Origin: Symbiotaphrina buchneri
Taxonomy: Eukaryota > Ascomycota > Symbiotaphrinales > Symbiotaphrinaceae
Assembly (NCBI GenBank): GCA_001599915.1
Contig: BCIG01000010.1
Span: 248,001-312,000 of the forward strand
Direction: 5' to 3'
DNA: 64,000 nucleotides
Position 1 is the stretch's first letter. Each line of letters opens with the position of its first letter. Shown here in pieces: positions 1 through 64,000 of the stretch. The position numbers and the translations under genes were made by a program. The notes under the pieces are model-generated. The model was not told the DNA's origin. It made no database searches and saw only the letters and a list, made by a program, of their open reading frames with translations.

Positions 1-1221
1 TTGCAACCTCTCCATGAATTGGCCCTTGACGTAAGCGACTTTGTCCTCGGTGGGTTGGGCCGATAGGTCACGAATTAAAATCTGGGCATATCGATCCCAC
101 ACCAGATGGCTGTCATTGATGTGCCATTTCGTTGCCTCTGTGGCTGACTTCCAGACATCCAGCATGGCTTGCCAGCCGAATATCTCTTTACCCACTTCCT
201 TATCACTCCCTGTCCAACCGTACCATCCGCGAGGGATACTTCCAGCATCATCCCCGTTGGCGTCTTCTGTGATATCGTGAGCAGTGCTATACAAGACCCA
301 CATCCACTCCCCATACAACAACCACAGCCGTGTGCTCCCTGCTTCTTCATCGACAGCTTTTTGACAAAGCTCCATAACCGCGACCCTCTCTTCCGCATTG
401 CGAGCCAGGATAATCTCATCCTGGATCCAATCAACCCACAGGTCTTCCCCTACGGGGAACCGATCTTCCATCGCCTCACGCGCCTGACGCAAGTCGTTCA
501 GGAGATCGTATTTGTGGGGTTCGCCACCGCTTGCGGATGTATCTGGAGGGTGCAAGTGCGAGATGAGGCCTTGGTGCAACAGGTTGACAAGCTGAACATG
601 AGACTCATGAGCGTATGGATTCTCGGCCAGATAAGCAACGAGTTGCGCAATGGTCTGCAGGTCGGCTTCGGATAGCGAAGTTGCAACGTAGGTTCGAGGC
701 GGTGGTGTCTGGGCGGGAGCGTCCGTCATCACCAGTTCACCAGTAGACCGCGAGACAGAGTTGGTCCTTGGAAGCGTGTGCAGCCTCGGGTACATGCCCG
801 TAGGAGAATGCTGGCTATCGTACACCTCGGCGCTTCGCAGCCCATTAGCATTTGCTCGCGCGGTTTGCTGGTGATGCTGCATCGATGCTAGATCTGCGAG
901 GGTGTCCATTCCTGGCGTCGAGCCTTGCCTCACGAGGCGGCCAGGTTGCCCAGTAGGCGTAGATGTAGCGCTCGTGCCCAAGCCGTGTCCAGGGCTGGCT
1001 ATGGGCGGAGAGGGCAGTATCTGTTGTGCCTGCGAAATGACATTATGAGGTAGGCTTGGAGGTGACAGTTTCGTCAAGGGTGAAGAGGTCACGTTAGGCG
1101 TCACGTTTGGGGTGAGGGAAGAGGATTTGTTTCTGTGCAAGCCTGGATGGCTGCGAGCGGGCGATGGCGGCGCCTCGCTGACCGGTGAATCCTGCGGCGA
1201 AAGGAGCGAGTTGATGTCCAT
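1..1221 (-). CDS. Prp24/SART3-like HAT-repeat splicing factor, N-terminal part (runs off the window)
   Basis: An open frame of 407 codons runs without interruption from an ATG at 1221 to the left edge, so the C-terminal part is missing. The start MDINSLLSPQDSP is followed by about 160 residues of Ser/Pro/Gln-rich, probably disordered sequence. From about residue 180 a helical region begins (LSEADLQTIAQLVAYLAENP), with aromatic-spaced helices such as WVDWIQDEIILA, RLWLLYGEWMWVLY and HLVWDRYAQILI, the pattern of HAT (half-a-TPR) repeats. This arrangement fits the fungal Prp24/SART3 family, which anneals U4 and U6 snRNA during spliceosome recycling in the nucleus; the RRM domains would lie beyond the window. 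The family assignment is inferred from remembered similarity. Another HAT-repeat protein is possible. Confidence 0.68.
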   Translation of the reverse strand, partial: MDINSLLSPQDSPVSEAPPSPARSHPGLHRNKSSSLTPNVTPNVTSSPLTKLSPPSLPHNVISQAQQILPSPPIASPGHGLGTSATSTPTGQPGRLVRQGSTPGMDTLADLASMQHHQQTARANANGLRSAEVYDSQHSPTGMYPRLHTLPRTNSVSRSTGELVMTDAPAQTPPPRTYVATSLSEADLQTIAQLVAYLAENPYAHESHVQLVNLLHQGLISHLHPPDTSASGGEPHKYDLLNDLRQAREAMEDRFPVGEDLWVDWIQDEIILARNAEERVAVMELCQKAVDEEAGSTRLWLLYGEWMWVLYSTAHDITEDANGDDAGSIPRGWYGWTGSDKEVGKEIFGWQAMLDVWKSATEATKWHINDSHLVWDRYAQILIRDLSAQPTEDKVAYVKGQFMERLQ

Positions 1222-2717
1222 CGTGGAGACAATGCCCTGCCTTGTATGCTATTGGGTTCCTATGCGGTCGGGCCGCAGCTCGAATCAGATCTATATGATT
1301 AAAACGACGAAATGTCTGCTCCTCACACCAGACGGCCCTGGTGTTGCCATGAAAGCGCCGGTTGTCGACGTCCTGAAGAGCTCTTTTCTCTTCCCTTCTG
1401 TACTTGGGGAATAGTTTTCAGATCATGTAGACGGGCCAGCGAGGTGTCGAAGGGCCGGTCGTGGAGGCAGCTCGAGGCTGTCACTGGAATTGGATGCGCA
1501 GATGGCCTGTTTGGTTGCAACAATAATTGTCCTGCCTGTAGCCCTCCGCAAGGAAGAGTACGAAGTACAGAGTACAGAGCTGGCCCAGAGCAAGGTACCT
1601 CTACCTGTCCGGACGAAGTACTCCACTATTTTAATTGGCGCTCTTGTCGTCCGACGCCAAGTCCCGCTGCAGGGTCCTTTTCCACCCGCGCACCCTTTTA
1701 CGTAGCCCTCCGTCAAGTGTGAGAGCAGATAATAATGAATAGCTGAGTTCCAAACATCCAACAGGGCGTCCTCGGGACTGATTCGCTTTCGCAGTCAAAT
1801 CTGATTTATTATTATTCTACATGATTGTTGCGGAGTAGTAGAGCTAGTATAGTCATATAAGTTGATAAGCGCCATGGGCTTATGATTTTCCAGCCATCTC
1901 ACCGTTCCCTCACGTTGAGGTACCAAGGAATTCTTAAGGCAGTTTTATCAAGTGCAGTTCCCCTCAGGCGGCCGACTGCGTCATCCTGCAGTGCTCTCAG
2001 ACCGGGGCGTCGTGTGATGAATGTGGTTTGCTCAGTCATTTGTCCACCAAGGCTCGAGCGAGCGAGCGAGCGAGAGTAAAGGGAGGGAGGTTTGGGATGC
2101 TGGTGATTTGATTCGTCTGGAACGCTGGTCCACGCTGGTCTGGAACTCCAGGATCCCCCATCCCAAATCAAGCGGAAAGGTGCCGAAGATCCGGAAGGGT
2201 GCGCCGAGGCTTGTTTCACCTTGCGGCCTGATGATCAATCAAGCTTCACCTCTGAAAAGGTAAAGGGTGAGGTAGAGAGTACATACTGCTACGGTACACG
2301 CGCAGGTGTACTTACTACGAACATGTATCCGATTATTGCAATAATAAAACGCAGACGCAACTCAGAACAGTTAACATCTAAAAAGCATGTAGGGTAAGGT
2401 AATGATGATTTAGATAAAAAGGTAACAGCCTGGAGTCCTAAGGTACCTTACACTTTACCAGCCCGAGCAGGTGTACACGGGTGACAGGGATCCGCATTTT
2501 GGAGGGGGACCCCATCACGTGATATGACCGGTTCGGCAAGACATCTTGCCGCTTTACGAACCGAAGAGGAATTTCTGCACCTCAACACCCAAAATCGAGG
2601 TGACTAGGGCACTGCCGACGCGGATAATGAGGTAGAAGCTGGACCCTTTCACAAAACACGAGAGCTTCATAAAAGCCACTGGCCGAGGATCTGGACCCAG
2701 GGCATGCTCTCAGCAAG
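1222..2717. other. Divergent intergenic region
   Basis: This 1.5 kb lies between the divergently transcribed HAT-repeat gene and the uL22m gene and should hold both promoters. I see a GAGC-type tandem repeat at about 2054-2076, a CACGTG-type site near 2517, and several TACGGAGTAC- and GGTACC-like words that recur between genes elsewhere in the window. The short open frames here overlap on both strands and show no recognisable family, so I call no gene. Confidence 0.6.
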
Positions 2718-3843
2718 ATGAGCGTCCAGTACCCCTCAAGGCTTGTCCTCGTCGAGGGTAGGCACAATTCTAGGATCTTTCTTCATGCTTCGCAGCTTGA
2801 GACTGACTTCATCCCCTCAGGACGAGCTTCCAGGGTCCCTCTGGTTCAATCATTTGCATCCGCCTGGGCTCCTGTCACTTCACCGACTAAGATCCCTCGG
2901 CGAACCTTTCTGAGCGCCTTCCTGGAAAGAGCGAGGAACATCAATAGGGGCTCGACATCACCAAATGAAGGATCTGCGGACCCGCTCACAGCTGAATTTC
3001 TTAAGAAGAAGCCTACACCTGCACGCAGCCTGAGACGTGGGGGGCTGTCAGATTCGTCAATCTTTGAGTCCGAGGACGCTGGCGCGGAAGCAGCAGCCCG
3101 TGAGGGCGCCTCGAGCGATCCCGCGGAACGCTATGAACGGAACCCAGAGCATTTGGCCATGGTGCTTGACCCCGAGCCCGAAGCGAGGAAAAAATGGGAA
3201 AGGAAGATGGTCGTCCGAGAACTACGCGGTCGAGGGCGACTGAGTAAGACGGAGTTACTCAAACGTACCGAGAGGGAAAGCACGTCGAAGTCACACTTCA
3301 TGAAGACGTCAGTAAAGAAATTAGGGCCATTGGCACGGCAGATTGCTGGGAAATCCATCGAAGACGCAATTGTGCAGATGCGTTTCAGCAAGAAGAAGGC
3401 ATCCGTCCAGGTACAGAAACATTTGATTTATGCTAGAAACGAGGCCATTGTACGAAGAGGTATGGGCTTAGGCGCCGCCGAAGGCACAAAGGGGGAGCCT
3501 GTCGAGATTGAACTCCAAGATGGCAAGAGAAAGCTCGTCACAGATAGAACGGGCATATACGTCGATCAAGCATGGGTGGGTAGAGGCGCTTATTCCTTCA
3601 AGCGTAACCACAGAGCCCGAGGGCGTATTGATATCCTAAGGCTGCCGAAAACGAGTATGGAACTCCTTCAACTTTGATTACCCCTGTCCTGACGCATTTG
3701 TAGGCATTACTGTGGTCCTCAAGGAGGAGGCGACGCGCATCAGACTTTCGGAAGAGAAGGAAGAGAAGCGGAAGAATCGGAAGCTCTGGGTCCCCTTGCC
3801 TGATCGGCCAATAACGGCCCAGAGGCAGTATTACTCGTGGTAG
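2718..3843 (+). CDS. Mitochondrial large-subunit ribosomal protein uL22m
   Basis: The predicted CDS is join(2718..2757, 2821..3654, 3704..3843), 337 aa. The uL22 core begins around HFMKTSVKKLGPLARQIAG and continues through VQKHLIYARNEAIV to YVDQAWVGRG and the loop RNHRARGRIDILRLPKTSIT, as in bacterial L22 but with a long fungal N-terminal extension. The N-terminus is basic and hydroxylated (SRLVLVEGRASRVP), consistent with mitochondrial import. The last intron (49 nt, GTATGG...TAG) is required to reach the conserved ending ITVVLKEE. The first intron (63 nt, GTAGGC, CTGAC branch, CAG) is a multiple of three with no stop, so a retained form would add 21 residues in frame. The protein lines the exit tunnel of the mitoribosome. 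Confidence 0.9.
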
Positions 3844-4371
3844 ATCAGTGACTTCGAGAGTCGTTATCACGGCACCCTGTGAATAGGGTAAAATGTTCCG
3901 CCTGTCCTTGGGTGGGCAAGTATGCATCATGTTGGAACGCTCCAAGCGTACTATGTACAGTAAGATTACATTAATCTTTCATTCCCGTACCTCATTGCTG
4001 TAAACTACCTAGCTACTGATAGGCATCTCACCAACCCAATTCAACAAGGCTCGATGCAAGTCTTTGTGCACTTCTATGGGCCATTCGTATCGAATGCGAG
4101 ACTGCTGCGCCCCTGATTTCGGTCAACTGGTGTCAACAGAAACGGATCATTGCGCCGCGTATCACGGCATAGCAAACGTGAAGTCCATAACCACCTGCAT
4201 AGCTTTGGTGTACACAGCCAATTTCCCCGTCGTATTGCTGCTGTGGCAAGTCTTAGTACAAGAAGAACAAAATCCAAACGCCTCGACAGGCAGCAACCTT
4301 GAACCCAGCCGTTCCCTGTATCTGTACAATCGACCATTTGGCCAAGGCACATGCATGCATGTGGAGATAGC
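3844..4371. other. Convergent intergenic region
   Basis: This is the shared 3' region of uL22m (+) and the ORP1-like gene (-). The open frames here on both strands (4064-4499) mirror one another without any family signal. I see nothing else. Confidence 0.5.
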
Positions 4372-6333
4372 TCATTTATCGTTTGTACCAGCGGCGACCC
4401 TGCTGCTTCGGTGCCCGCGTTGGCCGCCTTCCCTCCGTTCAGGCGACATACTCCGACGGCGCCTAGAATCTTTGAATATAGATTGATCTGCCTTGTCACT
4501 TCTCAGGTTTGGCAGAATTTCAATGCCGGGAAATGTGCAGGCAAGGGCGATAACATCACCCTGTATCCCGTTGACAATCCTAAGAACTTCATCTGTCGTC
4601 TTCCTGAGTCCCAAACTGTCAAGGAGCCATGGTTCAATCTTCGCTCCACTATCATCTGGTCCGCTATTGCTTCCAGGCTCACCTGGATCGGCGTCAGCCC
4701 TGCCACCGGCATTCAACGTTGCCTGTTCCTCTTCTCGGTCGAGCTGATCTTGCTCCCGTTTGCGACATTGGACATTCCAGGTTGTTGGACCGTGCCAGGC
4801 CTCAATCTTCTTTATCTGCCGCCGGACCAGGTCACATTGCGTGATAGCAAATCCTGTCGCATTACGATAGCGACTTCGCTGGTAGTGTTTGCGGCAGTAC
4901 CACACCCAAACAGCGTCTGGGATTTGTCTTGTTACAAGTTTGTTCCGCCCAAAAATGTGAGACACCACCTTCCGCGCAGGTGAGCCAGTGGGACAGTTTT
5001 CTTGATACGAACATTTTCTGTCAGGATTGCTCGATGAGGTTGCACCCAAATGACATCGATCAGGAGCAGCACGTCTGCCTGCGGAAGGGCGTTGAGTGGA
5101 GGATATCGCGGTACCTCCCGGCGTCTGACCATGATCCGCCGATAGACTGGTCCCGTCCAGCTGCACTAATCCATGCAAGCGATTTATGCCTTCCCATTCC
5201 ATAGCCACGGCAGAAGCGGTACGAGAAAGGCTGTTACGCTCATCCATCATTAAGGGTATAGCCGTAGCTCGCCGTTGAAAGTTCTCATGACCATATTCAC
5301 GGGATATAGAAAAATCCAGCGGGGGCAAAAGGGTGCTGAAATGCATTGCTCCCTTCTGAATCTCTCGAGAATGCAACATGGCTTCAGTATATCGCCTCGG
5401 CGGAAGTCCCGACGGCTGGACATGAGTTGGACTCGATGTAGATGAATGGACCCGAGAGATAATGCGTTGTCTGTCAAAGAATCGTGGCGGCTCCTCCACG
5501 GAGCCAGCACTGGAACTCGAAATACTATCCGACCTAATCGGTGGTAGTGTCACTATGGACCGCCGGCCGCTATGCTGCTCTGCAAAATCAGAGTTGTAGC
5601 TGGAGCGACGACTCAGGAGATCTGCGGACTGTTGCTGGTGTGCCCGGAGGTTGACGCTCGGCGACCTCGCGATACGTGATCCAGGCGTGGTATATTGGAG
5701 CCCTGGTGAGCTAAACCCGGAGGCACTTCCATCTTGCCTAGTTGTGGCGACCAGCGCCAGAGTCTTAAGGTCATTACCCTGCGATGACATTCCACTAAAT
5801 GCGTCGCCTGAGCTGTTGTGTAATAGTCGTGAGTGGTGAAGCCTTGGTAATGCGCTGCTGAAGGGTCTGCTGGTAGCTGGTGGTAGACTACAGCCGAGTT
5901 CTGAGGTCTGAACCAGGTTTTGGACTGTTGGGAGGGTGTTGAGCGAACGGCCGATGGCGGCAGATTGGTCTGGGTCGAGCTGATAAGATACCGTGCGAGG
6001 TGTGTATTCTGGAGAGCTTCGATCAGCTGCTGGACGTCTCGAGTTTGTCGAGTTGGTGGTTGTGAGAAAGTTCAAAGAATGGCTGTCCAGGAACCGGTCA
6101 TAGGAAGTGTGAGCTGGTTTATATGCTGCTGGCCTGTCTAGTATGTCCTGCCTCATTGCATTGGACCAGCGGTGAAGTCGATCACGAGCACTTGGCGATG
6201 TGTCATTTGAGTGCCCATGTGAATTCGGATAAGGAAACTGCGACCAGTTAAGATGTCCCAAGGTGCGGTCATGATACTTCTGCTCTACGCGTGATCTCAC
6301 GCCCGGCGGGTGAATTCTTTCTATCACGTCCAT
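4372..6333 (-). CDS. ORP1-like fungal protein with a conserved HIFGRNK domain
   Basis: This is a single long frame of 653 aa, taking the ATG at 6333; the open frame extends a few codons further upstream without an ATG. The first 400 residues are Ser/Pro/Arg-rich and low complexity. The conserved part is C-terminal: AMEWEGINRLHGLVQLDG, then a Cys-containing stretch (CSYQENCPTGSPARKV) leading into VSHIFGRNKL, VWVWYCRKHYQRSRYRN and a helix IKKIEAWHG. It ends with FPGIEILPNL and a basic tail. The order matches proteins annotated as ORP1-like in filamentous ascomycetes. Their biochemical function is not established as far as I know. The CRKHYQRSRYRN segment may bind nucleic acid or chromatin, but that is a guess. 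The gene is preceded by an unusually long 2 kb upstream region. Confidence 0.72.
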   Translation of the reverse strand: MDVIERIHPPGVRSRVEQKYHDRTLGHLNWSQFPYPNSHGHSNDTSPSARDRLHRWSNAMRQDILDRPAAYKPAHTSYDRFLDSHSLNFLTTTNSTNSRRPAADRSSPEYTPRTVSYQLDPDQSAAIGRSLNTLPTVQNLVQTSELGCSLPPATSRPFSSALPRLHHSRLLHNSSGDAFSGMSSQGNDLKTLALVATTRQDGSASGFSSPGLQYTTPGSRIARSPSVNLRAHQQQSADLLSRRSSYNSDFAEQHSGRRSIVTLPPIRSDSISSSSAGSVEEPPRFFDRQRIISRVHSSTSSPTHVQPSGLPPRRYTEAMLHSREIQKGAMHFSTLLPPLDFSISREYGHENFQRRATAIPLMMDERNSLSRTASAVAMEWEGINRLHGLVQLDGTSLSADHGQTPGGTAISSTQRPSAGRRAAPDRCHLGATSSSNPDRKCSYQENCPTGSPARKVVSHIFGRNKLVTRQIPDAVWVWYCRKHYQRSRYRNATGFAITQCDLVRRQIKKIEAWHGPTTWNVQCRKREQDQLDREEEQATLNAGGRADADPGEPGSNSGPDDSGAKIEPWLLDSLGLRKTTDEVLRIVNGIQGDVIALACTFPGIEILPNLRSDKADQSIFKDSRRRRSMSPERREGGQRGHRSSRVAAGTNDK

Positions 6334-8368
6334 GCCGATTCGGAAATGCGTTAAAGCTTTGAATATTTGGTGTCTCAAACGTTTGCTGTTCCTTTCCGAG
6401 GTCTTCCAAATAAGATTCCACGTTGGCCCTTGATATAGATCAATTGAGTGGAAATATTGCGCACTCCTACCTTAACACTTGGACGCCCTTTTGAACAAGT
6501 CGATCTTCAATAGGAGGTCGACGGTTTGACATGCAATGAGCGCTACTTCTTCCTCTAAGCAAGACCAAGTGAATGAACGAAGACCACATAGAGCATATGC
6601 AAAGGCATTGGAACGCTCAAAAAGAAAATTCCTGAAAAGAAAAGTCCTCGTCGTGACCACCAAGGTGCAAATATTCTAAAGCGTCTCTTCCGAACCCGGC
6701 GAGAGCTTCTATGAGTCCAGATCCCGTGACGTGTGGTTTTAACAGGATGCGTCGAACTGGCCAGCGAGTGCTCGGACTGAGGACCGCTCGGTCAGCAAAG
6801 GCACCCCCAAGGTGCGTTAGTTGGACGGCTGGGCTCTGGCCCAGAATGGTACACATCGCTCAGGACTGATGCTGCGAGACGAACCATCAGGCTTCTCGTC
6901 CCGAAATTTCGATGCCTGTCCATAACAACAAGCAGCCTGTCAGGTATAGGTTCAGCAGAAACACGTTGACATGTAGCAAAGAGTTGTGCAACAGGATACG
7001 CGTGGCCGCATCGCAGCTCCCAAACGGCCTTGCGATGCATTATTTGGCCGAGCAAATTGAAGCTCCTGCTTCAAGCTCGCCGTAACGGTGGGACGAAAAC
7101 GAACGCTCCCGCTAGCAACCGCAACTGGGCATCGACAAGGCCCAGCAGCAAATCAAAACCACGCGAGCAGTGCAACGACGATGTCTTGCCCGCCAACGGT
7201 GTTGCACGCGGCAGCCACGACATGACTTGAGGCCACCTTAACCTTTGTTGCAGAGGCTCGTGAATCATGCGAAACGGGACTTCCAATGGAACAAAACGGC
7301 CTGCGGCACGGTGCAGAAAGCAGGACAAGTCAATTCCTTCCGTTCCAAAGCTCAAAGTTTTACCACCTGCAAGCAAGCGTCAGGGGTGGCTTGTCGCACA
7401 GCGCCGGGCAGGCCGTTGTGGGTCGGGAAGGTACCCGAGTCGCTGCAGCCGGACATTCGAGCAGCACGGCAAGATAGGCTGTTTTCCCTGTAAGGTAAGG
7501 TAAGGTAAGGCAGGTACCTGCCTCCTCCACCTTTGGGCCAGGTACGGCTCGGATGTGTAAGGTAAGGTAGCTTCTCCATAGATCAAGATCAGGGCCGAGC
7601 ACAGAAAAGGAACCAAACAAATGGATGTGACTATCTCGTCCCTTGTCCCTTCCTCGTTTGAGGCAAGGAACGTAAGGTAAGGTAGGTAGGTAAGATAGAC
7701 AAGGGACCAGCACAGACAGGACCGTGAGACGCCGCTGCTGGCGGAAGGAGCAGCCCGCACTGCACACGTAAAAGATCACCCCCGAGAGAGGGAAAACCAC
7801 AACTGGAAAGAACAATGATGAAGACAGCGGGACAAGAACTGATTGTTTGAAGCTCCAATCCCTTACCCAAAAGCTGCACAGGGTAAGTAAGGTGATGTAC
7901 GTGAAGGAGAGCGAAGAGAGGAGACAAGCGACGGGAGAGGAGGAGAGGATCTGATCTGCTGTCGTCGCTCGATTGACGTTCGATAAGATAAGAGAGCGCC
8001 CGCCTCGCCGCCAACCTCGCTCGATCCGTTTTCTACAATTTACGACTGGATAAGGTAAGGTAAGGTACTTAGATATACTCACTGTGGAATTCACATCACC
8101 TAATTCCTTATACAGTACGAACTGTCTTGTTGTGGTGTTGTATTTTGTGAAGCCATGCATTCCTCACTGTTACCATTACTGCTCACATAAATTAGACTTT
8201 GGCTGCACACTCGATTCTAAGAAAAGCCATGTATTAATCTTGCAGCGCTGAGGTGGCAGCGGAGACGACTCCGGGCTATAGATTGCCTTCATTGGAAAGG
8301 ACCAAGAAGCACATCCCACCACCAGAGTCTGGCCGCACGATACTTCCGGCAGTGAAAGTGCGGCAGGT
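6334..8368. other. Long upstream region with GGTAAG tandem repeats
   Basis: Two kilobases separate the start of the ORP1-like gene from the helicase stop. The part from about 7491 to 8068 contains several tandem tracts of GGTAAG (for example 7491-7510, 7671-7692, 8048-8068), read as CTTACC on the other strand. These tracts keep several overlapping minus-strand frames open (up to 266 codons, rich in LPYLT-like repeats). I regard those frames as by-products of the repeat, not genes. The region probably holds the promoter and 5' UTR of the ORP1-like gene. Confidence 0.55.
7491..8068. repeat. Dispersed GGTAAG/CTTACC simple-repeat cluster
   Basis: Short tandem arrays of a GGTAA(G) unit occur at least four times in 600 bp, together with GGTACC words. 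The same motif recurs at 15725-15796 and as single copies before several other genes in the window. Confidence 0.75.
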
Positions 8369-11161
8369 TCAACTTTCACGTAACGCATCTTCAGCTGCTA
8401 CTCCACTAACCCACATCGCATCGTCATGGCAATGATCCAGTCCATTTACAGGACTCCGCAAGGCTCTTTCCTTGTAGACTAATGCCGCCTCTAGCCTAGA
8501 GAGATGGGGCGGAGTGGCATCTTCAGCCGGCATCCACTTGCTGCACACCGACACTGCATTGCCGGATCCAGACCGGGATCCGTTTCCTGGCGTTGATGCA
8601 CATTCATCCTCCATTTGATCGTCCCAAAGACCGTTTCGGTGACAAAATGCCATGAAGACCGACCAATAAGGGTCCGAAGACAGGAGCCAAGGGTTGCCGA
8701 TCACCAAAAGCCCTTGTTTGGCCCGGGTCAGCGCAACGTTGAATCGCCTGGGCTCATTGACCAGTCCCCATCTTCTACGACCATCCTCCTCAAGAAAGCG
8801 GACCCTGCTGCGCGTGGTGCACACAATGACGACGCGGCTCTCTAACCCCTGAAACACTTCCATTGGGCCGATGTTGACATTGTGCAAGCCTTTGAGTCGA
8901 AAGTGGCGACGGAGTTGGAAGACCTGCGCACGAAAGGGGCTCATTATCATCAATTGCGATTGCTGCACAAGTCCCGCAGACAATAGGGAATGAGCATATG
9001 CGAAGGCTTTTTGGACCTCCCCTAGATTGTACCATCCTCCTCCCTCAACCTCTTGTTCATCCTGTCCCTGATTGCAGCAGAAGAGCACTGGCCAATTACG
9101 ACCTCTCCATCCTGTCCAGCCCTGCAGCGAAGAGGCATCTGACGCCTCTGGCACCAAGGTGTCATGGTAAAATAACGCACTCGGCACGGCAAGGATGGCG
9201 GGATGTGAGCGATAATTCCTTATCAGATTACTGAAAGGCGGAAATAGCATGGATGCGCCGTGTCTTTCCCGTGAATGAGTCATCGTCTTTCTGTAATTCT
9301 TTCTGGAGAGTGGGTGGTCCCGATAGATGGGTCTGTTTGATAGCCTCTCGAATAAGCTTATTTCTAAAACCGGGTTGACGGACGATAGCTGAGGCCCAAG
9401 CTGGTTCTCATCTCCAGCCATTACGAAGAGAACTCCCTCATGGTCTGAACACCTTGGCGGAGCAACCACACTGAGGGCTACTGCCACCTCAGGTTCTGTA
9501 GCCTGCGCCGCTTCATCCACCAACAGAGCATTCCAATGTAACCGAAATCGCGGGTCTGCATTTATATCCATATCAGGATACAATGTCATGATAAGCCCCG
9601 CTGCCAGTCCGTAAAGGTCCTGATTCGTCACCCTGGCCTGAACTAAAAGGTGCGCAGAGGCGCACGTACACACAACAACCTTGAAGGCCATCAGTGAGGG
9701 GAATGGAGGCAGAGAGAATAGATCATGCTCGCTGTAACAGTAAGGGAGTATCTCTCCCGGGACTTCGGCGAAACTCCGTGAAGGTGAATTCAATCTAAGC
9801 AATTCTGATGGAGTGAAGTGAGATCTGAGTCGGGCAGCTAGAGTGTCTGCGGCCGCGTCGGAAGGGGCACAGAGCAGGATGTGCTTGGTTCTTTGATTGG
9901 TCTGGTTTTGCGCTAATTGCAATACAATCTCCACAGCCGTCTTTGTCTTTCCGGTTCCAGGAGGTCCCGAAATAAGGAATGGAATACTTCCATAAGTCTG
10001 CTGACATATTGAGTCGACGGCTTTCTGTCGGAAGAGACGGTCAGCTTTGAGCTTCACGGTTTGTACCAACGACTCGCAAGATAGTAGACCTCATCTAGCT
10101 TACCATCTGCTCATAATTCAACTCTTGATCAAACCAGGCTCGTTTAAAGACACCTTCTGGGAGGAACTCTTGAGAAATACCATCCGTGGTCTCTGGAAAT
10201 AACATTCTTCTCATCCAGTCCTGCTGGCCTATACGCCTATCCGCTCTGCCCAATGGGTCTACCGTTGCGTTCTGGGTGCCAGATCCTGGGGCAGGTCTTG
10301 TGGCCATAAACTGCGTGGATAGGTTCATAGGCGAGTCGATCTTATCCGTACTATCGTGAAACGAATCCCTCTTGTGAAAAGGACCATGCTGCAAAGGCCG
10401 AGCGTGCTCGAGGAGGCTTTGTGTGACACGAATTGCTCTTTGACTGGCCTCAACATGTCTTTCCTGCACGACAAACGTGACATTGAACAACAAGCTCTCA
10501 TGGAAGCACCCATCGATACGCAACAGTACCACCTCTGCCCTTCTGTCTATGGCCCACACGCGAGCATTATGCTGATAACCAGTAAAGCCAGGCGCTACGT
10601 GTCCTTGATCCCTCCCATTCCCTGGAAGCATCCACTGAGTCATCGACAAAGGGAGGTTTGTGTCTGGGTCGATGCGCAATTGCCGAAGCAGTACCACATC
10701 TCCTAGCTCAACTGTCGGCGTGTTCTCTCTCAGCCCGGGAATTTTTAGTCTATAGGAGGTGGGCGATACTGGGTAGACGCGGACCCTGAACAGATCATAA
10801 GAGCTTTGTTGTTGAGAGCGAGCTTGGACCTCTGCAGCTAATGCAGCTTCCAAACATTCTTCGTAGTTACTCGACGTTAGTCTGCAGGTTTGATATAACG
10901 GGGGCTGAAGCCGTGGCACTGGTGTGAGTTTTCGCAAGAATTGGGTACCAGCAAAACCGGCGATATAGGCGCCAAAATCAATCTCAGGGAGTGACTCGCT
11001 TTGGAGCACGGTTGCCAACGAAGTATTGATGGCCCTCAGTTGGGCAGGATGAAGGTATCGGCGTATACGTCCGGTCGGCCTGCGGAAGGGGTGGTCTCTT
11101 GTCGACGATGTGATCCCACCATGTCTATTGCTGTCGGCGTTGATAGGCGGGAAGATTCCAT
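8369..11161 (-). CDS. UPF1/MOV10-type superfamily 1 RNA helicase (Hrr1/SAD-3-like), with an apparent 1-nt frameshift near the 5' end
   Basis: Exon 2 is 8369..10024 and exon 1 is 10104..11161, separated by a 79-nt intron with donor GTAAGC and acceptor CCGACAG. The join reads LNYEQM/KAVDSICQQTYG just before the Walker A motif GPPGTGKTKT. Other SF1 motifs follow in order: LLVDEAAQATEP (II), GDENQLGPQL (III), IRNYRSHPAIL (IV), FQGLESRVVIV (V) and RFNVALTRAKQGLLVIGNP (VI). The N-terminal region is a beta-rich MOV10-like domain. The likely ATG (11161) starts a good coding frame ending in DVYADTFILP. The body (QLRAINTSLATVLQ) is in another frame, and one extra C in the CCC at about 11043 would connect them. 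I found no GT-AG intron that does so. Family members unwind RNA; the fungal Hrr1/SAD-3 branch works in small-RNA silencing. Confidence 0.8.
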
Positions 11162-11927
11162 GACAGCAAGAATCAAGCGGATGTTTGGTTGTTGTAACAG
11201 AAAATAGTCATTGCATCACAGCAAACGCCCCGTGCCCAGCCGGGACATCATTGATGATCGAGCCCCTCCATCGAAAATGGCGAATGTTACCTGTGTTGAG
11301 GACAAGAAAGGACAAAAATTTATGAAGCAAAAGCTTGAAAGTTGCCGGACAGCAAAGGACACAGAGCAAAGCAGATGTTGGAGCATCATCGATCCACAAC
11401 GACGGGAAAGCAAGAGGCAGGCAATGAAAGAGCAGACGCCAAAAAAAGGTCGCAGAATTGATTAAAGGAAACGATGGACGGGTTTGGTGGGACTTGATAA
11501 ATACCGGGAGATTATTCCAGCGAAGGATGAAGTCGTCCTAGGAAAGGTACCTGAGATAGGTAGGATTTATTGCCTTGTGGTGGGTACCCTTATACTGTAG
11601 CAGCACATCATGGTGTAAACACACTTAGATTAAATAATTAGGAACACCATGACCACCGTCCTTTCCTACCCGACAGCGACAGTCAAAACGAAGAATATGG
11701 GCATGACGATCTCCGCATCTTTTAATTACTTGATAGCTACTCACCTGAGGTTCAAAGCTTTTAAAACCTCCTTCTTTCGGGGGAAATAGCTTTGTAGCGC
11801 GGAACTCACTCCGAGTAAGTCGGTCATGATCGGAGCATCAAAGCTGGATTGGTCGTCCACATTGGTTTCCATCAGAGCACCAAAGCGCTTAAAAGAAGGG
11901 ATACAGTAGTGGATGCAGGGTCATTCT
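11162..11927. other. Intergenic region upstream of the helicase
   Basis: This lies between the helicase start and the 3' end of the PhyH gene, both on the minus strand. Minus-strand frames just upstream of 11161 are short. I see no conserved motif, tRNA or repeat beyond GGTACC-type words. Confidence 0.5.
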
Positions 11928-12879
11928 CTATTGATATGAGTATAGTTTGCTAAACCCTTTGCTCGTTGGCTGCAACCAGTTGTGGCCATCGTAAACATGG
12001 TCTCCTTCTATAGCATGAAAGGTATATATGAACCTGCTATCCGAGCTGAGATTCTTCTCACTCTGATGGAGTAGATTGCCGTGGATGAGAACCAGTGTAC
12101 CAGCCTTCACTTCCTCGACCGTGTAGCTTGAATCGTGCTCTTCAGCATCAATGTGTAGTCGCTCCTGACCCTGAGGAAATTGGGCTCCCTTGTTAATCGT
12201 GAACACTGTACCACCCCCTTGCTGGCGAACCAATCTATGGCTGATGGGAGTCGTTCTGTGGCTCCCTTTCAGAAAACTAAGACAGCCGTTCTTTACCGTC
12301 GCATCCTCAAGGGCATACCAGAAACCAACAGCACTAGGAGGATCAGTGTACAGAAAGGTCGAATCTTGATGTGGGGTGACTGCTCCGCCGATTTCAGGCT
12401 GCTTGCAGATGACCATGCTCTGCAGGACCTCGGGATCTCGGAAGCCAAGAGACTGTGCAATGGCAGCGTTGCGCTTGTTGAGTGATACCCGGGAATAGGC
12501 AGGAGACAGGGTGTGGAGAGAATGACCAATCTTATTGATGGCCCGCTCTTTCGGCTTCGTCAAGTTGCCTTGCGCGTCGAAGGCGTCCTCCTCGAAGAAG
12601 AATCGCACCTTGTCGCCGCTGGTCAGGAAGTAGTCGTCGCCCACATACTCCCTACCATCACGCCCAGTAGAAAATTTAGTCATGGGATGCGGCCAGCGAA
12701 AACGAAGCAAGCGAATCCTTGGCTTCTGTGAGGAGGGAAGATACAGTGGCTGGAGACAGTTCGTCGGGTATGACCAGATAGCCATTCTCATCCCAAAAAG
12801 CAAGCTGCTCGGAGGTCAGTCCACTGTCAGGGGACTGTTCAGTTGAATTTTCACCAGCTTCTAGCTTGGAGGGAGCCAT
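11928..12879 (-). CDS. Phytanoyl-CoA dioxygenase (PhyH/PHYHD1-like) family protein, apparent 1-nt frameshift
   Basis: The protein starts at ATG 12879 (MAPSKLEAGENS) and runs through QLAFWDENGYLVIPDEL, a typical PhyH N-terminus, to SLASFSLAASH. From there the homologous sequence continues in a different frame as HPMTKFSTGRDGREYVGDDY to the stop at 11928. No GT-AG intron fits between the two. The span of 952 nt is one nucleotide more than a multiple of three, so one surplus base near 12684-12694 (GGCCGCATCCC on the coding strand) explains the break. The Fe(II) ligands are visible as HQD in TPHQDSTFLY and a distal His in LIHGNLLHQSEKN, so the enzyme looks catalytically complete. It would be a 2-oxoglutarate-dependent oxygenase of about 316 aa. 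The substrate is unknown. Confidence 0.8.
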
Positions 12880-13805
12880 GAGGCAAAGCCTTCAATGAGG
12901 GGGTGGTGAACCCCAAGGAACAGACGAGGACAATACAGAAGACGAAATGGCGGCGAGGATCCAATTAATACGAATGATAATCGATAAGAACTGCGGAGGG
13001 GCACACAGTCACTCGTACGCAGGGATAATCTAATCTAATCTTATCGCTTCATCCTGAAACATTTGGGGGCATGGGGTACCAAGTACTTTCCGCTACGAAG
13101 TACGGAGTACCTGCTATCTCAATTCGCTATCAACATCACCCTACCGTCAAGCAGCCTAATGCATGCTGTAGAGTAATACCATCTAAGAATACATCAATCC
13201 ACAGCCACGAATGGGACCCTTTTCCGACCGTCCTCCCCCGAGATATCCAGAAACGAGCCGTCCTGCCCTGACATTGGTTTCTCTGTGCCGCAAAGAATAC
13301 CTACTCTTTGCGTGCAGTTGGAAGAGATGTCATAGTTGGACTGCTTCAATATCTGTATGACATGGGATCAAAAGCTAGCACGTGAAGATGTCACCAACAG
13401 ACAACCACGTAACGGCCGATATAGCCTCTAGGTGGGCCGCCATTTCCGACTCCCGTTAAATCCTTCAAGTAGAGGACCGGTTGGTTTGAATCGCTTGACT
13501 TGTTAAACGTAGCCTGTCTACCACCGAGAGCGGAATGACGTGGGAGTCTTCGTACTTATTGGGTCGCCAACCTCGCACTTGAGATGTTGAGTAGACGACG
13601 CGCTGACTGACTCGGAGGAATGCAGTGTCTTGGAGCAGTCCACGATGTTCAACACCAACCAATTCATAAGTAGTAGGAACGATTGACATCCAGGTGGCAT
13701 ACTGCACTGGTGGCTGCAATGAGAGACCAGCAGAAATGCATCGTAATGCGAACGACAAGTCCCCGCGTCTGGGAAGACGCTGGTACGGGTTTCGCATAAC
13801 GCCAA
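12880..13805. other. Intergenic region between PhyH and UTP15
   Basis: This is the upstream region of the PhyH gene and the 3' flank of UTP15. A GGTACC/TACGGAGTAC cluster lies at about 13074-13113. Two overlapping minus-strand open frames (13465-13809) directly follow the UTP15 stop but show no family similarity, so I do not call them. Confidence 0.5.
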
Positions 13806-15478
13806 TCATCTCTCGGTAGCCATAAGCATGCCCAACATACCACCAGTTTGCAATGCTTGTTGCGCTCTTTCCACTTCCCTGCGGACCCTCAGATGTAGTT
13901 GTGTTATGAGGCCATCAACTTCAGGTGACTGCCCCAGCTGGGGGGAATAAAGGTCAACTATATGAATGCTGACTTCAACGGCGATACCGAGGTACTGTGG
14001 GTCGGCAATGTGTTTTGCCAGCCACTTGAGGATAGGTTGTAACGTAGTCTCATCGCGTCCTTGCAGCGCTGCGCGTATGGCCGACCGATGACGAAGGGCG
14101 GTAAGAACGGTCAAGACGGACAAGGACGGAAGCCTCTACAAGCTGTTAGTGGGGGACCAGAACAATGACCAGAGGGTGCTCTGGACAACTAAGGTCTGCT
14201 CACATTCTCAAGCACATGATCCAGAGCAGATGCATATCGTCCTCGCCGCAAGTCTTTCTCCCACTTTGCCTCTTTCTTGACTTTGCCTCGATCATTGCCT
14301 TCAATGATCACATCAGCACCTTCGCCGGTGAAGTCTTTGCCCCGCAACCTTTTCTCCCAGCCTTTCGATCTCTTTTCTCCTTTCTGCGCGGCAAGCTCAT
14401 CGGCCTTGCCCTCGAGGAGAGCCTGCATCTCTTTCTCTCTCTCTTTCTCTTTTGCTTTCTGTTGCCCAGATAGACGCGTCCGAATCGACAGGATGCCTGA
14501 CTCCATGCCAACAACAAGATGCTTATCTTCAGCTGCAGCGCCCGCACTGATGACGTTTAAAGACAGGACGGGAGAAGGATACTTGATCCCTGCCACCACG
14601 TTCCACGTTGCAGCCTCGAATATTTTGACGTGGCCATCGAGCCCCCCGCTGACAACTCTGGTTGCATTGGAGGCTAGACAAAGTGCTGTGACAGTTTTCT
14701 GGTGATTTTTCAGAAGTTGCACAGGTTTGCCCGCCACGAGGTCGAGAACAGAGATTTCGTTATCAGCCGAAGCCAGCAACGTAGTCCCAGAAGGCATCGG
14801 TAAGACGCTCTCCACAGCTGCTGCATGCTTGAAGGTCATGACTGACCTGGATGGAGCCCTTGAATCCCATAGACGGACAGTCTGATCATAAGAGCCGGAG
14901 ACGACGAGCCTAGAAGACTGCGCCGGCATAAATGAGGCTGACCGCACATAATCCTGATGGCCAAGGAAGGTTGTCACACTGTCCTGGCTGGGAAGATCCC
15001 ACAAGCGGACTGTTCGGTCATCGCTGGCGCTCAGCAGAGTGGTGAGTTCAGCGGGACTCCACTTTGTAACCCAGACAGGTTGCTTGTGCTCCTTCCATGT
15101 CTTCAATATGGCCCTTGAGTTGATGTCGAACACCTGCATCGTCCCACCGTCGTCTCCAGCGACCAGCACTTTGTCATCATGGCGAATATCGCCCGAATGG
15201 GCTATACTGTCAAAGCGCGCAATCGACTTCAAGAGCTTCCGGGTTCGGATGGAATAGATCTGTACGCGAACACCAGTTGTCACAGCAAAGGCGTCGGGAG
15301 ATCTCGTGGTCTGTGACAAATAGGGGACGGGGTACGAGATATTCAGAATCGGATAAGACGAGGGAGACGGAATTTGTTGTTTTGACCGAAACGACCTCCA
15401 ATATCTCTGTTCGGGCGTCAGCGGTGATGGGCCAGCCGGCAGCTTCACCTGCTGTAGAGGCGCGACTGTGGCTGCCAT
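13806..15478 (-). CDS. UTP15: U3 snoRNP WD40 protein UTP15
   Basis: The CDS is join of 14204..15478 and 13806..14135, 534 aa. The 68-nt intron starts GTGAGC and ends TTGTAG, and joining gives HVLEN/RLPSLSVLTVL in frame. The ATG at 15478 starts MAATVAPLQQVKLPAGPS. Seven or so WD40 repeats occupy roughly residues 60-330 (VWVTKWSPAELTTLLSASDD, VRLWDLPSQDSV, LVVSGSYDQTVRLWD, RVVSGGLDGHVKIF). A charged linker (KEKEREKEMQALLEGKADE) leads to the conserved UTP15 C-terminal domain (LTALRHRSAIRAAL to GGMLGMLMATER). UTP15 is a t-UTP component of the small-subunit processome, required for pre-18S rRNA processing and linked to Pol I transcription in the nucleolus. The gene shares a 413-bp divergent promoter with the DUF3253 gene. 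Confidence 0.93.
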
Positions 15479-15891
15479 GGCGAGTGGGGTCAAGCACGCG
15501 CAGAGTCGACGACTCTCGTGCAGAGAGAAGGTGAGGTGCGATCGCAGGGACGGTGCAGCACTTCACGACCTGAAAAGAGGCAGCTCGACTGAAAAGTTTC
15601 CAAACATCACTTCGAGCCTTTCAAGGTATTGATTATTTTTGTGGGTCGGATCTCTCCGAGTCTCCAAAAGCCAGCTGAACCTTACTTAAAATGGAGTAGC
15701 ACAGATTGATGTCAGTTCGGCAAGGTAGGTGTAGGTACATGTACCTTACCTTACCTTTCCTTACCTTAGGTACCTAGGTAGTACCTTAGGTACCTCAAAT
15801 ACTACGGCGCGAGCTCCTCTTCCTCCTTCGACATGCCACATTCACTCTGAGAGCCAGTATATGGCGTCTTACTTTTGCTTTGGCCATCCCA
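15479..15891. promoter_or_regulatory. Divergent promoter region with CCTTACC/GGTACC repeats
   Basis: A 413-bp region lies between UTP15 (-) and the DUF3253 gene (+). From 15725 to 15796 it contains tandem CCTTACC and TTAGGTACCTAGGTA-type words, the same vocabulary as the 7491-8068 cluster. No classic TATA box is clear. The promoter call rests only on position. Confidence 0.45.
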
Positions 15892-16191
15892 ATGACGACT
15901 GAGCTTCACAAAGTCTTGGAGGTCCATGCTTGGGGTTTGCTAGAAGCGCGCCAACACCCTAAGACGATTTGTCCCTCAGAAGTAGCCCGCGCTCTTTCCA
16001 AGGCGGAATTAGAGGCCGTCGGTGTGTCGGACTGGAGGGAACTGATGCCCCAAATGCGGGCACTGGCCTTCGAGATGCAGGGCGAGGGCAAAGTGGATAT
16101 CTTGCAGGGTGGTCAAGTGCTGCCGAGTCCCTCGCAGCCGGAGAGCATCAAGGGCCCCATCAGGATGCGCAGACGGCGCGATGAATCTTAG
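15892..16191 (+). CDS. DUF3253 small protein
   Basis: A single exon of 99 aa from ATG 15892 (MTTELHKVLEVHAWGLLEA). The body carries PSEVARALSKAEL, a Trp in SDWRELMPQMRALAFEM, GKVDILQGGQVL and the ending KGPIRMRRR, the pattern of the DUF3253 family found in bacteria and fungi. The family looks like a small winged-helix fold, but no activity is established that I know of. The upstream frame has no better ATG. The ATG at 15861 is in another frame and ends after 13 codons, so it would act as a short upstream ORF if transcribed. Confidence 0.85.
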   Translation: MTTELHKVLEVHAWGLLEARQHPKTICPSEVARALSKAELEAVGVSDWRELMPQMRALAFEMQGEGKVDILQGGQVLPSPSQPESIKGPIRMRRRRDES

Positions 16192-17103
16192 GGAGCCATG
16201 CCGGACTGGCTGAACGGAGCCTTTTCGACACATGCAGGTAGTCTGTGGATTCAGCCGCTGATTGATGCGTTCGGTCACAAATCAAGAGCTCGACTGGAAT
16301 CTTCTTGAAGAGCTGACGAACGGCCTTGCAACGATTATTCAGTGATTCATCTGCTTCAAAATACTTCGTGAAGGGGACCTGTACACCACTTTCAGTTAAC
16401 GAGGACGAGGATATTCAATTCATCATCACATCGGAGAGGCATGCAAGGTCCTTGCAACAATCTCCTTGCCTACCTAGGTAGTACTTAACCCGCATAGATG
16501 GGTAATGTACCTTACCTTGCGTTGAGATCCAAGTGCTCCGTGAGGTAGGGTGTCTCAACCTGTCCACCTTTATCTATGTGTACTCCGTAATAATGTGTGC
16601 GAGGATCTACAGTACTGGTACCTTTCATTAGACCCTGGCTGCAGACACTCTTTAGGTACAGTAAGGTACCTCAGAATGGGGCCTTACTTGTAACAGCGTA
16701 GTTTGTAGTTTCCCACCAGGTTGGCTGTGGGGATTGTGGCTGGGGGAAGTGTGTCGCGCACGGACATTTCAGCCACCCGACTTTATGTATCGCCTTGACA
16801 TGGCGCCAGCACTTCCAAGACACCAGGACAGAAGAACAAAACCATGGCAAAAGGAGGGAAAGAAAGCTCACGACTCCGCCTCCTCCGACCCCACTGACAG
16901 AGCAATCACCCATCTGAATCGTCTCTTTCGGATTGGCATCCTTCTGAACGCGTATCCAACAAGAAGCTCTGTCGGCTGTTCTAACTGTGGTTCCGCGAAA
17001 GCTCCATGGTGCACCTCGCGAGGACTTTGCAGGCTCAATAGACAGGTGTTCTGAGGGTGACTTCTCCGCCTAGCAAAGGGTCTCGATCAGCCAAATACGC
17101 CCA
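16192..17103. other. Intergenic region upstream of the Fic1-like gene
   Basis: About 900 bp with several GGTACCT and TACTCCGTA words (16470-16690). An open frame on the plus strand (16734-17054) has no recognisable content. I see nothing else. Confidence 0.5.
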
Positions 17104-19940
17104 ATGACGGAGGTTTCAGTATTGGCGGCTGTCAGGACCGCACTGGGAGGGGCGATGCATACAGCTGGCATTTATTCGGACAGCACCGGAGATGGACCTG
17201 ACATCGGTACCCTCGTCTTGATCATTGACAGGGCCAAGAACCTTCCCAACCGGAAGACACTGGGTAAACAAGATCCTTACTGCGCCGCGCGCCTTGGTAA
17301 GGAAGCAAAGCGAACCGAGACGGATCGGAGAGGGGGTCAAACGCCAAAATGGTAAGCCGCATTGGGAACAGACGTCAGCAAATGTTATCGGGCTGACCTG
17401 TCCATCGCAGGGACCAAGAGCTGCGGTTCTCCGTTCACGATTCGTCGGATTATTACCAGCTCAAGGTGTCCGTTTTCAATGACGACAAGAAGAGCGACCT
17501 TATAGGGGAGGCTTGGATTAACCTGAACGACCTCATCGTGCCTGGAGGTGGCCAAAACGATCTGTGGCATAATCTAAGTTATCGAGGCAAATACGCGGGC
17601 GAAATCCGGATTGAGATGACCTACTACGATACCAGGCCAAAAGAGGATCGCCCTACGGAGAAGAGACGAGATAGCGCAAGGATGACACCCGAAGAATCTG
17701 GCAGAGGATCCATTGGTGGTCCACGACAGTTGAAGGATACCTTGAGGCGTCCACTTCCAGCAAATCCAGTCGCAAGCATGGCAGCATCTTCAAACTTTGG
17801 CGACTTTGGCGGCCACGAAGAACAGCAGTCTGCTGCCATGGACTATCAAAGCAGTCAGGATGGTCGCTATGGTTATGAGATTGGCCCTGGCAGTCATGCT
17901 CCCAGCTATAGCGTATCTGGATCCTATAACGCAAATCCGACCCGTATTCGCAGCTCCCAAGGTCCTCCAAGCCGAGGCTCTGTTACTGGGGCATATATTC
18001 CGCACAAGTCACCTAATTCGGGTCCGACCACGCCTAACACTGGCCCCCTTCAGTCCAGATCATCACAGGTTGAAATATACGATCCTGGCCAGGACAACTA
18101 TATCCCGGGTAATATCCTTGGTCGATTTGATGACTCTGTGGAGGATCCTACACTTCCAGACTCGAGTCGCAAGCAAGATTCCCGGCATCGAGGATTTCAG
18201 CCCCTACCTGTGTCTGGGACCAACACCAACCGCGCTCTCTCTGGTCCCAATGCCCAATGGCAGAAGTCAAGGCACGATGCATCGCTGAAAGGCACGATGG
18301 GGGTCCCCGTTCCAAGCAGCATTCCTCATTCTAGATCTGTGCCGATCATGGCTTGTGATCACCAAAGCAATCCGGATTTTCATGCAACAGGGGACCCATA
18401 TGTATGGGGCCGTTCTGCGGGCGAAGAATATCCACTAGACCATGGCAATACCGGCGGAAGCCAACCTGATCAGCTACGACAATCTTCGCAATATGGTGCC
18501 CCTGGACCAGCGGCTATGACTAGTATGGCTGCGGAGCCCGACTCGCCCCCTCCGCCACCACCACCACCCCATCGTGCCGGCAACGCTCGATTGAACAGTC
18601 AATACCCCCGAAGTCACAGCGACGGGCAACCAAGGCCTCCGATACATGGCGGACGCGTTGCCACACCCGAAGATGCTCCTCTGCCCGATGCTAGATTTGG
18701 TGCCAGACCGGGCTCCTCACATCTTGCCACAGGGTCTACCTTAGTTCATGCAGTTAGACACGTGCCGAGAAGTTTCGATCGACCACCATCTTATGATGCG
18801 CGCTCCACAACAATGCAGACCCGAAAGGCGTGGGATGATCCGGTTGGATCGAACGGTTCCGTCCAGGTGTATGGCAATGCACCGGTCACGACCAACACCC
18901 AAGACCATTTCGGAGATGCGCCTGGCAATGGACTCTCAAGATTCGAAACAAGCAGATCTGCGGCAGAAGCTCACAATATGGCCGCGGATTCCAGACGACA
19001 GTCTGCCCCAATCCAGCAACTCTATGGACAGTCGGATGACGCATACTCGCGTCACGATCGCACATATACTACAGCCTCGGCGCCTCTGATAAAGCCTAGG
19101 GCGCTGAGTCCGGATGCTCGGAAGCCTCTCCGGAAATCAGTCAGTCCCCAACCTGTCTCACAAACAGAAGAACGACGACTCTCTGGCGTACCATTTTCGC
19201 CGGATTCCTACGAGACGCTGAACCCAAATGTTTCCCAGGCCAGAAACATCAACGAAGCGACCTCCCGGTCCCGAACCTCCGGTCCGCACTGGGTCTCCCC
19301 TGGCCCGTTGCCTGATGCACTTGGTGACGACCAACCCATCGTCACGGCTGATGGAAGGGTCATTGATCCTTCTGATCACCTACCGACAACGACCTGGGCT
19401 CCAGAGCCGGAAAGGAAGACACCACAAAAGCCGTCGCTACCAGCGCCGCGTTCAAGGCCAAGTCCCCAGGGTGCCCAACCGATGCCTCCTTCCACGAAAC
19501 GGCCGCCTAGAGAAAGTTCCGGTCGACCGCAACCCATCAACACCGACATATACGCTCCACCTTTCAATGACCCAAGTCCTACAATAAGTACGCCTGGCAG
19601 TGGCAGCCGCAATCGCTTGCAGAAGAAGTCACGCACGTCTCCCGCTATCGCTGCAATGGCATCCAGCCCAGCCACGCCGTTTGGTAGCAATGACGGCCCG
19701 CGGTCACTACCTAGAGCTTCGCCGACGGACTATGTTCTGCGTGAGCATGAAAATTACGGTTATGCCAGCAGTACCGGTTATGGACATCGGTCGTCTCCTG
19801 GGGGCCCGCCAATCCCGCCCAAACTCGCCATGGATAGCGGACCGGAGGACATGGTAGCTCTGGGTGAGGAAATGAAGCTGATTCAAATCGGACCCGTGGG
19901 GAACAGTGGTAAGCCGAGGAGGGGCCGATTCGGTCTTTAG
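17104..19940 (+). CDS. C2-domain ingression protein, Fic1/Inn1-like
   Basis: The CDS is join(17104..17351, 17411..19940), 925 aa. The 59-nt intron (GTAAGC...CGCAG) splits the Trp codon in TPKW/DQELRFSV. Residues about 35-160 form a C2 domain (GTLVLIIDRAKNLPNRKTLG, KQDPYCAARLG, SVFNDDKKSDLIGEAWINL, EIRIEMTYYDTRP). The remaining 750 residues are disordered, rich in Pro, Ser, Gln and Arg, with PxxP segments and a run PPPPPPPPHRAG, likely SH3 ligands. A conserved-looking C-terminal tail (SPGGPPIPPKLAMDSGPEDM, GEEMKLIQIGPV) closes the protein. This layout matches fungal ingression protein Fic1/Inn1, which acts at the division site with F-BAR and SH3 partners during septation. A generic C2-domain protein is the alternative. 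Confidence 0.82.
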
Positions 19941-20355
19941 AGCAAGGCTGGCCTTGTTAATTTACGTTTTTGCTACGAACACATCAACTTGTATGTTAAT
20001 GACCTAACATTGAATGTACGATTCGGGGTGGATACTAGGGCTTACATAGGTCGCATTTCATGATCAATGGCAACTGGGTGCGCCTGAAAGGTAATGGTCC
20101 AAGGTTACCGCTCGTCTTGGGCAGAATATTCCAGCCAGCTGTGTTCAGGAGGTATAAAATTAATTACCAAGCTCTAATTCTTATGCTCGTAAATATAATG
20201 GTCATTTCTCCGGTTTTTACGCGGTATCCACTCCGAAGAGATCGCGCACATTACGTAGTTTGAGCCTGCTAATCTAATCACATTCTCAATAGAAAAAAAA
20301 GAAAAAAAGGATAAGTGCCGAAGTGAGCAAAAGCAAAAGAATATGTTCACAGTAT
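19941..20355. other. 3' region of the Fic1-like gene and tRNA downstream flank
   Basis: AT-leaning 415 bp with no gene. It contains the oligo-T tracts (minus strand) that probably terminate the tRNA-Leu transcript. Confidence 0.5.
20293..20338 (-). terminator. Pol III oligo-T terminators of the tRNA-Leu gene
   Basis: On the minus strand, a T4 tract lies 18 nt past the tRNA 3' end (20335-20338). A T7 (20302-20308) and a T8 (20293-20300) follow about 50 nt further on. T4 or longer on the RNA-like strand is the normal Pol III stop signal. Confidence 0.7.
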
Positions 20356-20528
20356 GCAAGCTGAGAGGTTCGAACTTGGGGGTAGTGTAAGTAAATTGCA
20401 GAGCAAGGTCACACGAAATGTTAGTAAGCTTACCTCTCGCATCCTTTCGGATAGCAGAGGTTTTCGGAGCGACCTGTTAAGTGGCTCCTACTTAAATCTG
20501 CCGCCTTAGACCACTCGGCCAAACTTGC
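20356..20528 (-). tRNA. tRNA-Leu (anticodon TAA) with a canonical intron and a second 59-nt insertion in the T-arm
   Basis: Read on the minus strand from 20528, every helix is present. The acceptor stem GCAAGTT pairs with AGCTTGC, the D stem is GCC/GGC, and the anticodon stem is GCAGA/TCTGC with loop TTTAAG..C, giving anticodon TAA at 20494-20492. The long variable arm has stem ATCC/GGAT, and the T stem is GAGAG/CTCTC with loop TTCGAAC. A 31-nt intron (20460-20490) follows position 37, as expected, and contains CTTAA, able to pair with the anticodon loop. A second insertion of 59 nt (20375-20433) separates the T stem from the T loop; it begins GTAAGC and ends CCAAG. Without both, the tRNA is 83 nt, normal for Leu. 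The A box TGGCCGAGTGG (20511-20521) and B box AGTTCGAACCT (20366-20376) are intact. It may be functional with a novel intron, or a disrupted copy. Confidence 0.88.
20375..20433 (-). other. 59-nt GT-AG insertion between T-stem and T-loop of tRNA-Leu
   Basis: The insertion starts GTAAGCTTAC (a perfect 10-bp palindrome) followed by TACTAAC-like sequence, and ends CTTACACTACCCCCAAG. It has a standard donor hexamer, a CTTAC branch-like word about 15 nt before the AG, and a length within the range of introns in neighbouring genes. Its last AG repeats the AG at the end of the 5' T stem, so the junction could slide by two bases. Confidence 0.75.
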
Positions 20529-20562
20529 TTTAAAGCAGCCAGTTTTCCGCTATTTTATTTTA

Positions 20563-20889
20563 TTAACCTACGCCGGAGTTTTCATAGACGAGCTTGTAAT
20601 AGGCAAAGGTAGCGAGGTAGATGATAGCCACTAAATACCACATCATGAGCCTGGGCTTCCTATGCTGGGGTTTTACTGAGGCCCAGTAGAGAAAAGGCAC
20701 CTTCGAGTTATTTCTACTTTGTGCTGTTAATATGCCAATAAATCAGTTCAATGTGTCCGTTCATATTAGATGACACGCTGAAGGTTTAATAAAGTAAGAT
20801 AAGATCAAACGCTATGATACCGAGCCCCCTGAGACATCGGGGAATAAGATGAACATACCACCGGGGGTGAAGTGGATTACGCCCTGCAT
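20563..20889 (-). CDS. Small single-pass membrane protein, 63 aa, unrecognised
   Basis: The predicted CDS is exon 1 20859..20889 and exon 2 20563..20723, joined across a 135-nt intron with donor GTATGT and acceptor TTAACAG. The product begins MQGVIHFTPGAQSRNNSKV, then FLYWASVKPQHRKPRLM, one hydrophobic segment MWYLVAIIYLATFAYY (about residues 38-53) and a short tail KLVYENSGVG. The positive charges before the segment suggest the N-terminus faces the cytosol or matrix. A TATA-like stretch (TTTTTATATATTTATG) lies directly before the ATG. The gene is too short to show as a long open frame. I called it because the frame, splice sites and membrane segment agree. It lies 34 bp upstream of the tRNA-Leu on the same strand. 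I do not recognise the family; a small respiratory-chain or ER accessory subunit is possible. Confidence 0.55.
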
Positions 20890-21022
20890 AAATATATAAA
20901 AAGCCTGACCGAGTTCACTTTCAACTGCGCAACGGATCTCTCAGCGAACAGACTGCTGCCGCCCTAAGTCTCTTGCCTAGTCTTCTGGTCTTCTGCTGCC
21001 ATTTGACTGAGGTTGCTTGATT

Positions 21023-21887
21023 CTATGACTCCTCCGCTAGAGGTCCACTGGGTATCAGTTCGTATCCGCCTTCACTAGGAAGTAGCCAGCGTGACGCGAC
21101 GAGTGAGGCGGCCGTCAAAACAAGAATACTCCAACTGACAGTACAGAGTATCCACGAAGTGTCCAAGCGCCAACCGGCAAAGAACCTCTCATCATGGTCA
21201 AACAGGTAGGCCTGGAATCGAGTTAGATGTGATGTCGGTGCATGGTTTGGAATTTGTAACCCACCATTATAGCCATTGCGATACACTCTATCAAAGCGAT
21301 GAGTGTCATGAGGATGCTCAACACCTTCCAGCCGAACACTCTCTTTTGTCGTCCACCGCCCAATACCACAATATAAGCGACCAGGGTCATGCCTTCGATG
21401 ACAATCGAGAATGACATGAGCCAACCGACCGACTTCCACAAAGAACAGAAGTTCCCGTCTTTTCCATGGCAATCCCCATACTGAGGGAAACCCACACAAG
21501 ACTGCCTCAGCGATGAGCATCGCCTATGCAGGCCATACGTGTAGTGTATATGCGTCCCGGATGGCTAGGTCAGACTAGCGTCAGTGTCATTCAACGATGT
21601 ACAAAGGCCAGGGAATAGAGTGGCAACGACGATGCAGGACGGAGATGCAGGAAGGGTGTCTTTAGGAAGAGCGTGAGAGCTCTGTGACTTACAGTGACAC
21701 TGTCCCAACTGATCCACCTGGGTATTATGATACTTGACAATGTCAGTGCCGAAGCTGTGACTTGAGGTAAGTACATGTTCTGCAAGCTGTCGAAGCCACC
21801 TCATGTAGCTGGGAGTAGCTTCCTGCGAGACCGTGACGTACCAGCCAGAAATGTCAGGGCACATAAGGAGTAGATTAACTGGCGCAT
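21023..21887 (-). CDS. Four-TM fungal membrane protein, unnamed family
   Basis: Four exons: 21842..21887, 21693..21754, 21265..21564 and 21023..21211, giving 198 aa. The splice sites are GTACGT/CACAG, GTAAGT/CCTAG and GTGGGT/TTCCAG, all with consistent phase. The N-terminus MRQLIYSLCALTFLAASALT is the first membrane segment, followed by an external-type domain with several Cys (PRWISWDS, GLHRRCSSL, QSCVGF, YGDCHGKDGNFCSLW). Further segments are at about residues 83-106 (GWLMSFSIVIEGMTLVAYIV), 115-136 (SILMTLIALIECIAMAIM) and 156-176 (WILCTVSWSILVLTAASLVA), then the tail LLPSEGGYELIPSG. The topology resembles claudin/Sur7-like tetraspan proteins, and I recall similar uncharacterised proteins in many ascomycetes. 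Function unknown. It is divergent from the CDK11-like kinase gene. Confidence 0.75.
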
Positions 21888-22461
21888 GGCGAACGGCTGG
21901 TGCTGGTTTTCCTACGCTCTGCCCCCCGATCTCCAAGGGAAGAAGGAGTATACAGACGACTATGAGCCACTGCTTTCAGCGCAGCACTGACAAACAGGGA
22001 GTCGATGAAGGGAAAGAAGTGTAGTTGGGATGTTCATACGATGCGCATGGCAAGAAGGGGAGGAAGGGAGGAGCTGGGGGAGGAGAAGCTGGGCACCAGC
22101 CACACCGAAAGTGGTAGAAAGACGTAATTACACCAAGGTCCACAGGTAGGAGAGGTACAGGTACCTTCGTACAGTAGTAGACAGTAGTGGTTACCAGGTA
22201 CTGTAATATACCTTCCCCACTGTACGAAGTGCACCCCCCGGAGTACCGTACCTCAGGTGACCTACGGAGCTACCTACCTTATCTTATCTTAGATCGCGTC
22301 TTGTCAGTCCATGGAGACTTTCCCATCGTGATTCTTGTCGACCTTTAAACGTTAAAATTAAAACAACGCATCGGACCACTTCTTCAACTTACAAAAGCCA
22401 TGAATTGTTTGTGGATTGTTAGTGCTGATCCGCTTTGAGGGGCACAATCGTCCCTCAATCA
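21888..22461. promoter_or_regulatory. Divergent promoter region, tetraspan protein / CDK11-like kinase
   Basis: 574 bp holding both start regions. GGTACC and TACCTTATCTTATC words occur at 22160-22290. The promoter role is inferred from position only. Confidence 0.4.
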
Positions 22462-24237
22462 ATGGATGAACAGACGCCATGGCTGTCTGTCAGCGGGCAG
22501 CCACTATCCCTCGATTTTCCTGCAGGCTTCGTAGGTTGGTCTTCTCTCACACTACACGTAGCGTGTACCTCAACGCACGCGACATGACTTGCCTAAATTC
22601 TAATAGGGAAATGTACACCAATCTCCACATTTGAAAAATTGAATAGACTCGGAGAAGGAAGTGAGATAGACTCGTCCCTCTTACAAATCCCTCCATACTA
22701 ACACACCTTCAGCGTATGGAGTCGTCTACCGGGCGAAAGACACGAGGACTAAAGAGCTTGTGGCTCTCAAACAAGTCCGCATTCTGCCTGATGAAAGCCA
22801 GAATGGCATTCCAATCACCGCATTGCGGGAGATATCTATCCTATGCTCTCTTGCGCATTCCAACATCGTCAATGTTCTTGACGTAGCTGTGGAAGATGCG
22901 AATTCCAGCACCGCGGACGGCGGTATCAATCCCTTCACGGATACTTACATGGTCATGGAGTACGCTGAACAGGTTGGTACACCACTTAGCCGTCAATGGA
23001 GCACCTGGCCCATCTGCTGGCTTATTTGTCCCTCTGCCGAAAGGCGAGGGAGCAGCCGTATGTCGTGCGGTTTAGGATTTGGCAAATCTCATCGATGAAC
23101 TCGGTGTTAAATTCACCCTCAGTCAAGGTAGGTTGGCAATATTATCTTCCCGCAGACCTGAATTTGAGAGATCGCACATTTCACTGTCGATGTTGTCTTG
23201 ACAATAACGTCGTCTTCTTGTTCCACTCGTTGTTCTGCAGTTATCTTTCCGGATGTATTTTCCTTCTCATTGAGAGAATAGTCAGAAGCTGACCGCTTGC
23301 GTGATTCCCCTAATCAGTCAAATGCCTGTTCAAGCAATTGCTTGAAGGTTTAGAGTATCTTCATCGCAACAAGATCATCCATCGGTATGTTTGATCCAGT
23401 GGTTGCTTGTGGGTTGCTTACCCTTGCGCCGCAGAGATGTGAAGATGCAGAACATCCTGCTAACCGCAAAGGGGATCCTCAAACTTGGTTTGTCCATATG
23501 CAATATTTGGCTCGTCAGACTGAACCTGACAGGTTACAGCTGACTTTGGCATGGCACGTGAATACTCTCATCGGCCGTTGACCCCTGGTGTGGTCACAAT
23601 CTGGTATCGGTCACCTGAGCTCCTCCTAGGAGCCAAGCAGTATACGCCATCGGTTGATCTATGGGCGGCCGGTCTTGTGCTGGGAGAATTACTCCTGAGC
23701 AAACCCTGCCTCCCGGGTGAGTCGGTTGTTGAACAGTTGTCACTCATCGTGAAGCTGTTAGGTACACCTGGCCCAGAAGACATGGCTTCATTGTCTGAAA
23801 TGGGATGTCCAGAGCTTATCCGCTGGCGTAAAGAGGGTCTCCCTCAAGGGAGGGTGGACAATCTGGGAAGGCGCTTCATCGCCGAGACGACGCCCGAGAC
23901 AGTAAATTACATTCGGGGATTTTTGAAATGGGACCCGAGAAGTAGATGGACGGCATCCGAGGCTCTAGGGAAAGGGCGCAGTAGATTCGCAGCTGCAGCT
24001 TCTCGTTGGTGGAAGGAATCTCCAAGAGAGCTTGACGGAGAATTACTGCCAACATTTCCCGAAGTAAGAAACCGGGAGGCATCCAAAGCTGATATGGATG
24101 CATGGAAGTCAAAACATATCGAGCAGGAATATCGATCACGCCAGAAGCGGCAGGGCTACGATACCGGTGCGTTTATTTTTGACTTTGATGAGGGAAGTCC
24201 AAACCGTAAGCTAGCAAAGAGAAATAGAAAAAGATGA
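22462..24237 (+). CDS. CMGC protein kinase, PITSLRE/CDK11-like (Ppk23-type)
   Basis: Seven exons: 22462..22534, 22607..22660, 22713..22972, 23076..23127, 23318..23384, 23435..23487, 23540..24237. All phases are consistent and give 418 aa. The glycine loop is GEGTYGVVYRAKD (residues 40-52), the catalytic Lys is in LVALKQVR (62), the cyclin-binding helix signature is GIPITALREI (74-83), the catalytic loop is HRDVKMQNILL (Asp 170), the metal-binding motif is ADFGMAREY (188-190), and the P+1 segment is WYRSPELLLGAK. PITALRE is the mark of the CDK10/CDK11 group, whose fungal member acts in transcription and RNA processing. The C-terminal tail (RQGYDTGAFIFDFDEGS, then KRNRKR) looks like a short linear motif plus a nuclear signal. 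The gene converges on GET3 with only 46 bp between stops. Confidence 0.9.
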
Positions 24238-24283
24238 TTTCCCAGACTTGGTATCTTGGTCTATTGCTTGCAAGATCTCTCCA

Positions 24284-25360
24284 CTAGGATGGAGGGACGT
24301 ATGGATGTATCAACATTTCGCTGAACTTTTCTAGTCTTTCCTTACCCCTGACCTCTTCTACCAGCAATGGCATCTTAACCACGTTGAACTCGTCGTATAG
24401 TTCCTCAATCTGATCCAGATATTTCTTCTGCATTTGTCTCCTGGCATTGCACTGCGGGCATGCGCTACCCGGTGCTGGGAAGAGCAGCTGGTTGACCACA
24501 ATGCAATGCGTATCGATTTCATAATTCGCCAGCTCCTGTATCATCCGCTCGGTCTCATATAGACTCAAGAATTCTGGAATACACACGCAAACGAAAGTGG
24601 TCAGGTCTGCGTCTTTGAACTGCGTGTTCACCTCCGAAATTGTACCGCGCAAAGTCTCTAGCTTGGCGATTGTCTCATCGAGATTCCCACGCCCACCGGC
24701 CCCCATCACCGAATTGAACATGGGTCCGAACTGGTTCGAGAGCTGTGAGACTTTTGCCAGGGCCTTTTCTAAAAAGGATGGGAATTGGAGGAATCGTAGT
24801 GTATGTCCCGTGGGTGCCGTGTCAAAGACGATGGTCTCGTAGGATAGACTTTTGACTTGCTTTACCACTTCTGCGAAAGACATAGCCTCATCGATGCCAG
24901 GAACCTGCAGCATGATTAGTTCTACTGTCATGGGACGTTGGAACTATCAGTGGTGACTGACACTCATGGCGAGCTCCTGCATCATGCCCCCCATGCCGCC
25001 TAAACCAGCTCCCAAGCCCTCGTCGCCTCCTTCACCGCCACTGGCCATCAACTCTTGCATGCCCGCATTAGGATCTATCTCCATGGCGCTGAGGTTTGTG
25101 AAACCGTCGACGAGCCTTGCATCTTTGCCGAACTTCTGGTTGAACGCATCACTGAGGTTGTGTGCGGGGTCGGTTGAGATGAGCAGGACCGATCTGCGGA
25201 CCTTTGCTAGCTGTATGGCCAGTGAACATGAGGTGGTTGTCTTTCCCACACCTCCCTTGCCACCGACAAAGATCCACCGTAGAGAGCGTTGGTCCAACAA
25301 AGACTGGAGTGTGGGCTCCAAGCCCCCCGTATCACCGTTGATGACTGCGGTTGAGGCCAT
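24284..25360 (-). CDS. GET3: GET3 ATPase (tail-anchored protein targeting)
   Basis: Exon 1 is 24962..25360 and exon 2 is 24284..24904, 339 aa, the usual length. The 57-nt intron (GTCAGT...CTGCAG) joins [15 protein letters not shown]. The deviant Walker A is GKGGVGKT (residues 34-41), switch I is [12 protein letters not shown], switch II is [12 protein letters not shown] (161-172), and the zinc-binding pair is CPQC (282-285), which bridges the homodimer. The Met-rich, Gly-rich stretch ([19 protein letters not shown]) belongs to the client-binding helical subdomain. GET3 carries tail-anchored membrane proteins to the Get1/Get2 receptor at the ER. I chose the ATG at 25360 because [10 protein letters not shown] aligns with known Get3 starts. 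The frame stays open further upstream but without an ATG. Confidence 0.96.
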
Positions 25361-25949
25361 GTTGGTGGGCCGAGGCCAAGCCCTTGGGACGGACAGACGG
25401 TGGCGGGTTGTTCGTGAAGAATGCAAAGAAGGCGCCGTGGAGGAGTATGAGGCAGTATCGGCCGTGTACTATCCTCGTGGTATTGTGGCTTCGGACAGAA
25501 AGTTGTTGTTATTACTGTCCTCCTCGATGCGCTTGTCTCAAGTTCGTAGAGTTTCCATGTGCTGAATGCGCCGTTCAAGCTCGGCAAGCTCCGGACCTTT
25601 AGTTCCACCTTAAGTTTAACTGTGTACAGATACTTCTCCAGGACAGCCTCCTATGAGAACCGGTGCAATGCCCCCTCCTACCTCAACTAACCACCTACGT
25701 CCTGCATAGAAGACGGATGGACGCACTCGGCCACTGATCTTGTGTTGTAAGGTCTTAAGACGCTCTACCACAAGCCGCACCGCACAAGCTGCACGGCACC
25801 TGTCGCATAATTCCAGGCTGGAGGACAACAATATCGACACATCGCCGCTGTCCCCCGCTGCACGCCAAACATTAGCTGGCGAGGCTACCAGGCGTGCATC
25901 CGCTCTCGCGAATCAGCTGTTATCATCCGGATCGTCGAGAGCTCTCAGC
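25361..25949. promoter_or_regulatory. Divergent promoter region GET3 / HIU hydrolase
   Basis: 589 bp between two divergent starts. The right-hand 210 bp (25740-25949) are open in frame with the HIU hydrolase but contain no ATG; see the findings. Confidence 0.45.
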
Positions 25950-26321
25950 ATGGCCCAACGGCCACCAATTACATGTCACGTCCTTGATACCACCGCTGGC
26001 CGCCCAGCAGCTTCCATTTGGGTGACGCTCAACCTAGTGAGACCGGTTGGGACGACGGTCTTCCTGACCGGCATGACAGATGCTGATGGGCGCGTCAAGG
26101 CTTGGACGGCGGAGCCAGGCGTGTCTCTGGAGGACATCTTCGCCCGGGCTACAACGGAGATGGTCTGGGCGCTCACGTTTGACACGGGCAACTACTTCGG
26201 AGAGGCAAATACCTTCTTCCCGGAGGTCTCGGTGTCGTTTTCCGTTAAGGATCCCAAGCAGCATTACCATGTACCTCTGCTATTGAGTCCTTATTCATAC
26301 TCGACCTACCGGGGAAGTTAA
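25950..26321 (+). CDS. 5-hydroxyisourate hydrolase (transthyretin-like)
   Basis: A single exon of 123 aa from ATG 25950 (MAQRPPITCHVLDTTAGRPA). The hallmark features are the N-terminal His in ITCHVLD, an Arg in GRVKAW, the His in KQHYHVPLLLSPYSYSTY and the family-defining C-terminal tetrapeptide YRGS. The enzyme hydrolyses 5-hydroxyisourate to OHCU in the urate-to-allantoin pathway, as a homotetramer, usually in peroxisomes or cytosol. There is no other uricolytic gene nearby. The same frame is open for another 70 codons upstream (from 25740) and reads as a plausible Ala/Ser/Arg-rich leader, but it has no ATG, so I use 25950. Confidence 0.93.
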   Translation: MAQRPPITCHVLDTTAGRPAASIWVTLNLVRPVGTTVFLTGMTDADGRVKAWTAEPGVSLEDIFARATTEMVWALTFDTGNYFGEANTFFPEVSVSFSVKDPKQHYHVPLLLSPYSYSTYRGS

Positions 26322-28137
26322 GAAGTTGAAGATGTTCGAACTACCTTGCAGAGCCGGGCCACCACAGCAAATCAATCAAGTTCCCAGATGGCTCTTCTTA
26401 CGTCTTCGGACGTACAACAACCTCTCCGATGAGATCCAGTTCGACTGAGCAGGACTCTGCAAAGTGCGCTTTATACTCCTTCAAGGGTCATGGCTGGAGG
26501 TCGGTGTACAGTTTAACGTAGCTCCTTTTTTGAAATCCTGTATCCGGATCCTCGCATATCGTCGTCTCTTGCACCCATACGGGATAATCTCTGAATGTGC
26601 AAGTGCAAGTACGAAGTAGCTCTGAGACCTTTGACCGAGTGATCGAGGTACCGCAACACGTGACTTGGCGACCGGGACTGAAAGTCGGATGAGACAACCC
26701 CATCACTACTAGAGATTTTGGGACACGCGGTGGCCGTGAAGAAGCAAAGCATCATCTCCTTCGTACAGTGCATCCTTACGGAAGGTCCCATGATAAGGAC
26801 GCGACAAGCTACGATATGCATACTGAGTCGCTCTCTAAGCTCTTACAAGTTACGATAATCCTTGCTGCTGGGACCGCGGCACCAGTTCCGTAAGGCAAGA
26901 TGATAAATAAGGTTCAGTTCGAGCTTGGCATTTACGTCACCCACACCAGGACCCTCTCAGCCAACTTTTTGTTACAGGCCCGATTAGTGTGTTGCTGCTG
27001 CTGCTGCTGCTGCTGCTGTTGTTGTCGCGCCGTGATAAAACTTCCTAATGGCTCATGATTCAAATGCGGAGCGACCAAGATTTATTCCATTCTTTTGCTT
27101 ACCTTTCTTACTGAGCGGGGCAGTCAGGAAAAGGTGGTTTTGGTGGAGCGGTTGTCATCTTTACTGTTCTTTCCTTTTTGCCACGACCGGCACTTCATTC
27201 CTGACAAGATAAGGGGGGAGATGGCGTGCGCGAGACGCTATCATAATCTTACGTCTGCCTCCGTTTGCCTGCCAATGAGAGCGCTGCATGTCCACATTAT
27301 TAATCAGCAGCGACCCTGAACCGGCCAACCAGCGTCGGCCCCTTCCCCTTTTTCTTTGAATGATGATGAGAAACGACTCTGCGACTTGATTAAGCAAAAA
27401 AGCGACAAGCTGGGGGCCCGTACACTGTACTCCGGTAGAGTGAGTGAGAGAGGCGGAAATAGTACAGAGGATAGGTACAGGGTACAGGGAAACCAAACTT
27501 GGGTGCGCGGGACACACCAACTGAAAGTCCCGCTGCTTCTTCTTCTTCTTCTGCTCTGTCCCTTGACGTTCTAATCTTTCCATCTACATTTGTTGTTCTT
27601 GTTGGTGAGATCAGAGCATTTATACCTTATATATTATTGTCCATATCATCAACGTCAAAAAGGTGTGATTGCAGTCGTGTTTGAACGGACGACGGCCGAA
27701 GACGCAGTCTAGAGAAGGGTGTGACGGGAAAGTTGTGTGAGGCGACCAGTGTCGAAGCGATACCCGAAGCAATTTAAAGGCCCAGCAGGACCCCGGGCGC
27801 CGGGCGGAGGTTCTTCTGGGAAAAGGCTTTTTTGCGCCTCCCTTTCGCGATCCAGCAATCTTCCCCCATTTCATCATCGGTGACATAGTCCAAGGGTGAC
27901 TGACCGCACCGCACGCCCACGCTCCAGCAACCAACATCATCACTTTTTTGCAAACAGAAAGACGCAGCCGCATCATTCTCGAAACGCCCCCGGTACCTGT
28001 CGTTGTACCGTGACCGGCACCCGCTTCTCTTTTGCCTTGCCGTGCCGGGTCTCACCTGCCCAGTCCTATCACCGCCCCTTGGCGCCTGCACACATTCTCC
28101 GCTCGTTAAGACTGTCGTCATCGTCAACCTCGCAGCC
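26322..28137. other. Long 5' region of the atfA-like gene
   Basis: 1.8 kb lie between the HIU hydrolase and the bZIP start. I see a CTG trinucleotide run at about 26994-27018, a TCT run at 27537-27556 and CT-rich tracts before the ATG. Many short open frames exist on both strands, several starting with ATG on the plus strand, but none has a recognisable family. For a stress-responsive bZIP gene this is probably promoter plus a long 5' UTR with upstream ORFs (inference). Confidence 0.5.
26993..27022. repeat. (CTG)n microsatellite
   Basis: About eight CTG units flanked by TTG units, directly readable at this position. Confidence 0.9.
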
Positions 28138-30119
28138 ATGGCCGCTGTTGCTACGCGGACGCAGCAACAAAACTCCCCCCACACATCGACTGCTGTCTCT
28201 AGGATGGGGACTCGGTCGCCCGTCGATGTCAAGAAGAATAATGTGAAGGCCGAAGGTAAGTCGCTTTGGATGCCGGTCGCACCGCACTCGATCAGCACCT
28301 TGCTTCTTCCCCCCTGACTCCATCTCATCGCCCATCCGTGTTAATCGTCAACCTCTCATCGTCTCATCCTCTTCGAGACCTGCTGCTAATAGATCGACCA
28401 TCCAACAGAGCAAAGTCAAAAGGAAGCGCCCGCTCAGCCAACCGTGGACAACGAAAAGTCGTCGAACCTGGAGACGGGTATGCGCGCTCTCCCAACCCCG
28501 AAACTGCATCCATGTCACTGACCCGCGCTTGCTAAGAGCCTCCAGTACCGACAAGCCAATCCTCCGAGCAGAACGACACTCGAGATTCGAAAGGCGCGGC
28601 GAACGCGGAGAATTCACAAGCGCTCGCACCTCCACCTCGACCTGCGCCGAACCCAACTGACACCCCGGATTATTTCTCTGCTCTACACAACAACAGCCAC
28701 TTCTCACTGGAACCCAATCCATTCGAGCAATCTTTTGGTAACCCGTCGGTAGAGACTCCAGGAAAGTCACTGTTGCCGCCGGTTGCGGCCCTGACATCGC
28801 CAGCTTCCTTGTTGCCCGGCGGTAGCTCTGCAGGGGGTTTTAACTGGTCGAACTCTCTGCGGTCTGGGCCGCTGAGCCCGGCTATGCTAACTGGACCTAC
28901 CGGTGCTAGCGATTATTTCGACTCGCATCTTCGAGGCGGTTTCCCGACGCCGAACGAATCTTCCTTACGGACGGGTCTCACCCCGGGAGGGGGTGGGTCT
29001 ATGTTTCCCGTTCCAAGTCCGAATTCGCAGGCCTTGTTCAACCAACTCGCGAGTGGGGGTGCGACACCATCCACTTTGGACTTCCATCGAACTGCCATGA
29101 GCGCTGCGGCCGCCAGGAAGTCGTCGCAGCCGATCATTCAGAACAACTTACCCCCAACCACCCAACCTACCACCCAACTCGACACAGGAGACATGGAGCA
29201 GAAGCCCATCGTGGCGCAAGCACCCGGACAGAACCCCGCTGATCCGTTTGGGCAGCACGATGCCAACGACGCCGCTAACGGCCTGTTCCTCCTAGCCCAA
29301 GCCCGTGGCGCCGGTCCGCAAAATAATCAATTTGTTATGCCTGGTCAGAACCATCCTGTCCATGGCTTGCCTGTGAACGGTGTGAACCACATGCACAATC
29401 AGATAGGAGCTCAGGTCAACGAAACTTCGCCGACCCTTGCAAAGAGCGGAACGCGCAATGTCAGCGTTTCGATAGGCAGCCTCGACGGATCTGCACGGGG
29501 CATGAGTGAGATGAGTGGCGGGATGAGTGATAGTGGTGCTAGTGAGCAAACCAAACCTAACGCCAAAGGAAGGAACAAGAAAGGCAGTTCAAGTGCGAAG
29601 AGTGGCCAAACAGCGAACGGCCGGAGGAAGGCGCAGGAGACACCAAGCAAACCTCCCTCAAGTAAGAAGGCAAAGGGGAACAATGGCAGCGTCAATGAGA
29701 TGCATTCAGATGACGAGGGCAGTCTCAAGCAAGAGGATGAGAACAAGCAGGACAGCAATGGTAAAAAGATGACTGACGAGGAGAAGCGGAAGAACTTCTT
29801 GGAAAGGAACCGGGTGGCCGCATTAAAGTGTCGGCAACGGAAGAAGCAGTGGCTCGCCAACCTCCAAGCCAAGGTGGAAATCTTCAGCAGCGAGAATGAT
29901 GCGTTGAGTGCGCAGGTCACACAGCTGCGTGAAGAAATTGTCAACCTGAAGACGCTATTGTTGGCGCATAAGGACTGCCCCATCTCGCAGGCCCAAGGCC
30001 TCGGGGGCATGGGGATGAACGGCGTGGTGGGCGACTACAACCCTCATGCGAATCCATATGGGATCGCCATGGCCAACGGCGCCCCGGTGATGGCAGGCCA
30101 AGGTATGCAGAGGCGGTAA
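28138..30119 (+). CDS. atfA: bZIP stress-response transcription factor, AtfA/Atf1-like
   Basis: Three exons: 28138..28255, 28409..28477, 28537..30119, giving 589 aa with consistent phases; the short middle exon encodes EQSQKEAPAQPTVDNEKSSN. The bZIP is at about residues 477-541: basic region EEKRKNFLERNRVAALKCRQ, fork RKKQWLANLQ, then a leucine zipper. This is the ATF/CREB subclass that binds CRE-type TGACGTCA sites. The N-terminal half carries the Aft1-type segments (PDYFSALHNNSHFSLEPNPF, GFNWSNSLRSGPLSPAML and DYFDSHLRGGFPTPNESSLR) linked to osmotic-stress and recombination activities in Atf1. In relatives the factor acts downstream of the Hog1/SakA MAP kinase; several SP sites fit that. 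Nuclear. Confidence 0.93.
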
Positions 30120-30929
30120 TCTCATCGACGTATATCCACTACCTTTGAAGCGCGATTGTACGTCTACCGAGGCGTTTGGTGGGCTCGTTAAAGGAGGCTC
30201 GGTGGTCTTTCCATGACTTTCATGATTGTCGTTCACAACAAGACGGGGAATATGTACCGGGCATGCAGGCAACCATCAAGCGGAGGAGGATGTGTTTTAC
30301 AGATTCTGGAGCCCCATGGAGGCTCAGTGTATTCCACCAGGCGTCGCATACTTGCCGGCTGGGAAACTCGGTGCTCTTCTGCCTGTAGATATATCGGCTG
30401 GCACACACATAATCTTGTGATCGGTGGGAGCGTTTGAGGCGTCTGGTTGCTGTTGTTTGTCTAATCCTTGGTTTAGTCCGACAGCCTCTTTGCTTCCGTT
30501 GTGTCGACCTAGATCTCAGCCAACATTTTTGTTTCCAGAGTTGGTTACCATCCGCATGAATAAGGTATTTGATACATATATATATGGTAAGATTACTCAA
30601 AGTCTGCAAGTTGAGGTCAAGGCAAGGAAGGGGTCGGCTATCAGGGGTTTCAGGGGCCCCAATCCAATTAGACTTCCTATTTTGGAGAAGACGTGAACTG
30701 GCCCGTGCATCGGAGGTGGTTGGTGCGGACGCGACTGCGCGCGACTCCCCCAACCCTCTTTGGCAGAAAGAACATTGAACATCCAGCATACAATACCGCA
30801 CGCCGTCCTTCCTTCCTCCACACACTCCTCTCCAAGTATCCCGCTGTCGCTGCTTCCACCACATAACTTTCAAGGTTCGGAATTGGCTCCCACAACGCCT
30901 TCCTCCCCGACCCTTAAGGCGCGCCTGCA
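30120..30929. other. Intergenic region atfA / cdt1-like
   Basis: 810 bp: 3' UTR of the bZIP gene and promoter of the Cdt1-like gene. The short plus- and minus-strand frames overlap each other without family signal. CT-rich tracts precede the next ATG (30800-30860). Confidence 0.5.
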
Positions 30930-32063
30930 ATGCCTCCTGCCAAACGGCGCAAGGTTTCTGCCCGTCCCGCTCCCCTTGGAGGGCACTTCACAAGGAAGCA
31001 GCAGACGATTGACAGAATCGGGCGAATAACAAAGCCGCTCTTTGTAAGGGACAAGGTCACCGATTTGACATCATCTGCAGACTCGTCAGTCGCCATCAAT
31101 GCAGATGTGCCGCCGGTGTACACCGAATCTCTATCGCCCAAGCAGGGGTCAGTCAAGGCCATAGATGTCGTGAAGCCCTTCCAACCCGAACACATCACAC
31201 AATTGGATTCTTCGGCCAATGACGATGATCCAACCGCGACGTCTCCCAATCAAAGGCAGTTCAATGATATCTCGGTGCCAGCAAATGTTGCTGAGACACC
31301 GACTAAAGGCGCTCGAGCCATTCTTGAACGTCTTGAACTGAGCTCATCGCCCGTCTCGGCCGGCACCTCTGAGGTGTTGACACCCGTTGAGTTGCAGGAG
31401 ACATCACTACCATCATCTACAATCGAAAGGGACGCGAATGGCCAAGTCCCTGTCACTGCGTTCCTCTCCAAGGGGCAGAGAAGGCTTCGGGAGCTCAAAG
31501 CCAGGGTGACTGATCCCCAACAGGACGCCTCCAAGCCAGGCGGCAAGACCGGCGATGTTGTTCGATCGTGTTCTGCTTTGGATAGAAAGCAGAATCTGCT
31601 CGAAAGGGTGCGCTACATCATATCACCAACTTGGTCTGATTAAGACTCTAACTTGTGGTAGGTGCGCGCACGTCAGGCGCATCGCTCTACGCTCCCACCT
31701 CCCCTTACAAGGATGCAGCTGGCCCACGAAGCCGCTCTCCAGCGCCTAGAGGAGGTCATGTCCGTCATCAGTGTGCTCTCTGCGTCCGGAAAGTGCTCCG
31801 CAACCGACGCCGGAGTTGGAGTCGGCCGCTCTGTTCAGAGGGCTTCCTATACCCTTCCAATGCTTGTACAGTCACTCAAAGGTTCGCTCAAGAATCCCAT
31901 CTCCAGTGAGGAGGCTTGTGCGTGTATTCGACTGCTCTCCGACGAGATCGCACCCGAGTGGATCACACTCATCTCAATCGGGAAGATGACCGGAGTCGTC
32001 ATCCACAAAGGTTTGAGACCTAGCGACGAGACGTTGAGAGCGAGAATTGGTGCCTGTCATTGA
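30930..32063 (+). CDS. Cdt1-like DNA replication licensing protein
   Basis: The CDS is join(30930..31607, 31662..32063), 359 aa. The 54-nt intron (GTGCGC...GTGGTAG) joins KQNLLER/VRARQAHRSTLPPP. The N-terminus MPPAKRRKVSARPAP is a probable nuclear signal. Residues 20-200 are disordered with many SP/TP sites, including a PQQDASKP segment. The C-terminal domain LLERVRARQ, MQLAHEAALQRLEEVMSVIS, YTLPMLVQSLKGSLKNPISS, ACIRLLSDEIAPEWITLISI looks like the Cdt1 C-terminal winged helix that binds MCM2-7. A short Cdt1 with this layout is known in filamentous fungi. The assignment rests on remembered similarity of the last 130 residues. No PIP degron is obvious. Confidence 0.62.
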
Positions 32064-32885
32064 TTACATGAACCGAAATGCAGCTAGAGGGACTGGTGGT
32101 AACCCAAGTTCGTGTCAGTGTCACAGATGGATCAATGCATAGCAGCGGCGTTCGACCTTTAGATACCCTCTCATCTTGAGACACATTCACTCATTTCATT
32201 GCATGAAAAATGCCACTACAACGCCATGGAGAAGAGATGTGCTGAGAGCTGGCGCACGACGTTCCTTGGAATCCAGGGCTTTTTGAAATGCGACATATTG
32301 TATCCGGCAACGTCCATGCGCTGTCTCAACAACTGACGGTCTCCTAAAGGCTAACTACGGCCTGGCTGCGGCATGCTTTTTCGACGAGACAACCTTGATG
32401 ACAATAATAAGAATGAAGAGAAGTCATGCCGAGAGTTCCTACCCTGCCTGAAGCTTGCTAGACGTAGCAATGAAGGACATTACAAAAATTCAAATTAATG
32501 CAAGTGCGAACCAAACAAAGCCATGATATCCGCCTTGGACGGGTATAACGCAGGAAGGAAACATGATGACATCAAGGACACTCTCATGCAAGCGATGATT
32601 ACCATATTATACCAAGGATATGACAGCGATGCAGAATTGGAATGAAAAGACGCGCAAATTTTATAGACGCCGCTTGCCCAGCTCCGACCATGCGGAGAAG
32701 CGGCTGCCCCCTTACTGTAGGCTCTGCAATAACAAAGAGATTGGGGAAGAATTGTCGACCAACGAATGTAGGAGCCTGGCCGAGACCTGTGTGCAACATG
32801 TAGATCGACTACGCGTTGGAGAGGTACCCTGTCAACATAACCATGCTGAGGCAGCAACCCAAGGTCGAGAAGGACCCCGGACGGG
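32064..32885. other. Convergent intergenic region
   Basis: 822 bp between the Cdt1-like stop and the stop of the minus-strand hypothetical gene. Minus-strand frames at 32495-32857 include hydrophobic stretches but no start/splice model that convinced me. Confidence 0.45.
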
Positions 32886-33491
32886 TCAATGGTGATACTG
32901 CAGATACCAATCTCTAATCGCAGTCAATGAGGGATCTTCTAAGATCCATCGGCCGGCCTGATAATCTGATGCACGGAGTTGTGCATGGACGCTTTCGTCG
33001 GTTATACTCAGGATCTCCTGCCCGGAAAGATCAGTGGTGAGGCCGGAATATGGGGGACGAAATCTCACTGACAGCACGAAGAGTATTGTCCGCGGCTTGC
33101 AAAGCGGCACAATGATTAGCTTGTGGTCTCTGTCCTTCAAGATGCTGTGCCTCGACTCCACCCATCGCATTGCCGCCGCCCCGCGAAGGTACAATTTCTG
33201 AGCTTGGAGACGTCTCCAGCTGGCATCCAGCATAATCCTTGGAAGACCACGTCAGTGACAGAGGTAACGGTGCGTTAGATGGACCGTGTACCGTTGCAGA
33301 TCTGCCTTTTCCGTGTCTTCGCTGCGACTCGACCGCTGGAGTTGGCTGCTATTAAACCCCATAGAAAGAAGAGTTTGTGCCTCCGAGGAACATCGGCGCA
33401 AGATGGCATACCCTCTTTCGTGATACTCGTCTGGAGAGGGCGTCGCTTTTAGCTGCGAAATATGGTATTGAATAGCACGATAGTCCTCCAT
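32886..33491 (-). CDS. Hypothetical spliced protein, about 160 aa
   Basis: The model is 33292..33491, 33069..33219, 32886..33017, 160 aa. It starts at ATG 33491 (MEDYRAIQYHISQLKATPSP). Intron 1 (72 nt, GTACAC...TGCCAG) joins EKADLQR/WRRLQAQKLYLRG. Intron 2 (51 nt, GTGAGA, CTGAT, GGGCAG) is a multiple of three and stop-free, so a 177-aa form is equally readable. The sequence is mostly helical in appearance (EYHERGYAILRRCSSEAQTL, KLYLRGAAAMRWVESRHSIL) with a basic middle, and ends SDYQAGRWILEDPSLTAIRD plus an aromatic tail WYLQYHH. I do not recognise the family. Two introns with coherent phase and an uninterrupted frame make chance less likely. Confidence 0.45.
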
Positions 33492-35195
33492 GATTTCGGC
33501 AATCCTGATTGCCCGGGACCCGTTTACTGTCGAACATTCTGATTAACACCCCTTCGACCCCGGTCAATGGTTAGCATAAAAGCAGACTCACATCCGTCCG
33601 CCATTGTAGATGGAAAGGAGAAGATCTTAAAAGAAAGGAAGACGAAAGAGGAAACGAAAGAAGAAAATGGACGAAATGAGAACCTTCAGAGCTGAAAGGA
33701 TCGAGTGACGACCAAGATTGAAAGAGTGGATAGCAAGGCAGAGAGAAGGTAAGAATCGCTCGAGGCTCGAGGCTATAATATATCCTTTCTCGATCGGATC
33801 TCACACATAGCCGGGCCTGTCAAAGTGCTTGGAACGCCATGGCTGGCTGATACATCTCGACGGGGTTCGGCATGGCAGCAGCGGGATGCAAGGAACCATA
33901 CCATAACGGCGGGCGCGGGTCCTCGACCGCAGATGCAGACGGAGGTGGAGAGTGCATGAATGAAGGCTCAAAACAAACTTTCAGGCGGGGCCAGATGGAT
34001 AGCACGCGCAATGCTCTTGAGGCAGAGAAGAGGGCTTCGGCCAGCTGGAAGTCCAGGCGCGCACAGAACAGGGCGGGTAGGGCAGCCGTGGCTTGACCTT
34101 CGCATCTGTAAAGGGATAGCATTGCCGGTAGGGCAGAAGAAGAAGGACTGACTGGAGGACAAGAAGATCGGGGAAGACGGGAAAATGGCGGTGGTGGTGG
34201 TGGTTCGTTCAGTGGGTGCGCGCCGCACACAGGAAGGCGGAGCGACGAATTGCTTCCTGTGTGGCTCTCTCCTCTCCAGTCCAGCTTGCACATCAGGATT
34301 AGGAGACGCCACAAGCTCCAGACGCTGCGAGTAAGAAGGACGAGGAGAATTGGGTCATTTCGGCACGGTTGCTCCTTCAGGTACTGTTACCTTGGGATCT
34401 GGTTGGAGAGGTACGTAGGGCATTCGGTGATTTATTGTGCCAGCTGAGAAATGAGCGAATGACAAACAGCAACTGATGGATGGGAGCTCCGCATCGTGTG
34501 CACGCCAGGTCGACGCTTACCTGAAAGTTAACTGGACTGGCGTTGCTGAAGATGCTAAAGCTGCCAGAAAGATGCTAAAGATGCCAAATGCGCGACTACT
34601 CGAGTCACCCGAGTCCCTCGACCTGCTGCGCGCAAATCTCCGGCACTTCAGCTGGGCGTCGCCTAGCGCCCCCATACATTCCCGCGCCAGATCAATGGAT
34701 CAATCAATCAATCAATCAGTGATCAAACTACGAAAAAGTACGGAGTGTGCCTTCTGGATCAATCTTTCCTCAAGCAGCCCATCCGTCCCACTGAAGAAGC
34801 CGGGCATTCCCAGGCAAGCCACCTGTGGGCGGTGCCCGTCTCGCCGGCAACTCACCTTGCCAGCTCTCTCGAACAGGCAGCTTAAGCGTCTAATAGTCTG
34901 CGTGGAAGGAAAGACGGGCATGTTACAACGCTGCAGATGGTCCAGCGCAAGAAATGGGTCCTTGATTCACAATCTCACCCTCACCACCAGCTTTACGACG
35001 ACTAACAGAAGCCGGAGACGGTCCCATTACGCCCATCACGGAGCGCCCTGACAGGTCATGGGTCTGCGCACACACTTTCTCCAACCAGACTGTTCTTCTG
35101 CCGGCTGCACATTATCGTACACCACATTAACGCGAGCGGCGCATACGGCCCAGCTACCCCTCGCCCACTCCACAGCCACCTTCATCCTCGGTGCC
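33492..35195. other. 1.7 kb region without a confident gene
   Basis: This lies upstream of the hypothetical gene and downstream of SCL1. It holds an AATC tandem repeat at about 34700-34718 and a near-duplicate GATGCTAAAG word pair at 34551-34578. Long overlapping frames on both strands (33820-34314, 34476-35051) have low-complexity content and contradict each other. Confidence 0.45.
34700..34718. repeat. (AATC)n short tandem repeat
   Basis: Five consecutive AATC units can be read directly. Confidence 0.85.
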
Positions 35196-36276
35196 CTAGT
35201 CTTTCTCGCTGATCGCCTGCAGCCGTGCATCGATCTCGTCTTCTGTCAGTGTCCGGAATCCCGGCTCAACACCCTCCTGCCCATCAGCGCGCGGTCCTCC
35301 CACAATGCCTACTTCTATTTCCCCCTTCTTGAAATCCACGCTGAGCACCGTGCTCAACGTCGTAATGCCCAGCTCCAGCACATCCTCCCAGCTGCCTTCT
35401 GCATAGTCCTTGTTCTTCAGCTTCTTCTCCAGGTGGTTCAGTGCCTCCTGTTGCTTGGGACCCGATGCCGTCGCCTTGTAGCCAACATAATACCCGGCGG
35501 GATCACACTTGTAGAGTTGGGGTCCAAACTCCGAATCCAACGATATGAGCGTCGTCGCAACACCCAGCGGCCGCATGTAAGCCTGCACCGTCAGCGCGTT
35601 GGACGCAGATGAAACAGGAGAATAGCAGGACCCGCTTACCCGTTGAGTATAGACCTGGCTGATGTTGGCTAACCTCTTAGCCAGCACGTCGCAAGGCATC
35701 TCGTAGCCGAATTTGTATCGAAATTCCGCAGCCTCGCCCCTAGCACGATCCACGGACGCGCGGGCGTCCGCTATGGATCCTGTCATGACACAGCCGACGG
35801 AAGGCGACAGCTTGAAGATATGCGACACCGAGGATGGTTCAATCAGTTTATCCTACATCAGTGGCTGGCATCAGACCTGTCATCATACCAAGCGACTTTT
35901 TCGGGAGATTTACCGGCACCTTCTTCTGCGATAACACCACGGCGCAGTTCTTGCCCCTGACCCCGACTGATGTGATGTTCGCTGCGGTAATGGCTTTGAA
36001 GGCATATTCTAGGACATGAAAGTCAGCCATGCAATCCTGTCGGGAAGAGGGGCTGGCTGCCGTAGCTGGCTGCAACCTCCACGGCGGGAGATGCCACAAC
36101 TATGCCTGATAGCCGGGTGAGCCCTACCAACTTGATACAGGCGGCCTTGGTCGGAAAAGATAGTAATATGTCTATCGAAACCCGCGCTACCTATTCGGAC
36201 AGGTCATGTCAGTTCCAACGCGAAAGAGACGGCAAGAGCAGACGGGGGCCAAAGGTATGTTGTCAGTACCTGACAT
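35196..36276 (-). CDS. SCL1: 20S proteasome subunit alpha 1 (alpha type-6, Scl1)
   Basis: Five exons: 36270..36276, 36128..36190, 35914..36008, 35640..35852, 35196..35582, giving 254 aa. The first coding exon is only 7 nt (ATGTCAG). The protein starts [20 protein letters not shown] and shows the alpha-subunit signature YQVEYAFKAI, then [56 protein letters not shown] and the acidic/basic tail RLQAISEKD. This is the alpha1 member of the outer ring. Alpha subunits are not proteolytic, and the N-terminal helix gates the pore. The fourth intron (57 nt, GTAAGC...GTGCAG) is in frame and stop-free, so automated callers could retain it as 19 extra residues after VYTQR. The gene is divergent from the WKF-domain gene over 442 bp. 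Confidence 0.95.
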
Positions 36277-36718
36277 GGTGAAAGGACGGGACAGCCGTGC
36301 CCTGCCCCTTCGGGAAATTTTCGATCTCAGCAGCACGGCAAGGAAGCAGAGGTGATCGGAGCTTGCACGACGGACAGATGGGGATTGTGACAGATAATTG
36401 CGGGTAAGGGAAAGAGAGATGAAAGGTGAAGATGATGGTTGAGTCGGGTTCAAGGCAGCAGCAGACAGCGTGGAGCTGCGAAAGGTACCAGGTAGGTAGT
36501 TTGACCTAACCTTAGCTAAATGCTACACGGTGCTACACCGCTAGCTACATGCTGCTTAGGTAATCCCCAACTTGGCTGCACCGGCTGGAATTGGCTGACC
36601 GCTCAATGGAGTCTTCAGACCAAAATAATATCCTCAAAGTCATTATTATCACCTACGCTGTCTGTATGAACCATCCTGAGGGATTACAAATATAACTCTG
36701 GCAGACCGCCGTGCCCAG
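36277..36718. promoter_or_regulatory. Divergent promoter region SCL1 / WKF-domain gene
   Basis: 442 bp between two start codons. It contains GGTACC and TAGCTA words at 36485-36560. I looked for a proteasome-gene PACE-type element and saw none I would defend. Confidence 0.4.
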
Positions 36719-37969
36719 ATGCCCGGTGCAGTCACCTCGAATCCCAGCCGCGTTCCTGCCTGGAAGAGGCTGGGTCTACAACTAAAATCCAACAACCAGC
36801 ATCCTCCTCAATCCACCGCCGTCGATGCTGCACAGCCTAACCCGAGGAAACGAAAACGTTCCCGGAATCTAGACAACGAGCCTCTGAGGGGCGACGGTCT
36901 CGTCAACGTTGACAATGGGGCTACCGATCTACCTCAAGAGCCTAATGACGCTGCCCGCTCTTTCTCGACAAGCACCCCGAAATCAAGCAAACGGAAGTCG
37001 GTCACCTTTACACCGGAGACTAAGACTGAAGACGGCGACAGCATCAAACAATTGTTCGGTGCGTGGGTGGAGAGCCAAAAAACCCTAACCGTGTCTGCTG
37101 AAACCGCTCCGACAATACCTGGCCACGGCTCGGGGGTACACGACGCCGATGCGACGAAGAAGAGAAAAAAGACAAAGCACACCGTGAAAGGTCTTGCTCG
37201 ACCTGCCCAGCGCCCAGGTTCAGACAGCGCCCAGACTCATCCAGCAATCACCTATCTACGCCTATATCATCGAGACCGTGACAACTGGAAGTTCAACAAG
37301 GCAAGACAGTCTTATCTTCTCAAGCATATCTTTGACCTTGACCGCGTTCCGGCTGACTGTACGCTGGCACTGGGCGAATATGTGGGAGGGCTATTTGGGG
37401 AAGCTGCGCGCTCTAGGATTAGAGAAGAGGCAGCGAAGATTTCGACAGATGACGAGGAACAGAGGGCGCTAGACGCAGACCAGGATGGGGAAAATTCCAA
37501 GCACAAGGCCGACTACGATCGTGCCCTGCAGGAGTTCTTACTGAAATTGGATCAGCCCGCGTGGTTCAAGCAGCCGCATGTCGAAACCGCAGGATCATTG
37601 GAGGGCCAGGAGGCCCAACGCATATTGAAGAGAAAGAGAGCGCATGTTTTACTTGAGGTCCTCGGGCCAGCCACGGGCGAAACCGCAGCTCGGTCTGTCC
37701 AGGCTCTAGAACAAGGGAATGTCAATCAGGCTGCTGTCATTAATACGTCTGAGACAAGTGTAGGGTCCCAGAAGGGAGCCCCCCAGAAGATCGGTAGGAA
37801 ACGGAAACGCAGGACGCTGGATGTCAGTGATGAGGACACGAGTAGTTCGGATTCAGACAGTTCAGAGTCGGCCAGTTCAGGATCAGGCAGTTCAGATTCA
37901 GACAGTTCAGATTCAGACAGTTCAGATTCTGAATCTTCGTTGACGACCTCCAGCTCAGAACCTGTATGA
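36719..37969 (+). CDS. WKF-domain nucleolar-type protein (C7orf50 homologue)
   Basis: A single exon, 416 aa. It begins MPGAVTSNPSRVPAWKRLGL. The first 170 residues are charged and disordered with basic patches (NPRKRKRSRN, KKRKKTKH) suited to nuclear or nucleolar import. The WKF domain lies at about 178-222: AITYLRLYHRDRDNWKFNKA, SYLLKHIFDLDRVP, LALGEYVGGL. A helical region with QEFLLKLDQPAWFKQP follows. The C-terminus is a Ser/Asp/Glu tract encoded by tandem AGTTCAGATTC-type repeats (about 37850-37935), typical of CK2-phosphorylated nucleolar tails. WKF proteins associate with ribosome biogenesis, but the exact role is not established. Confidence 0.85.
   Translation: MPGAVTSNPSRVPAWKRLGLQLKSNNQHPPQSTAVDAAQPNPRKRKRSRNLDNEPLRGDGLVNVDNGATDLPQEPNDAARSFSTSTPKSSKRKSVTFTPETKTEDGDSIKQLFGAWVESQKTLTVSAETAPTIPGHGSGVHDADATKKRKKTKHTVKGLARPAQRPGSDSAQTHPAITYLRLYHRDRDNWKFNKARQSYLLKHIFDLDRVPADCTLALGEYVGGLFGEAARSRIREEAAKISTDDEEQRALDADQDGENSKHKADYDRALQEFLLKLDQPAWFKQPHVETAGSLEGQEAQRILKRKRAHVLLEVLGPATGETAARSVQALEQGNVNQAAVINTSETSVGSQKGAPQKIGRKRKRRTLDVSDEDTSSSDSDSSESASSGSGSSDSDSSDSDSSDSESSLTTSSSEPV
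37850..37935 (+). repeat. Coding minisatellite (Ser-Asp tract)
   Basis: Tandem AGTTCAGATTCAGAC-like 15-bp units encode the acidic serine tail of the WKF protein. Units differ by single bases, so length may vary between strains. Confidence 0.8.
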
Positions 37970-38222
37970 TGAGCTGTCATCGGGGGCCCATGGGAGTGAA
38001 AGCGATAGCAAGAAGGACAGCAGTAGCAATTGAGCAAAGTCCCGCAATTGGCAAGGGATAGCCCTGTTTTCCTCTCGTATATCCTACCTCGTCAGAGTAT
38101 GGCATATTAGCTTTTAGAAGCTCCAGATAGGATCGGCCCAAATCACAGAAGAACAGAAGCTCAGACGCCACTATAGCGGCACCTCAGCACCGATGCGCCC
38201 AAAACACCAGAACCCCTATTCT

Positions 38223-41200
38223 CTAATCCCCAGTAGTACGACCCAGAATCAGTCCGAACCCCTTGTTCCTCTCTGCAGCCGCGGACGCTGCTGTGGGTTT
38301 CGGGGTTTGCTTCTTCTCTCTATCGCCTTTGGGATCCCTCCGCTTTCTTCGCACTGGCTCGTATACATCATTGAAATTCATAACCACGCCCAGGAACCGC
38401 ATGTCGACGTCCGGCTGGTAAGCCAAGTCGCCAAGTAGGACGTTTACCCTTGCTCGGAAATCCCTTGATAGTTGATGTAAACGCGTATGTAAGGCGGGCA
38501 GCATCTGGTCGTCGTTGGTGCTGGTAACAAGTGGAGTGAATGGACTCTCTGCATCTGCACCAGCCAGAGCTGTTGGGACTGGAATACCGGGATGCATCTC
38601 GTCCTCGTCCCGCTCCGTGAGGCCCCACTTGCCTTGAACGGTCCTTGCCTCGACTTTGGCATTCATCTCCTGTCTGCGGGTGAACTCGGCCACCGAAAAT
38701 GAATACAGCCCCTCCACCGCGTCTTTGTAGGCAAGCATAATCTTGAGAATCTCATGTAGTTGTGCAAGGAAACTGTCTTCCTTGCTACCACTGGTGCTTG
38801 CTCTAGCGGACCCTAGTAAACCCTTGTGCGTAATAGCTTGCAAATATTTCGCGTGAGCTTCAATGAGGTCGTCCAAAGTGCAGTCGGGCTTCTTGATTGC
38901 GAGCTGCAACGCATCCCAGCTTGACTCGATAACCTCGAAAAGGATGTAATATTGCAACTGACACACGAAGTGTATCATTTCAGCCACACAGCACCTCGCA
39001 ATCTTCCACTCGGCGCCCACTTTGTCGGCAACTGCTGCTAGCACTCCCCGAGCCCCCGTCATATACCGTCTCCAAGTGCTTCCGAGCGCGAATTCTACTC
39101 TTTTTATCCTCCACAAGAAGTTGAAAACCTTTAGGTATTGTCGACTGCCATAGGGTGTGACAATAACGTCAACCGGAGCATCTATTTTGTACTCCAAGGT
39201 GAAGACATCCCATCCTATTTCTCCATGACTGATGTCTAGCATTCTGGCATCGAGTCGTCTCAGTACCTCGGGTGAGTCAAATTGAGCGTTCGAGCCTATG
39301 ATTGCCTGTTCCAGCTGAGAGGTGAGATTGTGTCTCTGCAATGTGTTTGCTGGGCGGTCCAAACTGGACGATAACGACTCCATCAAAAGAGCAATGAAAT
39401 CCCCCTGCCCCAGCAGAAGGTACTTCTTCAAAGCATTCAGGTGGTCAAAAAGCTTGAACTTATTGGCCATCAGATGGATCAAGCGAGCCATAGTCGTCTT
39501 ATATGCCTCATCTATAGATGCTTCCAATGTGGCCGTGTCGCCATATTTTAGCTCTTTGGACGCATGCTTGGAATATGCTTCCACCCACGCTGAATCTCCG
39601 CAGCCATATCGAATGAAGTTTAGGCTTTTGCCGATCAAGAATACTTTTTTGGCAAAGTCTTTAGTAATAATAGTAGGTATCATGTCGTCGTCCAGTTTAT
39701 ACTTCTCTTCCCAGACACTAGTGGCGCCGCCTCGACGCGGATCCAGATTCTCACTGCTGAGAGCTTGTTGTTGCTCGGATACGAAGAACTCGAGATAGGG
39801 GTCCGATAGCTCGCCATCATATATCCACTGCCGGAGCATGTCGTAGAAGGGTCGAGTAACATGAGAGAGTAATCGTTCGGCAGACGCAACCACGAAAGGG
39901 TCTCCATGCGATGTGGTAAGTCCGTGGATCAACGAGATTAGCTGACCTCCCTTTTTCTCTACGCCTGCGTTAGGCACAGCAATGACACTAGGTACAGCGG
40001 ACGGACAAAGGAAAGGAATGTACGTACTGCGGGATTCTTCTACAATAAGACTGAGAAGCCGTAGACCCATTGTTGTCTCTCTGGTCCATATGACGCATCT
40101 CTTGAGCGTTATGCAAGCCCTTCGCGATCGCTTTGGTTCAATTGAACTTTCCATTGTCGTCATGGCGCGCCTGATTTCGACCTCAAGCGTGGCAACCAGA
40201 GCAAGATAGGACCTCAGTTCCTGTCCAATGGAAGCACGCAAGCTCTGGCTGATGAGCCCGCCATCTGTTGATTCAACAAACGTAGACAAAGTACGATATA
40301 GGAGAGCCGGTTCCGTAAGAGTGTGAAGTATGGAGATCATTGGTGAAGGTAGAGACTGAGGTAGCTTCACAGAGTCTGATGTGAAAATCAGATGCTTAGA
40401 GGATAGCCCTTGCAAAGTGAACGGCAGATCTCTGAGTACGGCGTTCTCCGAAGGGTCCATTCCAGTCAGGCTGCTTTCGCGCAGCAAATCACCGCTCTTT
40501 GCACGCGCTGATACTGGTGTAGCTCCTGTGTCGGTGGCGTCTGAGGTAATAGGGGCATGTGGTCGTGGGTTCCGAGACGCGCCCGACTCTGCAGATTCCG
40601 CCTGAGCCCGTGGCCCATGCTCCTCGGGCAAATCCATTGCCAGCCTTGGCAGTCCTTTGGAAGAAAATGCTTCATCGAATGTTGCTTGTGCCTCTCGCCC
40701 TTTTTCGTTCCCAGAGATCCCGCCCGCTGTTCGCCGGCCATTGCGCGGTACTCTTGCCTCAGGGTCCCATTCTAGATGGCTTTGAAGTCCACCCTGATCG
40801 TCTGAGAAGTTTTGACGCCCCTCGGAATCCGCCAGTTGGTATAGAAGATATAAGATAGCCCATTTCTGAGATAAAACAGGTTGGGTGAGTAGTCTCGAAT
40901 AGAGGTTGGAGAAGCGTAGTGCTTTCTCGGGGGTATGGTTGCCTGCTACCACTGGAAGACGATGTTCAGCTTCTTGACAGATCTCCAGCGACTCGACGGC
41001 GCCTTACATCTCTTTTTAATCAGGTCAGCAGCATGATTGACATCAGAAATTACAGCCGGACTTGGGTTCCTGACAGGACATGAGCTACCCGCTGTTTCTA
41101 AAGATAGGGAGGTCATGCCTTTCCAATAACCTTCTGGCTGTCCAGAGAGCGCGTTCGTGTCTATCCTCAGCTGTGGTCTCCTCCTCCGGATCAGTGTCGA

Positions 41201-41261
41201 TTATGCTGTCAACAAGAGACGACAGCGCGTCTTCAATACGTTGATCGCGGTCGTCCGACAT
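38223..41261 (-). CDS. Gamma-tubulin complex component GCP3 (Spc98)
   Basis: The model has four exons: 41131..41261, 41008..41069, 40028..40951, 38223..39964, giving 952 aa. Conserved GCP3 blocks include ISDVNHAADLIKKR, ALRFSNLYSRLLTQPVLSQK, WAILYLLYQLAD, VTRPFYDMLRQWIYDGEL, DPYLEFFVSEQ, IPTIITKDFAKKVFLIGKSL, then the GRIP2 region GWDVFTLEYKIDAPVDVIVT, YLKVFNFLWRIKRVEF and a tail with LLGDLAYQPDVDMRFLGVVM. GCP3 forms the gamma-tubulin small complex with GCP2 at spindle pole bodies. The 63-nt intron 39965..40027 is in frame and stop-free. The first junction is uncertain: the 61-nt intron I used has a weak donor GTTATT, and skipping it needs a 1-nt frame change instead, which would keep the sensible-looking WTARRLLERHDLPIF. 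Confidence 0.9.
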
Positions 41262-41900
41262 TCGCGCATCCTCGTATGCCTTTGGAGCCTCTGTAGGCGG
41301 TATTCAAGACGCGTCAACCTGGTCAAGTGCTGGCCAAATGGCTGTCGGCGCGTTCGTTGGTTGATTGCAGAAACCTATGTAGATGTCGCGTCTCGCTATC
41401 GATAAAACGAGCTCGTCGGGGATGGAACATTTAGCGCATCCTAAGTTCACCGCCGCGTAACTTGTTAAGCTAAGGTACCTTATAAGCCCAGAAGTCAGGT
41501 AAGGTACATACTCCATACACATCCTTAAGGTATGTACAAGAAGCTTGTGCATACTACCATCGCCTCCGCAAGTGTTTACGAAGTACATTGCTACTCATTG
41601 TCAATTGCCGTTGTTCAGTCTACGGTAGGTACACAGAATGGAGCTACAACCAAGGCTGAGGAGTTGATTTCGGACCTGTAAAGCAAATGCGCTGCTCACA
41701 GTGGCGGGCTCCGTTCAGTAGTCACTGCGAACGCCAGCTTCGTTGTACCAATCTTGCGCACACCTTCCTTAGCAGATCATCACATCAATTACTACTGGTC
41801 GCGATGGTAGCTTCAGCAACACATTCCTGCCATTGATTCGTGTCCACCATGGAAGAAGTTGGCACGCCCCACCTTGCTGAGAAGCGACATCCTGATTCCA
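41262..41900. other. Intergenic region upstream of GCP3
   Basis: 639 bp between the GCP3 start and the stop of the Cwh-like gene, with GGTACCTTA words at 41470-41540. No gene seen. Confidence 0.5.
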
Positions 41901-42490
41901 CTATTTCCCTCCGAACCAACTTGACAGCCCACTCTTTGCTTTAGCAGCACCATCTTCGACTTTCTTATCGAATTCGTCGATTTTTTTATTCACCTCCTGC
42001 CCTGCATCCTTCCGGTAATTCTCGAGCTTCGCCTCTGTTTCGTGCAATTTCGCCTTACCCTCAGCAATCTGTGGTGAGGTTAGCCATGATTCTCAAAACG
42101 CAAGGTCGATAAGTGCCAGGTAAAGATCAGATGATGAACACAAACGTGCAACATCGATCGCCAGGCACAGGGCGGAACAATCGGAGTGAGCTTACAGCAG
42201 AATCAATCTTCGAACCCGCCTTCTCTGCCCAGACTTCGCCTTCCTTCTTATATTCCTTTCCTTTGCCAGGAAGTTCTCCCTTCAACTTGGCTGATAAAGA
42301 GGCAGCGTCGGCTGGGAGGCAAACAACCAGTAAGCTTGGTGACGTCAAGAAATGTTCCACGAGAGCACATACCTTCTGCTTCCTTCGTTGCAAGCTTGGG
42401 ATTACCGCCAGCGGAATACAGATAATAGCCGACTCCGCCTGCGGCGGTCAGACCAATGAAGAGCGGTGCACGGGATTTCGGCTGTGCCAT
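41901..42490 (-). CDS. Small membrane-anchored Cwh-like (calcofluor white hypersensitive) protein
   Basis: Three exons: 42373..42490, 42196..42311, 41901..42068, giving 133 aa with consistent phases (GTATGT/CCCAG and GTAAGC/CACAG). The N-terminus MAQPKSRAPLFIGLTAAGGV continues into GYYLYSAGG, a single hydrophobic segment. The rest is a charged, repetitive amphipathic helix (SAKLKGELPGKGKEYKKEGE, AKLHETEAKLENYRKDAG, KKIDEFDKKVEDGAAKAK) ending SSWFGGK. That shape matches small fungal proteins annotated as calcofluor white hypersensitive, probably mitochondrial or ER anchored with an apolipoprotein-like helix. No mechanism is established. Confidence 0.82.
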
Positions 42491-43426
42491 GGCGAACGGG
42501 AAAGTTGCGATTCGTAGGAGTGCTTCCCGAGGACTAGAGAAACAGTGATACGCCCAGGTAGAGGTGCGAGCGCTTGAAGAATCACAAGTAAACTTATGAA
42601 GCGTTAGTATGGAGAAGCACAGCGGGTGAGTTAGGACTTGTAGTACCGTGAAGTGGTAGTAGTTGGTAGGGTGGGAATCAAGCAAGGAAGAAAAAGGAGG
42701 TTGGAGTGGAGGAGACGATGTTTTGGCAACGAATTGCAGGGTGAGGTACCTTATAAAGAGTACTTGAAGGTACGAGATGTCTGGGTCAATCTCCAGCGTC
42801 TGTCGAAGTACAGACTACAAATAGCAGCAGTCGCAGCACACAGGCCAAGGCATGGGAAATGAGTGGGTAATGTGGCAGGAAGAAGAATGACGTAGTGATC
42901 CCATCACGTGGGTGCTCCTATCCCCGCACCACTACTCCGTAAGAGTGCGGCGAGGCGGTACCTAAGGCGAGGTAACGATAGCCGCATACTAAGTGCAAAG
43001 TACCCGAGGTGAAGTAACGACCTTGCTCTGTGCGAAATGAAGGTCACTTCTATCTGAAGGAACTAAGGTAAAGGATTAAGGTAGAGCCCTACTTTGTAAG
43101 GTATCCGTTACTCGCCGCTCGATCTCTCAAGTCAATATCTCGAGTCGTCTCCCGGGTACCTCATCTTGCCCTAGTAAGCAATAATACCTAATGTGTACAC
43201 CTTACACTGGTTGATGCGCTCTAGTACTACGTACAGGTGGCCGGCTATCTCAAACTGAGATCATGCATATCTGATAATGCCGTAGCTGTCGCACGCGTCC
43301 TCCATGATCCGTTATCGACATTGGGCTTTCTTTCCCTTTTGGATCCCAGGTCAAGAAAGCATTTTCTTGTATGAGATGACTCCCAATGAGCACGGTGCGG
43401 AATGAATCTGGCTTGACAGACCAGGC
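42491..43426. other. Divergent intergenic region
   Basis: 936 bp between the Cwh-like start and the dysferlin-domain gene. It is rich in GGTACC, TACGTAC and AAGGTA words (42740-43210). No gene seen. Confidence 0.5.
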
Positions 43427-44839
43427 ATGTCGCTTTTCCGAAGTCCTATCTCCGTCCAGTGGCGGCCGCCCGATGGATCGATGGCAGAGGACAGGGTCTC
43501 TTTGGTGGATAATACAATCCCAGAGGCCGACAGAGAGTCCGGTTTGGACAGTGACCCCGGAGACTTATCTCGCGCTCCGTCGAAGGCAACGCCAGCCACC
43601 GGGAGGAGGAACCAGCTGAGGCAGGAGCTTGCAAGGCGTAAATATGCAAAATACAAAGGAGACAGCCATGCCGGGCAGGCTTCAGACATGACTCCGAGTC
43701 TAAGCTCCGGCCAGGCTTATCTCCCCTCAAGGGTGCAGTCTCTCGAGAACAGGACCAGCGACGGGAGTGGCGGTTCTGTCGCTATCGAAGTTCTTTATGA
43801 AAATCAACGCGGATCCTTCCTAGGCGGCATCCCTCTATTCTCACATAAATCACTCTTGAACTTTGATCCGGCGCCATGGGTGAATGCGTCATTCAAAGAT
43901 AGCCCTGTCAATATCACGAACGCGCAAGTCCCAGATCCAAGCTGGAAGTGGGCCTGGAAGTCATGGTATGTCGACATGTCCACCGATGTCGATGAAGAGG
44001 GCTGGCAGTATTCTTTCTCATTCCAGAAGAGCTTCTCATGGCACGGGACCCACGTGTGGTATCATTCTTTTGTCCGTAGGCGAAGATGGCTCCGCAAGCG
44101 CGTCAAGAAAGATATTGGGAGGGTTCCTGATACTGCAAGCAATAAAGCGATGGCAGAAGGTCATATGCTGAACGATGATTATTTTACTATTCACGCGGGC
44201 CGCGTCCGATCCGGGGTTGCCAGCGTTCGTACTGGAGATCGTAGGAGTACGGACGACAGGGGCCATAACCGGAACCCAGAGGCCTACCAGGCTGATAACG
44301 TTGAGACAGGAGTACGTGACGTAGGTTCACTGCTCAGTCTTCTCAAGGCGGCTTCAATAGACCGCGAAAAGGTCGAAGCAGTGAAGAGCTTTTTGGATCA
44401 TGGCGGGGAAGAAGTGGCCTACTTGGCAGAAGAGGTGCGTTGTCGTCCCCTTGACTGCAGTCCCTCTGAGGGCATCACTTATGTTCTGCAGATACCGTAC
44501 ATAATGTCACTACTCGTCTTCCAGTACTCTCGCCGCCAGCTCTTATCTTCTCTTGTCAACAGATTCAACAATACGTCCAAAATCCAGGAGGGGAAACATT
44601 CAAAAAACGAAGCTGAGGAAGCGGAAATGGATGCCCTGAGAAGAGCAGTGGAAGCAGCAGACAGAGAGGTCAAGTGTCTCGAATACTGGAGCGATGTCAG
44701 GCAAATGGTTCAAAGAGGGGAGACCAAAGGAGCGCTGGACCAGAGGCAAGGTTGGGGTCACGAATGGCAAGGCGCCGATGCTAGTGACCCATCTGGGGTA
44801 TCAGAGAGAAGCAAGTCTCGCTCCGAACCTGACGCTTAG
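43427..44839 (+). CDS. Dysferlin/Pex24-domain protein (Mug65/peroxin-like)
   Basis: The CDS is join(43427..44434, 44492..44839), 451 aa. The peroxin/dysferlin region is at about residues 120-225: EVLYENQRGSFLGGIPLFSH, the DysF-N pattern around PSWKWAWKSWYVDMSTDVDE and GWQYSFSFQKSFSWHG, then DysF-C-like HVWYHSFVRRRRWLRKRVKK. The C-terminal part carries a conserved helix (IMSLLVFQYSRRQLLSSLVN) and a coiled coil. Fungal relatives include Mug65 and the Pex23/Pex24 group of ER-peroxisome contact proteins. The 57-nt intron (GTGCGT...TTCTGCAG) is in frame and stop-free; I removed it because AEE/IPYIMSLLVF reads like the family. The start could also be the Met at 43478 (MAEDRVSLVDN). Confidence 0.8.
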   Translation: MSLFRSPISVQWRPPDGSMAEDRVSLVDNTIPEADRESGLDSDPGDLSRAPSKATPATGRRNQLRQELARRKYAKYKGDSHAGQASDMTPSLSSGQAYLPSRVQSLENRTSDGSGGSVAIEVLYENQRGSFLGGIPLFSHKSLLNFDPAPWVNASFKDSPVNITNAQVPDPSWKWAWKSWYVDMSTDVDEEGWQYSFSFQKSFSWHGTHVWYHSFVRRRRWLRKRVKKDIGRVPDTASNKAMAEGHMLNDDYFTIHAGRVRSGVASVRTGDRRSTDDRGHNRNPEAYQADNVETGVRDVGSLLSLLKAASIDREKVEAVKSFLDHGGEEVAYLAEEVRCRPLDCSPSEGITYVLQIPYIMSLLVFQYSRRQLLSSLVNRFNNTSKIQEGKHSKNEAEEAEMDALRRAVEAADREVKCLEYWSDVRQMVQRGETKGALDQRQGWGHEWQGADASDPSGVSERSKSRSEPDA

Positions 44840-45481
44840 GACTTGCAAAAAGGGGTCGGCTCCAAAAATCTTGGAGAGTCTTCATCGGTCAGGGAAATGT
44901 CATGGCAACTCAGGGATGCGACGAAAACCGATTGACTCCCATCTAAGACACGGCGGGGTGTGTCAACTTGTACGATGGTACCTCGTTCCTCTCGGCGGCG
45001 AGGCGGTTGTCATGTCATTCCCCTGAGCGAGGAACAGCTCTGGAGCGAGCTGTTGAGTCTAGACTTGGCACCTAATCAATGCCCTAGGGGTTAGCCATGT
45101 TTGACGAGATGTTGATTTCATTCGAAAACCGAATGCCACCCACACATTGACGATATAAATGCACTACCCAACATGGGAGTGGTCTAGCCCCAAGTATTGG
45201 GACCTTGGCGGTCTTTCCCGGAGTTTCCATAGATAAGGTACCATGCTGAATGTCAGTACATGTAGTAGCGATGGAAGGACAGATTTACAGGGGCGTAATA
45301 GGGGGCGCAAGGGGCGAGGCGACACAATCTGATGGCTTATCGCTTAATCAGCCAATCGGGCTGTTTCCACAGCCTTACCTCTTGGGCTTGCCTTCGGATG
45401 AACTTTTCTTGAATCTGGAGCAGTCAAGACTCACGATCCTTCTCTACAATCTCCCAACCAAGCATGAGCATTTCATAGCGA
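44840..45481. other. Intergenic region upstream of the PPR-type gene
   Basis: 642 bp. A plus-strand frame at 45250-45495 overlaps the start of the next gene and has no family signal. Nothing else seen. Confidence 0.5.
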
Positions 45482-47860
45482 ATGCCCCTGGATAGTCGTG
45501 CCAGCCGTGGGAGTGGGCTTTCACCTGTCGTTATTGCCGACGGTCTAAACGTCGTCCCGAGGCCTTTACTTCTCTTTCTGTACCCTTCGTTGTCTCCCTC
45601 CAGTCCAACGGGTCGCAGTAGTTGCAAGTTGCCGGGGTCGAAATGGCAGCCTCAGCTCTCCCTGTTGGCGTCCTTTGCTCGTCCGAGAAATCGCAGTCAA
45701 CGCAGTCATGATGCGGGCTTGGTCGCGCGACGGCCATGGGCAGGTCAGGCGAAATACCAATGCTATACTACGACTGCGAAGCTTTCATACGCAAATGCTT
45801 CCTGTGCAAGGACTACCATTATTAATGGATCGGATTCTGCAAGCGCTACTCATCTCCCGTGCGAACATGGACACCGCTTTAATTCTTTGGACCCTACCGT
45901 GACGCACCCGTCGACGAGGCTCAATGATACACCACCTGGCCTGATCCGGAAGTACATGCTCCACCGGCAGAGGGTAGCTCAACATAAAGCTTATACGAAC
46001 TCGCAGTTGCATGGGAAGGGACATCTGTCTTTGAATTGGCGCATTCCACTCTTCATCCTGGAGGCTGCCACCCCTCCGGACGTGCGGGCAGGCACTGCGT
46101 GGTGTTCCAGGACGTTGGTCATTCCTCCGTGGCTGGTGCGTCAAGGGTTCTTGGGAGACGGTGGGGATACTATATGGGGTGTGAAGGATCGAAGTGGGTG
46201 CGAAGTTTCCGTGACAGCGGCTTTTGTCGGTGGTGTCCGAGCTCAAGAGGTCAAATTGAGCGGTCCGCAAAGGTCCGTGGAGATGGCGTGCGAAGAAATT
46301 CTCCGATACAGTTCAAAAATGGCGCAGTATGGTGTACCTGAAATAAGCAAGGATCACCTGTTGTCTTCGCTTTTCGACAGTGAGCAGCCTGAACGAGGGA
46401 GAAAGATTCAGATGCTACTGGGAAAGACTGAACTACCTTTGACCCAGCGAGAAGCAGAGAAGGTGCCACTTCCTAGAGTGATGACTAAAACATCATTCAC
46501 ACGATATGTGAAAGAACTGACAAGATGTTGGCTTTCACATTCGACCCACCGCAGCTTGATTTCAGGGGGAAAACCTCACCTCGAAAGGGTTACCGAACAG
46601 CTCCAAAGGGTATTCGAGCGCGAGGAGAATACGCCTTACATTACTGTCGAAGCTTTGAATGATGCTCTAGTGTACCTCCAGACCCACAATCGCATCCCCA
46701 CCATTAGGAGAGTTTTCATGGCTGCAGAGCGTGCACGGTTACAGGTCACAACTGACACGTTCAACATACTTTTGCGAGCGGCTGCAGCTTCTAAAGACCT
46801 TCACCGTTTCACATTCCTTCTCCGGCTCATGCTTGTCCGCGGGTTACTGCCGAATGGAGCTACATGGGTGGCGCTCCTGATGGCAGTCGACTCTACCGCT
46901 GTCAAGATGAGAATGATTGAAAGGATGCAGTTACTACATCTCCTGAACGGTGGGTCGACAGCCAAAGATGCAGCGGGACATGTCGTATCAGGCGAGCTGT
47001 CCCGCTTTGTCGATGAAGGTCGGTCTATTGATGAATTTTCAGTACACATGCAACAAATATTTGGTCCTGACTGGATGTCGGCGTCCGCCATGAATCAGAC
47101 ACTTCTCGAACTCAGTGCAAGAGGCCGTTTCAACGAGTCTGTTCAGATCCTGAGATTAATGGCTAGCCATAACCTTGTGCCTGAGACCTTTTCTATCAAC
47201 GTGGTCCTACGTCCCCATACCAAGGAGGAGAACATGGTTGCGTTGTTGAGAATGGCTGAGAGAGAATGGGGTGTTAAACCTGATGCCATCACTTACCATC
47301 AATTGTTCATGCGTGGTTGGAAGTCTCAACTGTATAACTTTTGTCGAGTCATCTGGGCATTTGCATGTATGACGGCAAGCGTTAATTGGCGCATGCAGCG
47401 CCGAATGGAAAAGAGCATCCTGAAGAGTCAGACGACTGAGAAAGTAACCACTGGGGGAATCTGGCGGAGCACTGCTGCCTCCGTCATTGCAGGGATCTGC
47501 CAAGGTCCCGCCGCTCCACAGATATCACTGGAGGCGGACTCGACGATCAAGGCAAAGAAACTCCTTTTGGAGCAAAAATTGGCCGCGAACGAACTGTCCG
47601 CCAAAAGCAGACTACTTGCGAAAGAAATACTGGAAGCGGACTTGAATGCCTTCAGGTATCAGCATCCAATTAGCAGTTTTCCAGACATTCTGAACAAAGC
47701 ATTGCTCCAGGACAGGCAGTGGATCGCACAAGGCATTTGGGATAACGCGTCTGTAGCTTGGAAAGTGCAGCATGCGATTCACGTCCCATATAAGTCTTCC
47801 GGTCAATCTATTATCCTGCGATACAACCAGCCACTGTCACTACAACCCATTGGAGGATAA
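45482..47860 (+). CDS. Mitochondrial PPR-type protein
   Basis: A single exon, up to 792 aa from ATG 45482. The first 150 residues are Ser/Arg-rich with little acid (SFARPRNRSQRSHDAGLVAR), fitting a mitochondrial presequence. A region RIPLFILEAATPPDVRA to MACEEILRYSSKMAQ precedes helical repeats with the PPR cadence: TVEALNDALVYLQTHNRIPT, TTDTFNILLRAAAASKD, FTFLLRLMLVRGLLPNGATW, MNQTLLELSARGRFNESVQI, MASHNLVPETFSINVVL and GVKPDAITYHQLFM. Such proteins bind mitochondrial transcripts and control their stability or translation. I cannot name the ortholog. The true start might be internal, since the first 60 residues are weakly conserved in look. Confidence 0.78.
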   Translation: MPLDSRASRGSGLSPVVIADGLNVVPRPLLLFLYPSLSPSSPTGRSSCKLPGSKWQPQLSLLASFARPRNRSQRSHDAGLVARRPWAGQAKYQCYTTTAKLSYANASCARTTIINGSDSASATHLPCEHGHRFNSLDPTVTHPSTRLNDTPPGLIRKYMLHRQRVAQHKAYTNSQLHGKGHLSLNWRIPLFILEAATPPDVRAGTAWCSRTLVIPPWLVRQGFLGDGGDTIWGVKDRSGCEVSVTAAFVGGVRAQEVKLSGPQRSVEMACEEILRYSSKMAQYGVPEISKDHLLSSLFDSEQPERGRKIQMLLGKTELPLTQREAEKVPLPRVMTKTSFTRYVKELTRCWLSHSTHRSLISGGKPHLERVTEQLQRVFEREENTPYITVEALNDALVYLQTHNRIPTIRRVFMAAERARLQVTTDTFNILLRAAAASKDLHRFTFLLRLMLVRGLLPNGATWVALLMAVDSTAVKMRMIERMQLLHLLNGGSTAKDAAGHVVSGELSRFVDEGRSIDEFSVHMQQIFGPDWMSASAMNQTLLELSARGRFNESVQILRLMASHNLVPETFSINVVLRPHTKEENMVALLRMAEREWGVKPDAITYHQLFMRGWKSQLYNFCRVIWAFACMTASVNWRMQRRMEKSILKSQTTEKVTTGGIWRSTAASVIAGICQGPAAPQISLEADSTIKAKKLLLEQKLAANELSAKSRLLAKEILEADLNAFRYQHPISSFPDILNKALLQDRQWIAQGIWDNASVAWKVQHAIHVPYKSSGQSIILRYNQPLSLQPIGG

Positions 47861-48020
47861 TGTCGGCTGCTCCGATTACGAGGGACTCAAGGGCTACGTG
47901 CGAGTTCCACTGTTCTGTCAATAGTCTATATACGTCCAACATGATTCCAAAAGGTTGGGTGCCATTTGAACGAAATATCTGAACAGGTCGAGGATTTGGG
48001 GGAGAAGATCTCCCAAGCGT

Positions 48021-49775
48021 TTATACCAGCTCTGACATCGGCTCTTCTGCGACATAATGGAGATAGGCGCCTAGTAACTTTATTCCCTCGATGCTGTAGG
48101 GTCGTTAGCTGAACTCTCCTCGACCAAGGATTCGCCTGATGGCTCACTAGTTTCTCTTGTCGAGTTTCTCTGCAAGTTCATCAGCAGGCTTTCTAACCGA
48201 GCGGCTCAGACAACTCACCATTTATCGAATGGGCTGCATCGGTTGAACTTCCCATAGGAAGAAGGAGGACGTTTTTCCCCGTAGCCTCTTCAAATGTCAG
48301 GGTGACAGGGATGCTGTGCATAATCAGTTTTTTATCTATACCCTCTGAATGCAAGACTTCTCACCTTCCACCCTCCCTCGTAAGATCCGGCTCCACGCCC
48401 CAGACCTGCTTCACAGCTCTGCTGGCTGCCGTAAAATTCCAATGCTTCGGACTTGCTACCCACCACTTGCCGCCATGCGCCAGCGAAACGTCCATGCTGT
48501 TCTTGCTGTTCAATTTGGCAAACTGCTCTTTTACGTGCTTTCCGACCAGCTTGTTGAGATCTTCGATCTCGATATTTGGTACCGTGCGGATGGAGAACTT
48601 GCCAATGACTTTGGCGGGAATGACTGTTTTTGCTCCCGGGGCTGAAAAGGCACCCTCAACTCCGTGGATTGACAGTGAGGGAAAGCGCCATCTAGCCATT
48701 AGGGTCCGCTTCTCGTCGTCATAGATGGTTGTCTTGCTCCCCAGGCCTTCATAGATATCGTCCATTGTGAAACTGATGCCTTCATATAGTGCTTTCTCTT
48801 CCTCCGTCAGTGGAGCAACAAGTTCGTTTACCCCCGGTATCAGTATCTTGCCATCAGTATCAACCAGTGTGGCCAGAAGCTTCACAAGATCTGTCATAGG
48901 CTCATGCGCAGTCCCACCAAAGACGCCACTATGAAGATCTTGGCCTGGTCCAGACACTGTAATGGCATAATAGTTGCAACCTCGCAACCCATAGGTCAGG
49001 CAAGGTTTCTCAGTGCCCAGCCAGTAGTTGTCCGAAATGCACACGGCGTCGGTATCCTTGAAGAACTTGTTGCTCTCCGCTTTTATAAAATCATCGAGCC
49101 CTTCTGAGCCATATTCCTCCATGCCTTCAAAGCACATGAGAAGGTTGACTGGAAACTCCAGCCCTGCTTTTTTGTAGGCCTCGATCACATTCAACCATCC
49201 TAGAACAGGACCCTTGTCATCGGTGCTTCCTCTTCCGTACATCCTTCCCTTATCGTCAATGGTCAGTTCGAAAGGTTGAGTCGCCCAGCCGTCCTCTTTG
49301 AGCGCCGGTTGAACATCATAATGTCCGTATACAAGGATTGTCCGCTTGGATCTGTCGCTTCCATATCTAGCGATGACCACAGGTGGCAACTCCAGGTGCT
49401 CCTTGTGAGGCTGTTTGCCCAATGCTCGTAGTTGCACTTCCGCACCTAGGGATTCCAGCTCGGCACCCAAAAATTGACCCATCTGTGACACGTCATTCTC
49501 CAAGGATGGGTTTGTTTCGAAGGGAGATCACGCACCTTGACCACATCTTCCCTTCGTTCCTCATCGGCTGAAATAGATGGAATAGCGACGGCCTTCCTCA
49601 ACCCTTCGACGGCTCAGTCACTTTTCCCGCAGCATCTTTATCTGACAGCAACAACCACTTACGTTCGATGAAGTGGTCGGTCAGACTGTCCACCCTGTGG
49701 TCATTTAGTATGTTTGTTTGATGCTACATTGTGTGGAGCTCACTGCTTGAAATACTGGTCCAGTGGAGTAGCCAT
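48021..49775 (-). CDS. DUG1: Cys-Gly metallodipeptidase (M20 family, Dug1)
   Basis: Seven exons: 49744..49775, 49663..49694, 49536..49603, 48365..49482, 48219..48313, 48148..48169, 48021..48093, totalling 479 aa as in Dug1. The product starts [20 protein letters not shown]. Metal-site motifs are [10 protein letters not shown], the bridging Asp in [23 protein letters not shown], and the final His in [11 protein letters not shown]; the swap-domain [13 protein letters not shown] is also present. Exon 6 is a 22-nt microexon encoding most of KLDKRN. Missing it or the last intron would truncate the protein before [19 protein letters not shown]. Dug1 cleaves Cys-Gly from glutathione breakdown with Mn/Zn in the cytosol. 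Confidence 0.95.
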
Positions 49776-50552
49776 CTTAGTGTTCGAGCTCATGGATCGC
49801 CGCGAGGCTGTGGAATACAGGCCCAAGTTGGTAAATTGATGGCAGGGTCGTTCCAACTGAGTTTTTGGGGTCGCCAGAGAGGAGGACGAATGGTTACCGA
49901 CGACCAGCCGTAAATAATGCACCCGTCGGAACGGCCGAGCGAGCATTGATCAGCACTTCCGTCGATACGGTACGTCTAGTGAACGGGGACCGACCGACTT
50001 GTCAGCCCCATCAGGTCCTTTCTTCAAACAGTCTACAACACATCATATGGTGATACAGCTTCGGGAGTACAAGGTCAGGAGTTTTCGGTTCTTGCAGCTT
50101 CAACCTTGGAAGGTTGGAACTGCCTTTTTGCCCCTTTTTCCATGAGGTATAAGCTACAGCGCCGTGGACATGTATTATCCCAGCAACACCTACGGTACAC
50201 GGGACACCCAGCAATATATCCAACCCAAATGACAGCGAACTCGTCGAGCCCTGCAGCACACTTGCTGTGATTGTAACATCCCCAGCGAGAGCTTTTTGTT
50301 CTCCTACCATTCAATGGCGCTGCCACTTTGGTCAAATATGGCGGCACCGAAAACGCCCGGATCGCTCCTGCAAGCCGCGGTAACAGCAGCCCATGCAGTT
50401 GGCTATCATTAGTGGCCCCCTGCCTCCCCCCAATTCTTTTGAGGCCTTTCACTATCCTCGAATACCAATCCGATTGCCGTATCGCCCCACCCGTTGAAGC
50501 CCAGGCACCACAAGATCTCACATTGGCGTTAATCGCATTTCCTTGGTCAAGC
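49776..50552. other. Intergenic region between DUG1 and mL58
   Basis: 777 bp upstream of DUG1. Frames on both strands exist (for example 50011-50310 minus) but overlap each other and resemble no family I know. Confidence 0.45.
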
Positions 50553-51158
50553 TTAACCATCGCGGCCCCAAAGGTCCCTCCGTCTCGTTCGATCCTCTCG
50601 CGCCATCTGTCTCTTTCTCCCCCATTTTGACTTGACCGCCTCCATTGCTTGCTTCTGCTGCTCCTTGCGTACAGCGCTAGCTTCGCAAACCATGCCGATG
50701 AACAACGTAGAGCAGTTGAACTTTTCGGCCAACTTCTGCCGTGTCCATAAGTTTTCATCCTCATTTCTAAGTCGCCGGATTCCCTCAATATCATCCGCCG
50801 TAAGGTGGTACTTTTTCTGATATTCTGTTCGTACGGGTGGTGGCAGCTCCGCGGGGGTGTTTCCCTGCAGTGTTTCGTTTACTCCCAAGAGCCGTAACCG
50901 TGGGTCATGTTTCGGTAGGAACTTTGGCGGAGTATATTCGGGCGTCGTAATAGAAGAAGGTGGATTGAAGATGATGTGTGTCTGGCCGGCTGGTGTCTTT
51001 GATGTGAAGGATGGCTCAGCGCCGACTCGTAGCCGTTTCCGGGTGCGACGTTCCGAGGACTCCCATCTGCGACTGAGATAGGAGACATCTACTCTTCTCT
51101 CGAATTTGTAGGAGAGAAGTCTCACAATTGAAGTTTTGGGGCCTCTCGGAGCGGCCAT
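50553..51158 (-). CDS. Mitochondrial ribosomal protein mL58 (Mrpl20)
   Basis: Up to 201 aa from ATG 51158 (MAAPRGPKTSIVRLL). Recognisable blocks are RTRKRLRVGAEPSFT, a Thr/Pro stretch THIIFNPPSS, FLPKHDPRLRLLG, LPPPVRTEYQKKYHLTADDI, IRRLRNEDENLWTRQKLAEK, FNCSTLFIGMVCEAS and the basic end KSKWGRKRQMAREDRTRRRD. This is the fungal-specific large-subunit protein Mrpl20/mL58. An in-frame intron near residue 23 (starting GTAGAT after FERR) is possible but not required. It is the last confident gene before the AT-rich block. Confidence 0.88.
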   Translation of the reverse strand: MAAPRGPKTSIVRLLSYKFERRVDVSYLSRRWESSERRTRKRLRVGAEPSFTSKTPAGQTHIIFNPPSSITTPEYTPPKFLPKHDPRLRLLGVNETLQGNTPAELPPPVRTEYQKKYHLTADDIEGIRRLRNEDENLWTRQKLAEKFNCSTLFIGMVCEASAVRKEQQKQAMEAVKSKWGRKRQMAREDRTRRRDLWGRDG

Positions 51159-53029
51159 TGTTGTAGCTCCAGATCAAGGATTCGATACGGAGGCTCGAGA
51201 AGTTTTGGAACGACACTTCATTATTTTGGTACGGAAGTAGCGGCCAGATATTTTCCCGAGCCGACGACCCTGAAAGCCTGATCCTGCGACCCGCTCGCCA
51301 AGCTTTCTTTCCATACAAAATACTTTATGTTTGATGGGGTGTTTGCTTGTGTACTATACAAAACCCCGTCCTCACCATGTCACTCTAATTGGCACCTCCC
51401 GTCGCCGGCCTATTAAGGTAGGGAATACGAAGAAGTTCGTAAAGTAAGCAGACAATAAGCTGTGCACCATTTTATGATCCCTGACTCTTGGGGTCTTGGT
51501 AATTCTATGCACTTTCAAGTGCTTTTTGTTTCTTAAAAGGGTGTTATCTCCTGGCCTGATTGCATATGTTACTGGTTAATATTACTCAAGATCTTAGTAC
51601 CTTAATACCAGTAAAAGTGACTTTCAAGAAGACAGGTTCTATTGAATTTATATAAGGAATTGAAATCTCTTATAAAATAAAAACAATCTATCTAAAGTAT
51701 AGAATTTAGATTCTATAGTTTAAATCTAATATTTTACTTTTAATAAACTTTTTTGGAAATATTTCTTTCTTTACTTCTATAATAAGTTATATAATAAATC
51801 TTAAGTAAATAATTATAAATAAATATTAATGATTAAACAAGTTTTTATTAAGTAATTATTATATATATAAGTTTTGTTCTTTATTTTCAATAAAAAGGGT
51901 TTTTAAATAATAATTATAAACTATAATATTATTTAAGAATGTTTCTTTAAACAATTATATTAAATATTATATTATCTTGTTTTTTTATTTAATTTAAATA
52001 TGTTTCAACTTAATATCTAATTATATAAAGTTTAAATTATTATAATATAATTATTTTTTTATTTTTTTATTTAAATAGGTTTTTATTTTAATTTATTTTA
52101 GAACATTTAATAGTTAAAAAACTTTACTTTTTATTATAAATATATATCATTATAATATTTAATAATTAAAATATTATATTAATCTTATTAGATTATATAA
52201 TAAATTTTAAAGATGTTTTAAATTAATTAATTATATTTTTATTTTTATATCAATTAAAATATTTATAGAATAAATAAAACTTTTTTTATTCTTTATTCTT
52301 ATAAATAAAAAGGTAAGATAAAAGGTTTATATTAATTTAAGATATTATTTTTAGTTTTTACTAATATTCTATAAGTTAACCTCTTGTTTTATCTAAAATC
52401 AAAGTTTAAATATTAATTTTAGTTTAACTGTACTTACTATACCTTTTTCTAATATATAATATTTATTTTAATAATTAAAAATTATAAAGTTAAAATAAAT
52501 TCTAATATTAATCAAGGTTCTTTTAAAATAAAGAATTTAATATTTTTTTAAAAAAAAGTATTATATTTAAACTTATAGTTAATAGATTTATTGATAATAT
52601 AATATAGTATTTTAACCTTTTAAACCTATTTATCAAAAAACTTAATTATATATAATAGTTTACATATTTAATATTAAATACTATTGGAATATAACAATTG
52701 TAACATTTTAGAAAACTTGGTAATATTAAGGTTTTATAGATATAATACAACTTTATAGATAGTGTAATTCTATTACTTTATTTATTTATCTTAAACATTT
52801 ATTTACCTTGTTTAAGACAAATAAATAGAAAAGATATAAAGTTACATTACTAAAGGAAAGTTATCTGTAAAGTAAGATTGTATTACTAATATAGTTAAGG
52901 ATATAGATATATAGTTAGAATACTTTCCTATTTAGATAGTTAGTAAATCAAGTTATATAATATACTTTTTAACAGATACTATTAGTTACAACTTCAAATA
53001 CTATTACCAAGTATTTATTATATATTACT

Positions 53030-53898
53030 CAGGCTTACCATTGGTGTGGTTTGGTTTGGTTTTTGGCCTCCTCACGCCCAACCGTCAAGATCTACAGGTT
53101 GGTGTGGTTTTTAAAAAATTTTACCAAAATAACCGGTTTTTGATTTGGTTTTTAACCAATAACCGAATGATATCATAAATCTTTCCGGCCGGAATTACTG
53201 TTTTGGAAGGGGTATAGAACTAAAGCTTGGTAAGTTCCATCTACCTATTTATAATATTACACTCTACCTAATTAGGTTTAATTTACAAGATAGCTTGTAT
53301 TAGTGTATATTAGTATATATTAATGTGTATTAGTATGTATTAGTCTGTTTCACTAATTGTTAATGTTTATAAATACAAGGTAAGTTAGGTAAAAAGAGGT
53401 AGGTCGGTTAGAATACGATTGTATTTCATATTTTCCTGAATTCTAACTGAGTTATTGTCCTAAGTCCTTTCAGCACCTCTAACTTGTTGTTATCCTATAC
53501 TTTCTGGCCATCGTAGAACCTAGGACTAGGGTTACAGGTAGAAAATAGTGATATCTTAACTATTTCTAATCAGATTTTAAAATTTCAAAAAGGGTATTAT
53601 TCAACAATAAATTTGTTATACAACAGTGTTTTTATTATTTTAAAAGGTTGATAATTTATAGAGATAAAATTAAGGTTTTGTTTAAAATGCTTACTAAACA
53701 TTTATCTTATCAGATAGTATTGGAAAGATATTTTTCCTAGTTGTAATCTGGTTTTTATTTGGTTTTTACCAACCGGAGAAAAAAACTATTATACCAAACC
53801 ATTTGGTAGTTTGGTGTCAGATCTCTATACCAACCCACACTTAGCACTGGTTTGGTAAATCACACCAATTGGTAAACACCATACCAGTGACAAGCCTG
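53030..53898. mobile_element. hAT-like non-autonomous element, copy 1
   Basis: 869 bp with inverted termini (CAGGCTTACCATTGGTGTGG at the left, complementary to the right end ACCAGTGACAAGCCTG). It is flanked by a perfect 8-bp duplication ATATTACT (53022-53029 and 53899-53906). CAGG-type ends and 8-bp target sites point to the hAT superfamily. No transposase frame is present, so it must have been moved in trans. Subterminal regions are rich in GGTTTGG and its complement. Confidence 0.85.
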
Positions 53899-54125
53899 AT
53901 ATTACTTATACTATTTAATAAATGGTTTTAAATAAAACCTAATTTTATCTTAATAAATAATTAACATTTCAATATAAGAAAAACACAGGTTGTATAATAG
54001 ATTCTTTATTAAAAAATACCCCTTTTAAAAATTTAAAACTAGATTAAGAATAGTTAAAATATTAATATTTTACTATTTATAAATTCTATAATAATTAAAA
54101 TAGGTTTATCATTGACAGGCTTGGT

Positions 54126-54967
54126 CAGGCTTGTTGTTGGTATGGTATGGTATGGTGACCTTTTAAGTTTGCCTGTCAAGAAACTTGAATATATATGGTA
54201 GTTCAGCCCTCTAATACCAGATACCACTAGTTATAAATACATATACTATCACCAAGTATTCATTATATACTACTTATACAGTTGACTAAGCGTTTAGTAA
54301 GCGTTTAGTCAGAAACTCTAAGCGAAACCTAATTTTATCTTGCTGAATAATCAACATCTTAATATATAAAAAACACGGTTGTATAGCAAATTTTTTGTTG
54401 AATAATACCTTTTTTGAAATTTCAAAATCCGATTAGGAATGGTAGAGATATTCACATTTTACAGTTTCTAAGCTCTACAGTGGCCGGGAACTACGTGATA
54501 GCAACATGTTGGAGGTGCTAAAAGAGCTCAAGGTCTGAACTTCATCGAAGCTCGGTTAAAATATGAAATTATACAAAATACAATCATATTTCAACCGACC
54601 TGCCTATTTCTACCTAGCTTACCTCGTATTTATAAGCACTAACAATTAGTAAAACACACTAATGCATACTAATGCATACTAATGCATACTAATGCAAGCT
54701 ACCTTGTATATTAAACCTGATTAGGTATAGTTTACTACTATAAATATAGTAACGGAACTTGCCGAGTGCTAGTTCTATACCTCTTTAAAAAACAATAAAT
54801 CCAAAGTCTTTTTTCTTCTCTTATAATCTGGTATTATAATTTAGTGCCGGTAGAATATAGTATCATGACTAAGTACCATTGGTACTAAAATCTGATATCA
54901 GATTATATTTAACACTGATGTAGTATATTTGTATTTAATGGTATATACCATATCAACAACAATCCTG
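54126..54967. mobile_element. hAT-like non-autonomous element, copy 3 (diverged)
   Basis: 842 bp, left end CAGGCTTGTTGTTGGTATGG, right end complementary (ATCAACAACAATCCTG). The interior is clearly related to copies 1 and 2 in the opposite sense. An 8-bp duplication is not evident. Contains tandem TAATGCATAC units (54660-54699). Confidence 0.7.
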
Positions 54968-55075
54968 ATTATTGGTATAGTATAGTTTAATTTTTGGTTC
55001 TTTTAAAACCAATGTTAAAAACTATAAATCAGTATGGTTTTGTATAAATTTTATTAAAAATCATTGGCTTTTAAT

Positions 55076-56758
55076 CAGGTTTACTGTTAGTATGATATAT
55101 ACCACTGAATACAAATATACCATACCGGTGTTAAATGTAGTCTGGTATCAAGTTTTGGTACCAATTATACTTAGTCATGATACTATATTCTACCAATGTT
55201 AAATATCAGGCTTGCCATTGGTGTGGTTTGGTTTGGTTTTTGGCCTCCTCAAACCCAATCACCAAGACCCACAGGTTGATGTGGTTTTTGATTTGGTTTT
55301 TAACCAATAACCAAATGACATCATAAATTTTTCCGGTCGGAATTACCATTTTTGGAAAGGGTATAGAACTAGAGCTTGGTAAGTTCTGTTCGCCTATTTA
55401 TAATATTACACTATACCTAATTGGGTTTAGTTTACAAGGTGACTTGCATTAGTGTGTATTAGTGTGTATTAGTCTGTTTCACCAATTGTTAGTGTTTATA
55501 AATACAAGGTAAGCTAGGTAAAAAGAGACAGGTCGGTTAGAATACGATTGTATTTCGTATTTTCCTAAATTCTAACCGAACTACTGTCCCAAGTCCTTTC
55601 AACACCTCCAGCTTGTTGTTATCCTATACTTTCTGGCCACCGTAGAACCTAGGGCTAGGGTTACAGGTAGAAAATAGTGATATCTCAACTATTCCTAATC
55701 GGATTTTAAAATTTCAAAAAGGGTATTATTCAACAAATAAATTTGTTATACAACAATGTTTTTATTATTTTAAAAGGTTGATTATTCATAGAGATAAAAT
55801 TAAGGTTTCGGTTAAAATGCTTACTAAGCATTTATCTTATCAGATCTTATCAAATACTATCAGAAAAATATTTTCCCTAGTTGTAGTCTGGTTTTTATTT
55901 GGTTTTTACCAAGAGGAGAAAAAAACTATTACACCAAACCACTTGGTGGTTTGGTGTCAAATCTCTATACCAACCCACACTTAGCACCGGTTTGGTAAAC
56001 CACACCAATTGGTAAACACCACACCAGTGGCAAGCCTGTTAAATATAGTATAATACCAGATCATCAGATCAAAAAGATAAGTTAAAAAAAACTTTTGAAA
56101 TTACCGTTTTTGAAAAGGGTATAGAACTAACATTTGACAAGTTCTGTTACTATATTTATAGTAGTAAACTATATCTATTGGGGTTTAATATATAAGGTAG
56201 TTTGTATTAGTATATTTTACTAATTATTAATGTTTATAAATTCAAGGTAAGCTAAACCTAAAGAGACAGGTTGGTTGGAATATAATTGTATTTTGTATAG
56301 TCTTGTATTCTAATCAATCTTTAAGAAGTTCAGACCTTAAGCTCTTTCAACATACTTTAACTTGTTGTTAACCTATAGTTCCTGGCCATTGTAGGACTTA
56401 GAACTAGGATTATAGGTAGAAAATGCTAGTATCTCATCTATTCTTAATTAGATTTTGAAATTTCAAAAAGGTATTACTTAACAAAGAATTTGTTATACAA
56501 CCGTGTTTTTCTTATATTAAAATGTTGATTATTTACCAATATAAAATTAGATTTTGTTTAAAATTATTTAATAAATGTTTAGTAAACATTTAGTCAACTG
56601 TATAAGTAATACACAATAAATACTTGACGGTAGTATTTGTATTTATAACTAGTGGTATCTGGTACTAGGAGTATAAACTACTATATATAGTCAAGTTTCT
56701 TGACAGGCAAGCTTAAAAGGTCAAAGTACTACATTATACTATACCAGCAGCAAGCCTG
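55076..56758. mobile_element. hAT-like element copy 4, interrupted by copy 2
   Basis: Left end CAGGTTTACTGTTAGTATGA, right end CTATACCAGCAGCAAGCCTG. Subtracting the nested copy leaves about 843 bp, the same size as copy 3, in inverted orientation to it. Its two halves (55076-55206 and 56039-56758) are continuous once one copy of the TTAAATAT duplication is discounted. Confidence 0.7.
55207..56038. mobile_element. hAT-like non-autonomous element, copy 2 (nested in copy 4)
   Basis: 832 bp, left end CAGGCTTGCCATTGGTGTGG, right end ACACCAGTGGCAAGCCTG, flanked by a perfect 8-bp duplication TTAAATAT (55199-55206, 56039-56046). It is nearly collinear with copy 1. It keeps more G/C than copy 4, so it is the younger insertion. 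Confidence 0.85.
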
Positions 56759-56939
56759 GTTCTATCACCATGTATGTTTTACTCTGTTCAGGGTAAACCG
56801 CCGGGAAAGGAGCAGAGCTGCATTACCAAGAGGAAAGCCATACCTGTAAGGTAGGGTTATACCACCAAGGTGGCTATGGATGCAGGCATATAGTTAAAGC
56901 ACTTTCCTACCTACATAGTCAGTGAATCAAGTTGTACAG

Positions 56940-57410
56940 TATACCTTTTAACAAAAACCAAACCAAAAACCAGTGGTTTTTGGTAAAGTTTTTAAAACTT
57001 ATACCAACCTATAAGTCTTGGCGGCTGGGTTTAAGGAGGCCAATGACCAGACTACACAATACGGTCTATATCAATGGTACATCTAAAACTAATACAAGCT
57101 AATATACATTAATACAAGTTACCTTATACTTTAAACCTGATTAGATATAGTTTGTTACTATAAATATAGTTATAGAACATACTGAGTGCTAGTTCTATAT
57201 TCTTTCCAAAAATGTTAATTTTAAAAGTTTTTTTCTTATCTTATCTTTTTGATCTGGTGATCTGGTATATATTACATTTAACATTGGTAGAATATGTTAT
57301 TATAACCAAGTACCACTGGTATTAAATTAGGTACCAGACTACATTTAACACCGGTGTAGTATATTTGTATTTAATGGTATATACTATATTAACAGTAAAT
57401 TTGAAAGGGT
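56940..57410. repeat. Chimeric fragment of the same element family
   Basis: The left part is the reverse complement of the terminal region of copy 1 (GGTTTTTGG and GGAGGCCAATGACC words). The right part matches the 3' half of copy 3, including the oppositely facing GGTATATACTATATTAACAG end. No complete terminus pair is present. Confidence 0.6.
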
Positions 57411-58065
57411 AATTATTTACCAGGGTAAAATTATATTTTATTTAAAGTTACTTAATAGATACTTAGTAAATAGTTAATAACTTAATAATACAGTTTAATA
57501 ATATATGATAAATACTTCTTTAAAAAAGAAAATGACTAATCAGCCATTGTTTTTAGCTGGACTCTGCATGGTTTTTGCAGGTTAAACTGCCGGATCACCT
57601 TGTTGCTTTAACAAGTATTATCAATACCTACATAATTTAATATCTTCCTGCCAAGCCATAAGCACCCTCCATGCTTTAGCAGTTGCTTTATAAGGTAGCT
57701 AAGCTAAGGTAGGTAGGTAGCCATGGCTAGGGATAGCTTCGGATTTGGTACCCTGTTGCCTTACCTTGCCTCCATCTGATCCTTTCCCTCAGCGTCTACA
57801 ATCACCTATCACCTGACACCTTTGCAGATGGCCTTTTCTAGCGCCGATGCTCTTGACATACTTCTCTCAAGAATTTACAATTGAAGGTATCCACCTATAG
57901 GGCAACCTGATGTATACCAGCGGTCATCTCTTCCCTGGGTACTCTCCTGCCATCTAACCTCCTATACAGTGTATGCTCTCTGTCATATCAAATAATTAGT
58001 TGCTCTTATTATCTACAAGGACACTATAAATAGGCAGGATGACTGCAAGATGACTAAGCTATAAC

Positions 58066-59140
58066 ATGGTCTTTAGGGAAGCCAACATAGAGGCTGATAA
58101 TGATTCTTCCTATGTACTGAAGTCATCCAACACTGATAACGACAATGTCATTGGTGATAAGTTCACGGACTTAATAGGGATTGATAAGGATAATGATGAT
58201 GATATTCCTGATAGAGCTACCAATGCTATTGCCAGATCCTGTACGGACAATAAAGGTGCTTAAAGACTTAAGGAACCCTGGCTTCTTAAGGACCAAGATC
58301 ATCCTCTTGAATACTACCTCCGACAGGTCCAGGAGTTCAAAGAAATGGAATATACTATGAAAGATTACAATTATAGAACAACAGTACTGTTTGATCAGAT
58401 AAAGGAATATTGGTATCAGTAGATAGTCTGTCCTGATCAAATTAGTATTGAAGGCTGATATACAGCTAGATATTACAGCTATATCAAGAAGGACCTATGG
58501 AAGATATACAAAGATATGTCTATTTGACTCTTTTATTCTTTTTTTAACTGGTTATTTAACTAAAAAAAGGGAAGAAAGGAAGAAAACGATATAGGACCAA
58601 GCTGTCAAGCTTCCTTAGGATGTACTGGAAGATCTATCACCTTGTATACAAGAGAATTACAAGAAATAAACTTAATAACACCTTAAATAGACAAATACAC
58701 AATATAAGTCCTATGTTATATCTATGTACCCATTAATGCTGATTTACTTTATAAATACTAAAAAAGTTAGCTAAAAGAACATTATTTAAACAAGAACAAG
58801 TAAGATAAACCATGTATATATATAGAGAACCTTGTATGGGTACTGGAAACAAATTTAATAACTATCTAAAAACACTATAATCTTGAATATAATCAAATAC
58901 AGTTTTATTTCTGGTTTTAGCTTGTATTAATATCAATAAACATATTATAAGCTTTTTTCTAGCTATGTTACAAGCATATTATAATAAACCTTTTTTTAGA
59001 TCCTAAAAGAGGTCTTTATAAGGTTTTACTTAAGTTTATATTTAAATTTATTAAAGAGTTCTTTAGAATAAAAAATGTATATATAATACATTCTATCTTT
59101 ATATCCTTTTACTTATAGGTTTAAAAACATGTTTTTAATA
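58066..59140 (+). pseudogene. Decayed DUF3435 gene (tyrosine-recombinase-type, Crypton/Starship-related)
   Basis: Conceptual frames on the plus strand retain recognisable blocks of the DUF3435 family in order. These are an acidic N-terminal region (from ATG 58066), a HPLEYYLRQVQEFKEMEYT-like block near 58300, DQIKEYWYQ near 58400, WKIYHLVYKRITRNKL near 58625, IENLVWVLETNLIT near 58820 and LYKVLLKFIFKFIKEF near 59020. Many stops and frame changes interrupt it, and the later part is far more AT-rich than the first, as expected from RIP. DUF3435 genes are linked to tyrosine-recombinase mobile elements (Cryptons and the captains of Starship elements). The identification rests on remembered similarity, and the catalytic C-terminal part is not readable. 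Confidence 0.6.
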
Positions 59141-61489
59141 TCTAAGATTATCTTTAATTATTTACTTGTTCTAAGCTTTTATATCTTTTTTCTTAATATT
59201 ATTTTTGCTAATTAAATCTTTATAACTCTTAGTCTTAGAACTTTAAAGGATCTTAATAGATTAACAATCTAACCTAAGCTTAATAAAATGTAACTATTAC
59301 TTTGTAAAGATTTTTACAATGTTCTTTTTTTATTGTTAATTAGAATATCATACAGATGAAAATTATCTAAAGATTAATCTTTATTGTATTCTATGTTGTT
59401 ATTAATAGTATAATAATTAGTTTTAAACAGATTGTCTATTTATATACTTTTTGCTATAGTATTGATAAGGCATTTAATCAAAATGGTATACTATTTCCTT
59501 TTATTTATACTAACCTAATAATTAATCTTTTCTTATCAGATAACATAAATGATATACTTTGAAATCTTATTATATAACATTTTAACATTTATATCTTTAT
59601 TAAACATCATCTTTTTTATTGTATTATTGTTGATATATAGGTTATTATATATAGATTTAAACCTTAATGTATTCTTTTATATGTTAGCTTAAGAATATAT
59701 CAATCTATAGACTTATGATAACTATAAAAACTAATTGATAAATAATTATCATTAGTTAACAATTACTTTTATATATAGGTTTTAATCAAATGTTGATATT
59801 AGTTTAATGATGTTTTTAAAATGTATATCTTTTATAAGATTATTAATAAACAGTAATATTAATGGCAAATGTTCTTAAAAGAAGTTCAGATTATATAGGA
59901 CAAGAGTTAACCTATGATAGATATCAAACAATAGCTTTTTAATATAGAGTCTCTTGTTAATGAATTTAAACCAAGATTAGATATTAATCAACCTAAAGAA
60001 CAAAAACATCTTGTAAAAACCATTATATTTCTTTTAGGCATTACTTTAAAAAAGAACTTTATCAATGAAACATTGTTATTAACATAGTAATCTCTTACTA
60101 CAGGATTAAAAAGAATGAAAGTATTAGGTTAAAACAGCTTTAGACAGTTTTATCTGTAATAAAAACCTTAATATAATTAAATCTTTAAATATACAAGGTA
60201 ATAAAGGTATTATAAAAGGTATAAGAGTATATATATATAAAGAAACATCTAAGAATCTGTTTTATATACCTTGGAAACAAAAGTTTACTAATTAGCAAAT
60301 AAATTTATTAATTCAGTTCTTTTAAAGATCTGATAAAGTACTTTTAATATAAGTATTTATTAAATATTAAACATGATATATAAACAATTTGTTATCTTTA
60401 TAGAACTTTACTGGAATATAAGTTATACCTATAGAACTATGTTATTAGGATATATAATACTGTTTCTTAAATGTTACTATAATCTTAACCCTTTGTATTT
60501 AATGTAAAAAGGACTTCCTAAAGCAATATATATTGAAGAATGTTTTATAATAAAAGAGTAAATAAAACAATATCCTTTTCTTTGTTTTTATAGATTATGC
60601 CAATTTATCTTATCTGTCTTTTGATAAGAATTACAATTTATACTATAATGCTAACTTGATTATTTCTTTAAACAGTATTATTTAAAATCAGAATGATAAT
60701 CAATATTATCTTAGTTTTTAATCTTAGAAGTATATATTTTTTTATTCTATCTTTTATTATCTTGGAATAAAAAATAAACCGTTCTAGCTAGATATATTAA
60801 TTCCTCAGAAAAAGTATAATATTAATAGATTAGGTTATTATTAATAATCTGGTTAAAGTAGTTTTTTATTATAAAAAGAATGTTAATCTGGTTTATAAAC
60901 CTATGGATCTGTGTAATTGTTATCATAAAAATACCTTTTTATCTATCTTTCTTGATTTATTCTAATAACAATCTAAGTTAGACCTGGTAAAACAGGTTTA
61001 ATATCAACAAGATAAACTTATTAAACGTTTTTGTTTTATTATATTACCTTTGATATCTTGATTATAAACCTGTTCAACATGGAAAAGAAATCATCTAGCT
61101 TGCTGTATTTATGTTTAGGATAACCTATACTAGTTTAAGTTTAAATAAATAGATTGGACCATATTGGATAATGAACTATCAAGTATGTATAAAAGCAGTT
61201 TGGCCAGATGGAAAAGCAGAAGTTTGATATAAAAACAACAGTTTAAGGTTTAATTAAGGTTTAATATCAATAACCGTTTCCTATATATTGAAATGATTAT
61301 TAGGTTACCTAATATAAAACCATTTTAATATAATTATCTTTGGTAAAAATATGTTTTTTATAAATTAAAAAACAATTTGATATTATGCCTTATTATACCC
61401 TTTCTGATTATTACTTTTGTTAATACCTGTTTATTAAAAACAAATAAATATCTTAATTAGTTAAAGTTAGAAAATATTAACTTTTATAG

Positions 61490-61884
61490 TGTGGTGGGGA
61501 AGAAGGTGAAGAAGGTGCAGAAGGTGCAGAAGGTGATTTGCGCTTTTGCACCGGCGTCACGTGATGTGGTCCAAGCTTCAGCGGAGTGGAACGGAACAAC
61601 GTTTCTCCGGTGTTCTGCGCTCCAGGGGATAAAAGCTCTTTTTTTGATAGTCAGATAGAGGAGCACGTTGAATAGGGAATTCAGGACCTGTTTTGCTGGT
61701 GTTTGTTTCTTGTTTTGGATAGGTGATTTCTCTATGTGGTTTTCTATGTGATTTCTCTATGTGGTAGCCTGTGCAAAGGCTTTATTCCCTTTGTTTTATC
61801 GCGGTGTTTCCCATAGCACGTCTCCCTACCTATTCTCCTACCTGATTCGGTGGCTATCCACCTACCCCCAACAACCCCAGCACA
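61490..61884. mobile_element. Probable solo LTR (fossil), about 395 bp
   Basis: An island of balanced composition in AT-rich DNA. It runs from TGTGGTGGGG to CCCCAGCACA, with short inverted ends TGTG/CACA and a matching 4-bp flank ATAG on both sides. Inside are a tandem GAAGGTGCA-type repeat (61500-61533), TCACGTGA, a TATA-like GGATAAAAGC (61625) and a tandem TTTCTCTATGTGG-type repeat (61725-61765). Superfamily (Copia or Gypsy) cannot be told without internal sequence. Its composition suggests it arrived after the surrounding DNA was mutated, so it is comparatively young. Confidence 0.5.
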
Positions 61885-64000
61885 ATAGTAATTGATATAA
61901 AGTATCATGTAAACTATATTGATTACTATTTATATAGTATTTAACTATCAATTTAATCATAATTAAAGCTATTTAAAGCTGTTTTATAGGGTTTCTTTTT
62001 ATTTTAACTTAGTATTTAATCTTATGTTTTATATTATTAAAATACCTTGTTATTATTCTTTAAAGATACATTATAAACATGTTATCTAAAACTATATGTT
62101 AACTTAAGGTTAACTTTAACCTTAATGATATATTCTTTTATAATCTTTAAGAATATCAAGATATTATCAAGATAAACTATAATAATAATATCTAGCATTT
62201 CTTATAATATATTATTAATAATATATTAATAGATAACAAGAGTATTTATAAATCTAAACAACATGATATAATATTTATAATAACTATATTAAGTTTAGAA
62301 TACTATTTTTTATTTTTTTCCTTTTTTGTTTTTATAAGGTTATAAACACTTTATAAGTCTAAAATAATAAAGAACTTTAATCTTATTATCTGATTTTATA
62401 ATTTTCTGATATTTGATAATAGATATCAGTTTTTAATTATAATGTTATCAAGTTTTTAATAATCTATATAAAGTTAAAATTTCCTGTTTTTTTAATATAA
62501 AAAATATTGAATATCCTGTTAATAATATAGATTCCTAAATAAATCCTTTCTTAAGATTAACATTAAGATACTTGTAAAATACCTTTAATTTATCTTTTGA
62601 TAATAGGTAAATTGGTTTAAATATCAGTTTTTTCCCTGGAAATAAAGGTATTTTATGGTTTTATAATTAGTACTTAAATAACATTGTAATTATTAACTTT
62701 TTTTAAAAGAACTTACCTTATTTTTATATTCTTTAAAGATTTTTAAAGATATATTCTATTTTTTTAACTTTAACTTTTTAACCTGTTAGATCCTTATTAG
62801 TATCTATTAAATTGATTATCTGTTTAACCTGTATTAAATATAAAATATTATTAATCTTAACTATTTTTTAGTTCTAGTTTTTATTTATTATTATTTTTCT
62901 TTAATATACAAGTTAGAATCTAATGATATTATCAGATCCTTTAAACTTAAACTCTTCTTTATTTTAATTAATTAATAGATTTTAATGTTTTAATCAAGAT
63001 ATTCTTAATATAACATGGTAAATAATCATTTTAATTATATTAAAGGATATTTCTTTATAATATTATTATATTATTATAAACAATGATATTATCTCTGTAT
63101 TTATTCTTTTTAATCTTTTAACTTAATTCTTTAAATAAGTATTTTTATTTATTTCTTTGTTCTTATCATTATATTATTTTGTTTTATAAATTTTTCTAAT
63201 ATAAACAAGTTTATTACCTTTAAATTAATTATAACTATAGTTATTAATCTATTAATAATTATTAATATAACAGATAATTCTTTTATAATATAAAACTTTT
63301 TTAACATCATCAGAATTTAAAGTCTTTATTATCTATCTATATTTTTAAGATAGAAACCTTATCTTTTTCTGTCTTTTCTAAGGTTATTAAGATTTATCTA
63401 AAGATTTCTTTTTTTAAATATAAAATAAGAATTATAGTTTATAACAAATTATCTAGATTCTTTTTTACAGATTCTATTCTAATGTTTTTTCTTATTATTA
63501 AATCTTTAGATAATAATTAATAATGTATATTATATCTATTAAATTCTTATAAGTATTATTAAATTTTCTTTAATTCTGGTAATAGAATGTTGATAATGTT
63601 TTTTAAAAGTTATTTCTTATTTGTTTTTAGTTATTTTAGTTTTTTAATAATTTTTTAAAGTTAATTAATTAGTTTTTATTAAGAATATTATTTTAATAAC
63701 AATGTTCTTATATTATTTTTAACAGATATTTAATTTTCTTTTAAATATCAAATAATAATATCTAGAATATTATCTTTTATCTAATAAAAGTATTCTAACT
63801 TCTAGATTGTTTAAAAGAATTCCTTTCTTGTTTTCTATAGTTGGTTTTTACAAGTTCTTATTGATATAAAAGGTGGATTTCCCTAATTAGCGTTTTTATT
63901 AGGTTCTTCCCTTTTTTTTTTACTTGGATATCAAAGTCTTATTCTTTTTTATTATGATTAAATTTTTAAAATCTTTCCTTGATTTTTTTTAATTCTTTTG

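Follow-up and report, generated by a model that had tools for sequence, protein, structure and literature searches.

The window, a 64,000-nt stretch of the Symbiotaphrina buchneri genome (contig C10, nt 248001–312000; the genome comprises 23.4 Mb in 82 contigs), contained on its minus strand, at nt 20356–20528, a tRNA-Leu(UAA) gene made up of three exons and two introns of different type, as delineated by sequence inspection, cloverleaf parse, cut search, ARAGORN and folding. One intron is a canonical tRNA intron, and the other, a 59-nt insert in the T arm, is very probably a major-type GT-AG spliceosomal intron in a working gene and belongs to a set of 15 or more, spread over no fewer than 12 tRNA genes. 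The argument for this assignment rests on the set of introns as a whole, not on the Leu intron alone. On the best reading of the sequences, from which splicing is inferred, the precursor tRNAs would depend on the spliceosome as well as on the tRNA endonuclease.

Among the 120 best matches listed for each protein, the top named ones came from Pycnora, Pleopsidium, Thelocarpon, Vezdaea and Candelina for the DUG1 peptidase (81% to 83% identity) and from Candelina, Candelaria and Geoglossum (66%), Pleopsidium (65%) and Pycnora (67%) for the gamma-tubulin complex protein GCP3. Most of the genera among these closest matches are lichen fungi. The matches place the fungus in the Pezizomycotina, in the neighbourhood of these genera.

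Structure of the tRNA-Leu(UAA) gene

Exon 1 (nt 20491–20528, minus strand as are all parts of the gene; tRNA positions 1–37) encoded the 5′ strand of the acceptor stem, the D arm and the anticodon UAA, and contained an intact A box, TGGCCGAGTGG, at nt 20511–20521. It was followed by a 31-nt canonical tRNA intron at 37/38 (nt 20460–20490), exon 2 (nt 20434–20459; positions 38–53) with the 3′ strand of the anticodon stem, a long variable arm and the T-stem 5′ strand GAGAG, the 59-nt intron at 53/54 (nt 20375–20433), and exon 3 (nt 20356–20374; positions 54–72) with the T-loop and the 3′ strands of the T-stem and acceptor stem. Runs of T resembling Pol III terminators were located downstream within nt 20293–20338, namely T4 at nt 20338–20335 and T7 plus T8 at nt 20308–20293. 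The parsed exons of 38, 26 and 19 nt gave a tRNA of 83 nt with a class II variable arm, in which the acceptor had 7 of 7 pairs (one G-U) and the T-stem 5 of 5, closing the T-loop TTCGAAC. The 83-nt length, the 5-bp T stem and the 7-nt loop are as a reading of the gene made from the sequence alone had predicted for removal of the 59 nt.

Neither ARAGORN nor Rfam at gathering scores found anything in the raw window, an unsurprising outcome given the two introns of the gene. When the 59 nt were removed, ARAGORN reported a tRNA-Leu(taa) with a 31-nt intron, in agreement with the parse and with the identity and 37/38 intron originally assigned to the gene. The minimum-energy fold was a cloverleaf when the 59-nt insert was left out and scrambled when it was included. 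A free cut search showed that only 8 of the 8,835 deletions of 35–120 nt that were tried gave any cloverleaf; the four tied best cuts comprised one 59-nt cut in three registers and one 57-nt cut, and exactly one of the four, that between positions 53 and 54, began with GT and ended with AG. The placement of the extra 59 nt exactly at this border, away from the usual 37/38 site, was thus borne out.

The 59-nt intron was preceded by G and had the form GTAAGC...CTTAC...AAG, with the donor at nt 20428–20433 and the branch-like word CTTAC at nt 20387–20391, 17 nt from its 3′ end. The donor and the AG end, both pointed out in the sequence-only reading, fit the consensus of the intron set described below, whereas the branch-like word, also pointed out there, departs from CTRAY by one mismatch and is the weakest point of this intron. 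The intron opens with the self-complementary GTAAGCTTAC (nt 20420–20433, minus strand), which runs into a perfect TACTAAC; lying about 8 nt from the donor, this word is too close to serve that donor. Removal of the insert does leave an uninterrupted B box, as had been proposed, but one correction is needed. Since the insert terminates in AG, the unspliced gene also keeps its B box (AG|TTCGAACC): the word AGTTCGAACC at nt 20367–20376 is formed by the terminal AG of the intron together with exon 3.

Interrupted tRNA genes in the genome

Loci came from a genome-wide search with the Rfam tRNA model, in which 62 of 613 candidates were scored, from short A-box motifs and from one gapped pattern; every motif-search match was fetched and parsed with our own cloverleaf parser, which permits a 37/38 intron and, optionally, one to three GT-AG deletions. 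A covariance model built from 21 tRNAs of this genome worked on the fetched loci. The fully parsed nuclear tRNA genes numbered 38, several expected isoacceptors not being found in the survey; GT-AG introns outside 37/38 were present in 12 of them and absent from 26.

T-arm introns were found in the genes for Leu-UAA and Ile-AAU copy 2 (both at 53/54), Arg-UCU, Pro-AGG and Gln-UUG (52/53), and Trp-CCA and Ala-AGC (51/52). The Phe-GAA gene carried two introns, at 30/31 and 52/53, Asp-GUC copy 2 one at 30/31, Ser-GCU one at 25/26 and Arg-CCG one in the D loop at 19/20, while Lys-CUU copy 2 (contig C13, nt 632450–633250, minus strand) carried three, at 8/9, 28/29 and 55/56. The Phe-GAA and Asp-GUC copy 2 genes thus shared the identical anticodon-stem site 30/31, at which their intron sequences were unrelated. 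Removal of the GT-AG introns gave a well-paired cloverleaf in 11 of the 12 genes. Every one of the 12 interrupted genes also had a canonical 37/38 intron, as did 22 of the 26 uninterrupted ones, a total of 34 of 38, which makes this a very intron-rich tRNA set. The other small RNA genes scored were uninterrupted, as seen in 16 of 16 5S genes found (47 of 1,215 candidates scored) and in the single U6 gene found (47 of 1,458).

Eleven of the interrupted genes, the set without Asp-GUC copy 2, were submitted to ARAGORN. Unspliced, eight were missed and three mislabelled; after splicing, the isotype agreed with that of the parser in 7 of 11, and in the remaining four (Ile, Arg-CCG, Pro and Phe) ARAGORN moved the 37/38 intron and reported another anticodon.

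Several loci were left out of the tally. Three tRNA genes on large contigs (L007, C3:809360; L014, C1:974472; L058, C9:400015), one of them near a run of N, looked mitochondrial by eye and, on that appearance, would be mitochondrial DNA insertions or assembly joins. Two truncated tRNA-like loci, L084 (contig C1, A box at nt 518994; followed by a T run) and L060 (contig C20, nt 294745–294791), possessed acceptor and T-arm pairing without a normal anticodon arm. The locus L018 (contig C12, nt 528725–528886, minus strand) had well-paired acceptor, D and T arms and an unreadable anticodon arm; when it was tried as an intron-bearing tRNA gene, one or two GT-AG deletions did not make that arm readable. 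The anticodon loop of one tRNA of the genome, L023 (contig C7, nt 666913–667002), reads CGC, on a tRNA body that we take to be reminiscent of Pro.

The specificity of the cloverleaf fit was examined in several ways. A scan of 203,715 bases from 46 sources, on both strands and with one GT-AG deletion of 40–130 nt permitted, gave scores of 21.5 or higher for tRNA loci, L018 (there as L044) and the window gene, and for nothing else. With any deletion of 35–120 nt permitted, neither 31 decoy loci with A-box-like words nor 60 random windows of 420 nt produced a cloverleaf scoring 20 or more. The free cut search was applied to 11 constructs, and in 9 of them a single GT-AG cut was present among the 2 to 5 cuts tied for best, against a chance expectation of about 4 in 256 per construct; for Asp-GUC copy 2 the GT-AG cut was one of two tied best. 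In Arg-CCG, which has a floppy D loop, the GT-AG cut scored 24.4, level with 38 tied best cuts, and at the first Phe intron the GT-AG cut (25.97) was narrowly exceeded by a different one (26.06). Sixteen motif matches with three mismatches and three gapped-pattern matches yielded no tRNA in any of the 19.

Splice signals and resemblance to mRNA introns

The 15 introns, most of which had been sought as GT-AG, shared a donor consensus, with GT in 15 of 15, R3 in 14, G5 in 14 and Y6 in 15; GTRNGY describes it, and the Leu donor GTAAGC conforms. The acceptors were CAG in six, TAG in six and AAG in three, with no GAG, so that HAG was found in 15 of 15. In 12 of the 15 introns CTRAY was present 14–22 nt before the 3′ end, compared with 13.8% of shuffled introns (binomial, 1.4e-8); the three that lacked it were those of Leu (CTTAC at -17) and Ser-GCU and the second Phe intron. 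The lengths were 49–69 nt plus one of 112 nt, with a median of 57. As the first Phe intron and the three introns of Lys-CUU copy 2 had been recognised with donor and branch words in view, a strict, non-circular set was formed of the 11 introns recovered by scans requiring GT and AG alone; here G5 and Y6 were present in 11 of 11 and CTRAY in 8 of 11 (binomial, 1.5e-5).

For comparison, the DUG1 mRNA gene in the window was resolved into five introns of 49–59 nt by spliced alignment to three homologues, two of which agreed on all five, with the donors GTGAGC, GTAAGT, GTGCGT, GTGAGA and GTGAGT. The introns of GCP3 were left out, the spliced alignments being inconsistent between homologues. In this small sample the tRNA introns and the DUG1 introns agree in length and donor type, and differ in that the donor began with GTG in four of the five DUG1 introns versus GTA in 12 of the 15 tRNA introns, CTRAY being found in two of the five.

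Intron positions and the internal promoter

Eight of the 15 introns fell within the three-nucleotide stretch from 51/52 to 53/54. The B-box pattern RGTTCRANNC was kept in the unspliced gene by all eight, and by eight of the nine T-arm introns altogether, because the terminal AG of the intron replaces positions 52–53 or adjoins them upstream; the ninth, at 55/56 in Lys-CUU copy 2, splits the B box. Introns of the D arm and anticodon stem spared the A-box word, with the exception of that at 8/9 in Lys-CUU copy 2, and 13 of the 15 introns spared both boxes. Introns may thus persist where TFIIIC can still bind, and retention only at sites that spare the internal promoter would explain the cluster just upstream of T54. 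D-arm introns are under-counted, as the motif searches begin from intact A-box stretches, but this bias alone does not explain why eight of nine introns of the 3′ half lie at three neighbouring sites.

T runs were present downstream of all 11 interrupted genes checked, the set without Asp-GUC copy 2. These features bear on the possibility that the introns, although spliceosomal, are spliced only in Pol II read-through transcripts, the Pol III transcripts being dead ends. Spliceosomes do as a rule act on Pol II transcripts, as stated in sections of PMC8527467; this explanation nevertheless appears unlikely, since splicing confined to Pol II products would require neither that the A and B boxes be spared by 13 of 15 introns nor that T runs follow the genes.

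Search for the endonuclease motif

Another explanation is that a relaxed tRNA endonuclease excises the insertions as ectopic tRNA introns, in the manner of archaea, nucleomorphs and the red alga Cyanidioschyzon merolae. Passages of PMC4090602 record introns in the D arm and T arm for those systems, with as many as three in one gene, and the endonuclease of S. buchneri must be busy, given the canonical introns in 34 of 38 parsed genes. At the canonical register, however, the central helix of the bulge-helix-bulge motif (4 of 4 pairs) was present in none of 14 introns (the set without Asp-GUC copy 2), and loosening the registers by one or two bases gave four pairs in only one of the 14, that of Trp. 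A relaxed endonuclease, moreover, needs no GT-AG, donor or branch consensus, all of which would then be coincidence, as would the resemblance of the intron lengths to those of mRNA introns. We therefore regard this explanation as improbable and retain spliceosomal removal.

Integrity and copy number of the interrupted genes

Among the 20 pairs scored per gene, non-standard pairs were absent from 10 of the 12 interrupted genes, with one in Trp and two in Lys-CUU copy 2; in the uninterrupted genes they were absent from 23 of 26, with one each in the other three. By A-box motif searches with all matches parsed, the interrupted gene was the only one found for UUA, UGG, AGA, AGY and UUY codons, 'only' being limited to what was found since a divergent or A-box-interrupted copy would escape such searches. 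These searches returned one 5′ half each for Trp and Arg-UCU, one Ser-GCU gene and one Phe gene. For Leu(UAA), the 19-nt A-box stretch had two other matches in the genome within three mismatches, neither of which gave a tRNA, and 18 exact A-box words genome-wide belonged to Leu(UAA), Ser-GCU, Leu-CAG and the truncated L084 or otherwise to no tRNA. All these codons are in use, UUA accounting for 29 of 5,055 codons in ten ORFs of the window. Uninterrupted paralogues exist for three of the 12 interrupted genes, namely Ile-AAU, Asp and Lys-CUU copy 2.

These observations weigh on the view that the interrupted genes are disrupted, non-functional copies with precise insertions, which the sequence-only reading had entertained for the Leu gene; the other intact Leu(UAA) genes that this would imply were not found by the A-box motif searches. 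In the review by Yoshihisa (PMC4090602), eukaryotic D-arm and T-arm insertions are described as occurring mostly in one of many synonymous genes and as supposed pseudogenes. Lys-CUU copy 2 fits the view of a non-functional copy: it has three GT-AG introns in addition to the 37/38 intron and, because its B box is split at 55/56, its pairing is the worst and an intact paralogue (L015) exists, it is probably a decaying copy. As an account of the whole set, decay is improbable too, in view of the five codon sets for which the interrupted gene alone was found, the intact exon pairing in 10 of 12 genes and the T runs after all 11 checked, and random insertions would not all share GT-AG and one consensus.

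A group I intron follows a U, a residue that preceded the 5′ splice site in only 3 of the 15 introns, the Leu intron following a G. Although putative group I introns of 56–81 nt are reported from rDNA in parts of PMC3160393, degenerate small group I introns such as occur in fungal rDNA, or other mobile insertions, are hardly credible here, given this preceding base and the BLAST comparison of the 15 introns, which yielded just 10-nt matches in two pairs and ruled out that they are copies of one element.

Proposed maturation pathway and its significance

Spliceosomal removal from a Pol III transcript had been one of three options offered for the Leu insert from the sequence alone and is now strongly favoured, because the 15 insertions, spread over 12 tRNA genes, have donor, branch and acceptor signals in common and are about as short as mRNA introns, because the central bulge-helix-bulge helix is missing at the canonical register from all 14 introns tested, and because the A-box motif searches turned up no second intact Leu(UAA) gene. 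As we envisage it, Pol III would transcribe the Leu gene from the intact A and B boxes, and the spliceosome would excise the 59 nt after recognising the donor GTAAGC and a branch site in this transcript, so that the T arm could fold. The tRNA endonuclease would next take out the 37/38 intron, and end processing would proceed as usual.

It is further likely, though with less assurance than the nature of the Leu intron, that the spliceosome has become an obligatory tRNA-maturation machine in this lineage, serving about a third of the tRNA genes, including the apparently sole genes for Leu-UUA, Trp, Phe, Ser-AGY and Arg-AGA, which would give no tRNA without it. The internal Pol III promoter would then dictate where introns can lie, and the intron AG would be used twice, as acceptor and as part of the B box.

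Introns of tRNA genes are taught as the work of a protein endonuclease and a ligase. Should splicing be confirmed, it would show that tRNA maturation can recruit the spliceosome, that the latter can act routinely on Pol III transcripts and that intron gain reaches beyond Pol II genes; if the spliceosome is obligatory, tRNA supply is tied to mRNA splicing capacity. The set also makes intron gain readable, since the choice of sites seems to be restricted by promoter boxes and a fold that are both known, and rules of gain and retention thereby become testable. On the practical side, tRNA finders restricted to 37/38 introns miss or misname such genes, as ARAGORN did with the 11 unspliced genes above.

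Comparison with known systems

Among the matches listed in a search of the open-access literature (titles and abstract beginnings, exclusive of subscription papers and preprints), none described nuclear tRNA genes with spliceosomal introns. The tRNA-intron review PMC4090602 contains no word beginning with 'spliceosom', and neither do the available sections of the tRNAscan-SE 2.0 paper (PMC8450103). Such introns are therefore likely, not proven, to be new.

The nearest parallels lie in other structural RNA genes. Spliceosomal introns in the nuclear rDNA of ascomycetes, lichen fungi among them (Bhattacharya et al. 2000), are described in sections of PMC8527467 and PMC2586383; according to the former, a lichen intron of 57 bp is excised by yeast from a Pol I transcript. 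These resemble the present introns in being short (57 bp in Cladonia grayi) and in residing in genes for structural RNAs that Pol II does not transcribe; they differ in that they belong to rRNA and Pol I, whereas the Symbiotaphrina set belongs to tRNA and, by promoter, to Pol III, with sites apparently constrained by the internal promoter boxes. Fungal genes for U6 snRNA and U3 snoRNA likewise contain mRNA-type introns, and according to excerpts of PMC5832005, no other small structured RNAs were known in 2017 to have frequent intron interruptions. The likeness consists in spliceosomal introns within small structured RNAs, U6 being itself a Pol III product; in S. buchneri, by contrast, the tRNA genes are interrupted and the U6 and 5S genes found are not.

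As for position, the ectopic tRNA introns of C. merolae, nucleomorphs and archaea, those of the D and T arms being listed for nucleomorphs and C. merolae in passages of PMC4090602, also occur in the D arm, anticodon stem and T arm, and a single gene can carry several. In C. merolae and archaea they are tied to the tRNA endonuclease and the bulge-helix-bulge, and in the Guillardia nucleomorph they measure 3–24 nt, whereas the present introns bear spliceosomal signals and lack such a motif at the canonical register. The canonical 37/38 introns are carried by the same S. buchneri genes, and the GT-AG introns differ from them in position, length and signals, so that two splicing systems would act on one transcript.
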